Assembly: GCA_029706075.1 (NCBI GenBank) | Contig: JAINUG010000135.1 | Coordinates: 248,001-312,000, forward strand | Direction: 5' to 3' | DNA from: Aldrovandia affinis | Taxonomy: Eukaryota; Chordata; Actinopteri; Notacanthiformes; Halosauridae | Length of the DNA: 64,000 nt | In this document: piece after piece, positions 1-64,000 of the stretch | How the letters are laid out: every line of letters begins with the position of its first letter | Numbering within the stretch: the first letter of the stretch is position 1 | Program-made: the position numbers and the translations under genes | The notes under the pieces: generated by a model | Told to the model about the DNA's origin: nothing | Database searches by the model: none | What the model saw: only the letters and a program-made list of their open reading frames with translations

Positions 1-949
1 AACTAGGCCTGTTTTATTTATGTTCGTCATGCAGTAGGCCTACATGCGTCACCCTGGAGCGTGCATCACAAACCACCTGGATATTAATGGAGTGGACCCC
101 CTTCTGATTCACATAAATGATACCGTGATCAGATGGTGCGCGCAACTGCACATGTGTGAATGGGAATCCACATTGCGTATAAAAATCCTGTTTAGTTCTC
201 TACTGGCTGTCGGGTGTAGGAAAAGTAATAAACTAATTTGCATGTTGGACAAGACTGGAAGAAACTGCATGTACAGCCGAACTGATAGCCGTCTGGCCAA
301 CACCGGCTAACAAACCCAGGGTATTGCTCACGGTATCGCCTTCGGCGTCCAATTATGTACTCCATTTTCTGTATTGCAAATGGAAAGAATAAAACCCTTT
401 CACATAAGAAAAACAATGTGCATACAAACATATATTTATTTAACAGGTGTATCTTACTGAACGGTAGCGATGGATGGCCTGCTGGCTTCAGTCTTTCATG
501 TCCGTGCATTGAATAACCACAAGCTGTGGTGAAATAGATTTTAGCTTAATTGATTACACTTGCAAGTTACCCATGGATTGGACGATTTGCCTCAACGTGG
601 GGGGAAATTCACAATATTCACAAAACATTCTCATGTGATTTCAGATAACCTTATGTTCATATGTGCGCATCAATAAAGTCACCAAATTGCACAGAGCGCC
701 AGCGTTTGCGCTAAGAGGTGGTCTAGTTGGACGTTAACGCAAACTCATTATTTGACACCAAACTTGCATAGCACCCGACTGTTTTCATTGTCACACCCCC
801 TATTGCGCTGCCCAACCCATAGTCAAGCAAATGCCTTCATTGCGCACCACGAAATTGCCAAACGTGGCAGAGACACGGGAAATATTCAGTTTGCGACAGA
901 CGAAACTGGCAATTCGTCTGCTCTAGGGCATAACGCCGCTTGAACGTTT
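1..949. other. Unassigned sequence, no gene seen
   Basis: I see no exon with splice signals, no recognisable protein and no repeat boundary here. Both strands carry short open frames of chance length. The last few bases run directly into a tRNA-like SINE head. Confidence 0.4.
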
Positions 950-1040
950 GTGGTTCTCTGTGGCTCAGTTGGTAGAGCACAGCGTTGGCAACGCTTAGGT
1001 TGTGGGTTCAATCCCCACTGGGGCCACATATACTGAAAGT
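950..1040 (+). mobile_element. SINE A copy 1: tRNA-like head only
   Basis: This is a tRNA-derived SINE head. Box A reads TGGCTCAGTTGG and box B reads GGTTCAATCCC, both RNA polymerase III promoter elements. An anticodon-type stem AGCG/CGCT encloses the loop TTGGCAA, giving an Ala-like GGC triplet. The same head occurs at 4102 and 38845, where it continues into a tail of about 75 bp. Here the tail stops after about 10 bases and Tc1 sequence follows, so the copy is truncated. It is not a functional tRNA gene. Confidence 0.85.
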
Positions 1041-2135
1041 AGCTTCTCATTTCTTAAACAACCATGTCGGAAGACATATCCTGTGGTTGTGGAAAAGATG
1101 TTAATCTGTTTCAGAAAGGTCAAATTATTGGCCTGCATCAAGCAAAGAAAACAACTAAGGAGATTGCTGAAACTACTAAAATTGGGTTAAGAACTGTCCA
1201 ACGCATTATTAAAACCTGGAAGGATAGTGGTGAATCATCATCTTCGAGGAAGAAATGTGATCGGAAAAAAATCTTGAATGATCATGATCGGCGATCACTT
1301 AAACGTTTGGTGAAATCATATCGTAAAAAATCAACAGTAGAACTCACGGCTATGTTTAATAGTGAAAGTAAGAGCATTTCCAGTGAAGGGAACTCAAGGG
1401 ATTGGGACTAAACAGCTGTGTAGCCTTAAGAAAACCACTTGTCAGTGAGGCTAATCGGAAAAAAAGGCTTCAATTTGCTAGGGAGCATAAAGATTGGACT
1501 CTGGAGCAATGGAAGAAGGTCATGTGGTCTGATGAGTCCAGATTTACCCTGTTCCAGAGTGATGGGCGCATCAGGGTAAGAAGAGAAGTGGATGAAGTGA
1601 TGTACCCATCATGCCTAGTGCCTACTGTACAAGCCTGTGGGAGCAGTGTTATGATCTGGGGTTGCTGCAGTTGGTCAGGTCTAGGTTCAGCAACGTGCCC
1701 AAAGAATGAGGTCAGCTGACTACCTGAATATACTGAATGACCAGGTTTTTCCATCAATGGATTTTTTCTTCCCTTGGCATATTCCAAGATGACAAGGCCA
1801 TGATTCATCGGGCTCAAATTGTGAAAGAGTGGTTCAAGGAGCATGAGACATCATTTCACACATGGATTGGCCACCACAGAGTCCAGACCTTAACCCCATT
1901 GAGAATCTTTGGGATGTGCTGGAGAAGATTTTGCGCAGCGGTCCGACTCTCCCATCATCAATACAAGATCTTGGCGAAAAATGTATGCAACTCTGGATGG
2001 AAATAAATGTTGTGACATTGCAGAAGCTTATCGAAACGTCATGATGCCACGGCGAATGCGTGCCGTAATCAAAGCTAAAGGCAGTCCAACGAAATATTAG
2101 AGTGTGTGACTTTTTTTTGGGACGGGCAGTGTATA
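1041..2135 (+). mobile_element. Tc1/mariner transposon, 5'-truncated and decayed
   Basis: This is a class II DNA transposon of the Tc1 family. It holds a broken transposase (1064-2100) and ends in a right terminus containing gggacgggcagtgta at about 2118-2133. The expected left inverted repeat and the usual 5' leader of 200 bp or more are absent. The start codon lies only about 25 bp from the SINE-derived sequence. The element is therefore 5'-truncated and cannot be mobile. Confidence 0.85.
1064..2100 (+). pseudogene. Tc1 transposase pseudogene (DD34E type)
   Basis: The transposase would bind the terminal repeats and cut and paste the element. The N-terminal helix-turn-helix region is visible (TKEIAETTKIGLRTVQRIIK, around residues 31-50), followed by WTLEQWKKVMWSDESRF with the first catalytic Asp. 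The second Asp region is [12 protein letters not shown], and the third motif is [19 protein letters not shown] with the catalytic Glu. The C-terminus is MPRRMRAVIKAKGSPTKY before a stop, typical of fish Tc1. These pieces sit in different frames: 1064-1411, about 1402-1719, 1737 to about 1865, 1862-2044 and 1909-2100. At least four frameshifts or deletions are needed, so this is an inactive fossil. Confidence 0.9.
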
Positions 2136-2655
2136 TCAGATAATAGTATATAATTGTATTTCTTCAATGGTTTCTTTCATTTTTAATGAAAAGGCATTCA
2201 AATACGAACACTAAATTAGATGTAAAACTGAAATCAATCTCAATAGACTTAAACAAAGCAACTGGTTCTGCAGGTGCCTAACTGATACATTTTTTGTGGT
2301 TTATGCATGTGCGTTTGAGCTGTTGTATTGTTTTGCTAAATCAATCAATGGGTTGTCATCACAACTGCTGCTGTGTATCAATCAATCAATTACCCAAAGA
2401 AATGCTAAATCAATTATTCACTACCTTCCATGATTTGCAATTGACTGCAAAGAAAAGCAATCATGGTAGTAGTAGAGTAGTACACGATTATTGTATACTA
2501 CGTTATACATATGTAAACTATGCAGGGAGAAACATTTTTATTGTTTATATCTGTGTACCTGTATCAGACAAATCATTTACGTATTCAGTATTCCTACAGG
2601 CATGGATAACAAAGAGACCATTTATCCACCCCTTCAGATAATCTGTAATCTCTGG
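2136..2655. other. AT-rich unassigned sequence
   Basis: Nothing gene-like is seen. There are several short repeats of the word tcaatcaat, and one 115-codon open frame with no recognisable motif and no splice context. Confidence 0.4.
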
Positions 2656-2840
2656 CTCTACATGACCTGACAAGCTGTTCCACGCATTAGCAATCTCTCT
2701 GTGTAAGAAAAATGTCCCGATATCAGTGCAAAGTTTACCTTGAACTAATTTTCACCTGTGCCCTCTTGTTCTCTTGACAGAATTCACCCTGAAAAAGCTT
2801 TGAAACTTGAAAACGCCTCAGTCTCCTTTTGCTAAACATG
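2656..2840 (+). repeat. Old interspersed repeat fragment, 3' half
   Basis: The wording from 'gctgttccacgcattagcaa' through 'ctctctgtgtaagaaaaatg' to 'gccctcttgttctcttgaca' is the pattern of an old repeat family I recall from many fish genomes. The 13691-13815 segment resembles the other half of that family. Assignment is from memory of the pattern, so the class is left open. Confidence 0.45.
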
Positions 2841-2909
2841 AATAGATTAACAGACAGATTTACTAAGGAAATAGTTTCAGCGTGATAACAGTATATACAT
2901 ATATATATA

Positions 2910-3622
2910 CAGCTCTGGAAAAAATTAAGAGACCACTGCAAAATTATCAGTTTCTCTGGTTTTACTATTTATACAGTAGGTATGTGTTTGAGTAAAAATG
3001 TACATTTTGGTTTTATTCTATAAACTACTGACAACATTTCTCCCAAATTCCAAATAAAAATATTGTCATTTAGAGCATTTATTTGCAGAAAATGACACCT
3101 GGTCAAAATAACAAAAAATATGTTTTCAGACCTTTAATAATGCAAAGAAAACTGTAGATCTGTCTGTAGATTTGTTGTCCCCAATGTCTGCTGCTTGACC
3201 TTGTTCTTATGAACCGCCGTCTTTAAAAATTTGAAGGATAGAAGCAACCTTACGCTCACTGTATCCCTCTGCCAGTAAAGCCAGAACTGAACCCTTCTTT
3301 TCCTCACTCAAACTTTTATTTTCAACTCTTTTGGCATGGTCAATAGTTATTTTTTGATTCCAATTACTTTTGAGGTACTACTAGCACAGTTTGTTGCCAT
3401 CGAGCTGGTCCTATTGCAAGAGGATAGTGATGACCACAGCAGTGGTTTTTATACTTTTCCTTGTTAAATAAAATTTGGTTCAGGTGATCACCTAATCAGT
3501 ACTTAATTAAATAGAATGAGGTGTGCTTGTGTTCAACAGACACTGGAATGGAATGGCTGCCATACATGTAGAGATGCTGATTTAAGACAAATTTGGAGTG
3601 GTCTCTTACTTTTTTCCAGAGC
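2910..3622 (-). mobile_element. Tc1-type element with intact inverted repeats
   Basis: The two ends form a clear inverted repeat of about 28 bp: cagctctggaaaaaattaag at 2910 and its counterpart ending cttttttccagagc at 3622. Both are flanked by TA, as expected for Tc1/mariner insertion, here inside a TATATA tract. The element is about 713 bp, about half the length of an autonomous Tc1. On the minus strand, around 3220-3310, it retains a helix-turn-helix segment (ALLAEGYSERKVASILQIF). The catalytic region is missing, so it is an internally deleted, non-autonomous copy. Confidence 0.85.
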
Positions 3623-3677
3623 TATATATATATATATGTACAGATACCGACACAAAACTGTATTCATGATTCATGTG

Positions 3678-4085
3678 TTGTATGATGGTGGAACAGGCGG
3701 AATGTGAGTGCAGTCAATTGCACCGATGACATGTAGAAAGTTAGCCACATTGTAAAAGCCTTCTTTTGTTTGCTGAATGTATTTTCTGTTGTAAAGGCAT
3801 GCTCACTGGGACAAAGCGTCCAGCACCTCAGAGAGCGCAATACAAAACACGTGTTTGTGAAATGCCTGAAACACAAGCAACTGCACTTCTAAAAGATCCA
3901 GATGAAAGGAAATGTAAAGTTGAAGCAACTTTACCATAGCCGGCAGGAAATTTGATATTTGGGTACATGGCTCAATTTCCTCTGTTATATCCTCCAGTAG
4001 TGTGATTATTGTGTGGCTGTGTAGCCTGTATCGCTTCACCATTTGCTCTTCAGTTAATTGAAAGAGGGTAATTCTTGGACAAATG
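3678..4085 (-). pseudogene. PIF/Harbinger transposase fragment (HARBI1-like)
   Basis: Read on the minus strand, the N-terminal part gives LTEEQMVKRYRLHSHTII, the start of the Harbinger nuclease fold. The part nearest 3680 gives the catalytic segment FLHVIGAIDCTHIPPVPPSY, in which the GAIDCTHI aspartate is the first DDE residue. The two parts lie in different frames, with a stop near 3803, and the rest of the nuclease is absent. It is a broken fragment of a transposon, or possibly of a HARBI1-like gene. SINE A copy 2 begins just beyond its upstream end. I saw no terminal repeats. Confidence 0.75.
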
Positions 4086-4101
4086 ACCCTCTCCTGTCTT
4101 A

Positions 4102-4250
4102 TGGCTCTCTGTGGCTCAGTTGGTAGAGCACAGCGTTGGCAACGCTTAGGTTGTGGGTTCAATCCCCACTGGGTCCACATATACTGAAAATGTATGCATT
4201 CACTACTGTAAGTCGCTTTGGATAAAAGCGTCTGCCAAATGGTGTATATA
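4102..4250 (+). mobile_element. SINE A copy 2, full length
   Basis: This is the most complete copy of the family. The tRNA-like head has box A TGGCTCAGTTGG and box B GGTTCAATCCC. A short body follows (atatactgaaaatgtatgca), then the 3' tail gtaagtcgctttggataaaa with gcgtctgccaaatgg. Length is about 149 bp. The 3' tail resembles the ends of the L2-type repeats at 9551, 25350 and 26697, suggesting it borrows that LINE's reverse transcriptase. Confidence 0.88.
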
Positions 4251-4719
4251 TTATCTTATTCTGTGTTACCTTTGTCCTCTGTGTCTTCTCCTGGCTCTGA
4301 TGACTGCTGCCATCTTTGGGAGAGATAACTCGTTATTAACATACCTTTTATAGAACGTGAGCTAGGCTATATCAGCGCTCAGCAAAATACTGCTTTTATG
4401 GGTTTGTAAAATTCTCATGCGATGAGGAGAGTCGCAATTAAGGCATGCTTTAGTAAATCAGACAGAATACTTACAATTTACAACATCTCCACCTTGTTTT
4501 AGCGCATTCGCCCCAGGTATACACAATTTAGTTGCCCTTCATTGTACTTTTTATATAAAATATATAAAAATATTGCACCAATATAAATATAATATAATAA
4601 TTATTATAATATAAAATATATAAATAGTATAATACATTTGTTTAGCCAAGACGAAATTGCACTTATGGCAATTGTCTGCCCTCATTGCGCAAAACTATTT
4701 ACAGTGTCAGTTAGTGTTC
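4251..4719. other. AT-rich sequence
   Basis: No gene is seen. Positions 4550-4645 are a very AT-rich run of TATAAAATATA-like words. Confidence 0.4.
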
Positions 4720-5022
4720 TTTAGTCAGGCAACCCAGGAAAAGCTATAGGTTATTTTGGCTGTGCCAGTCATTGAAGCAGTCTCCGTCACAGGACATGAA
4801 CTTGATAGGTGTCTTCTGGTGACAGAGCCGGCACTTCTGCTTACTAGCTGACCGGTAATCACCGGTCGTAAACGGGTCCTTGCCGTCAAAACAGGTAATC
4901 TTTGGGGTTTTTGGTATTGTAAAACCAAATTGTAAATCCAAGAGAAAAGTATAAAAAGTTTTCCAAAACCCTGAAGTCTCGTGCACTCTCTTCACTAGCA
5001 TCACGATGTGCGCATAGCACAT
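4720..5022 (-). pseudogene. Possible piggyBac-type transposase C-terminus
   Basis: A minus-strand frame ends in a cysteine/histidine cluster: KQKCRLCHQKTPIKFMSCD followed by DCFNDWH. The spacing C-x2-C-H, C-D, C-x4-H resembles the zinc-binding tail of piggyBac-derived (PGBD) transposases. The upstream part of this frame shows no piggyBac catalytic domain that I can recognise, and no terminal repeats were found. It could be a small decayed fragment or a chance cluster. Confidence 0.35.
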
Positions 5023-6230
5023 TCATGATAATAAATGCAAACCAAAGGAAACCTTATTGTTGTCAATGATAATCCATTGGCTAGGACCCGAGACAAATTT
5101 CTGCATATATGGAGGGAAGTGGTATCAATTATGCCTCTGGATCATGTCACATGATCATTTTACTGGGTATCCTGCCATTCAGGGGTGGCTGTTTGGCCAA
5201 TACTTATTGGACAATGATGGGCGTGGGTTTATTTTGTAGCAAAGACACAAGGACACAAATCCTACATGAAACATACTCACATCGTAGGTCATACGTCACT
5301 CGCAGACCCAGGGGAATAACATCTTTGCTTTTGTTGGCAAAACTAAGCGCATAAAACATGTTTTATGTTCGATTTGGCTTGCTCTTGTGGCAAAACAGGC
5401 TGCCTTGTGGCGGACAGGTGGCAGTTCTGGGGTTAATTCTGGCCAGCCTCCAATCTCAAGAATACACAATTAAGCTGCCCCCATGCCTTCTGCTTGTTAG
5501 GCTCTAGTGCACTACTTCAAATTGATATGAATTCAAAATTCACACGGAAAATATTCAAACCACCCTTGTATAAGAAATAGTACTCCAAGTCTATAGTTTA
5601 GGTAACCATTTGGAGACATTTTCATTATGTGTAATTTAAGACAATTTAAGACAATTTGTGCAACTATAATTTGATACAATTCACAGAGAGTAGGGGAGCT
5701 GGAGAAATGCTTTATTTCCATTGTTTGAGGATTGATTGATGGGATTGATATTGGTTCACAAAAAGAGAGGATTTCAATTTGGGGTATGCCGTTAGTTATT
5801 ACAACAAATAAAATGTTTCTTTCATACGGTTACATATGGAGTTACAGTACAACATTACTGCATTTCAGTGTGTGAATGATGGTAGAATTGAATTGTATAG
5901 TAGGCTGTGAAATTGACCTTCGTTTCTCAATGGCAGGTAACAGATTATAGCTGAATCCGTTATGAGTGGCATTTATCAGATTACAGATTACAGTGTGTGT
6001 GTCTGTGTGGGCGTGTGCGTGGCTTTATCTCATAGCTGAAGACTTGGGTGAACTTTTCTTTCTTTCCTCTCCTCAATGCAATTTCCTTCTTGTTTTCTCT
6101 ATTAGACCCCCCCTTTTCCTTCTTTCTTCTGTCACTTCGCTTGTCAGGGTTCACCCTCTGTAAAGATGCCTACACATCTCCCCCACACAGACAGTAAGCA
6201 CAATACCCTGCTCTTCTGTCAAAGACGGGA
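5023..6230. other. Unassigned sequence
   Basis: No exon or repeat end is recognised. The words 'tacacaatttagttgccc' (4516) and 'tacacaattaagctgccc' (about 5464) are similar, but too short to call a duplication. A GT-rich patch lies near 5990-6020 and a pyrimidine-rich patch at 6055-6135. Confidence 0.4.
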
Positions 6231-6660
6231 TTTTCAAGCGGCGGGGCCGTGCGGGCAGCGATGAGATCGGTGCCCGGGGTTTGGGCAGGGGGCGGCTCCC
6301 GTCTCTGGAAAGACACTGCTGCCTGTCCCCGGAGCACTCTTCTCTGAAACGCTGTGGCTCAGTGCCGACTGACTCCGCGCAGGTCAACGCCGCCACTTAT
6401 TATCCGGTCGCCGTTTCATTATCTGTCTGAGAGTTCCGCCCCCGGCACCATGTGGCGGGAGCGTCGCCGCGGAGATGAAGAGGGGGAGCGAATGTTAACC
6501 AGCCAGGGCCTTTCATTGAAATCTCTCCTCGGTGTGGGAGAAAAATAGAGTCAAGCAGCCTCCGCCACCCCCTCACGGGAGAAGGAGAAGGACGCCCAGA
6601 GAAGAGACGAATGCACGATGTGCCCCACAGGAAGCAAAGAACTCTGGGTAATTCGTTTTT
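6231..6660. promoter_or_regulatory. GC- and CpG-rich block, possible regulatory island
   Basis: GC content and CpG frequency rise sharply compared with the flanks (for example gcggcggggccgtgcgggca near 6240 and ggagcgtcgccgcggagatg near 6458). Such blocks in an AT-rich fish intron or intergenic region can be promoters or conserved enhancers. There is no TATA box and no clear exon. A short ATG frame at 6611 runs to CTGG followed by gtaatt, but encodes nothing recognisable, so I do not call it tnmd exon 1. Confidence 0.3.
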
Positions 6661-7811
6661 GTGTTCCTTCCTTTAATTATGAGCACTCTTAACTATTTAA
6701 GAAGTGGCATTATATGAACGCATCTTTAAAAACCTTGCACTACATCGATGAGCTGTTATGGGAATAAAGTTGACGCGCTGTGTCGCTCTCTCACGCATGC
6801 CCATGACCACCTATGCAGTGAGCATATGGCTCATGGAACGTACTGCATTCCGCAACAGAGTTGTGACTGCCCCTCGCGTAAACATCAACATCAAGAAGAC
6901 AGATGCAGTGGACGAATTGTCTAATTATAGTTTATTACTATGACTGAGTCATTACCCACCGAATTAATTTATCAACAGATCATTACAAGCACACTGGTTT
7001 CTAAAAGTAATTAATTTCCCTTTTGAAGATCGAGCGTGGGAGGGGATGCGGAGGGTGCACGAAAGACTAAATTCATTGTTTCTTTCATTTGCTAAAAGGA
7101 AAAGTTTCGGCAATAAAAAACATCCAGAGAGCACTGGTGAGAAGTAATGATCACTGTGAACTGCCCTGGCTAACCTGACTGCAGCAGAGGGAGATAGACG
7201 GAGCCATAAAACATGATAGAGGAACTGAGCAAGAAAGCAATGGCGGTTACTCCCATCCGTCCCAAAGGCCCCTTGATTTTATTCGAGTTCTTTGAGCAGA
7301 GCAAAGTGGGTAGATATAAGTTAGAGGGATAACACTGCATCATCTCTAAGGAGTCCATTTGAAGCGGCGGGCTGAAGGAAGCAAATGAATAGAAGTGGGG
7401 ATTACAACGTTGCAAATCTCTCAAAAGTTTCTGCATTCATACCCTAAATCTCACCACAAAAGGTAAAGCTGCTTGCTCTGGGCTTTTCTCAATTTCCTGC
7501 TTGGAGAGACAGGTGTGTTTACTTTGGTAATTGTATTCCACATCCAATTCATAATGTGATTAAATATTAATACAATTCAGAGTTGGAGGAAAAGCACATC
7601 TGAAAAATTATCTAGGCAGCAATATTGTAAAAACCTATTTTTTATCACTCCCCCCACCCTCCCTCCACCCCCAAAGTCACACTCGTAACCTTGGAGGAAA
7701 AACAGCTGAACTCCTAGCTCACCTGACTTCAAACTTTTTTTTCCAGATGCACTTTGCACACCATCGAATAAATGTGAAAGCCAATAATCAACATTATTCA
7801 ACATATTTCTA
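6661..7811. other. Unassigned sequence
   Basis: No gene or repeat boundary is recognised. A short C-rich stretch lies at 7649-7676. Confidence 0.4.
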
Positions 7812-8686
7812 GATATTGAGAAAACTACTAAAATAAAGGAAACACCAACATAGTGTCTTTTTTTCAATTTTCTCTTTCTGCTGTTTTTCCCCATTTTTCT
7901 CCTAATTTAGTAGCCAATTATACCCTCTTTTTCATGTCAATTATCCCCTCCTTCATATTGAGAACTCGCTGCCATAGTCCTGAAACCAGCAGTGACATGC
8001 TGCGGAGCACCGCCTCTTCCGAGCCAACCCAACAAGCCATCACCGTAACTCCGGTATGCACACAGGGCCACTCCTATACGCAGAGAGCTTGTAACGGCTT
8101 CCCTCCCTCTACCCTGGGCCGGACAGCCAATTGCCGCCCCCTAGTGGCACTCCCGGCCAAAGCCAAGACTGGCACAACCTGGTGGAATCTAACCCTGTTT
8201 GCAGTGGGCAGCGTCGGACATTCTACCGCTACACCACCCGGGAGACCCCAACATAGTGTATTAATAGGACATTGGGAGACAAACTGCCTGCTCATGTCCT
8301 GAAACTGCCTTATCACGGTCGAGGAGTATACGCTTTCGACCACAGAAGATGCTGTCCCTAGTTGGTGATGTCTTTCCCTCAGACATCCATGCCAACCTCA
8401 TCTTAGCTACTGTTCCTCATGAAACATCAGCAAGTTGAGCAGCCTTTTCACTGAAGCTCCTGCCAAATGTGCCCCAACAGTCACCCCTCTTTGAAAGTCA
8501 CTGAGATCTCTCTTCTAGCCATGGTAGCCAAAATAATGAGGAACTGGGCCTGCCCAAAATTGTTATACATTACCCTAAGCATGATGGGATGTTAATTTCT
8601 TAATTAACTCAGGAACCACACCTGTGTGGAAGCACCTGCTTTCATATACTTTGTATCCCTCATTGCTTCATTTTGGCAGTTACCTG
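7812..8686 (-). mobile_element. Tc1-type element, family with CAGGTA ends, split by a SINE
   Basis: The left end reads aaaataaaggaaacaccaac. The right end reads cattttggcagttacctg before TA. These match the ends of the element at 43487-44034. On the minus strand, 8400-8530 encodes a transposase start with a helix-turn-helix-like piece (GVTVGAHLAGASVKRAAQLA), preceded by ATGGCTAGAAGAGAG. The catalytic half is missing, so this copy keeps only the 5' part. A SINE occupies 7857-8247 inside it. Confidence 0.8.
7857..8247 (-). mobile_element. SINE B copy 1, full length, with 12-bp target duplication
   Basis: On the minus strand this starts with a tRNA-like head (ctcccgggtggtgtagcggt; box B-like agattccacc). 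A body contains actagggggcggcaattggc. It ends in a tail with gggtataattggctactaaa and ttaggagaaaaatggggaaa. Length is about 391 bp. It is flanked by a perfect direct repeat, ccaacatagtgt, at 7845-7856 and 8248-8259. The duplicated word is part of the host Tc1-type terminus, so the SINE arrived after the DNA element. Confidence 0.92.
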
Positions 8687-9550
8687 TATAAATATAATCC
8701 AAAAGGAACTGAAGAACTTTGAGTGTTTCATTTTTATGTCAGGATCTTTACGTTTCACTCAAGTTGCACAGATATGTTACACAATGGTGCTCTCCCAACA
8801 GTCGGATTCAGAGTTAAATTGAAGAAATGGCCACCCTCCACAAGCACAGCGGTGTCTGTCTCTGTGTACGCAGGAAGCAGCGGCCGGTGGAGCCTAGAGA
8901 GAGTCACGATCAAACAGTAATTAAACCGCAGCTTCACTGGGGGCAACCAGCCAGACTGGCTCTCCGTTTGGATCGATGGGAGAAGGAAAAGGGCGCCGGT
9001 TGGAAAGGCGTCTCGGAGGGACGGCGCGGGACTCTGCAGGTGGTTGGGCCCGAGTCCAGAAAGTTTCTCACTCGGGTTTATAACTGCATGGCAGTACCGT
9101 CATGCCGTTTATTACTAGGAAGGAGTCGTTACTCACCAAAGTCATTTATTAACAAATCGTTGTAGCCTCACTAATGTCTAAAAGCCGTAATTTAGCTTTA
9201 ACTCAAAGAGTAGTTGAGTGTGCGTGTTTGTGTTTGTGTTGAGGAGAGTGGGGTAGTCTGGAAGGCAAGTTAATTGTCTGTTTTTTATTTAATGTCTTAA
9301 AAACCTCTCAGACTGTTCAGGATGCTTTAGGGCTCAAGCCACGGGTCCAGAATTGATTTAATTCTACGAATAACTTCAAATTATTTCATGCTATTAAAAA
9401 TAATGTAATCTGCCCTCCAGAAATTGAGTGATCTCGTTACCAATTGATTTGATTTCCATTGAGACCAACCAGGTACATCTGTGCCCTCTGAGATCAGGTC
9501 AGGGCCCATATTCCCTGCTTACTCCTCATTTAAAAAAAAATAATAATAAA
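8687..9550. other. Unassigned sequence with a GC-rich patch
   Basis: No gene is recognised. Positions 8865-9065 are GC-rich and the remainder is AT-rich. No splice-supported exon is seen. Confidence 0.35.
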
Positions 9551-9740
9551 TTACTAACCTTTTCCTTCCCAGTGTTACAGGTATGGTATGCAGCTGCCTA
9601 CAACAATGTCTATCGCTGTATTACTGCACTGATCTCTTGCGCGAACTATGATTGTTCCGACCATGTATTAATGCACATCTTGTAAGTTGCTCTGGATAAG
9701 AGCATCTGCTAAATGCTTAAAATGTCAAATGTAAATATAC
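9551..9740 (+). repeat. L2-type 3' end repeat (family C), copy 1
   Basis: A unit of about 170 bp starts at ttactaaccttttccttccc and ends with gttgctctggataagagcat, ctgctaaatg and a run of TGTAAA-like words. The same unit recurs at 25350-25513 (minus) and 26697-26885 (plus). The hairpin-like ctctggataagag and short tandem tail are typical of L2-clade LINE 3' ends, such as eel UnaL2. No reverse transcriptase is attached, so this is a 5'-truncated LINE or a SINE sharing that tail. Confidence 0.8.
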
Positions 9741-11929
9741 AAACATTGTCTCAGAATAGGCAGTGCTGGGATCAAATCTAGGATCGGGTGATCTCTGTCT
9801 ATATCCTAACCTTATCTATGAGCTAAAAGGCAAAACTGATCCTAGATCTGCACTTCTACCCTGAGACGCGGTATCAAATATGAGCACAGACCAAGAGATG
9901 CCACGGAACATCACAAAGGAACCTCACAGGTGGTAGAGCAGTTCTTCACAGTCATTTCCACGAGGCAAGCAGCTGTTAGACGCATTATTGGCCACATAAC
10001 ATCATTAGCCACACACCTAGCATGCTTCCTTATAGTTTATTGAACAGTTGAATGAAGACAGTGAAGGGAATGAAGATGGTAGGGATGGCCCGTCTCCAAG
10101 ACCACACATCCTGCGGGACCATTCGTTACAGGTCTACTAGTACATTGTATACTATAGTATACAACTCCACGCGTGACCAAGTTACGGGTGAAACTATTTT
10201 CATATTTTAGAGGGAACCTAGTTTCTGGCCGCACAATCATAATTTAACACGCGGAGCTTCTCCTTGGAACCCGAAAATTAAAGGGTGACCTCGTAAAAAT
10301 GTTCCCCAATGTAAGAAAAAAAAGCTGCGGAGCTGCTTTTCGCATCTTTGTATGCCACACTTTGCCTCCCGAGTAAATTGCGCCGCATTGTCGCATCTGA
10401 AAATCCAACAGAAAACAAGCGATAAGGTCTGAGTTATTCTGGCTCTTATCAGCACTCAGAGGAGTGCGCAACAGCCTCGAGTGGAAACGGCAAATGTTTA
10501 TTCCATAATTCTTCCCCAGTTTACTCAGCCTGCTCCTGCCAGTCCCGTCCTAATCTCCTGGTATCTGGCGTTCTCTTTTGCTCTGAATTGCTGTTTATTC
10601 TTTTTGCCGGGGTGTAGAATCCCCCGCCCCCTCCTCCACCCCATCCCCTTCCCCCACCTCGTGTCCCCGTCCTCCTCTCCCACCAAACAGCCACCGTGGG
10701 ATTGAGGTTCCTTTTGCTGATGCCACACTATTCTTGAAAGCCCCGCTTGATTTACCCAGGCACAATGGCCCCGGTAATTGTAAAGATTTATATAAATGGA
10801 GAACAGCTGACTAAGCCCCCTGGCTATCAGATCCGACAGGCTTTAATGTGTGTTCAAATGTCCCACCCCCCCGCTATATTAAAGCCCTGTCACTTGACCA
10901 ATATTGCCTCATATTTCCTCCAGAATATTGACACCAGACCTTATTTGCCGTCTTGTGTGCAACATGGTTGCATGTGGCTTGCGTGGGAGGGTGTACAATG
11001 TGATTACAACTTACTACAACTATAATACTGCTCACGCTCACAAATAAGATACGCACCTTGCCGCCAGGCTTGTAGCCTTTATAGTACACATTAATATACA
11101 GTGTATATGCTGCGCAGAGCTTACATTCTTAAGGAAGGGCAGCCTCTAGTTCTTTGAGAGATGAAGGTGCTTGAAATGTATGTTATTCATTGTATTGTTA
11201 GCAATAGATATTGCTTATTCTCTGAAAACTACCAGTGTTTATTATCATCCATTTGTACATGTAATAATTGTCTACATATCATATGCTACATATTAGAGGC
11301 AAAACTACATTAGTTAATTGCATTATTCCTAAAATGCATAAATAATAATTATATAATGTAATAATATATTCTATACACAATATAATGATATTCCTTAATT
11401 TAACTTTTTTTCTTTGAAAATGTTTTTCATTCATTTCATTAAAACAGCGGGGATTGCAAATTTGAGGACAGGCGAACATCTCTTGTCATTTAAAAGGAGC
11501 GCCCACCTCCTGCCTAGACACCTCAGATTTCAGTCCACACCTTTTTCGGTTTACTAGAGTTTCAGCCCCTGTCGAGCATGAGGTTGATTTGATTGAATCC
11601 GGATTCAACATAAGTCTTGGCAGATTGAATGCATTTGTCCTCATTTGTCCCAGCCAGGGTCAATCAATCTCAAACACTTTAAACAACACCATAATGATTA
11701 TAAAACAACATAACGAAAGGGTTAAAAGACTTCTTCTAAAATATAACTCTGAAGCAGGATCTGTAAAATCCCTTTGGCAGAGAGAACAAACTCGTCCGTG
11801 CCATATAATATGAATGTAATTATACAAGCTACACATTGAATCTTGGACACCGAGAAAATGGCAATACCGAAGATTCTCATGAAGACTGAGAAGAATGTGA
11901 CCAGGGCATTTTGATACAACAATAATAAT
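9741..11929. other. Unassigned sequence
   Basis: No exon with splice signals is seen. Positions 10610-10690 are strongly pyrimidine-rich. A segment at 10745-10830 (gtaattgtaaagatttatat and neighbours) looks slowly evolving, but I cannot test that. AT-rich from 11280 to 11450. Confidence 0.35.
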
Positions 11930-12015
11930 AATAATAATAATTTCAAACATTTTATTTATTAAGACTAGCAGCTCAAAGTGCCTCACAGTAGAAATGAAAT
12001 AAAAAATAAAAAATC
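11930..12015. repeat. TAA microsatellite and 'agctcaaagtgcc' repeat fragment
   Basis: A short (TAA)n run is followed by attaagactagcagctcaaa and gtgcctcacag. This resembles the 'ctcaaagtgctttac' repeat at 14348 and 56800. It is too short for firm classification. Confidence 0.4.
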
Positions 12016-13690
12016 TTCATGGACTGAATAAACCTGGGCTTGCCTGACCAGTGGAGAAAGACGTTTCATAATTTATGCATTCACCTAGTAAATGCATGCA
12101 TTGCCTTCTCAGCGTTAGGCCGCGATGATGAAAAAGCACTCACTGTACAGCAAGTGCATTCAAACTGGGCAATCAATATTACATGAATTATTTCTTCACA
12201 AATGTGATTCAATACATAACTATATTTATATGTAATATTGTTCTATACACATTGTATCAGCAATGACGAACCTGAATATGCAATAATGATCTAATATGAG
12301 GCCTTCTGTACATGGTTAATTCTTTGAGCTAATCAGCAACTTGAATATTTTGGTGGGCAATGCGCTCTCTGGCAGGGATTAATTTTTGAGGCAGGGTTAG
12401 GGTGCACGCTGTTATAATTGCAATTCCTGAAAGGTTTGGTCCTGCTTCAGCCGTACCGAAGAATTTTTTGGCCAGCGGAGGATTCGTTGCGGAAAAGGTA
12501 ATCAGGGTGCCATTTTATCCTGGTTAAGAATGTGATTCAACATTATTGGATTGGCCTCTCGTTGTCTGTTTTGTTACTGCTACACTACATCAAAAGTGTG
12601 AAGAGTGAACTGAAGCGTTCTTTCATACGCACACTGTTTTTCAGGGTTTATATGTAATTATGTGCATAATTATAAACTATTTAATCTTCCGCATGATTAG
12701 GAGTTTAGGAATACAGATAATTCAGGGTTGTTGTTTTTTTTTGTCCTTTGAAAAATGTCTCATTAAATTCTACATTTTGTGCCGCACTCAAAAAACGAAA
12801 AAAAAAGCCTGTTTCCATGGTTACAGTGAATAACTGAAACAAATAAATTATCATATACGGGTGCATTCGGCTGAGTTTATTTAAAGCACCTGCTTTTAAA
12901 TCAGTCAGTAGCTACTCAGTTTCATTTAATCATAAGTACCATTAATTATAGGGTAATTGCTCTTGTACACAATAAATATTATCCGGATCAATGAACAGAC
13001 AGTCTTTTTAGATAATAAACAGATTAATGCACTGATTTCTTTGTGTCTTTCCTCCTTGATGAAAGCAGTATGTGTTCATGCTTACGCAAATAAGTACTTG
13101 ATTTTTAGGCTCATATGGTGCATCCTCTTCAGTGAACTGGGAGAGTGAATTGCTGTTTTTTTCTTTTTCTTTTTACATAAAATAAGGCTTTTTTTATAAA
13201 GGATGATATCAGACAAGCAGAAATACACTGAGATTGTATCCAGATGATAGTAGTAATTGCAAACAAAGTACAGCGGTGCTTCATTAGCTTGACAGCAATT
13301 ATTAGAGAAGTTGGATAGTGACATGCTAGAGTAAATATTCTGCAATACTGTGGGTGAGGTTTACAGCTCAAGCTAAAGGGCTAGTAATATATTACAAATT
13401 TGGTAGTATTGCTGTAGTTAGTGAGAGTGTGTGGGTGACTGCAGAGAAATGGAGAACAAAGTAAAAGTGACACTGTATCTAAGGACTGTTCAAAAGCTAA
13501 AAACAGGATAGTTACATGTTAGGTATATAATATACTTACATGTTATTATAAAAACGTATGGCCAGATCAATTTTAACATACACATTTCTTGTACAGTATA
13601 TGCATTTCTTTATGAGTCACGTTAATTTGACTATAATTGATAAGTGGCTACTTTGCAGTAGACTTTCATAATTTCATATTATCAAATAAG
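12016..13690. other. AT-rich unassigned sequence
   Basis: No gene or repeat boundary is recognised. Positions 12300-12500 have more complex sequence with homeodomain-like words, and could be conserved non-coding DNA. Confidence 0.35.
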
Positions 13691-13815
13691 AATAAATAAT
13701 GACGAGAACGGGCCGTTCAGCCCATCTAGGCTTGTCACGTCCTAATCTAAAGAGTATCTAGTACTGCATCTAGCCTGGACTTGAATAGCCCAAGTGTTTC
13801 TGCCTCTACTACCCG
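13691..13815 (+). repeat. Old interspersed repeat fragment, 5' half
   Basis: The phrase 'gacgagaacgggccgttcag' then 'cccatctaggcttgtcacgt', continuing to 'gacttgaatagcccaagtgt' and 'ttctgcctctactacccgac', is a pattern I know from dispersed repeats in ray-finned fishes. It appears to be the upstream half of the family whose downstream half lies at 2656-2840. Confidence 0.5.
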
Positions 13816-14347
13816 ACCTGGCGATATTTGAGGGAACTTCTGGGTTTGTCTAGGCTGGTTTACTTTCAATAAATGAACATAACCAATCCATAGATACTAC
13901 AATATGTCCTGGAACAACTTTGGGCTCTATTGTGAGGTCGCAAAGGCAGTCGGAAAACGCGTTGTCGCAGATCAAAATGGGTGTATCCAAATCAGTTTTG
14001 GTATTTCAGTGACACTAACACAGGCGGCGCACGGTGCACCAAGGTGGCATTTAAGTTTGTAATCAGTTGAAGGTGTGATTGTGCACTGGCCAATCAGGAC
14101 ACTTTCCACAGTCCCTTTAATGAGTGGTCACATGACGTGTCTTTATTTTCCATTCTTTGGAATGTCACGCGTGCTCTACTCTCAATACCTACTCTCACTT
14201 GCTTCTCCGAACTTTTATTGTTCATTATGCTCCCAGTAGGGTAAGCAGTTCTGCTGAGTAATTACAGGTAAAGCTCGTTCATTATGATATTTATTATGTG
14301 CTGAATTTAATTGTCATTTCATGTCAAATAGATACGTTTGCTAATAA
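13816..14347. other. Unassigned sequence
   Basis: No gene or repeat is recognised in this stretch. Confidence 0.4.
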
Positions 14348-14530
14348 CGTAAATGTTTTTCAATTGAATTGAATTGAACATTGGATTTATATAGCGCCTT
14401 TCAAGGTACTCAAAGTGCTTTACAATGACAGTGAAAGGGGCATCTCACCTCAACCACCACCAATGTGCAGCACCCACCTGGGTGAATGCGACGGCAGCCA
14501 TTTTGCGCCATTTCAAACCACTGCACATCA
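14348..14530 (+). repeat. Dispersed repeat 'atatagcgcctttcaaggta'
   Basis: It reads ttggatttatatagcgcctt, tcaaggtactcaaagtgctt and then caaccaccaccaatgtgcag. A second, more diverged copy with the same 'accaccaccaatgtg' core is at 56800-56930. It is a common teleost interspersed repeat. Its parent element is not determined here. Confidence 0.65.
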
Positions 14531-15280
14531 GATGCACAGATGGGTTTTGGGTTTGCTTCTTAATTCAGTAATGTAATGGGTTTTTTTCTTGTCGCCGGCA
14601 CATGCACCAATTCCCAAAGTGAGGGTTGTAAATGTTAGTGTACCACCTGAACTGTCCAGACATCCAAAATGTTAAGAATTGCCATTGCTCATTTAATAAC
14701 AACATGTCACCTACAGCCAATGATTGAAGCTGTCGTGAAGATGTATGCCAAGGCATCTCTGGTAAGAGCAAGCGACAATGCCAATTTTACAAGCGACATA
14801 TCTCAGAAACCAGTAATTGAGGCAGGTGGAGCTTGTATGGGCTCAGTTATGTTGAAATGTGATAATAATTTAATATCATAAATTCATAACCTGGCTCTCT
14901 CATAACCTGGCTGATGTTCGCTGTTACATATTTATTTTTTATTTAAGGGCAGAACTTATTCCATAGCACATATTTCTAGGTGCTGGACGTTTTTTAAAGA
15001 TTATAGAATTATTTCCTCCAGTGTCGCCATACTGTATGTACAGAACTTTTCAGTTTCACTTTAACTGAGCGTAATTTTCTGCAAGGTGACACTGCTGTTT
15101 TGCAGGGCATGTTGTTCTGCATATACAGTATATACGTTGCATAGGCCACATTGCCTATGTGCGTGAACTGCAAGACTGCTTTGACATGACTGATCTCTGA
15201 GGGATGGAAATAGGTTAGCTGATGACATAATATATGCCCGATTCATTGTTTGTATGCTATATTTTTCATCGAATGTTTGC
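14531..15280. other. Unassigned sequence
   Basis: No gene is recognised. A GT-containing site after 'ggcatctctg' at 14761 resembles a splice donor, but no coding exon is attached. Confidence 0.35.
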
Positions 15281-15288
15281 CGATATGC

Positions 15289-15455
15289 CAGGATTCCCCA
15301 AATTCGGTACTGGAGGGGGTCGCAGGGTATGCTAATCATCAGTAACCAACTTGAACCCTGAAGCCAGGTGAGGTGAGTTAACTGTATTAATCGCTTTAAT
15401 TGATCAATTACCAGCACACCCTGCGGCCCTCCAGGACTGGAGTTGGGGAGCCCTG
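15289..15455. mobile_element. hAT-type MITE with 8-bp target duplication
   Basis: A 167-bp element has inverted-repeat ends. The left end is caggattccccaaattcggt, then actggagggggtcgcagggt. The right end is accctgcggccctccaggac, then tggagttggggagccctg. It is flanked by the perfect 8-bp direct repeat cgatatgc (15281-15288 and 15456-15463). An 8-bp duplication and ends starting with CAGG are the hAT signature. It has no coding capacity, so it moved using a transposase supplied elsewhere. Confidence 0.92.
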
Positions 15456-15463
15456 CGATATGC

Positions 15464-16734
15464 CATTTTTGTGTGAATATAGAATATATATGGTTATAGA
15501 ATATATATATATAGTATCATGATTCTCTCTTTTGCTATGATCGATATAAAAATGATATTGTTACTGCAGTAGCATCTATGTGTGGATGCCTCCACAACAT
15601 AATTTCCCTCTATCAAGGATTCTTGTTGGTGCATGGGTGCCTCTGCACTAAGACTAGTGTTCTGGTGGCGGAATCTTTAGACCCTTTAAATCAATACCAC
15701 TGCGCCATGCGTTTGGCAATCCACACCCCCCAAACGACCGACCCAGACCCCTTTTCACCCACCCTGGGCAAGTGATAAACAACAGGGATGAAAATACCAA
15801 TCTACGTGCGAACGTCCTTTCAATTCTCTGAGCCACTCAAAAATATAAATCTGACCTTGCAACAGCTCCCTTTGTGCTTGTGAGGGTTTTTTTTTTGCGG
15901 GGGCCCTCAAAATAAAGCCATTTGTGCTTGCTTTGACGTATTTAATAGCCACATACTCCTATGACATTGTTCAGTATTAAACAAGCGGCACACAATGGAC
16001 ACAACGTAGAACAATACATGTCCATGGAGGGACCACTCTGCGCGTAACCTCAAGGTCAGCATGGCCGATATACCAGAAACATACCCTCATCATTGATCCT
16101 CTTCAAGTTTTCCTTTGCCTAAGATGTTTTAGAGGGCATGCCAGAATCCTTCAAGACATTGAATAACCACTGCGCAAAATGTGTTTTTTGTTAAATCATA
16201 TGGGCCATAAACTCTAAATGTGTCAGGCAGAATCCTCTGACTGCAGAGACTGTTAGACCCATTCAAAGTAAGGGCTGATAACAGCACTAAATGTGTAAGG
16301 TAATGTTTATAGGAAGTTTGTTAATAAATTACACGTAGCTAGCAAGTTAATTACCATACCATAAGTATCAAGCTGGCAGCTAGATATACGCTAATTACAC
16401 TTAGCTAACTTACTTCCTTTCATGTTATTGATGTTCAAACTAGATAACGGTGCTTTTGTAAAATTCATTGAAATAAATAGGAAAACTCTAAACCCTCACT
16501 AACTTTAGCTAGCTAGCTATTGATACCGCTTTATTTTTAGTACCTCCTTTGTCTAATTGACTTAATTATGCCCCTGGCAGAAACTTTGCCAATCTGAAAA
16601 GTATGAACAGTTGTTTGATTGCAATGAATATCTCCATCTGTGTCAAAGCTATTCAGTGTCCCCGCCCACAAATGTCTGCATCTTCGTGTGAATTCACCTC
16701 ACACGTGCAATCGATTATTATTAATTTTTTTCAA
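15464..16734. other. Unassigned sequence
   Basis: No gene is recognised. There is a TATA-rich patch at 15480-15515 and repeated 'gctagcta' words near 16335-16520. Confidence 0.35.
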
Positions 16735-16895
16735 TCCAGTTTGTACAATGATATGAAATCAATCAAACATACATTATATGAAAGTAGAATTGTAATACAT
16801 ATTGATGAAAACAATGTCTCCTTTAAAATTGTCAGTAATCTGCAAGAATTTTACTGGTGTCTAAAGAGTTCTTTCAGACTATTATTTGACCCAGG
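16735..16895. mobile_element. MITE D, partial copy
   Basis: The stretch attgatgaaaacaatgtctc to actggtgtctaaagagttct, ending at attatttgacccagg, matches the better copy at 49505-49742 in order and spacing with many substitutions. The right terminus tttgaccca is retained and the left terminus is degraded. Confidence 0.55.
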
Positions 16896-17594
16896 TCTAA
16901 TCTAGAGTTTTGGGCCAACGTCCGCTTTGCCTTTAGTGTGAATCACACAGGTTTTGGCTGTCTCATCTGAACCAATGTTGGACCGTGCATTTTGCTGCTG
17001 TAGAACCTGCAGAAAGACCGTCGCTGGAAAGACAGCATGGAGACTAACTGTCAGTTCAGCAGCCAGAAAGCCATGTGGAAAGATGAGAGTCTTACCTTTT
17101 ATGTAATTAATCATGTGAATTATGTAAATGTCTTTTGGTCAATTATTTAAGGCAGCTGTTTGATCGTGGTGTTGCAAGGTGTTTTGCTGCCTGCTGCAGT
17201 GGGTCAATATTTTATAGCATATTTAAACATATAGTTCTGCTTTCATTTCAGCCTGTATTTGTTTTATTTTTATGTGGGTATTTAAAAGGGATGTGAATAA
17301 ATGCATAAAATATAATGACTAATTCAAATTAAATTTTAATATTTTCCTCTGATATTGTATTTCCATCAGCTGATTAAAAACATGTAAGTGACAAAAACAA
17401 GCTTTACTTTAAGTTATATAATTGTTTTCTTCTTTGTATAAACCTTTTAAAAACATGTTACAGTATATTACACAATCTATGTCTATAGTTACAGGAGTAA
17501 GCAGATGTATTGATATCATTTTATCATTTATATATTGGTGTCATGAACAAAATGAAACATTTGTTATTGTTTTGTTGGCTGATGTACACAACAG
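16896..17594. other. Unassigned AT-rich sequence
   Basis: Nothing recognisable is seen on either strand. Confidence 0.4.
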
Positions 17595-18430
17595 ACCTTG
17601 GTCAAATACATATTTAATGTATTTAAATCACTTTCAAATGCATTTTGATAAAATACACAACTTACAAATACAAGCTATTTAGATATTTTAATGTATTTTG
17701 AAATACATTCAGAATGAATTTTAATACATGAATTGATCTGAATTTACAATTACAAAGTATTTGATTTATTTATTTGTAAATGCTGTCATATACTCAGCGC
17801 CTTCATCTAGAATAACAACCAACACACCATTGATTGGTTTTATTTCATGTTTTAATTACAACATGCACTCATTGTACAAAACTTTATATTTGTCCATATT
17901 TGCATCATTCAACAGGAAAATATGTCATGCTGCTTATTTTATTCCAAATTGGTAGATATGCAGACATCCAATTTATATCTTCCAAAATTAGTCAGCAGGC
18001 TTTTGAAGGAAAGTGGGTCACGTCTTAAGTTTCATAAATTCATAAACATAAATTATTCTAGAATTTTACATAAGCTTGTCATTGCTCCCACTGGCCTACA
18101 TTGTTGTGCATAGTATTTGAAATGTATTTCATAATTTATTAGTTATTTGAAATATATTTTGGAAAGTATTTTGAAATTACTAGTTTCATGGAATTAAAGT
18201 CATTCAAGTTTAAGGAAGTATTTGAAAATACATTATATGCTTTAAGATTTAAATCTACACTAAATCTTGCATTTTAGGGACATATTTGAAAATACTTCAA
18301 ATTGCAAGTATTTTGTCTCTCAAGGCCTTCTATTTGCAATGTATCAAATACAAGGCATTTATTTTTTGGACCAATGTATTTGGAAAATTGCATTTATTGC
18401 AAGTGTTTGCTCATGTATTTTGAGGTGTGT
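17595..18430. repeat. AT-rich repeat-derived block rich in 'tttgaaatac'
   Basis: The word atttgaaatacattt and its reverse complement recur many times. The block opens with tggtcaaatacatattt, like the MITE D terminus at 49505. It looks like one or more diverged copies of that family, or a larger relative. Open frames here (for example 17422-17682) are unsupported. Confidence 0.45.
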
Positions 18431-18718
18431 TACATATTGCTTTGGAGCAGGCACTCTGACCACTGAACTGAAACAACAGTCATGTATACCATTGTACAGA
18501 ATGAAGCTTTGATCAACTCAACTCAACAATAACATATGATAGATGAATCGCATATGTTTGGTTTCTGTCTCCCTCTCTCACTGCTGGTGCACCTGACCCG
18601 AGCCCCGAGCCTTCTCCACCTTCAGAACCTGCCCTTAACCTGCCGGGCCCCCATCCCAGCCCACTAGCCCACCCCAGGACCACCACCACTAGCTGCCTAC
18701 TTAATTAAGTTCCTAATT

Positions 18719-19487
18719 GTGGCCTCCCTGGTGGTGCAGTGGTAAGAACGTTTGACACTGCCCACTGCGACCGGGAATCGATTCCACCTACAGACAAAAA
18801 AACACATGTAACAATGAACAAAATGAACATCAAAGAAATGTTCAAGAAAATTATATTGAAAATTGAATCTTGGATTCCTCAAAATAGTCACCCTTTGGCG
18901 TGAGAATAGCCTCACAAACAGTGGCCATTCGGTTAATAAGTTTTAGCAGGAAATCACCCGACATGTTTCCCAGCTATCCTGCAGCAATTCCCAGAGAAAC
19001 TTGTGGGTTGCTTTGCTTTGACTCTTCCTTTCCAGTTTGTCCCATACAAGTTCTATGGGATTGAGGTCTGGACACTGGGCAGGCCAGGTCTTTAGTTTGA
19101 GTTGTTGTTCACATTCCTTCTTCACCAGATAGTTCTTGTACAACTTCAAGGTGTGTTTTGGGTCGTTATCTTGCTGAAGAATGAAGGAGTGCCCGATTAG
19201 CCATAGTCCAGATGGAAGGTGACCCCAAACTTTTGAACGGTAGTGTAGGTCGCGCAGTTCGGCTCAGTTTGTGCCAGTAGGGGGCGGCAATTGGCCGTGG
19301 CGGGTGCCGGCTCGGAGGAGGCTGTACAGCGCCCACTACCGGTCTCAGGACTACGGCAGCGACCTCTCATACAAGGGTACGGATAATTGACATGAAAAAG
19401 AGGGTATTTTTGGCAACTCAAAATATAGGGAGAACAAATGGGGAATAAAAGCATAAATAGAACATTTAAATTAAAAAAATGCAAAAA
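18719..19487 (+). mobile_element. SINE B copy 2, interrupted by a Tc1-type element
   Basis: The SINE head lies at 18719-18790 (ggcctccctggtggtgcagt, with box B-like gaatcgattcc). Its body and tail lie at 19246-19487 (cagtagggggcggcaattgg, then gataattgacatgaaaaaga). The halves join to match copy 1 at 7857-8247. The outer ends carry a 16-bp direct repeat with one mismatch, aattaagttcctaatt at 18703-18718 and aattaagttccaaatt at 19488-19503. This marks the original SINE insertion. Confidence 0.9.
18791..19245 (-). mobile_element. Tc1-type element inserted in a SINE
   Basis: The element is flanked by TA on both sides (18789-18790 and 19246-19247). It ends with ccccaaacttttgaacggta, a well-known fish Tc1-like terminus in reverse. 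Minus-strand coding at 18943-19149 contains WPAQCPDLNPIELVWDKLE, the third catalytic motif with its Glu. Only this C-terminal part of the transposase remains in about 455 bp. The left inverted repeat is not recognisable, so the copy is truncated or strongly diverged. Confidence 0.85.
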
Positions 19488-19503
19488 AATTAAGTTCCAA
19501 ATT

Positions 19504-19844
19504 TTTTTGTATATGAACTGTATATGGATTGTGATGGTGGTCTGAGAGACCCCTCACATTTGCCCCAAGACCCAGAGATGAGAAGGCAGCCATAGGTTGC
19601 ATCTATATTTATTTAACCAATGTGCGCACACAGGGAGAGCCGTCCGAGGTCAAACCACAAACCCTCCCGAGACATCATATCTTCACCCTCATTATTATAG
19701 AAACATTGGGGAATCTTCCCCCCACCCCTCCCTTGCTATGCCCTCCCACCTGTGTATGGCATGATGAATACATTTGCATACATTAAATTAATATGCTCAT
19801 GGTCACCCCCACCTCTGGGGCCTCTGACCACTGTTGGCCATTAC
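19504..19844. other. Unassigned sequence
   Basis: No gene is recognised. Some of this may belong to the repeat that follows. Confidence 0.35.
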
Positions 19845-20010
19845 AAACTCAGACCCTGAGCTGGTCAGAGGAGGATAGGCTTGAGTCTGGTTCCTCCTAA
19901 GGTTTCGTCCTATTTGTTCCATCTAGGGAGTTTTTCCTTGCCCTAGGCTTTCCTTTGTGGGGGTTCAGGCCCGGAGTCTCCTGTAAAGTATATTTGACTG
20001 TTTTTTTGTA
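19845..20010 (+). repeat. Dispersed fish repeat 'agggagtttttccttgcc'
   Basis: The sequence tggttcctcctaaggtttcg, then ccatctagggagtttttcct and tgccctaggctttc, is a familiar repeat phrase across teleosts. Its parent element is not determined. Confidence 0.55.
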
Positions 20011-21172
20011 CAATGCTCAATACATATACGTTTTGCTTGATTGACTGAGTGCTCAGGGAAGAACGAGTTGCTTAAGGAAGCAGGCAAAGCAAGAAATAGC
20101 TAATTATGTTTTCATATTGAACTCAAACTGTGTAAGGTGTGAATGTAGTTTGTGTTTGGGGGGTTTTTCCAGCGTATTTTGTTTTCTTTCCTGTATTTTT
20201 TAACTCCCAGATGTGTTTTGCTGAAGCAATCGACTAGCTTCGTTCATCTTTAAATCCTACATTGCATATTTGAATAGTTTTTTTCCGGTGCATTTTTTGT
20301 TTGGTTAAATGAACATATAAAGTATAAGATTTTGGCAGCTTCAACAGTAATGTGCTAATTCCTTTTTTATTGGCGCTCCATCTACATACTATACAGGTGC
20401 TTATGGGAACGACTTCCCTGCATAACGAAGTTTGGCGTGCTTAGTGCTTCTATGAGTAAATTGGTGCTGTAAACGTGTTCCGCTAAAAAAGAATAAGGTG
20501 CAATAATCTACTGTAGATAACATTACTTTGTAATCCGTTTCCATGGGAGCTAACAATAAATGCTCATGTTTCCTTTGGATTTATTTTTTTTGCCTGTATA
20601 GCAGATATATCCCAGTTCAGTTTCCTTTTGCCCGTTTTCCTGTCTTGCCACAACTATTACTGCAGATGCATTTGATGTAGGCTATTGGATTCACAGATGT
20701 AGAAATCCCCTGCAAAATCATGTTAGAGTGATAATACCTCTCTTTTTTTCCAATTCATAACCATAAAGGTGCCAATGACAATTATGGGTGTGTTATCAAA
20801 AATGTATTGCCTCTGTGCATATTTTTTTCTGTCTTTCTCCTGATCACTGGTCAGTTGCCAACCTATCGACCCAAAGAGCCTGAAAGCAGATTACTTTCTC
20901 AAGTTTCAATGATCTTGTGATTCAATGTTTAAGTATGGGAATGTGTACATCAAACTCCACTTTTGTGAAAGTTGGTGGTCGACTTTGACACCAAAAACTG
21001 TCACTTCTGAAGTTTTAATGGTCAGTCATATCATGAACCTCGTCTCATGCCGTTCATGTCGAGAGGTTGACATCTGGCCATAGTGGCTGGATACCAAGGG
21101 CTGAGGCCAGGTTGTATTCTGTTATGACTCTGTCCTGGTGATTTTGGACTGATTTAACCTGCTTCATATTTT
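20011..21172. other. Unassigned sequence
   Basis: No exon, RNA gene or repeat is recognised on either strand. Confidence 0.4.
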
Positions 21173-21398
<226 letters not shown>

Positions 21399-24127
21399 AG
21401 GACAGCAGGGGAGCGCGGGTGTAAATGCAGCACACGCCATGCTCTGTGGCCCAGGAATCGCGTCACCGATTTTAATGCCTTAAACTGATTTCATTCTGTT
21501 TGGTTGGCAGTCGTCTGCACTTTGCAGGCCCTTTGAAATTCTGAGCCGCCAGAAGTTTGTCCCCAAGTCAAGTTTACACTCCTTTGTGCGGCCGTAGAAT
21601 GAGCATCACCGCTGCAGCCACATTCATTTTTATTTAGTTTCCAGGAAGAGAACCCCTGGATCTGGCCTTCTGTTTCCCATGCTCACTCAATAAGCCTCCC
21701 TAAATGCACCGTGTGTGTGTGTGGAGGGGGGCATCCCCTCTGATCACTGGCCTTCTGTTCCTCTCAAACATACCAAATGTGAGCCCCAGATCGGTTCGAA
21801 GAGGCCTTGAAATGAAATCGGTGTATTCCTTTTTGTGTATTCCACGTCCTGTAATAAGTGTATAATACATACTATTGCTGTAATACATGTTTCACTCTGC
21901 TGCAACTGCTCTTAGTGGGGCTATTCATCAAAAGTGCTACAGTGTCAAAATGGCAATATCTATGTTTCTCACATTTTATCACGGAGTGCAATAAAAGATC
22001 AATGGAAAGTACAACAACATTTTTTTGTACGTAATCCTCTGGCCACCAGTTTGAAGCGGTTTGAAGAAGAGGCGAGTGTGATGCTAGTCACAACAAAACG
22101 GACTTGTTGTCTGTAAATCTTAATGTAGTTCACCATCAAGTGTTACAAGATGTTACATTTCCAAGCTATATTTGGTATAAGTAGAAAAACTAGTAATAAA
22201 GTGAATAGTCTTTGCTATGTTGTACAGTAATATAAGGATGTTGTAGTCTGTTGGAGAACGTTTTAATCCTCATAAGCCCACTCCACTGACATGTAACAAA
22301 ACGAATCCCGCAAAATAGCACCATGTTTATAAGCAGTGTGTCCGGTCGGAAAGTACTGCCATGACATGGGTCAAGTAAGAGTGCCGTGCACTAACCTGTC
22401 TTTCCCTGATTTTTGGGGGGGTTTTGTAAACTCTTTCAGTGTCTTACAACATTTCCGTCTGGAATTACATATATTTTCAGGCCTCAATCAGGCCACCCTG
22501 ACGTCCATCTTAATAACACATTTACTAAGATTTATTAATGTTGACTAACCACCAACAATGTATTATTAATGATGTGTAATGCAGTTATTAATAATATATT
22601 AACCATTTATAACTTTACAATATACTAAAGTCACATTAACCTCATGCATGTCCTTTATGTTGTTTAGAGTCAGTGAAAGGCATAGTCATTTAAGGCCCAG
22701 GTAAATGAGAGTGCTAAAAGACCCATTTTCGATTACCTGGCGCTATTCATAGATACTTCCACCTGCCACAGCTTCAAAGAAAAAGGCATTTGACGAAAAT
22801 CAGGTAAACCTAAGATTCACTAAAGTGCTTCTTTGATGGTCCTTTTATGTCTGGTCTGCTTTAATGATCATTGGCACAGCTGTCCTTCACGCCGTGATTC
22901 CGCCAATTAAACGAAATGTGCCATTACAATGTTCCCCCTGGGTAATATGGAACTACTTGGAGTCACGAAACAGTAGGTGCTGCGTTTAAATAGCAGTGCT
23001 ATTTAAATAATGTATCATTTCTGTTAGCCAGTAGAGACAACGGACCAAAAAGTAGGACTTTCTGAGTTTCTTGCTGGACGAATTTCAAATGTACAGATTA
23101 TAAACCGTAAGTGCATACTGTTAAGTTTTAAGCTGTTTTAGTGAAATGTCATGCGGTGTGTGTATTAATTCAGAAACGCTAAGCTACTCTAGGTTTGTTC
23201 CATTTAAAATGTCATACTTTTTCTTGATTTTGTCTTCAAAGACCCATAAGTGTCTCTGTTTGATATTTCAAACAGTGTTGGCAATTTTCTCCCTGCTGGA
23301 GCTTTTCAGAAATGCCCTCTTTTTATTAATTGTGGCTTAAAGCTTCGGGAATTAAGTCAAATGGGACAGAAATTTAATTTGGTGGGGGAAATGTAAATAA
23401 ATATGACCTTTAATATCTTTTGAATTCATATTCATCTCATGTTGATTATTCAATTCAAGGCTGTATTATATGGCATAGAATACACAATGGGACACAATAG
23501 GCGTCTTTTTTTTTATTCTGCCATCTTTTTCACTGCTGGTTTGATATGTTCTTTGGAACATGTTAAGTGATGATGATGATGATGTTGATGATGTTGATAT
23601 TTTTGTTACTATAGTAGTTGTAATAGCAGTGGTAGTAGTATTGTTATTGTAGTTGTTAGAAGCTGTGATTAGATGTGCTATAATTATCATTATTTTATTA
23701 TAATCTAAACATCTATCTAACTACTATTTTCTTTTTTTGTCTTGTTGTTTAACACTTTGTATAATTGCATGTTATAGTCTTTAATAAGGTTAAATGCACT
23801 GCTCAATCAGTATGGCACACTACCACCCACTAACAGATAAATGTAGAGCTCTAAGATAAATAAAATCTATTACATTTTACAAATTAATAATTGTTTTAAC
23901 ACATGTATATCACAAATGACACTCCACAAGACCATACCTATATATACGTATATATATATACACACACATACATACACACATACATACACATCTATACAAC
24001 TCCATTTTGGTGAGAATTTAGGTCAGTTGTACTAAACTTAAATTGTACTATACAAAAACAAGAACAAAAGGAGTGTTTTCCCCCATTTCAAAGCATACTT
24101 TTATTTCTACAGCCCAAAACCCCATAA
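21399..24127. other. Unassigned sequence, possible conserved non-coding DNA
   Basis: No exon is recognised. Segments 22680-22990 and 23060-23400 are of even composition, free of recognisable repeats and contain homeodomain-like words (taatga, ccaattaaa). They are candidates for conserved non-coding elements. Positions 23570-23660 are a mixed GAT/GTA simple repeat, and 23930-24000 a TATA/CACATA simple repeat. Confidence 0.35.
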
Positions 24128-24135
24128 ACAATACC

Positions 24136-24497
24136 AGTAACACTTCATTTGACACGGTCACTTGTGACATGAAAATGACAGGGGCAGGACCATGAGTGTT
24201 GTAAGATGTAATGTCCATTCATAACTAAGTTGTCACACAGTGTCATAACTGTGAACCAATTATTGACATAGTAGTTTCCATATGCCATGGTGAATGCAGT
24301 GTCATGACACTCCTGCTATAATGAGCCCTCCATGCAGGTTGTTCTGTCAGTTGCGTCATGGCACAAACCACAGATTGTGTCATAACAAGGGTATGTCATG
24401 GTTTTGAATGGACATTAACCCTATGACAGGTATTATGGTGTAGTAATGCCACTGTCATTTTCATGTCATAAATTACGATGTTAAATAAAGTGTTACC
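24136..24497. mobile_element. hAT-like MITE E, copy 1, with 8-bp target duplication
   Basis: A 362-bp element has long inverted ends. The left is agtaacacttcatttgacac and then cacttgtgacatgaaaatga. The right, in reverse complement, is ggtaacactttatttaacat followed by a similar gacatgaaaatgaca. It is flanked by the perfect direct repeat acaatacc at 24128-24135 and 24498-24505. The 8-bp duplication points to the hAT superfamily. There is no coding capacity. A second copy lies at about 40606-41200. Confidence 0.88.
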
Positions 24498-24505
24498 ACA
24501 ATACC

Positions 24506-25105
24506 TTCATAATATGTTTTAAATAGAAACGTTTCTTCAGTCTTTTTTTATTTATTTATTTATATACTGCTTGGCACACAAACCCATGTTCCAAAACCTG
24601 GAGCTGTTTTTGAATTGTTTCAGAGAGACCACAAAATCCAGCATGCAACCAAATAGAGACAATTCGCTTAAATGTCACGCCATTCTAAACAAACTCAATT
24701 TAGAATGTCACAATCCACATTTCAGCAACAATCTGATCTGAATTTTTGGAACTAATAAAACAATGATGTGACTCTGCAGCCATTCTGTCAAAACGTACCT
24801 GTCCTAGATGCAAGTCCTGGATCTGAAGTTTAATGTACGATTTAAAAATCTAAGGTTTAATGTACATGTAATGTAATGTTGCATTAAATGTATGGTGTAA
24901 AATGTGACTCATAATTGTATGTGTCATTGTATTTGCACTTGGCTTTTAGCTTATATTTAATATATTTCTACAGCTGGGTATTTATGGAAGCTGCCAACAT
25001 TCCTTGATCAAGCCGCGCTTCCACCTATTCACAAACGAATAATGAGCAGCACTGTAAAAATTCAGTGATATATTTTTTTTTCATGCATGATTCTCTTCTT
25101 TAAAG
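24506..25105. other. Intron sequence upstream of the membrane-anchor exon
   Basis: No exon 1 candidate is visible in this 600 bp. The final bases form the acceptor: a pyrimidine-rich run and then ttctttaaag. Confidence 0.5.
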
Positions 25106-25226
25106 GTTGGGCAAGGAGAAAAAGAGCAGATACCAGTTGGGGGTGCTAGCACTGGACCTGGTCCTCTTGTCCTTCAGCCTCGGCGTCTTCAGCTTGAAAT
25201 ACTTTTGGAGCCCAAGTCCTGGGAAG
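25106..25226 (+). CDS. tnmd: tenomodulin-like exon encoding the membrane anchor
   Basis: This internal exon is 121 bp. It starts after the acceptor ctttaaag in phase 2 and ends at gggaag before the strong donor gtaagg, in phase 0. The frame gives a basic patch (LGKEKKSRYQ), a hydrophobic span of about 20 residues (LGVLALDLVLLSFSLGVFSL) and then KYFWSPSPGK. A short basic cytoplasmic side, one signal-anchor helix and a Tyr-Phe-Trp junction match the type II topology of tenomodulin and chondromodulin. The join to the exon at 59852 (PGK|VYSHRYKV) falls where the family has its own exon boundary. Tenomodulin is a tendon and ligament membrane glycoprotein with a BRICHOS domain. No overlapping frame of any length competes. 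Confidence 0.78.
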
Positions 25227-25349
25227 GTAAGGACCTGTGTGAGGGGCTGATGGGAGATTGAGTTCAGACCTGGAGTCCAAGTCGCTCCGCAAACCCCATG
25301 ACTCGACTTCTCCGGTCATCGGCCCCCTGAAGCATCGGCCCCCTGAAGC

Positions 25350-25513
25350 AAAGCATTTTAAGCATTTAGCAGACGCTCTTGTCCAGAGCGACTTACAAGA
25401 TGTGCATCAATACATGGTAGGAATAATCATACGAGATCAGTGCAGGAATACAGCAATAGACATCATTGCAGGCATCTCACCATACCTGTAACACCGGAAG
25501 GAAAAGGTTAGTG
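25350..25513 (-). repeat. L2-type 3' end repeat (family C), copy 2
   Basis: Reverse-strand copy of the 9551-9740 unit, from the tail words agcatttagcagacgctctt to the other end, taacaccggaaggaaaaggt. It lies about 120 bp downstream of the tnmd exon and within its intron. A 16-bp tandem duplication (ggccccctgaagcatc) immediately precedes it. Confidence 0.82.
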
Positions 25514-25940
25514 ACATTAACTGAGTCACATCAGTTTAGCTAGATGGACAAGATCCAGGTAGTGGAGTCTGAAGGGCTGGGTTTGGTTAGTGATTGTTTA
25601 TAAGTGAGGTCAAAATGTGTGGGACCAGGACAGAGAAGAGGGCTCAGGCGCCCGGAGGGACAGGTTTAACAGTGCAGAGACATAACTGATCACATGAAGG
25701 TAGCCAGGGCTGTGGTTAATGTTTATAAGTGAAAAATGTGTGGAAAGAGAGTGTTGCATTATGAAGAACTGAAGCAGTAAGTGGTTTGGGTTTGAATAGA
25801 ATTTCCAAGTCTACCTAGTTGACCTTTGAACTTGGAACCACATACCTGGATGTACCTGCAGAACCCCCCCCCCCCCTTTCAAAAACGGTGTGAAAGAGAG
25901 AACTAGTTAACAGCATAACTAATAATTCACTTTTTTCGGC
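25514..25940. other. Unassigned intron sequence
   Basis: Nothing recognisable apart from a C-run at 25866-25878. Confidence 0.4.
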
Positions 25941-26160
25941 CTGCCACGTGGTCTAGTGGTTTCAACGTCCGACGCTAGCCACGGCGACCGGGGTTTGACT
26001 CCCGGCCGCGCCAGAGGTGGCAATTGGCTGTCCGCCTTTGTCACGGCTCTGGCAGTGAACTTTGAGGGAGGGATTGACCTGAAAATAGTGGGTGTAATTG
26101 GCTACCAAATTGGGAGAAAAACAGGATAAAATCTGTAAAACAAAAATAAAATAAAAAAAT
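25941..26160 (+). mobile_element. SINE B copy 3, short form
   Basis: The tRNA-like head is well kept: ggcctgccacgtggtctagt carries box A-like TGGTCTAGTGG, and box B-like GGTTTGACTCC follows. The tail gggtgtaattggctaccaaa and ttgggagaaaaacagg matches copies 1 and 2. The central body is much shorter, so this is an internally deleted or different subfamily member. An A-rich end (caaaaataaaataaaaaaat) follows. Confidence 0.82.
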
Positions 26161-26696
26161 GTAATCAAACTGCATCTCTCCTACACTGTAGCTTGCTTTA
26201 AAACTCAATATTTCAATATATTTTGCATCACGATTTTTTAATCAAGTCTAACAATACAAGTCCATACTTCCAACTGTACAAAATACCACTAAAATACGCG
26301 ACCCACACACACACACACACACAGATAGACAGACAGACCAAATAAACTGCACTGATGTTCAGCAAAGTTTTATTGTAATTCTGCAGACATTATAGTAACT
26401 ACTACTGTTTTGAGAAAATGGAAAGAGTGACTGAAGAGCAAGACCTACCTCCACGCATTTGAATTCCATTTGTACTATTCTTTTATTTGAGTTCTAAACA
26501 TCAAAATAGCTGCCAAGCACAAACTGCGCATTGATCCGCTCTGAAGAGGCCTCTCTACGTGACTTTGGTGTCTATGTGGTCTGGCAGCTTAGACACGGGG
26601 CAACGTTAGCCTGTTGCCACCTTATGTGAACTCTTTCTGCATGGATACACTATACTATACTATACTCCCAACACTATACTCCCCAAAAATAAAAAT
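26161..26696. other. Unassigned intron with CA repeat
   Basis: A (CA)n run with GACA units lies at 26303-26340, and a short TATAC tandem at 26650-26667. Otherwise nothing is recognised. Confidence 0.4.
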
Positions 26697-26885
26697 AATT
26701 CACTAACCTTTTCCTTCCCGGTGTTACAGGTATGGTACGCAGATGCCTGCAATGATGTCTATTGCTGTATTCCTGCACTTATCTCGTGCACTAACTATGA
26801 TTGTTCCTACCATGTATTAATGCACATCTTGTAAGTCGCTCTAGATAAGAGCATCTGCTAAATGCTTAAAATGTAAATGTAAAAT
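26697..26885 (+). repeat. L2-type 3' end repeat (family C), copy 3
   Basis: Same unit as 9551-9740: actaaccttttccttcccgg at the start and gtaagtcgctctagataaga, gcatctgctaaatg and TGTAAA-like words at the end. It is in the opposite orientation to copy 2, about 1.2 kb away. Confidence 0.85.
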
Positions 26886-27684
26886 GTGGATAGAGGCTAC
26901 AAGTGAGCAACAAGAATGTTGCAGTCACATCCTGGTGAGTATATGTGGCATACGCATGCATGCCCCAGATCTGAAGTTCCTGTTTTTTTTGTTTGTGTTT
27001 TTAGAGAAGGCAGGTGCCTCAGTTGTAACATCAGGATGTGAGGCATCGCAACTGTAACACCAGTCGCCATATGTGACATATATCTGGTGCATACTGCAAA
27101 AAAAGTTTCTAATGGTATTGAAGGAATTGTACTTCAAGAGTGGGGGAGCTGCCACACATGTCAGCCCTACAGACGTTGGAGTCATTTGAACAGCACCCTG
27201 TACACTCCAGCTTCCATAGGTCCTAATAAGAAAACTTAAACAGTGTCATTTTAATGAGCTTTCGCTACCTGAAATAATTTGACGTTGTGTGTGTGTATAT
27301 ATATATATATATATTTATATCTACTTGGTTAAATAAGCTTAATTAAGTTACCAGGAGATTTTGTGTGTGGCAAAGCATTCATCTGTGCCTGGCATGCCAT
27401 TTATTCTTCGTTCTGTCAGTTCAGGCTTATTGGAGGCATCTAGCAGTGCAGTAAATTTGTTGACACTGTTCCAGGCCGTTACCACTGGCTGTCCACTCCT
27501 AATTGCTGCTGGCCATTTAACACTTGGTTTTTCAAACCAATTTATCAGTCGCTCCAGGATTTAGATCCCTCCATGCCTATAATTGGAGGAACCTCTTGTT
27601 CCCTCAATTCATCATGTAAAATGAACCATTCTCACTCTTGATGGAGCGCAGCTTTATATCCACCACCTTTCTTTCAGGGGCAGT

Positions 27685-27723
<39 letters not shown>

Positions 27724-29194
27724 AATAACCCCATAGGAGAGTTTAGGAATAATTTTGAACAACAGCAACTTTACGCATTCTCTATTTTCTCAAGCGGCGT
27801 CTTTAATGAAAACAAGTCGGACGTTTGATGCTGTCCCCTCAGCCTGAAATAAGCGTTGGGCTAGATATGAAACCCCATAAATGGATAAATTGACAATTTT
27901 CTATTTTGTGTGATGTATTCAAAAATGTTGGTGCAGTGACAGTACGATAGTGATAAATGATAGTTTTTTTCCCAAGAATCTTCAAATTCTCGCACAGACG
28001 GTGGTCATTTTTTGTAGCTGTAAGATACCAATAGCTTTGGTGACAGAACACCACTGCAAATACCGCATTTTATATCACCAACATATATACAATTGAGACA
28101 GAGAGGTGACTCTAGATAGGGATATATGTTCTGGAAGTACTGTATATCCACACAGAATCTGTCTTTCGTATCACAGTGACAGTCACTGCATATTTACTGC
28201 CATTTGTATATCACGCTTAGTTGCACCCTTGGAAATTAATGCATTCAATTTACGAATCAAAATGAGGCTTCTGTCAATAACGACCTTCAGCACCGAGGAA
28301 GATCTTTAGTTCCTTTGGAGTCTCGGCGTGTCTTGTCAATTCCTGTGCAGAAATAATCGCGCGGGGCAGGCAGTGGGCCTCGTCTCCTGGCCTCATCTCT
28401 GGAATTAATTACCTTGACAATTTGTTCTTTGTCCTTGGTAAATATTTCACGATGTAAGTGGATGAGTTATTATTGCCAGTCTTATGGCCGCGGTCAGTCT
28501 CACGTGACTCCCTAATGCGCGGGGGCCAAGGTGATTGATGTTAAAAATGAAACGCCGTCCCTGTGCATCAAGGCCTCCCGTCCACCTGTAATGAGGTCTG
28601 CGGGACAGAGGCGCAAACCCCGGCCCTCCCGAGAACGAGAGAGACGGAAACGCCCGCCTGGCCGAACGGGGACGGGACCGCGTCTCTTAAGAAAGGCAAC
28701 TCCAGCCGATGTCTGGTTGCCGTGGGTGACAGACGGCAGAGAAGAGAAAAAGAGTACCAGCGCAGTCTTAACGTCGCAACCAAAACCCGTGGCTTATACG
28801 TTTCACTGCGCCCGTGTCAATATTTCAGATGCGCGGATGTGTGCTTCGAGGTGCCTTTTTTTTGACAGGATCATCTCTTGTTTGGTTCAAGTTATGTGCA
28901 AAGCCCTTCACTCTTTGGTTTATATTGCTTCGTAATCCCTCTGAAAGGTTGAACACCTGGCAAACCTATTAGAACTCAATTCATCAATATCGCGTGGGGT
29001 TTTGTCTTTCGCCTCCTCCCTGCAGCGCTGCAGCTGTAGGTCTCCGACACCCAACTTTGCATAGACGGCCGTAGAAGCATAATTTGTTCCACAAGTTCTA
29101 TTTCAATACGACATGATAACCACTTGGGAAAATCCTTTTAATTACTTGTAAACATATGTTCTTGCAGAGGCCCCAGTAAGAGTTTGAGTAAGAT
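26886..29194. other. Intron sequence with possible conserved non-coding blocks
   Basis: No exon is recognised. Segments 27210-27650 and 28290-28530 are repeat-free and of mixed composition with homeodomain-like TAATTA words (for example ggaattaattaccttgacaa near 28401). They look like candidate conserved elements. A (CA)n run lies at 27686-27721, a TATA run at 27295-27315, and a GC-rich patch at 28520-28860 that yields unsupported open frames. Confidence 0.35.
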
Positions 29195-29430
29195 TTCTTT
29201 CTTTTTAAAAATTTGTTTCCGTTTTTCTCCCAATTTTAGTGGCCAATTATACCCTCTATTTACTTTGATATGCCCTCCCAACATGAATTCGCCGCTGCTC
29301 GTCTCTACGAGGCAAGCTAATTCTCCGAGGGCAGTGAACTCCTTCGAGATGGAATTCGCCCACCCATGTTCTGGAGTCACCCTTGCGTGCTTCTCAGCGA
29401 ATTCGTGCCGGCTCATCCTCACGCACCTGT
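29195..29430 (-). mobile_element. SINE B-related fragment
   Basis: The stretch ccgtttttctcccaatttta, gtggccaattataccctcta is the reverse complement of the SINE B tail. The remainder up to 29430 differs from the other copies, so it is either another subfamily sharing the tail or a fragment joined to unrelated sequence. No tRNA-like head is seen. Confidence 0.6.
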
Positions 29431-31489
29431 TCTAATGAGACCTGCAGAATCATTCAGTATGAGTGAGCAATCACAGTGCTACGATCATTGTCACAAAGGC
29501 GATGTAGGTTGTAATGTCTTGTGTTTATTTTGAGTTACTTCTAATAAGACATGATCCTCAGCATTGTGGATGATCGTGTATTGGGTTTAAAAACACAGAA
29601 GTAGCTAGTAGTTCCATTTAAGCTCTTCATTGTGCTCTTCTGTGTGCGTGTGTCATACCCTGTGCTGCATTACTGAGCTTCTAGCTGGGCGACAAAAATA
29701 GGCCGTGAAGTTTTGGGTGACCTAACGCAATGCACACAAGACTTTTAACAGTGATACACAGGGGCTGAGGTAATCAACCAGCAGCAAAGCATTGTGGGCC
29801 AGGGACATCTGGACAGAGCACAATATCGTGAAATTGCCTCAGTAACACATGTCTGGGGAGGTCTGAGGGGAGCGAGCCATTTTTCAAGCAGAGATTGTGT
29901 CGCGGGCTTGTTGGCTCACATTGATCCCAAGGCATGTTCTAACAATTCGCTCGCTGACCGCCTCGATAATATTTAAGTATGACAATGTGATATCCAATGA
30001 ATACTATTGCACCTGCTCTTGTTTTCATGGCCACAGGTGGAACACATTGCATCTTTATTTATTTACTGGTCATGTCCTGGGTCTATAAAAAATCCCATTT
30101 CTCTTTCCGGAGCCGAAATCAAACACAAGGCTGTTTAGCATTATTTCATGGTCTCATAATAGTGTTTCGGCTGCCTTGGGATGCAGGGAAGAGGGAATAG
30201 GCCAAAGCGCTTTGTAGCCGAGCAGAAAACAATCATATTACGCATTTCTTATTTCATTCAAATTCAAATGGAATGGAACACTTTTCAAAAATCGTATTCC
30301 CGATACCATACACGGAGCCCAACATTTTTTGCAAAGAGGTCAAATACGCTTAATTTTCCCCCTTTCTGGACTCATGCGCTGGACATGTTCTCACGTGCTG
30401 TCTTGGGGGCAAATCATGATTTTAATAGAGCAGTCTTCCGAATTGGAGTAGTTGGTTTGGGCAGCCCCCTGTGGGAATCGTGGCCTCCTGCTTGTTATAG
30501 TCCCTGATTGTACATGTCAAGCTCGTTCACTCATTTAAAGCCCTGTATCAACTTCTACCCAGCGGTTGCAACAAACTGCTTACTATTCTGTCTTAGGCTG
30601 GGCTTAGGCACTGTCTAAACCTAGCGGGGGAGGGGGTGGGGGGAAGAAAGAAAAGAGAGAAATGGCCTGAGCCGGGCCCGGCGGAGCATCTGACGCGCCG
30701 AGGTGCGTAGCGAGGTGACCCGGTACGACGGCGGCCGTCATTTTATCCTGCCGCTGGGACCGGGCATCTCGGGAGTACGTCTGACACAGAGACACCACGA
30801 GACACCACGAGGCATGCTGGGAATTGTCATCAGGCCACGCCACGTGGCAGGCAGGCGGCGTGCCTTTTTTTTTAAAAGGAGCCGAGGGAAAGAGGAGGAA
30901 ATTAGCATTTGAATTGCTGGCAGTCTTATTTCCTCCAGTTCCCCACCACACTCTCATCTGTAACTCGCTATATGCACCGCTGACAAACTCACCAGGTCAC
31001 CGGGGCAGGGCTTGCAGACTGCCTCTGCCCCGTTCGTTTGCCAAGCAGTCCTCCTCTCTTCTGCGGCACAATTTACAGTGTGATTGAGCTTTCGCGTCCT
31101 ATTTCATTTCTCCGGAGTTGGACAGTGCAGTCTCCAGGTGCTGTAATTATACATTCACAGCCACGCTACCGGACAGGGGGAGACCGCAGTCTCTTCGACT
31201 ACTCCACCGTACTCTCGCTCTCTGGTTCTGCCTGCGGTTTCACCTGTCAGAGTGGCTGGGTTCCTTGTCTGTGTGAAGAATTCGCATTTGTACTTTATGG
31301 TAAACACCTGTCTTTCAGTGTGCTGTGCGGTGCGGTTCACCTACCCTACAGCAGATATCCATGCAAGTTTCGGGGGTGTTATACAGCCAGCTATAGAAAG
31401 TGTAAAGTTACTCTGCTGCGTACAGAGCAATTTTAGTGCCGGGTACTGTGCATGCCCACACAGGGGCCAGTGCAGTCACTTGGGACGCA
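29431..31489. other. Unassigned intron sequence with GC-rich patch
   Basis: No exon is recognised. Positions 30620-30900 are GC-rich, with a direct repeat 'gagacaccac' at 30788 and 30799. Open frames here lack splice context or recognisable domains. Confidence 0.35.
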
Positions 31490-31716
31490 CTTTACATTAA
31501 GTGACCCTAATATCTGTGTATTCACACTGTAACTACAGTGGTAGATACTGTGTAACTACTGTGTAATTACATATTTGTTACAGTGTACTTACAGTGGTAA
31601 AACTGTGTGTGGCTGTATTTCAAATGTTGTCTTCGCACTACATTCACAACATTAAGCTGCCACAGTCACTGTTGTAAGTGTTAGCTAGCTAATTTCAATT
31701 GCCTTTCATCAGTTTT

Positions 31717-31812
31717 CTTAGCACTTTTTGTACTGTACAGCACTTTGGGATTTTTCCTAATGAAATTATGCTTTACAAATACAGTGTATTGTTATTATTA
31801 TTATAATTATTC
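31717..31812 (+). repeat. LINE-like 3' tail with TTA microsatellite
   Basis: The phrase ctgtacagcactttgggatt, tttcctaatgaaattatgct, ttacaaatacagtg and then (TTA)n resembles the 3' ends of fish LINEs, with their 'agcactttgggat...ctttacaaata' motif. No coding part is attached. Confidence 0.5.
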
Positions 31813-33534
31813 ATGTAAAGTGGGTACTTTACTTGAAACATGTAATTGGTGTGGCTGGGTGGTGCTAAGAGGAGTTTGTCTGCTAAATGGCATATATTAT
31901 TGTCATTGAAGGACGGATACTTAATCCGAGGGAACGTCCGTCTCCTCTGGAAAAGTTTGATGGGATCATTAGTCAGGGCTGCCACAGCACCACACTTCAC
32001 CATGGTTTGTTTTTTTCAATGTGGGATAACTTATCATAGATAAAGTGTACTGGTCACCGCTGCCTGCCAGATGTTCTTTGTTTTCTTGCTCAATATTACT
32101 GTGATATAGCAATGCAGCGACCATAATGTTCTCATAAATATCAAACACAGAAGATCGGCACCTTGCCCCTCACCAAGTCTGTGCATGTTCTGTTCTCTAT
32201 TGGATTGGATTCAGACTGCCAAATATTCACCTGCATTTGATAGTTTGGGCTCGTTGTTGCGCACGCTGTTATCTCGGCCCTAACGTAAAGCATATTCACT
32301 GTGGTTGGGTGCAATCTCAGGATTCATCCAAGAGCTATTCCAAAGATGTTATTTCAAAAAGGGAGACAGCTCATCTGAATCTAATTTGCTTCACAACCCA
32401 AAACACGACAGTTTTACTGCGCCTTGAAAAACACGGCAGACGTCCAAGAAGATGAGTTTCTGATACGAGAATAAATAAAACATCACCCAGCTGACGCTCA
32501 AAGTCCTTTTACACTGAACTAATCTCAGCTGCAAAGGTGTTTAAATTGATTATTGCATAATTTATCTTGCAATACATTGCCCATAAAGCAAACCTCTTTT
32601 TTTAGTTTGAAGGCTTGACTGACTGCTGTACCTTTCTCATTCTGAGTGCTGTGTTGAATCTCCGCATATCCGTGTTTCCCTTTATCTGATCCTGGACTTG
32701 ACGCAGTGCTGACAGCCTCATCTGCAGTGGAGGAATATTCCTCTTGTACACACACAGCTCTTGTGTACACTCACTCACACACACACACACATGTGTACGC
32801 ACACATACGCACACACCTTCCTTGCAGTGATTCAAGAGACTACAGGCAATCTTCTGCCAGGTACCAGGATGACTAAAATTAGTTTTAAAATGTTCACACC
32901 AACAAAGTGCCTGAGATGTATATAATGTCAGGATTCAAGATACTTGTGATTTATATCCAAGCACAAGAGGAAGAATTGCCCACGGTCGAGGTTCTCTAGG
33001 GTTTAGGTTTAGGTTTAGGTTAAGAATGAAAATTTGGACTGCCAGCTCTCACCATTCATATGTAGCATTCAGTTCTGTTGTTATTCAAATATTCAAACTA
33101 ATTTTCTCTGTTACAGATGCACATCGCTATAGAACAATAAATAAGATGCTACTGTCTTTTTAAATAGCATGTGTTTATTATCTATAATATCCTCGGGGTA
33201 CAAAACAAATCTAAAGGCATTGGTGAGGCCAGCATTCATGACTGTGGAAGACATAATGCAAGGACTTGCAGACACTGGCCTTGTGAATAGAACCTTCTGC
33301 TCCATTATTCACTGTCCTTGCCTGTAAAAAGCTATCATGAGTTATGTGTTAGACACTAAATCAGCAACAAATGACATAAGCCCCGTCCTCATGATCTGTC
33401 TCAACATTTCTTTTAAAAAGGCCCCTGTTAATCATCCCCCCCTCAACCACGGGCCTATTCAGCGTGTATTCATTTCAGATTTTCTAAAACAAAATGGCTC
33501 AACAATCTATTTTTTTCTTTGTTCCACCCAGAAG

Positions 33535-33536
<2 letters not shown>
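31813..33536. other. Unassigned intron sequence
   Basis: No gene is recognised. Mixed CA repeats lie at 32752-32818. A short telomere-like tandem of the unit ttaggt (four copies) is at 33000-33024. Confidence 0.4.

Positions 33537-33609
<73 letters not shown>
33537..33609. repeat. (TG)n microsatellite
   Basis: About 36 perfect TG units. The overlapping Cys-Val and Thr-His open frames are products of the repeat. Confidence 0.97.
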
Positions 33610-33612
<3 letters not shown>

Positions 33613-34367
33613 TGTTTTTACTTTTTCCACTGAAACTGTCACAAATGCATTTCATGCTTCATGTTTTTTTGGGGTGTTTATTTGCAGCCACAGAATGCCA
33701 CCCTGAGGGATATCACCTCAAAGCACGGACCATAAGGAAGATACAAACATTAAACCATTTGGGTTGTCAATACAATTTGAACGGTAACCATTTTAATTAT
33801 GAGGTTATCTCACCATTAGTGACAAAAACGATAAACAAAGTCAGTCCTGTTATTTTACTCAAAACCTTCAGTGCACTTCCATTTTAAAAAGAAACAGATA
33901 TCTGCTAAGATTTTAAAAAAGCTAAAAAAACACTGTTGTAATATATAAATAAAGGGTGCTAGATTGCAACATGGTCTACTCTAGGCTTTTCCCTGGTGTG
34001 ATATTTACTTTGTGTTGTTTGTGGAGCGCCCCCAGTTGACTCTGTATGCAGATGTGGGTGTGGAGTCAGGTTGAACAAGAAAGAATGTTTGTTACGAGCC
34101 TCTGCCTTTATTTGAGGAGCAAACGCGACGGAGTTTATTCCAGAGGCTTCTCCCGTGAAGCTGTAATTGTATGCGGCGCTCTTTGTTTTTTGTTTTTTTA
34201 AAGGATTTTATTGCAGACAGTGAAATACTACTCAATTTACCACTTGAGAAAGTCATTTGAAAAAAACAACAACTAAGAGGGTCCTACTATTTATGGTAAA
34301 CATGGGCACTTTCTCAACGTCAAGGTTAAATTTGAATGCCGCTCCGCCCAAGCTTTTGGAAAGAGCT

Positions 34368-34370
<3 letters not shown>
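33610..34370. other. Unassigned intron sequence
   Basis: Nothing gene-like is recognised. Confidence 0.4.

Positions 34371-34402
<32 letters not shown>
34371..34402. repeat. Poly(T) tract, 32 bp
   Basis: An uninterrupted run of 32 T. No adjoining retroelement was recognised on the minus strand, so it is either a solitary homopolymer or the A-tail of something too decayed to identify. Confidence 0.9.
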
Positions 34403-34405
<3 letters not shown>

Positions 34406-35064
34406 TTGCTCGATTTTTTAAAATTAGAGCTGGAACAAAGGCCAAAAATGGACTGAAATGTCATTAGTACAGTATATATAGCTGTGGAAGTCAAATCAGC
34501 TAATCCATCTGGGGAGCAGAATGTAATTATCAGTGAAATGTATGTTAATGTATCATACCTTCTTCCTCATTTAGCAGTGATTGGAAAATATCAAAAAGAT
34601 AAGTCTAGTGGAGGGCGACACTGGGAGAGAAATGGAAATGCCTTGGTTTATGTTCAGATGTGATGATGCATGTGCAAAGATTTTTAAAAAAAAGAGAGAG
34701 AGAGAGAAAGTGAAAGATAGTTGAAGCTGCTCTGTTTATTCTTTTATATCCGTTTCATAACTTTGTGTTCGTGTGCCGAAACAGTGCACAGACAGGCCAA
34801 GACTTTCTCTAGGCCATCTTCCGGTAGCTCGGGGGCACCACAGAATTGATAGTCTTTCCATCGTGCAAACGAGAAGCGTGTGCTTTATAGAAAGGCACAG
34901 ATACTTCCGAAGCTGTTTTAAGACAGCCGTCCAATTCTTTCGTGTCAACAAACGGAGAGTCCCTGTTCACCTTGGGTTCAGTGGAAGATAGCACAGCTCC
35001 TCCTCCGCTGTAGAGTTGGAATAAGCCTTACATAAGCTCGAGCCAAAGGGTAGGTGCACAGCAC
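34403..35064. other. Unassigned intron sequence
   Basis: No exon or repeat boundary is recognised. Confidence 0.4.
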
Positions 35065-35073
35065 AGCATGGTT

Positions 35074-35155
35074 GTTTATCCATTGTATTACCGGAGCTGT
35101 AGAACACGATGCCACGCTGAATGCTGGCACCTGCCCTGGCGGAGACGCAGTGGCG
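35074..35155 (-). other. Coding-like duplicated segment, copy A
   Basis: About 80 bp that is duplicated at 35648-35729. On the minus strand both copies stay open. Copy A reads RAGASIQRGIVFYSSGNTMD and copy B reads EAGASIQCDIVFYSSGNTIE. Several of the differences fall at third codon positions (AGC/AGT, GGT/GGC, ACA/ACG). This pattern suggests descent from a coding sequence. I do not recognise the protein. It may be part of an unidentified transposon. Confidence 0.5.
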
Positions 35156-35647
35156 GTTGTAACCGAGATGGTTGTACCTTGCTGTTATGTTTTTGTTCCT
35201 GGACTCCTCCAGTGTGACACAGGCTGTACCGCTAAAGGCATAAAGCGCTGTGCATAAACGGTGCCACTGTCCTGTACTTCTGCAGGACAGCCAAAAAGCA
35301 CGGTAGCAACTGTCCCGTTTACTGGCCTGTTCCGGGACACAGAGAGTGTGCTGCAACAGTGGGACAGAGCAGTCGATGGAAAGTAGGGCACACATTTTGC
35401 TGTTCCAACAACCAGCTTAACAGTACTGTTTGAGCAACAGGAGTAAGGATGTAATTTTTAAACAAAGGGGAGCTAACGGGCTATATAAATGGGTATTTTT
35501 GTAAAGCAGACTTGTTAACCATCATCTTAAAACATGATTTTTCCTCCAAGAGCATCATTTCATTTTATGTTCAAGATAAAGAAAAATGATCATTAAATTC
35601 TGATGTAAATTTACAGCCACTCTGTGCCCGAATCTGTTTGAGTGCTT
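35156..35647. other. Sequence between the duplicated segments
   Basis: Nothing is recognised. The spacing between the copies is about 574 bp from equivalent base to equivalent base. Confidence 0.4.
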
Positions 35648-35793
35648 GATTTTTCTATCGTATTGCCGGAGCTGTAGAACACGATGTCACACTGAATACT
35701 GGCACCTGCCTCGGTGGAGATGTCTGCCCTGGACTCTGCAGTCCGTGGAAACGGATTCCCTGACAACAAAGGCTCAACATTACTTCTCTCCAT
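35611..35793 (-). other. Open frame containing duplicated segment, copy B
   Basis: A 60-codon minus-strand frame starts MERSNVEPLLSGNPFPRTAE, runs through the duplicated EAGASIQCDIVFYSSGNTIE segment, and ends SSTQTDSGTEWL before a stop. No splice sites or known domain were recognised. It may be a fragment of a transposon protein or a decayed gene. The similarity to copy A at 35074-35155 is the only support for coding history. Confidence 0.35.
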
Positions 35794-36761
35794 CTCTGAT
35801 TGTTTGCTTTGACCTGCGACGGCAAGTGTGCGCCTCTCCGCCTTCCGCGTCCATTGCCGGAGATTTCAGCGTCAATGCCAACAAAAGCAATGCAGCAGCG
35901 CAGCTTGTCAGTTTCTCATGCGCAGTGTGTTGTTCAGTGTGACAAAGTACATAAAGGAAAACTTAAACTTAACTGGTGGAAGAGCAGCTTCAGCGATCAG
36001 CCACTCACAAATGATAGCTTTCCTATGCAGAACAAACAGCAAACCGTCTCTCATACAAACGATACCACACACATGCCTATCCATAGGACCTCAGGCACCA
36101 GCTGACCCTTTCCAAAAAGCACCTGACGTCAATATGTGTTTTATATTTGGGGGTCCCTGTTTTTATTCTTTTCATATTGTTTTCTCTTTTTTATTTTATA
36201 GTCATGCTTTTTTTTCTCTTTCTTTTTCTTTTGCAACCTCAATCATTGTGTAGCACAATGACAATTTCAGTAAAGTACTACGATAAAAGAAGAGGCAGTA
36301 GTGTCATAACCGTTGGGTCAACTCGTTCCCCCAAAGACAATAAACACAATCAACAAAAAAAAGAGAAAACTAAACAAACACAAAACAAAACTAAATTAGC
36401 AAGAAAGACAAGAATCCAGAAATTACAACAACAATAATAAACGAACAAGAAATACAGATTACGATAAAAGATGACAAGTCTGAATTTAAATAAATAAATA
36501 ATAAAATAAATAAATACAAAACACAGCAAGAAAACAAACAAACAACGCACAGATACATTAAGGAACAACATATGAGTTCAAGATATAAGTTGAGAAAAAA
36601 CCCAAACAAAGCAAGAAGCAAAAATGCCCTATCCTATCTCCTCATTGCTACTTTAGTCCTTCCCAGCCCTCATATTGACTTAATATTTCCCATTTTTTGG
36701 TTAAGCTATCCCTCTCATCTTCCCCGGCAATAATCCCTTCCAACATGTAATTTTATTTCAC
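35794..36761. other. Unassigned sequence with A-rich tract
   Basis: Positions 36335-36600 are A-rich on the + strand (AAACAAA and AAATAAATAA words). A pyrimidine-rich stretch lies at 36165-36240. No gene is recognised. Confidence 0.4.
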
Positions 36762-38752
36762 ATTTTTTTTTTTTTTTTTTTTTTTACATTTAGCTCATTA
36801 ACATTTTGTGATTTAAAAATGAAAGCCTTGGTCAGAAGTATTAGTATATTGTGCAACATATTACAGTCAATGCTAAAATCACCCAGCACTACAGCTTCAG
36901 GTGAAGACCTAAAATTATTTGTTATGGGGCCTATCCATGTTTGTAGTGACGTCCAGAACTGTGCTACTACAGGACAACACCAAAAAAGATGTAATAAATC
37001 TTCTCCACAGAAGTGGCAACTTCTAGAGCCCTCAATACCCCAAATATTAAGCATTTTCCTTGTAGGAAGAAATGTATAAATAATCTTTATCTGGAACATG
37101 GGTAATTTAGAGTCTACTGTTGTATTATAAATCAAATTAAACACTTTGTTCCAGGGAATAGGAATATCAAATTGTTCCTCCCAGAAGTTACAAAACAGCA
37201 CTCAAATTCCTTCCATGCAAGAAAAAAATATGCACTTTTATTTCTTTCTTTATTTATTGTTACCTTTTTTCCATTTAACAGGAATTGCTTCCAGAAGTTG
37301 GTTGTATTGATGCAAAGTGCACAATTTCCCAAAGACGTCACACAAAGTTTTGAAGTCATAAAAACACCCATTTAAATCAATCAGATCATTCAAAAATGTA
37401 ATTTCCTTTTTAATAAAGGTCAACCAAAATAAAGGTTTTCCCTTTATCAGTATATTTGAATTTAACCATAATGTCTGACTTAAGATCTCAATTGGCCTTT
37501 CAGGCGGATGGTATTGGAAGTGCAACCATGCCATTATTGATTCATTTGTAAAGATTCAGACATTTCTTAAAAAGTCCTTAGTAAACCATGATAAGTGTAT
37601 AGCTTCCAGCTGAATACAAGGAAACAGATTTGTTTTTAAAAAATGGTCGAAGGCTTTCTAAAATAAGGCATAAAAGGGGATATGGGGATAAAAATAAATA
37701 GACAAATTGAGACACAACTAAGGTGTTTATTAGGGTCACTCTAACATAAAGAGACATAAAGCTTTCCCACGCCAAGGCAAAACTGTCTTATCAATCTTTG
37801 TAAATTGTTTGTGGAAGTTAAGTTTCACCAACTCAGGACCATCACTCCATCTTACTGGAGCAGAAGAGTATCCTTAAGATACTCATTTATCATAGTCCGG
37901 TCTCAAACCGGATATTACAGAAAAATAATTCAGGTCTTCAATAAGAGCTGCCACCGCTGTTTGTTTAGGTTGTATTAAAAAAGTTTTATCATCAGCATAA
38001 AATTGCATTTTTGTTTCAAATCCATTGATGTTTAATCCTAAAATGTTACTGTTATTTCTAATTCGATTAGCTAACGTTTCTATGGCAACAATAAAAAGAT
38101 ACGGTGAAAGAGGACAACCTTGTCTAACACCCCACATCAGTTCAAAGCTCTCGGATAGAGATACATTGTGGGTTACTTTGCTTCAGGGGGTGTCATATAG
38201 GACTTCAAACCATTGAATAAAGGAAAAAGAAAAGACCAAAAAGAAAAACCAAATCTAAAATTTTGAAGACATCTGTAGATATGATCCCACCTTATTTTAT
38301 CAAAGGCCTTCTCAAAGTCAGCCACAAACATTAACCCCTCCTTTCATTCATTTTCGTAGTAATCAATAGTTTCTAAAACATATTATAAACATATTATCCC
38401 CAATATACCTACCGACAATAAAACCAGATTGTTCTGTGTGTATGATGTGACCAATCACCTTCTTCATTCTGAGAGCCAGACATTTGGACAGGATGCGTAT
38501 ATCGCAGCATAATAAAGTCAAAGGTCTCCAATTTTTTTAATATACAGGATCCTTGTCTTGTCCATTAGCGTCCTGTTTCAATAACAGAGAGATCAACCCC
38601 CTCTATGTGGGAGACAATTAGCCTTGCGCATAAGAATAATTAAAACAAGCAAGAAGCGGGCCTTTAATCTCTGCAAAGAAAGCCTTATCAAATTCAACGG
38701 GAATCCCATCTAGTCCAGGGGATTTGAGGCAACTGAGGCACCAGCAACCACT
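36762..38752 (-). mobile_element. L1/Tx1-clade LINE, 5'-truncated, with poly(A)
   Basis: A retrotransposon lies on the minus strand, with its poly(A) tail seen as a T-run at about 36763-36785. From 5' to 3' the reverse transcriptase pieces are SPGLDGIPVEF (near 38710), FVADFEKAFDKIRWD with a catalytic Asp (near 38310), GVRQGCPLSPYLF (near 38120) and FYADDKTFL with the catalytic YADD (near 38000). The C-terminal cysteine region (SCHFCGEDLLHLFWCCPVV) is near 37000. These pieces are in several frames with stops. The endonuclease and ORF1 are absent because the copy is 5'-truncated. Its 5' edge meets RCC1-like sequence at about 38752. Confidence 0.9.
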
Positions 38753-39440
38753 GCAGCCCAAGCTGAACAGTTCCCCATCCAGAGTCAGCATCACCAGGTG
38801 GTCGTTACCTGATGCGGTTGTGGTTGTGGTCTGCAGAACCTGTTGTGGTTCTGTGTGGCTCAGTAGGTAGAGCATGCCGTTGACACCGCTTAGGTTGTGG
38901 GTTCGATTCCCACTGGGACCACATATACTGAAAAATGTATGCATTCACTACTGTAAGTCGCTTTGGATAAAAGCGTCTCCTAAATGACATATATTATATA
39001 TTATATTTTGCGATTTTAATGACGGGCTTGTCGATGGAGAGTCGGACAGGTGCAGTGCATTTCTCCATGGGTTCCAACAACCCGATCACACCGTTATTGT
39101 CCCTGAAGGAGCCCCCCACACGTAGACGACCCCCTCCTCAGTAAGGGCGGCCGCGTGGCTGTCCCCCGCTGACACCTGCACCAGGCGTTCCCTCAGCTCC
39201 ACCTTCGCCGGGCTGGCCTCTGAGCCCTCCTCCACCACACCCCGCCCCCAGAGCCCCCCCTTGCCACAGCCTGCAGTACCCCCTCTGGCAGGCTGACCAA
39301 AGCGGGCTTCTTCCTCTCCATTATATCCTCCCCTAGTCCCAGCTGGCCAGCTTCACCCTGCCCCAAAACCAGCACCAGCCCCTTCTTCTTCCCATGGCTG
39401 CTGTGGGACACCTTCCCTTTTTTGGAGGATTTTACTATCT
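38753..39440 (-). pseudogene. rcc1: RCC1 retrocopy fragment, intronless and broken
   Basis: On the minus strand this encodes the N-terminal part of RCC1, the chromatin-bound guanine-exchange factor for Ran. Visible segments in order are [58 protein letters not shown], the frameshifted equivalent of the [11 protein letters not shown] region, and SGNDHLVMLTLDGELFSLGC. These cover roughly the first 40% of the seven-bladed propeller in the correct order with no introns, which indicates a reverse-transcribed mRNA. A stretch of about 28 residues in the first blade is deleted, and there are several frameshifts. A SINE (38845-39000) splits the copy. The 3' part of RCC1 is replaced by the LINE. It is not functional. 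Confidence 0.85.
38845..39000 (+). mobile_element. SINE A copy 3, full length, inside the RCC1 retrocopy
   Basis: The tRNA-like acceptor arms GTGGTTC and GGGACCAC pair. Box A is TGGCTCAGTAGG and box B is GGTTCGATTCC. The body atatactgaaaaatgtatgc and tail gtaagtcgctttggataaaa with gcgtctcctaaatg follow. The anticodon loop has mutated to TTGACAC. RCC1-like coding sequence lies on both sides, so the SINE inserted after the retrocopy formed. Confidence 0.9.
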
Positions 39441-40605
39441 TTGTTGAGGTTTACAATCGTGTCAGGTGCCCTCTTAAATAAAAGGGTAATGATAATAATC
39501 CTGGACCTGTGTTGAAGAAGGCATACAGAACCTGCTACGTAATGTGAATGTGCCTCAAGGTTCTGAGCTTAAGCCGGTCAACAGGAGGGTGCTGTAACTG
39601 ATCGTGCTGTACAGCCTCGAGCGACAAACCGTGTGAGAGAGGGAATATTACCTCATGTCCCTCTGCAGGGGGATGGCTGAGTTTATTGGTCAGATATTCC
39701 ATGTGAGATGATGGTGTGTTGGCATTGGTGGCGGTGGCGGTGGTGGTGGTGGTGGTGGTGGGGGGAGTGTTGCAGTGACTCCTACCTGTTGGGTTTATTT
39801 GTGTCTCAGAGGTGTCTGTCCTCACAACTGCCCCCCCCCCCCAAACCTCAACACATGCCCAGTCAGGCAGGTTGGTGCCCTTCTGTTTTTGTTTCCCCAA
39901 GCAACTAACAGCCAGACCACAAGCTCCATCCTTTGTGTGAAAGCTCAGCGGGGGGGGGCGTCTTTTATTAATGCCATTCCTCCGCACCTGTGTCCGCCAC
40001 GCCGTCCAGCCCTGGCGGCACCATGCGCTCGGCGGTGGAGCCCAAACTGGCGATGACAGCCCTCCTGCCACACACCCACGGGCACTGAGAGGGGATTAGC
40101 GAAATATCACCCCGCCTCCCACTGCTGGAGAGCTGGCCTCCGACACGTCTGCCCGGTGCAGCGGCTGCCTTTCATTGTCCCTCTCTGCCACCAGCCTGGC
40201 ATCGACGGCGCTCTGAGACAATTACCAGCCTGCGAACCTCCTCGCGTGGCAGCGGGGCCCTGCTTCTCCTCCCAGGGTGCCTTGGTATTTAAGCAATAAG
40301 GCCTCACACAAGTGTCTGTGGCCGTTTCCGTCTCTCTGCCGCTCGGCCACGTGTCCGCGGTGGCCGAGGCCAGTGTCCAGGCCTGGATGGCCCAGCAGGC
40401 TTGGAGCCTGTCCCGGTTTCCATGGCGTGAAGCAGCAGCACTCGTCCCTGGATAGGCCGCCGTTCCACCACAGGCTCATTACTCACAATCCATCCCTTCG
40501 CACGCCAGCGCTAAGCAGAGAGAGAGGCAGTAGGCACCAGTGTTGAACATGGAAGTTGAACATGCAAACTCCTGGGGACCCTGAACCACGAAACTGCTAT
40601 TTATC
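39441..40605. other. Unassigned, partly GC-rich sequence
   Basis: No conserved protein is recognised although open frames up to 178 codons occur. Positions 39723-39765 are a (GGT)n-like simple repeat. Positions 39960-40470 are GC-rich. Confidence 0.35.
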
Positions 40606-41200
40606 TAATTCACTTAATTTGACATGGTCATTTATGACATGGGAATGACAATGCAGCAATTACTGTCATAAGGTGAGATGTCCATTCATAACTAGGACAT
40701 GCCCTTGTTTTAACATAATTTGACACAACTGACATAGCATCCTGCATAGAAGACTCACTATGGCATTGGTGTCATAACACTGCATTCACTATGACACATG
40801 AAAAATGTCAATAATTAGTTCAAGGTTACGTTACAGTGTGACAGCTTGCCAAATAGCGATGCCTCATGCAAAATGACCTTGTCATTCGTTTATATTATTT
40901 TATATGTAAGTTGGAATGAGTTCATCTTGATATATAGATTATGTACCAATGTTTATTTGCTGTTCATTATCTTATTTATTTGCTGTTATTTATAACTTCT
41001 GGAAGAACAATGTTTTTGAAATCCCTGCAATGACTCCTTTGGAAATACAGGTGGATATGCTCCCATCGAGACAGGGTCATGTCACCGTGTGGAGATTTTG
41101 TCATGACACACTGCGAAAATGTTCGGTTTCATTACCCATTCTTGGAAATGCATGACAGTGTCATGACGCTATTTAGACCATGTCAAATAAAGTGATATCA
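40606..41200. mobile_element. hAT-like MITE E, copy 2
   Basis: The left end reads cacttaatttgacatggtca, then ttatgacatgggaatgaca. The right end reads catgtcaaataaagtgatat. These are diverged versions of the ends of the element at 24136-24497, and shared internal words include 'atgtccattcataacta'. The copy is longer (about 595 bp), with extra sequence near 40890-41090. No clear target duplication was found. Confidence 0.7.
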
Positions 41201-42419
41201 TTTTCACGTTTCATTAATATGTCATATGCTGTGGCAACGATAGTGAATCGGCAGCACTGATCAGATTTATTTTCGCATGGCAGGAAACCCTCAAAATATA
41301 TATTTTTTAAATATGAAGGGGTATTTCTAACTGCACATAAAATACAGTTGTCCTCTGTTAATGTCCTCATGCAATCAATACGATCACTTTCCATGTTCTA
41401 GGTTTGTTTGCAAAAAACAAAAAATTGGTGGAATCTATCTCGATTTTAGGCAAGTATGTGACAAATTTGTGAGAAGGCTATAATATCTGTCGAGGTTATG
41501 GCATGGCCTACAGGTAATCTCAGTGTGCCAATTACTTGTGATGTAATTGTCAAAATGGTTCAAATAAGCCCCAACTGCTAGGTGTAAGCAGAATTGGTTA
41601 TCTCTAAATTTGTGTGATATGGTAATTATTTTTTTTATTAAAGAGGCTAATCTCATCACCTCAAGTATCCTCACGTCCGCTCAACGATCTGTTGACTCCA
41701 AGACCTGTCCATCAAAACCCGCATGATGAATATGAATTACTACCGCCTCCCCCTCAAGCATTACTCCCAACACGAGCAGAATGCAAGTTCACGTTATGAA
41801 TGCAGTTTTTTATGCCCTTATTTTGTTATCGGGCAAGAGGATAACATTGTTTCCCACACAAGAAGCCTGCTGCACAGGTTCTGTAAGTTTTGGGGATATT
41901 TCTGACTTTGATCTGCCCTTTCAGGTAAAGCAGGTTCTTGTTAATGTTTTTTTTTTTTTTTTTTTTTGGAGGGTTAAAAACATTTCGGTCCTCATTAGCC
42001 CCTAATGCCGTTCATCTGGTCAGATTAGGCCCATGCATCAGGGCCCCAAAGTACAGCCTTGCCGCGCTCACATGCTGATTCTAAATGCCACAAAGCCACA
42101 GGAACGCGGAAGGCACTGAGACAATTTATTAACAACGTGACACGCCTGAGAACCGACCGGAGACATTTGGGCGTACCGTAGAGGTGACCTCCCTCCTGGC
42201 TGTCTGCATGTCTCGAATTTACCTCAATATTTGGTCTCGCAAAGTCTGTCTCGCATTTATGAAGACATATCGGAGCGTTGGGGAGTCTTGGGCGACGCCG
42301 TTGATGAATATTTCATCCTACATCAACTGCCCTTTTATTGGACAAGATTGCTTGCTTTCAAAACAGTGGAAATGTATTCAGATTAACAATAAGTGGCGGA
42401 ATTTATTCTCCGTTCTTCA
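41201..42419. other. Unassigned intron sequence
   Basis: No gene is recognised. A poly(T) tract of 21 bp lies at 41947-41967. Confidence 0.4.
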
Positions 42420-42770
42420 TAAAGAGACCGCCGCTCGCTCGCTGGTGCTTCCTGACCGTTCCCCGGCGGTCTGCCCGCCTGCCTCGGGTCTGACACGGGG
42501 CGGCCCCCATTGTGCCTCGGGCACAGGTTCTTATTTTTAACTTTTCCTTTGTCGCTCCGTCACAGCGCGAGCAGACATCAATCATGCAGAGGAGCGGTGG
42601 AGCTCGGGGGCGTGTTCACGCTCGCGCTCCCATTGTCCCGAAAAAAGGCGCTCTCGTCCCCCGGTCTACGGAAGGTGGCGAGGGAAGGAGGCCGCGCGAA
42701 ACACGCGGTTGCCGGCGAGGGGGATGATGTGGGGGCCCGCACCATGTGACCTCGTGGAGAGGGACGGGTG
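42420..42770. promoter_or_regulatory. CpG-rich block within the large intron
   Basis: CpG is dense (gaccgccgctcgctcgctgg near 42426, gaggccgcgcgaaacacgcg near 42688) compared with AT-rich flanks. It could be an unmethylated island, an alternative promoter or an enhancer. No TATA box or exon is apparent, and the open frames across it carry no recognised domain. Confidence 0.3.
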
Positions 42771-43486
42771 CTGCTGTCATTAGCGGGACCTTAAGACACT
42801 TTAATAGGGATTTTTACATTCAGGTCAACTTGTGCGACGTCCAAAATTATTGCAGCGATCGGGGCAAGCCAGCGGAGAATAAGAAGGGCAGACATGAATT
42901 TCAATCTTTCTTAAAGTGATTTTATTTTCTGAACTTTACTGGCTACTCTCTATTGACCGGACCCACGCTGCAAATCACATTCGAACTATAATGAAAAGAA
43001 AAGATTACGTGCCTGCTGTTTTTGTTCGACTGACTTATCGGGAATGAAAAACAGTAAACCAACCAAATGTTCCCCTTCTCTAGACTCAATCTTTTTTTTT
43101 TTTTTTTCTACTCCCTCTTCTTTTCCCAACCTCGTCCCTTTTTAATCACTTCCCCCAATCGCTCTAGGCATGGCCAGTGTCTCACAAATCAAAATATAAA
43201 AAGGGTGTAATTTTCTATATCCCAAGTTAACCACCTCCAATCCTGGTTTCACATCAAGCAGGCCCAGTGGTAGCACACCAACCGGATCGCTCCATATACA
43301 TTTCAAATACATTCATGCATCGTTGACACTTTCCTCCAAAATGTAGCATATTGCAAAAATACCCTTTGGTAACCTTTCTACACAATCATCTGACAACCAA
43401 TTCCATGCTGCGCACATATGCGATTTAACCGTTTACACAATGGCACAAATGTTTCACAATGCCACTCTGTTTTTGTCTTAATATTT
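42771..43486. other. Unassigned intron sequence
   Basis: Positions 42780-42910 are repeat-free and evenly composed. A poly(T)/pyrimidine tract lies at 43090-43140. No gene is seen. Confidence 0.35.
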
Positions 43487-44034
43487 GCATGCAACTGACA
43501 AAATAAAGGAAACACTGGCGGATACTGGCGGCTCTGTTATGGTGTGGGAGGCATTTTCCTGCCGTGGTTTAGGCCCACTCAACCCCTTAGAGGGCCAGGT
43601 AAATGGCAATATATGCAATTCTGAGCCATTCTGAGTGATCACCTTCATCCTATGGTGAAGCATTTCTATCCTGATGTGAGTAGTCTCTTCCAGGATGACA
43701 ATGCCCCCATCCCCATGGCACTGAATGGTTTGATAAACATGAAAATGATGTCAATCATATGCCATGGCTGTCTCAGTAAACAGATCATAACCCAATTGAA
43801 CACTTATGGGAGATTCTGGAGCGGTGCCTGAGACAGATTTTACCGCCACCATCGACAAACCACCAAATTATGGAATTTCTCATGAAATAATGGTGTTGTA
43901 TCCCTCCATTACAGTTCAAGACACTTGTAGAATCTAAGCCAAGGTGCATTGAAGCTGTTCTGGTGGCTCATGGTGACCCAACACCCTATTAAGACACTTT
44001 ATGTTGGTGTTCCCTTTATTTTGGCAGCTACCTG
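43487..44034 (+). mobile_element. Tc1-type element, family with CAGGTA ends, 3' half
   Basis: The left end is caactgacaaaataaaggaa and the right end is ttccctttattttggcagct, then acctg before TA. These match the ends of the 7812-8686 element. Coding remnants on the + strand run GSVMVWEAFSCRGLGPL, then a damaged second-Asp region (caggatgacaatgccccc near 43693), then HLWEILERCLRQ and finally AVLVAHGDPTPY before a stop. The N-terminal DNA-binding half is missing and multiple stops are present, so it is inactive. Confidence 0.85.
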
Positions 44035-44274
44035 TACAATTACTATCAATTAGGCCCCATTACACAATTACAGATTTTCAAACAGGCTGGTTGACTTGTT
44101 GTTACCGTACATTATGAAATGTCATAGGTGGGACTTTAAGAGGAGCATCACAGTCCTCTCCAGCTGGGAGACGAGACCATCCTTCATCTGTACCTCCAAC
44201 CCCTTTCCCATTCCCCCTCTAAATTTACTCATGGGTTTGGATTAAATCTGAGGCTATTATAGTCATATGTATGT
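44035..44274. other. Unassigned intron sequence
   Basis: Nothing recognisable in this short stretch. Confidence 0.4.
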
Positions 44275-44391
44275 GCCGTTTAGCAGACGCTTTTATCCAA
44301 AGCGACTTACAGAAGTGAATGCATACATTTTTCAGTGTATGTGGTCCCGATGGGAATCGAACCCACAACCTAAGCAGTGTCAGTGCCATGC
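44275..44391 (-). mobile_element. SINE A copy 4, head-truncated
   Basis: Reverse-strand copy. The tail is tagcagacgcttttatccaa, agcgacttaca. Then come the body and the box B region ggtcccgatgggaatcgaac. The anticodon arm is present but box A and the 5' acceptor half are missing, so about the first 35 bp are lost. Confidence 0.85.
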
Positions 44392-47384
44392 TTATTTATA
44401 TTAATATTTTTATTTTTATTTGCGACACAAAATGAAGCCAAAGAAATGTTGCCGAGCGCTATAAAGGGGGAGAGAAATAGCCCTGTGACCGCTGCTAAAA
44501 GCATCGCCGGTTGGCCCCTAGGACTGCGGTTAAAAACACAAAGAACAAAAACAATGCCGTAGACAACAATATGTCCCAGTCCCTGAGTTCGGGCTCACAA
44601 TGGCGTGCTGACCATGAGGAAATCGGCTCTCCTCACCCGCCCCCAACCCCCATTCCCTCTCCAACACACTGTAGCTCTATTATCAGCACAGTCGCTTGTA
44701 TCAAAGTGATTTATAGCCGGGGAGAGCTCAAGTTGTTTAAAATGGCTGGTGTGATTAGTCATATATGCTTTGGAGCCGAGAGAAGGGGACCGCAGTGCTC
44801 CTGCAAATTAAAAGCAGCTGCAAGACGGTAGCCGGCCACAGCAAGGTGGTCAAACATGGCAAATGACGGGAAACCCGGGGGAAATCTGCAGGAAAAGTGG
44901 GTCATTTAAGTGGAGGAGCAGGGGGGAGGGGGGATAGGGGATGTGAGCTCAAGATCCAGAAAACTTACCTCAGTCAACCTGAAGACAAAGTCAAATCTTA
45001 TTTCAGTATCCCTGTACAATGGAAATCAGGTTTTTTTATTTGTTTGCTTTTTTACAGTCACCACAGGTATGGCACGGCAATAATAGCTTCTGTATTTTCC
45101 GTCAGGCTGTCGCATTTAGGGAACACGCGACATGTACGGTCAACCCTATACCAAAAAAAATAGAAGCAGCATTAAAAAGATGAAAGCTTTCGCCCAACCA
45201 GATTCCTTTTTCGTAGACTTCTGCACTTTTGATGCAGCTGAGGTTATTGAAGCTTCGCTGTGAAGTCCATACAAGATACGCTTCTAGTCATCTCTCGGAA
45301 ACATAGGTATGTACAGTCCCTGGCTCATACATTTTGAAGGTGCACAAAAACAAATATCGCTCTCTAAATTACAAAGTTATTGCTTCGCCTACACCGTCGC
45401 ATATCTACGCGTTCACTGATTGAAGGGAGAGGAATGATCTGCTTGGGTGAACATTATGTAAATATAATATAGCAAGAACAATGTGTCCTTATTAACTGTA
45501 TGAATAGACTGGTATGTTTCAATCAATGTTTGTCTGCTGCCTAAAGAAAAACTTAAATGAGTTATTGTCGTAAAGATGTTAAACTACATATTTTCATATA
45601 TTGATGTAAATTATTTTCAACAAGAATCAAAATATATGAAATATGCCTTATATAAAAACATATCAATACATACTTACGTAAAAATAAAAAATATAAAAAT
45701 ATATTACATTCATGCACTTGTGCACTGACAATCTATTTTGTGTGGATGTGGCAAGTTTGAATCATGAATGAGTCTTGTTTGATGGGTTCTCAAAAAGAGG
45801 CAGAAAAATAATGGAAACATGAAAAGACTCACTTGATAACTTTGTAGCACAAGCTTCAGGGTGTAAGGCTCGGTGGAGTATAGTGTGTACTGTCCTTCAC
45901 AGGGCTATGGGAAGGATCCCAAGAGGCCCACAAGCAACACAGGGCAACAAAGCCATGATTGATTCTTTTGAAATAATTCCTATAGTATATGCCATGACGT
46001 AAAGGTAAAAGGGAACGATGTAGTATATTCGAAACATGTTGTGAATGCACACTAGGAACCATAGATTATTTTGAGATCTGTTTTTTGTTTTTTTATCTTT
46101 AAAGTATCAAGCAGGGCATTGTGGTTTGGGCTTAAGGGTATAGGAACTTATTGGGCTCCCATATTGGTGATTGGTGGTCCCATATTTGTTCTGGGAGAGG
46201 AATGCACTTTGTGGCTTCTAGGCTGCGGCTCGAAAGTCAACTCAATCGAATCAAATTTTAAAACTTCATCAAATGTTATTTGGTATAGTGCTCTTTACAA
46301 TCAGAGTCATCACAAAACTCTTTACAGTGCACTTCCAGAAGGAATTGAGAGAAAAAATAAGAAAAAACAAACAAACCTAAAAGAAAGAAATGGAGAAAAA
46401 TATAGAGAATAAAAATGATTCCCTGACTCCATGCCATGGATTCAGGTTTTTATAGGTTCCTGAAGACGTTAGAGAACTACAATCTTTGAGAAACAGTTTG
46501 TAATTCATCTCCAGTAGAGGTATGGATTAATCTGACATTTAGAGGGCCTAATTACCAAATTGCTGATACCATTCAGTCTTTCATTTGGTTATTTACTTTT
46601 TGGCAGAACACACATAGCCAAGTCTCATGATTCTACCCATATACTACATATCACAAAACAGTCTCTTTGTCACTGAGCGGAAAGGATAAAGGTCAGGATG
46701 ACATTTTTCACTATGCACACAATTGACACTATGAACACTAATATCGCCACTGTACTTAAGGACACTTATGGTGAAGCAAATGCAGAAGGCAAACACAGGT
46801 CACAACTGAGGTGTGCAAATCAAGTGGCGTATTTTAAAACCTGTTAAGCCTCTGTTATCACATGAAGGTGTGACTGTGCCCTGGCCAATCTGGACACCTG
46901 TCCCCAGCCCCATTAACTTCCCCTGTCCTCTGCCATGGTCACACGAAGCCCTGCGTCACCTGAGAGGGCTGGATTGCGCTTCGCCGCCCAACGCATCCAA
47001 AAATGCATTTGCAAATCCAAAGGTTGACAGATTAACACGACACGGCGCTGGTATCCTACTATTAAAAGATTGTTGTGATCCATTGTAGCAGGATGAAGGG
47101 TAAACCTTCATGTGCTGCATAAACGCTGTCCATCCAATGGAGAAAATGTACCCAGGACTCCCTGGAAAACAATATTATTACTGAGTGGACTATCTTGGTG
47201 AAATAAAGTTGAACTGAAGACTTTGGTGAGCTGGTGACAACGGACGAAAGGTATTCTGTCACATTCACAAGATCAAGTAAGGATGCAACTCCATCACGGT
47301 TCCTGGATTGCCACAGCTGTACACGACTGGGATATTTCATGGCACAGTTAATTGAGCGTAGGGTTTTGGAGTTAGGTTTTCGCT
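44392..47384. other. Unassigned intron sequence
   Basis: No exon is recognised in these 3 kb. Near 46280-46335 the words tatagtgctctttacaatca and ctctttacagtgc resemble the 14348 repeat family. Positions 45590-45710 are AT-rich. Frames such as 46071-46412 have no known motif. Confidence 0.35.
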
Positions 47385-48262
47385 AGGTATGACGGTATAC
47401 CATGATCAAATATCAATATGAAATAGTACTATTATAAACTTAACATAATACCATAATAGTAAATCATGTGGCAAAAGTTATTTCAACCGTTACCCCACAA
47501 AATTTTTGAAATAACCCATATTAAATAATATAATACTGGACCTGGGGTGTCTGCTTAATCCCATCACCTCTTTGGCTGTTCTTACATTTTGTTTTGTTTA
47601 CAATGCGATTGCACACGTGCAGACCGCTCCTCGCATTTCCCAACCCTCGGTAGCTGTTATTAGCTTGCTAGCTACGTGGCATACATCTCAGTTTGCAGTC
47701 CCTTATATAACTTGTGATGTCTGATGCTGATTTCGATGCTGATGCGGTCTATAATGACGAGTTATATCCTCCCAAAAAGTACATTCGTTCATCCATGTGG
47801 ACTCACGTTGGATTCAGAAAGAAAGATGGTGTTGTTGTTGAGAATGAATCTCCCATCTGTAGAGAATATGGGAAACATGTAAAGCCCAGAGGAGGGAACC
47901 TTGCATTCCACCTGTGTGAACATCATCCTTCATGTTATGCCACAAAGTAAAAAAGTGAGTAGCTGAAAATAGTACTTGATCCGAAAAGCAAAATGTTGCT
48001 TAATTCGCAAAGTGATTGATTTAAATTAATGTAAACATACAATTACAAGGAGTGAACTATATTCAGTTGCATTTTTTGTTTATACTTTTCAATGAAAATG
48101 GTATATAAATCTGTAAAGAGCCATAAAATAAACAGATCGAGTTGTAAGCTTAGTGTGATACTTTTTTGTTTGTTTAAAAACTGATACCGTGATGTACCGA
48201 AAACCGTGATATTGAGTAGTAGGATTATCACACCATGAAAATGTCATACCGTCTGGAATGAC
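47385..48262 (+). mobile_element. hAT-like element with a BED-finger exon
   Basis: The ends are imperfect inverted repeats: gctaggtatgacggtatacc at about 47382 and, in reverse complement, cattccagacggtatgacat from about 48262. Inside lies an open frame with a BED-type zinc finger (47714-47950), which is normally the N-terminal DNA-binding part of hAT transposases. No RNase H-like catalytic domain or C-terminal dimerisation domain is present, so it is non-autonomous. No 8-bp duplication was confirmed. Confidence 0.7.
47714..47950 (+). pseudogene. BED zinc-finger fragment of a hAT transposase (ZBED-like)
   Basis: The 78-residue frame contains SSMWTHVGFRKKDGVVVENE, then SPICREYGKHVKPRGGN, then HLCEHHPSCYATK. 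The pattern W-x3-F, C-x2-C, H-x4-H is that of a BED finger. Here the second cysteine of the C-x2-C pair is Tyr, so metal binding is probably lost. Fusion to the rest of a transposase is absent, and the frame stops at 47950. It is the remnant of a transposon, not evidence of a host ZBED gene. Confidence 0.75.
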
Positions 48263-49504
48263 TCATTGTGTTAATTACTCATTGTGTTTGCATAAAAAAA
48301 TGCTGTTTTTTTCTGTCAGATATTAAAGATATTTAATTTTAGCACCAGTGCATGCCCCCAAACAAATGATCCGTATCAGACCAATCAGCACCTATCACAC
48401 CCACCCAAAGCAACCACTAAGAAAAACAAGGTGGAAAATTACCATGGCACAACTATCACTTTTCACCCACGCTGGTCCAAAAAAATAAAAATAATGAATC
48501 GCACTGAACAACTGCATTTGGTCATTGCACATTAGTCTGTGGTTGACACAAAAGTGTCAAATGGGGTATCTAGACCAACTGAGGCAATGTGTGCAATGTG
48601 TGCACAGAGAAGTGGAGCACAGCTGCCACTGGTAGGCTTCTCCATATGCCTGGTCAATTATTTAACTTCTGTTACAGACATTTAGCCAGATTGGCCAACC
48701 GCTACTCACAGCCTTGCCATGCCTTATACTCTACTACTGGATCCTCCTTGCGCTGCATCACGAAAATTGGCATCTCATGCCATGTCCTTTTGTTTAGTAT
48801 TAGCCACCAAAATGGGGAGGATGATTGTGTGAGCGAGATATTAACGTCCCCCACCCCCCTCACAAAGTGAAGAACACAAGTCATAGATTCAGGAAAATGT
48901 ACATAATTGCTGCCTCGGCTCCTAATCTAAACACTTATTAAGCCAAACGGTAAACTTTTTTATCTCGTGATTTAATGTGAGTTGGTGTCCTCCCCTCGGA
49001 AGTTTGAGTGTCCCCACCCTTCCTCATCTTCCTCATTCCTGAGCTGCTGATGCACTTGCGGCTCACCACTGTCTTCAAACCCGAGCGTGCCGATGTTTTC
49101 CGAGCCTGCCCAAAGCCAGCTGCACTGTCTCCATCCCCAGGTGTCAGCCAGCACGTATTCGGCAGCTCAGAGAACTCTCCAACCCCCACCCCCACCACTC
49201 CGTTTATCCAAACAGCAGACAGAGGGGCCCTCCTTTTCCCCGTTCAGTTATCTCGCCTGCCTTCCCAACACAGGAGGTGTGTATGAAAGAAGCAAGCCCC
49301 CACGGTACCTAGGGCTTTTTAAAACTTTATTATTTTTTCGTGTTTCATTTTTCCCCCCCCTTCTTCTTCAAAGGAGGGCCATCTAATATTGAAATACCAG
49401 CCTCACACATTAATGACTCGCAATATTAAGCTACCGTGTGAATTAATATGAGAACAGTATGAATACACATGAGCCCTCTATCATATTACTCTATGTATAG
49501 CAGG
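48263..49504. other. Unassigned intron sequence
   Basis: No exon is recognised. Positions 49000-49270 are relatively GC-rich and produce three overlapping open frames without known domains. Confidence 0.35.
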
Positions 49505-49742
49505 CCTGGGTCAAAAACATATTTGAAATACTTTAACTCTATAGATGCTGGTGAAATTTGAAAATACACCTGCAGATTCCTGATAATTTTCCACAGATGT
49601 TAGTAGCCAAATCACATGAGCAAAAGGAATTTTGTCCTGAATATAGGTGAAAATAGATGTTTCCTTCAAAGTTTGCCAGTGATCTTCAGAAAATCTACTG
49701 GCATCTAAAGGGTAAAGTATTTCAAATAATTATTTGACAAGC
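49505..49742. mobile_element. MITE D, better copy
   Basis: An element of about 235 bp has inverted termini: gggtcaaaaacatatttgaa, atacttt on the left and aagtatttcaaataattatt, tgac on the right. Its middle, with ctactggcatctaaagggt, matches the partial copy at 16735-16895. It has no coding capacity. Confidence 0.7.
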
Positions 49743-50457
49743 TGATATACAGACCAATCTGTGCAGCCTCATGTTGTAGGCCAGTGTTTGTGAATATGTG
49801 AGGCTGATAGCAATTATGAGACCCACAAACACATGCAGCAGGAATGTGATTACGTTCACAGTATTGCACGGCGTGTGACAATACTTTACTTTACGGACTT
49901 TGACATGTATTCAAAGTAAAGCGCGCCATCTGTACTACTGTCTCTAATTGATCTCCGATAGGAAGTGTTTTTCGGTCCCTTGCGATTACACCATTTGAAC
50001 AATATGTCTGTAAATGCGCTTTTTAACAGTGTTTATTGTCTCACATTTCGCCGTGGATCTTCTCTTTATTTTCCTCATTAGTATTCCTCTGCTTTTCCCT
50101 TGTTCAGCTGTTTCCCTTCTGTCTAAAGATGAAGAAAAATCCCCCTGAGGGAGGAATCATGCTGGAGATCTCCAAACTTACCTGGGGGACTTTAGCACTC
50201 TCCACACATACCTTCTCTTCTTATTCTTGGGGTGTAGACAGAGGCAGAGATAGTGATTTTTCGGCCTGTTTCAAAGGTTTCAGTCCACCCTCCCGTCCCA
50301 AAAGCAAAACCTACTCGAATCCCTTCGCATACAAAATAACTCCAAAGAAAAGTGTCCTTTTCTGTACTGTACACCAACAACAGTAAATAATGAACCACAC
50401 TCAATTGTTTAAAAAATACGTACGTGTAAGTTATATATCCGATTTACTGGGAATATA
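49743..50457. other. Unassigned intron sequence
   Basis: No gene or repeat boundary is recognised. Confidence 0.4.
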
Positions 50458-51448
50458 CAGGGGGGTGAAAAAATAATGGAAAAACCAAACAATGTATGAA
50501 TATTTATTAACTAATAAGGAGTTGGGCTGCCCTTGGCCTTCAGAACAGCTTCAATCTTTCTTGAAATGCTGTTGTACAAGTTGGTGTCCATGAAATCCCT
50601 CTTGAATCCATTTTGCAGTGTTTATGGGTGTGTTATCATTTTGGAATATGGGAACATCTTCAGGAAAGAATATTTGCACCATAGGGTATACCTGTTTGCC
50701 TAAAATGGCTTTGAATTCCTTGGCCATAATTCTACCATGCAGAGTAATAATCGGACCTAATGACTCCCACAAGATGGCTGCCCATACATAACAGATCCAC
50801 CACCATGTTTAACAGTTGGGAACAAGCAAAAGCTTCAATTGGCTTTCTCCAAACATAAACCCACCCAGATCCAAAAAGAGTAAAAGACAACCCATCAGAC
50901 CATATTACTTTCATCAACTGCTCAGAAGTCCAGATTTTGTGCTCATTACACCAGGTTATGCATTATTGTGCATTGCCCTTGTTTACAAGCAGTTTCCAAA
51001 TGGCAGCTCTACCATAAACATCAGCTTTGTGAAGCTCATGATGTACAGTTTATGTTGAGACGGGGTCACAGATATGTAGATTCAGTTCTGTGGTCATTCT
51101 TGAGGCTCTTGTTTTGTGGTTTTTAGCAACTATCCAGTTTAGTCTATCCCTGCCGGTGAGCTTTGAATATGACCACTGTTCCTCTTTGCTGTTGCAGTTT
51201 TTCCTTGTTTGGCATATGCCGCTATGCTTTTTGACACTGTTCCCCTTGACACATTAAATAATTTAGCATTTTCTGTGACGCACATGCAATTTATGGCCCA
51301 ACTATTTGACCTTTTTTCTAAATCTGTTAGATTTCTCATGTTGCTGCAGAACCTCGCATATCACAGTGTTGGTTGTAAAACATATTTTCTTGCAGTAAAA
51401 AGAGGTCCATATCGATATGCTATAGTTTTTCACTCCTCGCACACAGGT
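50458..51448 (-). mobile_element. Tc1-type transposon, nearly full length, decayed
   Basis: The left end caggggggtgaaaaaataat is preceded by TA. The right end ttttcactcctcgcacacag lies at about 51427-51446 and is followed by TA. The length of about 990 bp approaches that of a complete element. A transposase remnant fills the interior on the minus strand. Confidence 0.8.
50520..51339 (-). pseudogene. Tc1-type transposase pseudogene
   Basis: The N-terminus (near 51339) has a helix-turn-helix region, AKLFNVSRGTVSKSIAAYA. Then follow WTSEQLMKVIWSDGLSFTLF with the first catalytic Asp (near 50910) and VPIFQNDNTPINTAKWIQ with the second Asp (near 50630). The third motif (DLNPIE-type) is not clearly preserved near the C-terminus. 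Stops and frame changes occur between these pieces, so it is non-functional. Confidence 0.8.
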
Positions 51449-51477
51449 ATCAAAATTTATATAAGGGGGTAATCAGC

Positions 51478-51640
51478 TGTAATACTAACGATGTGGTCTA
51501 CATGCTAAAATGTCTGTGTGGGCTAGCATAGGTTGGTAAAACCAGGAGAGCGTTAAAAACCTGGATTAGTGAACACCGCAGCAACATTAGAGCAGGTGAT
51601 ATTAGAAGCCAGGTTGTGGTTCATTTCATTGGCACAAGTT
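51478..51640 (+). pseudogene. GIY-YIG endonuclease fragment of a Penelope-like element
   Basis: In one frame the + strand gives NDVVYMLKCLCGLA, a stop in place of Tyr, VGKTRRALKTWISEHRSNIR and then AGDIRSQVVVHFIG. The order V-V-Y-x-x-K-C-x-C-G-L-A-(Y)-V-G-K-T followed by R-x-x-E-H is that of the GIY-YIG nuclease at the C-terminus of fish Penelope-like (Neptune/Poseidon) retroelements. The reverse transcriptase that would lie upstream is absent, because the Tc1-type element directly precedes it. The catalytic Tyr position is a stop codon. Confidence 0.75.
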
Positions 51641-54230
51641 AACCAACGTGCAGGGGTAATACACCATTACACTTTATTTTTTGGAGCATGTAATAAGTGT
51701 GGAAGCCTTACTCTTTCAATTCTTATATTCCACTCTGACGAGACACCTTATGCTAATACTTTTTTGGAGTGCGCATATTTATTGTGCTAATGACCTCATT
51801 TAAAAACATGACCTTTATGTAACTGCATAGCAGTACTGGTTATAGAATCAGTGGTGGTATTGTCATCAGAAGCAATAATATTAATAGCAGTAGTAGTAGC
51901 AGTAGTTGTTGTTGTGGCAGTAGTAGTAATAATATTTGTAGCAGTAACTTTTGTATTGGTGTATATAATATAACCAAGTGAAGTGGCCTGATCCTCTCAA
52001 AGGTCGAATAAATTGATCTTGGAGAAAAGGTCAACGCTAATGTATGCTAGACTGCTCACGTGCCCTTAACTTTGGGAATTTATACATAAGCTGTAAGGCC
52101 AAGGATTCGCCGGTAGTGTTGCCATGAGGTGAAGCGGAGTAGGGGGTGCCTGACAAAGCTAACAGAAAGTACGTTTCTTATTGTGCCATAGCGGCTAAAC
52201 TGAGCCATACGGTCTCATTGATAAACCATGCGTATGCTCACATTTTATTACACATGGAGTGGACCTACATTTTCACACCAAGTGATTTATTAACACATTA
52301 AATGTAATAACATTTCCACACACTCCTGACCATGGGCGTGGACATTTAATTGCAGTTGAATAACTCCGCTGCAAGGGCAGGAGTTTTCTTGGCACTTATT
52401 TTTCTTGATAGCCGTTTTGTGAATGTCATACCAAGTCAGGCTATTGTAGAATTGAAATTGAATTTTTACTGCAAACTGCATTTTAAATAAAGTTCCATTT
52501 CAACCGAAGCACAGTGTCCTATGTGTACGCACATTTAAATATTAAATAACACAGCGGGGTCTGAAAATGATCATGTTATTTTAACTACAGTACTTGTATG
52601 TGTATTTACAGTAGATTATTAATTTGCCGTATTTGCTACATGCATAAATAAAAGTAACACACTCTTGACACTAATAGTAATCATACTGTGTCTAGATGAA
52701 AGGATGTAACTACTTCTGCAAAGAATTTTCCACAGCACAAAATTTGGCACAAGCATATTCCAGTCCAGGCCTTAGGGGTGAAAGTAAATATTGCGGAATA
52801 GTCCAATGAGTGGTTTTACACTGGAGAGCACTAAGGACTGGCAAGCTTTGGTGAGATAACTAAAAGCGTGGTTCACCCTGTTATACTCTCTTGTGAGTGA
52901 TTTGTATTTCCAGCATCCATCTTCTGATCAAACCAGTTATTATATAAAGGTCTTGCGCAATCATTGTATTTCACATGTAAGTTAGCATAGAGTTTGTCTA
53001 ATGGTAATCCTTCATATTTTTTTCCTGATTAAAATGCTCAGAATTGGAGATATAATCCATATCGCTCATCTCTAACGATGAGCAAGGCTGTAAGGCAGGC
53101 TGTGTGGGCGGGGAGCTAATATTCACGAGCTCACATTATTTGACATGCCTATTGACCTACGTCGGCAACGAGTCCTGCATTTTTTAAATCATAGGCATGA
53201 AAGTATGCCGAGCCTTAACAAATTGCAGCCGTTTCTATCGCTCCTCTTATTTTTTTGGTCATATGTTTAAGAAATGTTGTTTTTTGACATCCAGGCATAA
53301 CATAGTGAGGCTTTTCCATGTTAGCTAACACCTATTGCTGTCCCTCACACGAGAGTTGTTATAGCTGGCTATGTTTGCTGGCTAGTAAACAAATTGAGCA
53401 TGCCTCCTCTTTGAAGTAATGACGCTAACACGCCTTGATTTTTGGTAAGCTGTCATTAGTATTGTATTAAATTAAAATTGTGTTAAAATTAGCTGGGTTT
53501 TCTGATGTCACAAATACTCCCATGTCAACCACTAGAATTTTTATTTTTTATTTTTTTATTACAAAAGGAGAAGCCTGACCTTGCTTTATTGGCGTACCTG
53601 CAACGGACAGTTTTCAAGCTTTCAACATCCCACTTCCGCCTGGTTTCACCCAAACATCCTATTTGATGAAAAATATGATTTTGACACTTCAGTACCTGTA
53701 ATTGTCAAAATACTGGAGGAAACTCTGTGAACAGCATCAGTGATTTGTTGCCAAGCCTCAGTTTTGGCAGCACCCGATACCCCACTGCTCACAAGACCAA
53801 GCTAAATATGCTTCCTCGCCTGTGCCTCGGTCAGTATCATTTGTATTTCTGACTCAGAGTAATGACTTTCCCTTTTTCCCCCTTTTTCCTTTTAGTGGAT
53901 TTTGCATGTACCACCTTACCAAATGTGTGGGGGAATTAATTTATGTTGATTACCAGACATGTGACCATGAGCTAAATCTAAGAACAATTGATATGTATTG
54001 ACATACACAGAGAAATATGAGCAGACCTGCGGTTTTTCACAGCCTGGACGAATTCAATATGAGTTATGGACTCCTCTGAGAATACTGTTCTCGTCATTAT
54101 GTATTCTTACGTTCTTGCCTACAAAGGTTTGATGAATGAGGCCCATATAGTCTACAGTTCACAAATAATTCCTCTTTATAATCACAAAGTCCTTCTCAAG
54201 GAATAGCAAATACCTGTACCTGTTGTCTTT
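51641..54230. other. Unassigned intron sequence
   Basis: No exon is recognised. Positions 51870-51950 are a mixed trinucleotide repeat (GTA, GCA, GTT). The 52180-52270 and 54065-54145 stretches share the wording of a transposon terminus ('gataaaccatgcgtatgctc', 'gatgaatgaggccc'), but I could not define ends. Confidence 0.35.
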
Positions 54231-55500
54231 GTGCCAAATGAACAGGCTGTGATGAACGACACACGACAGAAGGCATTGATTCTCCAAGGGCCTTGGTTCT
54301 CTTTGTACTGCCTCTCCAGACACTGCTACGCTGATATTATTACTGTGCCCAGCTCTAAAGCTGTGCCGGGATCTGACAATCGAGTGCTACTGAGTCCTAT
54401 CCTATTTATTTGCCATTGGGGGGTGCAGATGCTATTCTGTGGACCGCTCGTCTATTATGCGGAATTCTTCATTGTCGATTACGAGCCGCGCGCTCATGGC
54501 GGATCAGTATGCATCGCTCTCAGCATGACGCCCGCCGTCCCACTGCTTACAGCGTGTCACCGCCGCACGGGGAGGTACGACTGCGGGTTCACGCAGCAGG
54601 CCACAAATAAAATTGCCTGTGACAGGCAAACGCAGTGCAACTGCGCGAGAGTCTTGCTCTCGCCCCGGCACCTTCAGTTTATTCGCACAATTGGCCGACC
54701 GCCCCCGTTGCCAGCGTGGCGCACCACCTCTATCAATCACGGCCCCGTTTCTGGTCCCTCCGACACCCCCCCCCCCCCTCGCCACATGGAGGGAGCAGCT
54801 CTTTATCAGCACATTCCCGATGAGTGACGGCCGTCAGGTCACGCTTCACGGGCCCCGGGGCCTCGAAGCACGACCAGGGGACACGCTGTCATCATCCCCC
54901 ACCTACGTCCACCAATCCCCCGGTCCGCTCACCTGCACTGGTGTCTCGGTAACCTTTGCATAATGTCTCCCAGCAGTAGGGGTGGGGGTGGGGGGGTGTA
55001 CACTCATTCCCTCTAATGACCCCTGGCCTCCACACTCATGTTCTGTCTCATCACCCACCTCCAATACTCCAATAGTCTTCTGGGCTTCGCAACGGCACAT
55101 CGACCACAGCTCTGTGAAGGGCCACTTCAGAGACAAAAGCCTTTCTAAAGGGGGAGAATCATGCGAGCCCAGGAGTACTTGCTCGTATTTTAAAAACAAT
55201 GTGCACCGAGAGTATACGAAGTCCAAGTTTCTGTTCCATTTACTTATTTATCTATCACCATGGTGCGCAGTGCAAAGACATATTTCAATCACTGCCTATG
55301 GAATAATTTCATATATTTCTCTGGGACACAGAGTTTGTGACAGGTTTTTCGGTTTCAAGTGCTTTGGAAAGCACTGTAAGGAGGCACCTCTCCCCTGTGG
55401 CTGCCTGTTGTTTGACTACTTAATTCCGAGAAGATTATTTTGGCACGGTAATACTCCAAGGCCTCCTTTAGTTAAGTTGTGGACTGCGGGGGAAAAGTGG
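54231..55500. other. GC-rich unassigned sequence
   Basis: Positions 54360-54960 are GC-rich and give open frames up to 198 codons on several overlapping frames of both strands. No conserved motif, splice pattern or codon preference singles one out, so none is called as a gene. Confidence 0.4.
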
Positions 55501-56471
55501 ATTAAACGAGAGTGAATGTCTCTTCAATGCCTGCGTATATCCAAGAGCGCCATGTTCACGCCATAGTTTGTTGCCAGAGGTCAGTCAGTGCACCGTAGGC
55601 CACAGACTAGGTCATGCTCTTCCTCATAAACAAGTGTCGTTTGGTACTGAGTGTCTAAATGTAAAACGGAATGTCAGTTTGTAGAGGGTAGTGTACTGGG
55701 CACAGACCTAAGGAGAAAGAGAGGCAAAAAAAACGCACACAAAAAACCTGATGCTTAGTCAAGGCCAGTTCTTGAAAGGAGATATGCAACAAACAAGAAG
55801 CCAATAAATGTGGAAAAAAAGGAAGGTTTCAAATAAAATATCTGTGATTTCAAATCCTTTACAGCAAACCCCAGCCATTTCACCAAATGCTATACTTTTG
55901 TTTCTTAGCAAGTGCTCGTACAAGGGCACCTTTGTAAGAGATTTGTCAGAGTGTTTTAGATTTGCTCGAGTAGTAAGATTAAATGACAAAATATTATTTC
56001 TAGCAGCTAAATCAATTTCGGAGCACAGTATTGCCTAATCTCAAGCTGTGGCAGTGAAAATGTAACGCAGTCAACTCCCAACCGATCGTGGGTGGCATGA
56101 TGTTATTGACATTATTTATATTGACGTTATTGTTTCCCAGAGTTGTTCAGTCACTTTACCTTAATTAAAATCAATTCCGCTTATCTGTGTGTGTTCTACA
56201 AGTCAACTTAGTTAAAAAATTGAAAAAAACTGCCAAGCAATCTGCATCAATTCAGCAGCCAAACCTGTTTCGCAGTGAGAGTGACACTGTGTTTGTTTTC
56301 CATCCTCATGAAGTATTGTCATGCATAATTTGAGATAATGTGTTGTTGTCATAGCAGCTTTCAAAATGTAAGAGCAACAGCCAGTTCTCCCTATTCAATA
56401 TGCACGGGGAGGAAGGGAGAGGTGATGGAGCAGAGTCTGAAAGAAAAAACCTGATCCTTTGTCCTTCCAAA

Positions 56472-56506
<35 letters not shown>

Positions 56507-56800
56507 TAAGGTGCACTCAAAATGACGGTAATCATATATAGGGGCTATAATGGGATTTTGGAAGTGGTGCAACTCAATGCACTTCTGCATCACAGTGTTT
56601 TATGCTCATCATTAGAGAGATTTGGACCCTCAGAGCACATAAAGGTTATGGTGAAGTGTACGGGGGGTGGGGGGGTTCAGATAATGTCCCATATCCATGT
56701 TTCTCATATGCATGTGAGTGAATGAACAAATCCTACAACACACAAGACTAAAAAGTAGTTCCAGTAACACCTGAATTACTTTAGGAATGAGTGTGTGACA
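55501..56800. other. Intron sequence, possible conserved block, TAA repeat
   Basis: Positions 55790-56040 are repeat-free and evenly composed and are open in both orientations for about 76 codons. They could be conserved non-coding DNA. A (TAA)n microsatellite lies at 56471-56504. No gene is recognised. Confidence 0.35.
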
Positions 56801-56930
56801 ACTAATAATAATAATAATAATAATAATAATGGATAGCATTTGTATAGCTCAAAGCGTTTTATGGTGAAGGGGAAATTCACCTCGACCACCACCAATGTGT
56901 ATGATGATGGATGATGCACAGCTTTGTTCA
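56801..56930 (+). repeat. TAA microsatellite plus 'accaccaccaatgtg' repeat
   Basis: A (TAA)n run at 56802-56830 is followed by tggatagcatttgtatagct, caaagcgttttatggtgaag and cgaccaccaccaatgtgtat. This is a second copy of the 14348-14530 family. Confidence 0.6.
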
Positions 56931-57379
56931 TATTTGATGCTCTTTGTAATTGTAATTGTTATTACGTACGTTTCCCTAATGTAATTACAATGTTGTAACA
57001 TAGGAAAAAGGACAATGCAATGTGGTCCTTTTACCCGTTACTATTGTGTGGCGGTACCATAGAGTGTTGCCATAGTCACTAAATTCAAAATATTAACATA
57101 AACTAATTAAAATGTAGACAATATGTATGTGGAAAAATGTAATTGGCTAAATGTAATTTTGTAATGTAATTTTGTCAAATTTAATTTTCTTTGTCTTGTG
57201 AACGTATAGTAAACAGAAAACTATGATGCTACTACACAGATCATATGGCAATTGTAGAAATGCAGGATGGTTATATTGTAATATTAGCTTCATAGTACCT
57301 GTGAAACTCCTACTGATCGTTCTCTTACAGGATCACAAACCAGAATCACAAAACTCACAGAGTAGAACGGATCTGTGAG

Positions 57380-57520
57380 TAATGCAAACCAATCAGAATC
57401 TCTCCACTCAATGACGTCCACCAATAGAGGCCTTGGACTGAAAAATCCTTGTCTGAAGAGCTAGTGCCATCGCGTACAGATCAATATAAAACCATCACGT
57501 GCTCGGGGCTTAAAGAAATA
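57380..57520 (+). promoter_or_regulatory. Promoter-like cluster (octamer, CCAAT boxes, CRE, TATA)
   Basis: Within 120 bp, on one strand and in the usual order, lie an octamer-like ATGCAAA (57382), CCAAT in aaccaatcag (57389), a cAMP-response-like TGACGTCC (57412), a second CCAAT in ccaccaatag (57418), a TATA-like aatataaaa (57483) and an E-box CACGTG (57497). A start site would be expected near 57515. The first ATG downstream (57596) opens a frame of only nine codons. It could be an internal promoter of the host gene, a non-coding RNA promoter, or chance. Confidence 0.35.
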
Positions 57521-59851
57521 CTGAAGCACAAATCTGGTTTTTTTCACACTCTCTCTCCGTCTCTCTCTCTCTCCTCATCACGTCTTGAAGCGCCATGTAT
57601 CTGAGAGGCTCAGCGTCGGGCTAACAAGTTGCAAGGGAATCTAATTAACTTTCATTATTACAATTTCTGTGGAAAGCCAAGGTCTTTTCGGTTGGGGCGG
57701 GCAGCCGGAGAATTTACTGCAGAAGACACGGGCTGGAGAGACAAAAAAAAAAAAAAAAAGCAAATGGAGGGAAGGTGAGGGGGAGGGGGTGTCTGTGTGG
57801 GAACAGTAGTTCAGAAGGCAGCGTAACTTTGGGACAAAGCCTGAGAAAAGCTGGAGGAACTTCTACATTGAAATATGTGGAGTCCTCTTCCTATGCAGTT
57901 CACAAGGAAGGAAAGTCTTCTCTTACTGCTGTGCAAAAAAATGTCATGTTAAAAAAAGAAAAGAAAGAATGAGTGAATGTGGAGCAGCCGTAGTCTTTTT
58001 TTTATTTCTGTTATTCATTTTTGCATGGTGTCTTTGATTGCAGTACACCCTGGCACTGTACTTGAAGTGAGCCTTTTTGGTTTGAAATGCTCTTGCATCC
58101 TCATTTCAGTGGACTGGAAAAATAGGTTTTTACCCCAGATGCCCCCCCAAAAGTAATTCTCTAAGTAGAAGCCTGCTGAGGATGTGATATTCTGTATTAA
58201 TATGAATCAATAGTTCTCTGGAATCCAGACATCTCTCATCCCTCTAATATATTAACACTAATATTCCCGAATGGATCTTTAGAGCGGAACCTACAAGGCG
58301 TTGGCTCTAAAACTGCTTAACTCTCTTACTGAAATCCACTACGGGTCCTTAGGTATGACAGGTAGTTTTTGCCAAGTAATAATCTAATCTGTTTAGTTTC
58401 ATTCAAGGACAACATGGTTGTGATCTTTGTGATATTCAGTGTCCATAGCACTGACTTGAAGTGAATATCAATGGTTTGACAATGTGTTCTGCTCAGGGTC
58501 AAATTCATATTCCATAATTTTTTTTACAAGCATGCCTATTCCATTTGAGCTGTTTCAGTAAAGACGTGTATTGTAGCTAACACTGCTATGCTGGTAGCCT
58601 TGCTTTTCAGGCCCATAAGCTTATGGCACTATGAGCCTGACTGGATGGAGGCTCTGATGTGAGATTAGTCCCCCAAACATCCGGGGATGTGCTTTACTAA
58701 CAAACCAATGGTCAGTTACTTCTTCTGTTGAGTCATGCTCTTGTGTAGGTGGAGCTTCAATTGTAGGCGGTGATAGAAACCAGCTAACTAACTTGCTGGA
58801 ACCACACACTGTAACTTCAGTCTCCGGGCAGTCTAGAGATAGGGGTCGAGATTGCTATGCTGACAATGTGAGTGAACAGTAAACATTCATGCCGTAGTCG
58901 AAGGAAATGTTTGTTTGTTCACGAAATAACAGTCATCGGACCTTCAAATATTGATTTAGAGAATTAATTCTAATGAATGTCATTAAGCACCTCCGTCGTG
59001 TGCATAAATCAGTTTGCTCAATCGGCACCGTGCGTCACACTGGAGTGCCGCCGAGACAGATTAAGATGAACCTAACAATATATTTCTCATCATAACTTTG
59101 TGCTCACATAAATATTCATGGAATGGTTTTGGCTGGTGCCATGAATCATTTTTTGTAGACAGGGGAATTTTTAAAAGTTGCCCGTGTGCACCCAGGCAGA
59201 GCACACAGGCACGCTGATGAATAACAGTGCTTTAAGGGATAAACAATCAACCTTTCCAACCAATTGTTGCACATTCAAAGAGATGGCTGTTGTTTTTGTG
59301 CTACAGGTTTGCGCGAAGATACACTACGGTGGCCTGTATAAACATGCTTGCATGTCTCATTTGTACTTTCAGGCAGCAAAGCAACCCTTCAGTAACTGTG
59401 CTTTATGTAAGACTTTGTTTGTGCTGAAGTTGCAGGTGAGATCCTGTTGTACACTTTGGTTGTAAAAGTGCAAAGTAATAGTCGCTGTCCATTCTGCTGC
59501 TGTTGTACCGCTGCAGTAGCAGTCTCGGCTCCAGGCACTCAAGCTTCTGAATAACTTTCTGGCTTCCTGCACTCTGATTGGTGCCAGCAGATTTCTGATG
59601 GTGGATTTTATTGGCTTAGGCGGTTTATCATTTCACTCCACCACTCTGTTGTGGGATTTGTCCGAAAAAGTGAACTGATCATCGGTTTATTAGCAAAGCA
59701 CTTCCCCGGAAGTCGGGTGGAGTTATACCACATCTAAGTGAGAATGTAAGTCAAGTGAGGCTTGTGACAAGTGAGGCTTCCACAGTAGTTTTCTGGTTCA
59801 GGGGTGGATTCCACTGCACAGAGCAGTTGGGGACTGGCTCTGTCGCTCTAG
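57521..59851. other. Intron sequence upstream of the first BRICHOS exon
   Basis: No further exon is recognised. A poly(A) tract of about 16 lies at 57744-57759. The last bases before 59852 form a weakly pyrimidine-rich acceptor ending gtcgctctag. Confidence 0.45.
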
Positions 59852-59992
59852 GTGTACAGTCATCGGTACAAGGTGGCACTGGACGGTGTGGAGAAGGACG
59901 GCGTGATGGAGATTGACCCCGTAAACTGCGTGGAGGTCTTCAGGATGGGTGATGGCAGTGACAACCTGCTGGAGGTTCAAAATGTCAAGGAC
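59852..59992 (+). CDS. tnmd: tenomodulin-like exon, first part of BRICHOS domain
   Basis: The exon starts at the acceptor gctctag in phase 0 and reads VYSHRYKVALDGVEKDGVME, then IDPVNCVEVFRMGDGSDNLL, then EVQNVKD. The MEIDPV segment, the VFRMGDGSD turn and the LEV ending match the family pattern. MEIDP and the F-R-x-G-x-G-x-D spacing favour tenomodulin over chondromodulin. This is the juxtamembrane start of the extracellular domain. By alignment the exon should end after KD (59992), where the family has its boundary before Gly. The following bases are tcttaa, not GT. A possible upstream donor is at 59984 (AAT|gtcaag), which would drop three codons and keep phase 0. Read-through gives a stop two codons later. 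Confidence 0.85.
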
Positions 59993-60264
59993 TCTTAATT
60001 CCAACTTGGAAGCATCGGTCTCTTACTCTGCTGGAGGGAAGATTTACGATTACATTTCATACATTCCCATGCATGTTCTCTCTATTCTTGTGGAATTCCT
60101 CCAGGGGGTCTGGTGTCTAGCCACAGTCATCCTAAGACATGAGGTTTATGATGTTAACGTTAATTGGCATTTCTGAATAGGCTGTTTTGTTAGTAAGTGT
60201 GTGTGTGTTTGTGCGTGTACGTCCACGTGCGTGCGCGTTTGTGTGTCTGTCTGTGTGTGTGTGT

Positions 60265-60305
<41 letters not shown>

Positions 60306-63164
60306 AGTGTGAGTGCACCCTGTGACCGTTAGCACCCTTAACAGGGTGTGGTCTCGCATCGGGGCCCTGCACTGTCCAGGTCTGGCTCTCTACTGTGACT
60401 AAATGGTAATAACACCACTGACACTTCAAGAGGATTATTTCAAAGAAGTGCTAGTCCTCTTTTTCAGTTGAGATGAAATTATACTGTGTGTGCGGCTCAA
60501 GCACTAAGCCTCCTTGTTAAAGCAACTTTAAATCCAATGCCGAATTAGCCAGTCCCATTCTGTCATTGTTTCTCCATTATTTTCTTCCTATTTGCTTTGT
60601 TCTATGACAAACAAAGGTGTGGAGGGTGATCACTGGTCACAAGTAACATTTCCTCTCCAATGACCGGGAGCCTGAACAAATGTCCTTCAATCCACGCATT
60701 AAAAACACACACATGCGCACAAAGGAGCGCACACCTGCAGAAATGGCCATGCGCGCACACGCACGCACACATCCTCGCTTAGCCTCACGCTAGTTTCCCT
60801 CCTTCAACCGGTTTCAAAATTATGCACTTCAGTCAGTGAAGCAAATCCACCGAGGGGATTTGCTTGATTCCTAGCGTTGCCGGGGGATGCCGGGAGAACA
60901 AGCAGGCGCGCAGAATAATTCAGACCCCATTGTGATTAAAAAGAAAAGGCAGAGAAAACACAAACCTTATTATAAGTTATACTAAGTGTTAGCTGAAGGC
61001 AGAGTTTGGAATTGATTTTCATAAAGAAAGGATGTAGCAAGTCATTACGCACTCTAAAAACCACCTGGAAAACAATGTGTGTCGAGCTGAGGGGCAGTGC
61101 GTGAGGAATGGGAATAGGAAGATAATGCCATCAGGACCACAGGCAAAATCCCCACTCTATTGTTTCAGGCTAATTCAGTGAGCACCCTGGGGGAACCGAG
61201 GGAGGGAGAATTGGAGATAAGAATTCCCGAACAGCACTGAGAGAAAGGCATTGCAGCTGAGGCACGCTCTACCCAGTCCATAAAATGTAAAACAACCACA
61301 ATAAATCTGCTGATACTCGGGCATTTTTATTATTTTTCATTACCGGAGGGGGGGGGGGTTGGGGGTTTGACGGGGGCTTTGTTACCGTTTTGTTTTTGTC
61401 GATACGCTTCGTCAAGGCAATCAGCATCGCACATAAGCCTGAGATCAGACCGGGATTCTTTTTTTTTTCCTCTCCAGAAAGACTTCCGAAACAGGACAGG
61501 CAGTGTGTCCCAGTGTGTAATACCTCCTGTGGGGCACTGAAGCATTACGGAAGGTCGCAGGTCATCCAATGTGATGGCTGACTCATCTGTAGTGGCTGCT
61601 TACTGCTGACGGTCTTGAGTCACCTCAAATGCCACCAAAGTGGTTCATTTCACAGAGGGGACAGTTTACAGGGCGATCCTTCCTGTTTATCTGAAAATGT
61701 AAGCTATCGTATCATTCATTTGAGCAATTAAAACTTGTGAACGAAACTCACAATGTATTGTGGATGATGAAAATCACGAAAAGTGCCTTCTTTTTTTAAA
61801 GTTCTTCATTCAAAGTTGTGGAAAAACAGCCAAATTGGAGGGCTGAATAACCCTGCCCCTCTGAGTTGACGAATTCAAGAGGCTGGTCCTTCTGTAGCAT
61901 TAACTCCCGCCAAGTGTCACTTACTCCAACAGGCCCCTCATAAGACTAGAAAGATATAACCAACGCGCCAATTATTGAAATGGCGATCCTTAACCTCTCC
62001 CAGCCATCAATATGCTTGAGACGCTTGGTGTCTCCGATCTCATAATTGTTTGTGGGAAAGCTGCCTCCGCGTGTACGTGTATTCAATCAGGGAAACGGCT
62101 TGGGTTTTGTTTTTTGTTTTTTTGATGCTGTTGTTTTTTTTAATCACATTCCTATCCCATTTCTTTTCCTTGTAATGAAGTGTCTTTTCTTCATTTTCTG
62201 GTTGACCAACCCCGGTAATCATGGCGTCTCATCACTAGATTGTCCTTCCTTTTCCGTGGCTTCTCGCCATTACAGTAAATTAGACAGCAACTCATCACAG
62301 TAAAGTCAGCATAAACATCGGCCTGTTTATTTAAGCAGAGCCATTACTGTGCATTTTTTATTTATTTATATGTGTATTTATTTATGTATTCTTTACAGAG
62401 GAAATTATACATGTGTACTTATGGCAGGCGCCGCTTCACATAATATATCCAAGCGTGGAATCTTGGCTCCCACAGAGATAGGCCGCTGTTTTTATTATTT
62501 TTTTAAAATTCTGAATTAAATCAGTTTAAGGAAGATGTTAAAGCTATCAACTTTGTAGATGTAATGAAATTTGCAGTGAATTGAGTTGATTATCATAGCA
62601 CCACTTATCATGATACGGTGTTAAAGCGACCGTAGCCAGCACAGATCCTGAGATCTATTTTCATGCTGCATGCTGAAGAGTTATATCTCTCTACCCCATG
62701 AAGGCGTCAGCTACCATTAGACGTGCTCTCATATCCACCACGTACCTTGTGTCTGGAATTTCAGACAGAAGGCGCGTTATTCGGTAATCGGTATTCGATT
62801 CTAATAAATATTTTTGCCACTGAGACACATCTTTGTCTTTTTTATTTTTTTTACTACTCTCCAGTGGTCAAGAGTCCCACGAGGCAATAGATCAGCGACA
62901 GCCTATGAGAGAACTGCGCCTCGTCTTGCTCGCAGAATGAGGGATCGGAATGCAGAGGGGTTACCCTTTGCGTCGGATGAGACGGTCGTCCCGAGTTGCA
63001 CGTAGTTACAGAAACCCTTCGGCAAGAGAGCTCTCCGGAACTCTAAAGAGAACGTTAAATGCACACGTTTCTTCTGTGCTCAGGTGCTCCATTGGTTCCG
63101 ATGACCCTTGGCTCTCTGAGGCCCCTTTAAAAAAAATATATATGTCTCCATAAGAGTATGTCTC
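59993..63164. other. Intron between the two BRICHOS exons
   Basis: No exon is recognised. A GT microsatellite occupies 60196-60315 and CA-rich words lie at 60705-60770. At 61482 a pyrimidine run and cag resemble an acceptor, but the downstream frame has no family similarity. Confidence 0.45.
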
Positions 63165-63292
63165 ATCTCATCTCATTGTCTAAGCCACTTATTCCTGGTC
63201 AGGGTCGCGGGGGGGCTGGAGCCTATCCCAGCATGCATAGGGGCGAGAGGCAGGAATAAACCCTGGACAGGTCGCCAATCCATCGCAGGGCC
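63165..63292 (+). repeat. Dispersed fish repeat 'ggtcgcgggggggctggagc'
   Basis: The phrase ggtcagggtcgcgggggggc, tggagcctatcccagcatgc and then ccctggacaggtcgccaatc, catcgcagggc is a very widespread teleost repeat. It lies about 170 bp before the next exon. Confidence 0.8.
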
Positions 63293-63465
63293 ATAAGAGT
63301 ATGTTAATTCATTAAATTAATATTGGTTTTTCACCTACTGGTCCATATCATGTAGTTACAATCTGTTACAATAGCCATGTGCGATAATAAGTTCTTTACA
63401 AAAGCAGCTTTTTTAAAAAAAATGTTTTTACATTATTTCGTCTTTTTCAAAGCATTCTTTTTAAG
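63293..63465. other. Intron end and acceptor
   Basis: A T-rich tract leads to the acceptor ttctttttaag at 63465. Nothing else is recognised. Confidence 0.5.
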
Positions 63466-63575
63466 GGACTGACGAGCAGCCAGTTTGCGAAACATCGATG
63501 GTGCTACATCAGGACCCAGGCCGTGGAGCTGCCCAAAATGACAGGGTTGGAGGCTGAGGATGCTGGGATACGGCT
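63466..63575 (+). CDS. tnmd: tenomodulin-like exon, BRICHOS cysteine segment
   Basis: The exon starts after ttctttttaag and reads GLTSSQFAKHRWCYIRTQAV, then ELPKMTGLEAEDAGIR. The family pattern at this exon is a Gly-Ile-Thr-Gly-Ile-type start, then Cys-Tyr-Ile-Lys/Arg-x-Gln, then a Pro. The Cys-Tyr-Ile-Arg-Thr-Gln core and the ELPKM continuation fit well, and the Cys is one of the conserved BRICHOS pair. The opening is more diverged than usual (TSSQF). The phase-0 start agrees with the end of the previous exon. The donor is uncertain: ct|gtatgg at 63576 gives about 37 codons, close to the length in relatives. Otherwise the frame stays open to a stop at 63651. Confidence 0.72.
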
Positions 63576-64000
63576 GTATGGCCTCTTTCCCCGGTTACTC
63601 AGGCGCTCAGCGGTGCAGCGGATAAGGAAATATGATCATGCATTCCTTTAAAAGAATCAGCAGGGGAGCACAGCACCTCACCCCGAGTAATGTACAAATA
63701 TTCTCTCCCCGGCTCATTTTTAACCAATGTAGGAGGCTCTAGTGGGTGCAAAGGCAAGGGAGAGATACCCTCAGTCCGGTAACTACGCGTGGCATACACC
63801 TAATGATGTTTGCTGTCAATCTTGAACTAATATTAATTTTTAATCATGCCTTCCTAAAGGCTCAACCTAAATAGCTTTAAGGAGAGGCAGAGGGGTCCTC
63901 TGGAAAGGTAAGCCATTAAAAAGGGATTTGAGTGTGTTTGCTCCGTAAATTTCACTTGACTCTGGGTTGGCGCAATTTGTCCCGCTGTCCTTTTCTCTGA
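63576..64000. other. Next intron, partial
   Basis: No further BRICHOS or C-terminal cysteine-rich exon is visible before the window ends, so the remaining tnmd exons must lie downstream. Confidence 0.45.

Follow-up and report, generated by a model that had tools for sequence, protein, structure and literature searches.

The window analysed here is a stretch of 64,000 nucleotides of Aldrovandia affinis DNA (contig JAINUG010000135.1, positions 248,001 to 312,000 of the forward strand), and coordinates refer to it unless a contig is named. On its minus strand a processed copy of part of rcc1 is directly followed by the 3' part of a LINE. A SINE lies antisense within the rcc1 copy, a run of A within the LINE and an imperfect direct repeat on either side of the LINE, and the end of a DNA transposon adjoins the rcc1 copy. 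The features, in the reading direction of the minus strand, are as follows.

39428..39479, minus strand: 5' end of a DNA transposon, about 45-50 bp (AGGGCACCTGACACG...), with 82-86% matches at four genomic places
39257..39434, minus strand: first part of the rcc1 retrocopy (spliced nt 47-224: end of exon 1, then exon 2), matching the spliced parent at 161 of 178 bases
39010..39256, minus strand: rcc1 retrocopy, exon 3 (from spliced nt 285) and exon 4, by alignment to the parent's spliced sequence
38843..39004, plus strand: SINE, antisense within the rcc1 copy, with a tRNA-like head and an UnaL2-type LINE 3' tail (RF00436, 66.5 bits; RF00005, 37.2 bits)
38733..38816, minus strand: last part of the rcc1 retrocopy, running from the end of exon 4 through exon 5 into exon 6, of which it holds the first 20 nt (38752-38733), by alignment to the parent
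38727..38752, minus strand: left copy of the LINE's putative target-site duplication, reaching into the end of rcc1, by anchored alignment to 36109-36085
38726..38732, minus strand: seven bases, TTGCCTC, matched to neither rcc1 nor the LINE in alignments to the parent and to LINE copies
36147..38725, minus strand: 5'-truncated LINE, comprising the 3' part of the reverse-transcriptase ORF and the 3' UTR, frames broken, by Pfam and genomic copies
36763..36785, minus strand: run of 23 A within the LINE, by copies that align through it
36110..36146, minus strand: stretch of 37 bases separating the LINE, as far as it is shared with other copies, from the right duplication copy; no other LINE copy aligns beyond 36147
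36085..36109, minus strand: right copy of the putative target-site duplication, by anchored alignment

The rcc1 copy runs from 39434 to 38733. It corresponds to exons 1-6 after splicing (coding nt 47-678) of a parent gene that is present with its introns in the same genome, on C1910, where the exons show splice signals. Copy and spliced parent were identical at 431 of the 493 aligned bases, which bears out the original prediction of an intronless rcc1 piece on the minus strand. By tblastn a human RCC1 query matched with residues 17-76, 92-145 and 141-181 and, after the SINE, up to residue 198 (span 39435-38753), and RCC1 chains were the top PDB matches for both frames of the piece that were searched. 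The exon 1/2 join is contiguous, the parent intron of about 810 bp being missing, as is the exon 3/4 join, which an intron of about 2.5 kb interrupts in the parent; the exon 4/5 join, 8 nt from the break at the SINE, is likewise without an intron. Two internal deletions were found, one of spliced nt 225-284, inside which the exon 2/3 join falls, and one of spliced nt 588-654, which has the exon 5/6 join at its edge, and both sit between short similar stretches. The piece is frameshifted, 5'-truncated and far from its intron-containing parent, and is a dead, decayed and nonfunctional retropseudogene. In the parent (L029/L030) short tandem duplications were seen at the start of exon 5, and tblastn revealed GLSNYHQLG-like repeated units after exon 6.

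A genome search with 39500-39020 returned eight matches. Of the seven beyond the window, two were exons on C1910, one lay on C1458 and the remaining four matched only the sequence 5' of rcc1. The match on C1458 (L031, 4782-5049; 85% identity over 268 bp) is a partial duplicate at the DNA level, unlike the window copy, because exon 2 matches there together with the adjoining intron. Since such duplicates are present in this genome, the window piece could itself be imagined as an unprocessed genomic duplicate of rcc1 that was later hit by the LINE. This is extremely improbable, as the exon 1/2, 3/4 and 4/5 joins are free of introns and alignment to the parent gene revealed no match of the copy to parent intron sequence.

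The rcc1 copy has no poly(A) tail; its match to the parent stops at nt 678 in exon 6, and no A-run is present at the junction. Comparison of its 5' edge with the region after the LINE revealed no target-site duplication of its own above chance. At the 5' end the copy meets the transposon end at a TAAAATC-like stretch common to both (microhomology). A 24-base pattern of this transposon end occurred 79+83 times in the genome at up to three mismatches, against 0 for the control. The ends of the transposon are inverted (AGGGCACCTGACA...TGTCAGGTGCCCT), and at L063 both are present in a copy of about 0.9 kb. Blastn with five copies and this 0.9-kb copy revealed no further transposon piece beside the rcc1 copy in the window. 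A cDNA fragment of rcc1 used as filler in the repair of a broken transposon end, before or together with the arrival of the LINE, would account for a piece that is truncated at both ends, lacks poly(A) and duplication, and adjoins a transposon fragment of about 50 bp at the TAAAATC microhomology with no more of the transposon in the window. However, a plain retrocopy followed by a later deletion explains the same features, and we regard the use as filler as very unlikely.

The SINE within the rcc1 copy resembles tRNA SINEs of the UnaSINE type, which are mobilised by UnaL2, a fish LINE. ARAGORN assigned its head (38847-38922) to tRNA-Val. Relatives lie in the window at 948, 4099 and 44270, and many genomic copies show 93-96% identity. 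The SINE, the two internal rcc1 deletions and the transposon end of about 45-50 bp had escaped the original prediction.

In the LINE, which had been predicted to belong to the L1/Tx1 clade, Pfam identified RVT_1 in the reading frame at 38182-37883 and zf-RVT in that at 37201-36758. Homology with other copies starts only at 38725, in a genome search in which 40 of 1558 candidates were scored and in further alignments. The 5' part of the LINE is thus missing and the LINE shares the minus strand with rcc1, both as had been predicted. At the other end the last base in common with any other copy is 36147: a genomic search with 36320-35950 gave 27 matches, all ending at or before that base and none reaching beyond it. 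Ten copies continue into a further GC-rich and A-rich end, which the window LINE lacks. The element had been thought to end at 36762 with a single poly(A) tail at 36763-36785. This did not hold, because the LINE is shared with its copies as far as 36147 and eight of them (L015, L017, L018, L043, L050, L051, L059 and L061) align continuously across the A-run, four copies (L014, L015, L017 and L018) having ordinary non-poly(A) sequence at its position. Judged by these alignments, the run is internal to the LINE and no tail; the case is a warning that an internal A-run may be mistaken for the tail of a LINE. Recognisable target-site duplications were present in 3 of the 12 other family copies examined and measured 9-11 bp. 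The viral and prokaryote collections contained no useful relatives of the LINE; one Chitinophagaceae contig gave a 19-residue match, and the best tblastx match to the LINE was 16 residues long.

The junction had been placed near 38752; the rcc1 match in fact extends to 38733 and is followed by the seven bases TTGCCTC and by the LINE from 38725. A search of the assembly with 38845-38690 served as the check, proposed with the original prediction, for the same junction elsewhere in the genome, and among the candidates (7 of 7 scored) only the window itself bridges rcc1 and LINE. The 26 nt that end at the LINE start recur beyond its 3' end at 36109-36085, with 21 of 27 columns identical. Of the left copy, 20 of the 26 nt are rcc1 exon 6 and the remainder are six of the seven TTGCCTC bases; these seven bases are probably the end of the left duplication copy. 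Between the two copies there are 3 differences in 24 paired bases and 3 gap columns, and these mismatches and gaps fit the age of the copies.

The significance of the repeat depended on whether its position was taken into account. When the comparison was anchored at the LINE start, 4 of 1468 other window segments and none of 1500 shuffles reached the 24-nt match (to 36107-36085), and the 30-nt match was reached by 0 of 1468 segments and 0 of 1500 shuffles; these figures are somewhat flattering, as the repeat had been noticed before the anchored test was made. When the anchor was slid over 758 positions of the rcc1 copy and the LINE start, the two best were 38727 and 38726, at the junction, followed by their overlapping neighbours. 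Unanchored, the repeat was marginal: under one scoring, 35 of 1000 shuffles did as well, as did 46 of 975 segments, and under a second, 179 of 1000 and 238 of 965. The same anchored test at the rcc1 5' end gave nothing, 364 of 1471 and 461 of 1473 segments doing equally well. The repeat resembles the LINE's own target-site duplication, old and imperfect, made within rcc1 sequence.

The right copy does not directly adjoin the shared LINE sequence, being separated from it by the 37 bases at 36110-36146. These bases do not appear to be a LINE tail, since 36143-36106 was not LINE-like when compared with 10 copies (189-480 of 500 shuffles as good), and an origin as the 3' end of the transposon was not supported against 6 copies. 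The right flank shares GTCAGGTGC with the terminal sequence of the transposon at 3 mismatches, which is the frequency expected by chance (14 matches, 15.9 expected), and it showed no likeness to six fetched places with transposon 3' ends, the scores being reached by 80-157 of 500 random segments. It was thus rejected as the other transposon end. Further along the flank beyond the LINE there is a 71-bp direct repeat (35075-35145 and 35650-35720; 86% identical, 575 bp apart).

The absence of the rcc1 3' half, which had been predicted, was confirmed in the window by tblastn with human RCC1 and by blastn with parent exons 5-7; the last exons (human residues from about 318) were covered by the human protein only, the parent's exons there not having been recovered. 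Beyond the LINE, 38 of 393 segments were as good in a search with a degenerate rcc1 profile and 538 of 1958 in one with parent exons 5-7. The right repeat copy alone had no significant likeness to rcc1 either (38 of 393, and 538 of 1958 in the second test), and no rcc1 follows it as the continuation of an interrupted host sequence, for which an extra deletion must be assumed. A loss on the far side of the LINE has to be assumed whether the LINE was nested in rcc1 or fused to it. As the 3' half of rcc1 and the rest of the transposon are both unfound, the missing half is no argument for a chimera. The half was probably lost before the LINE arrived, because the last six bases of each putative duplication copy, beyond the rcc1 match, are not rcc1.

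The decay of the two parts was also compared. Against a majority consensus of 4-13 copies, the window LINE has diverged at 110 of 1671 positions (6.6%; 4.6-10.1% per block, in five blocks of which two overlap by 31 bases). In rcc1, copy and parent have different bases at 22 of 303 zero-fold sites (7.3%), 19 of 91 two-fold sites and 21 of 91 four-fold sites. The zero-fold change in rcc1, which is mostly the pseudogene's own, is similar to the change in the LINE. Ages of 6.6% and 7.3% are compatible with one event as well as with two events close in time and do not separate the models. The four-fold divergence far exceeds the zero-fold divergence, by more than expected if all change had followed the formation of the pseudogene. 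This suggests an origin of the copied mRNA in an rcc1 lineage that had by then separated from the gene on C1910, or else fast change at CpG-rich third positions.

The original prediction had combined these parts into one chimeric retrocopy. In this model reverse transcription would have begun on LINE RNA, the enzyme would have moved to an rcc1 mRNA as template around nt 678, and a single insertion of the joined cDNA would have followed. Its components (a processed rcc1 piece, a truncated LINE and a unique junction) were found, and the order, the orientation and the direct joining of a 5' mRNA part to a 3' LINE part are as expected from such an event. The similar ages of the parts (110 of 1671 positions in the LINE; 22 of 303 zero-fold sites in rcc1), the lack of rcc1 beyond the LINE and the seven junction bases matched to neither part also agree with it, and chimeras of this kind are described in the available text of PMC13174262 (human) and PMC2104539 (fungus and mammals). 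However, the repeat flanks the LINE alone. The single target-site duplication predicted outside both parts was not seen, none being above chance around rcc1 and LINE together, outside 39440. A duplication at the junction had been named as a sign against a single event, and one is probably present there (38752-38727 and 36109-36085). In addition, the supposed single poly(A) tail is the internal A-run of the LINE, and the rest of the host transposon, which should follow the LINE, was not found, so that a later deletion is needed here too. A chimera would thus call for a template switch in exon 6, seven untemplated bases, the later deletion of the 3' end and duplication with the host transposon, and a 26-nt repeat that is coincidental; we consider this unlikely. 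It is disfavoured rather than excluded, the test being statistical and post hoc and the duplication imperfect. Two independent insertions, which had been mentioned as the simple alternative, are the better-supported reading given the probable target duplication at the junction.

We therefore favour, as the likely explanation, a LINE nested in an already damaged rcc1 retropseudogene, which makes the locus ordinary genomic wreckage and no fused retrocopy. A spliced rcc1 mRNA would have been reverse transcribed and its 5'-truncated cDNA joined to the edge of a DNA transposon, giving the retropseudogene. Its 3' half would have gone by another route, probably a deletion that also removed the rest of the transposon. 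By target-primed reverse transcription the 5'-truncated LINE would then have inserted into exon-6 sequence, right at or very close to the point where the rcc1 copy stops, and have duplicated about 25 bp that now lie on either side of it; the tRNA-derived SINE would also have inserted into the rcc1 part. We infer the order of these events, the deletion and the nature of the repeat as a target-site duplication. Such a nested insertion is supported by the anchored repeat, the exon-6 content of its left copy, the null result at the rcc1 5' end, the duplications in the LINE family and the similar decay of the parts. It requires an extra deletion and a LINE that landed no more than about 25 bp from where the rcc1 match stops. 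Against it also count the marginal repeat in the unanchored test, the lack of significant likeness of the right copy to rcc1, the length of the repeat (about 25 bp, longer than the 9-11 bp family duplications) and the 37 bases before the right copy, which are at odds with target-primed reverse transcription, as this predicts an A-rich tail only.

The locus itself, decayed and nonfunctional, matters little alone. It illustrates how a locus that looks like a template-switch chimera can be reread as a nested insertion with the help of genomic LINE copies and an anchored duplication test. Were it a chimera after all, it would extend LINE template switching to an mRNA beyond the genomes (human, mouse and fungal) covered by the available text of PMC13174262 and PMC2104539, fish cases not having been systematically searched for.

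Among known systems, the rcc1 copy resembles a processed pseudogene, a class with 652 retrocopies listed for zebrafish in the accessible part of PMC3091775, in being intronless, 5'-truncated, frameshifted and distant from its intron-containing parent, but differs in having no 3' half, poly(A) tail or target-site duplication of its own. The SINE joins a tRNA-like head and an RF00436 tail in one unit, like other tRNA SINEs mobilised by UnaL2. For mRNA/LINE chimeras, the available text of PMC13174262 describes 17 human cases in which LINE-1 is fused to an mRNA or lncRNA; most of them involve near full-length LINE-1, and 15 are in sense. That of PMC2104539 sets out how template-switch chimeras can be recognised, direct repeats flanking the whole being one of the marks and full-length 5' parts a common feature. 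As far as these texts go, the window shares with such chimeras a 5' mRNA part directly joined, in the same orientation, to a 5'-truncated LINE 3' part, but it differs in the lack of a duplication flanking the whole, in the 5' truncation of the mRNA part and in the probable duplication at the junction. From a nested retrotransposon insertion it differs in the 37 bases before the right copy and the lack of a clear A tail there, whereas it resembles one in its 5'-truncated LINE and in the apparent duplication of host sequence at the 5' end of the LINE and beyond its 3' end.
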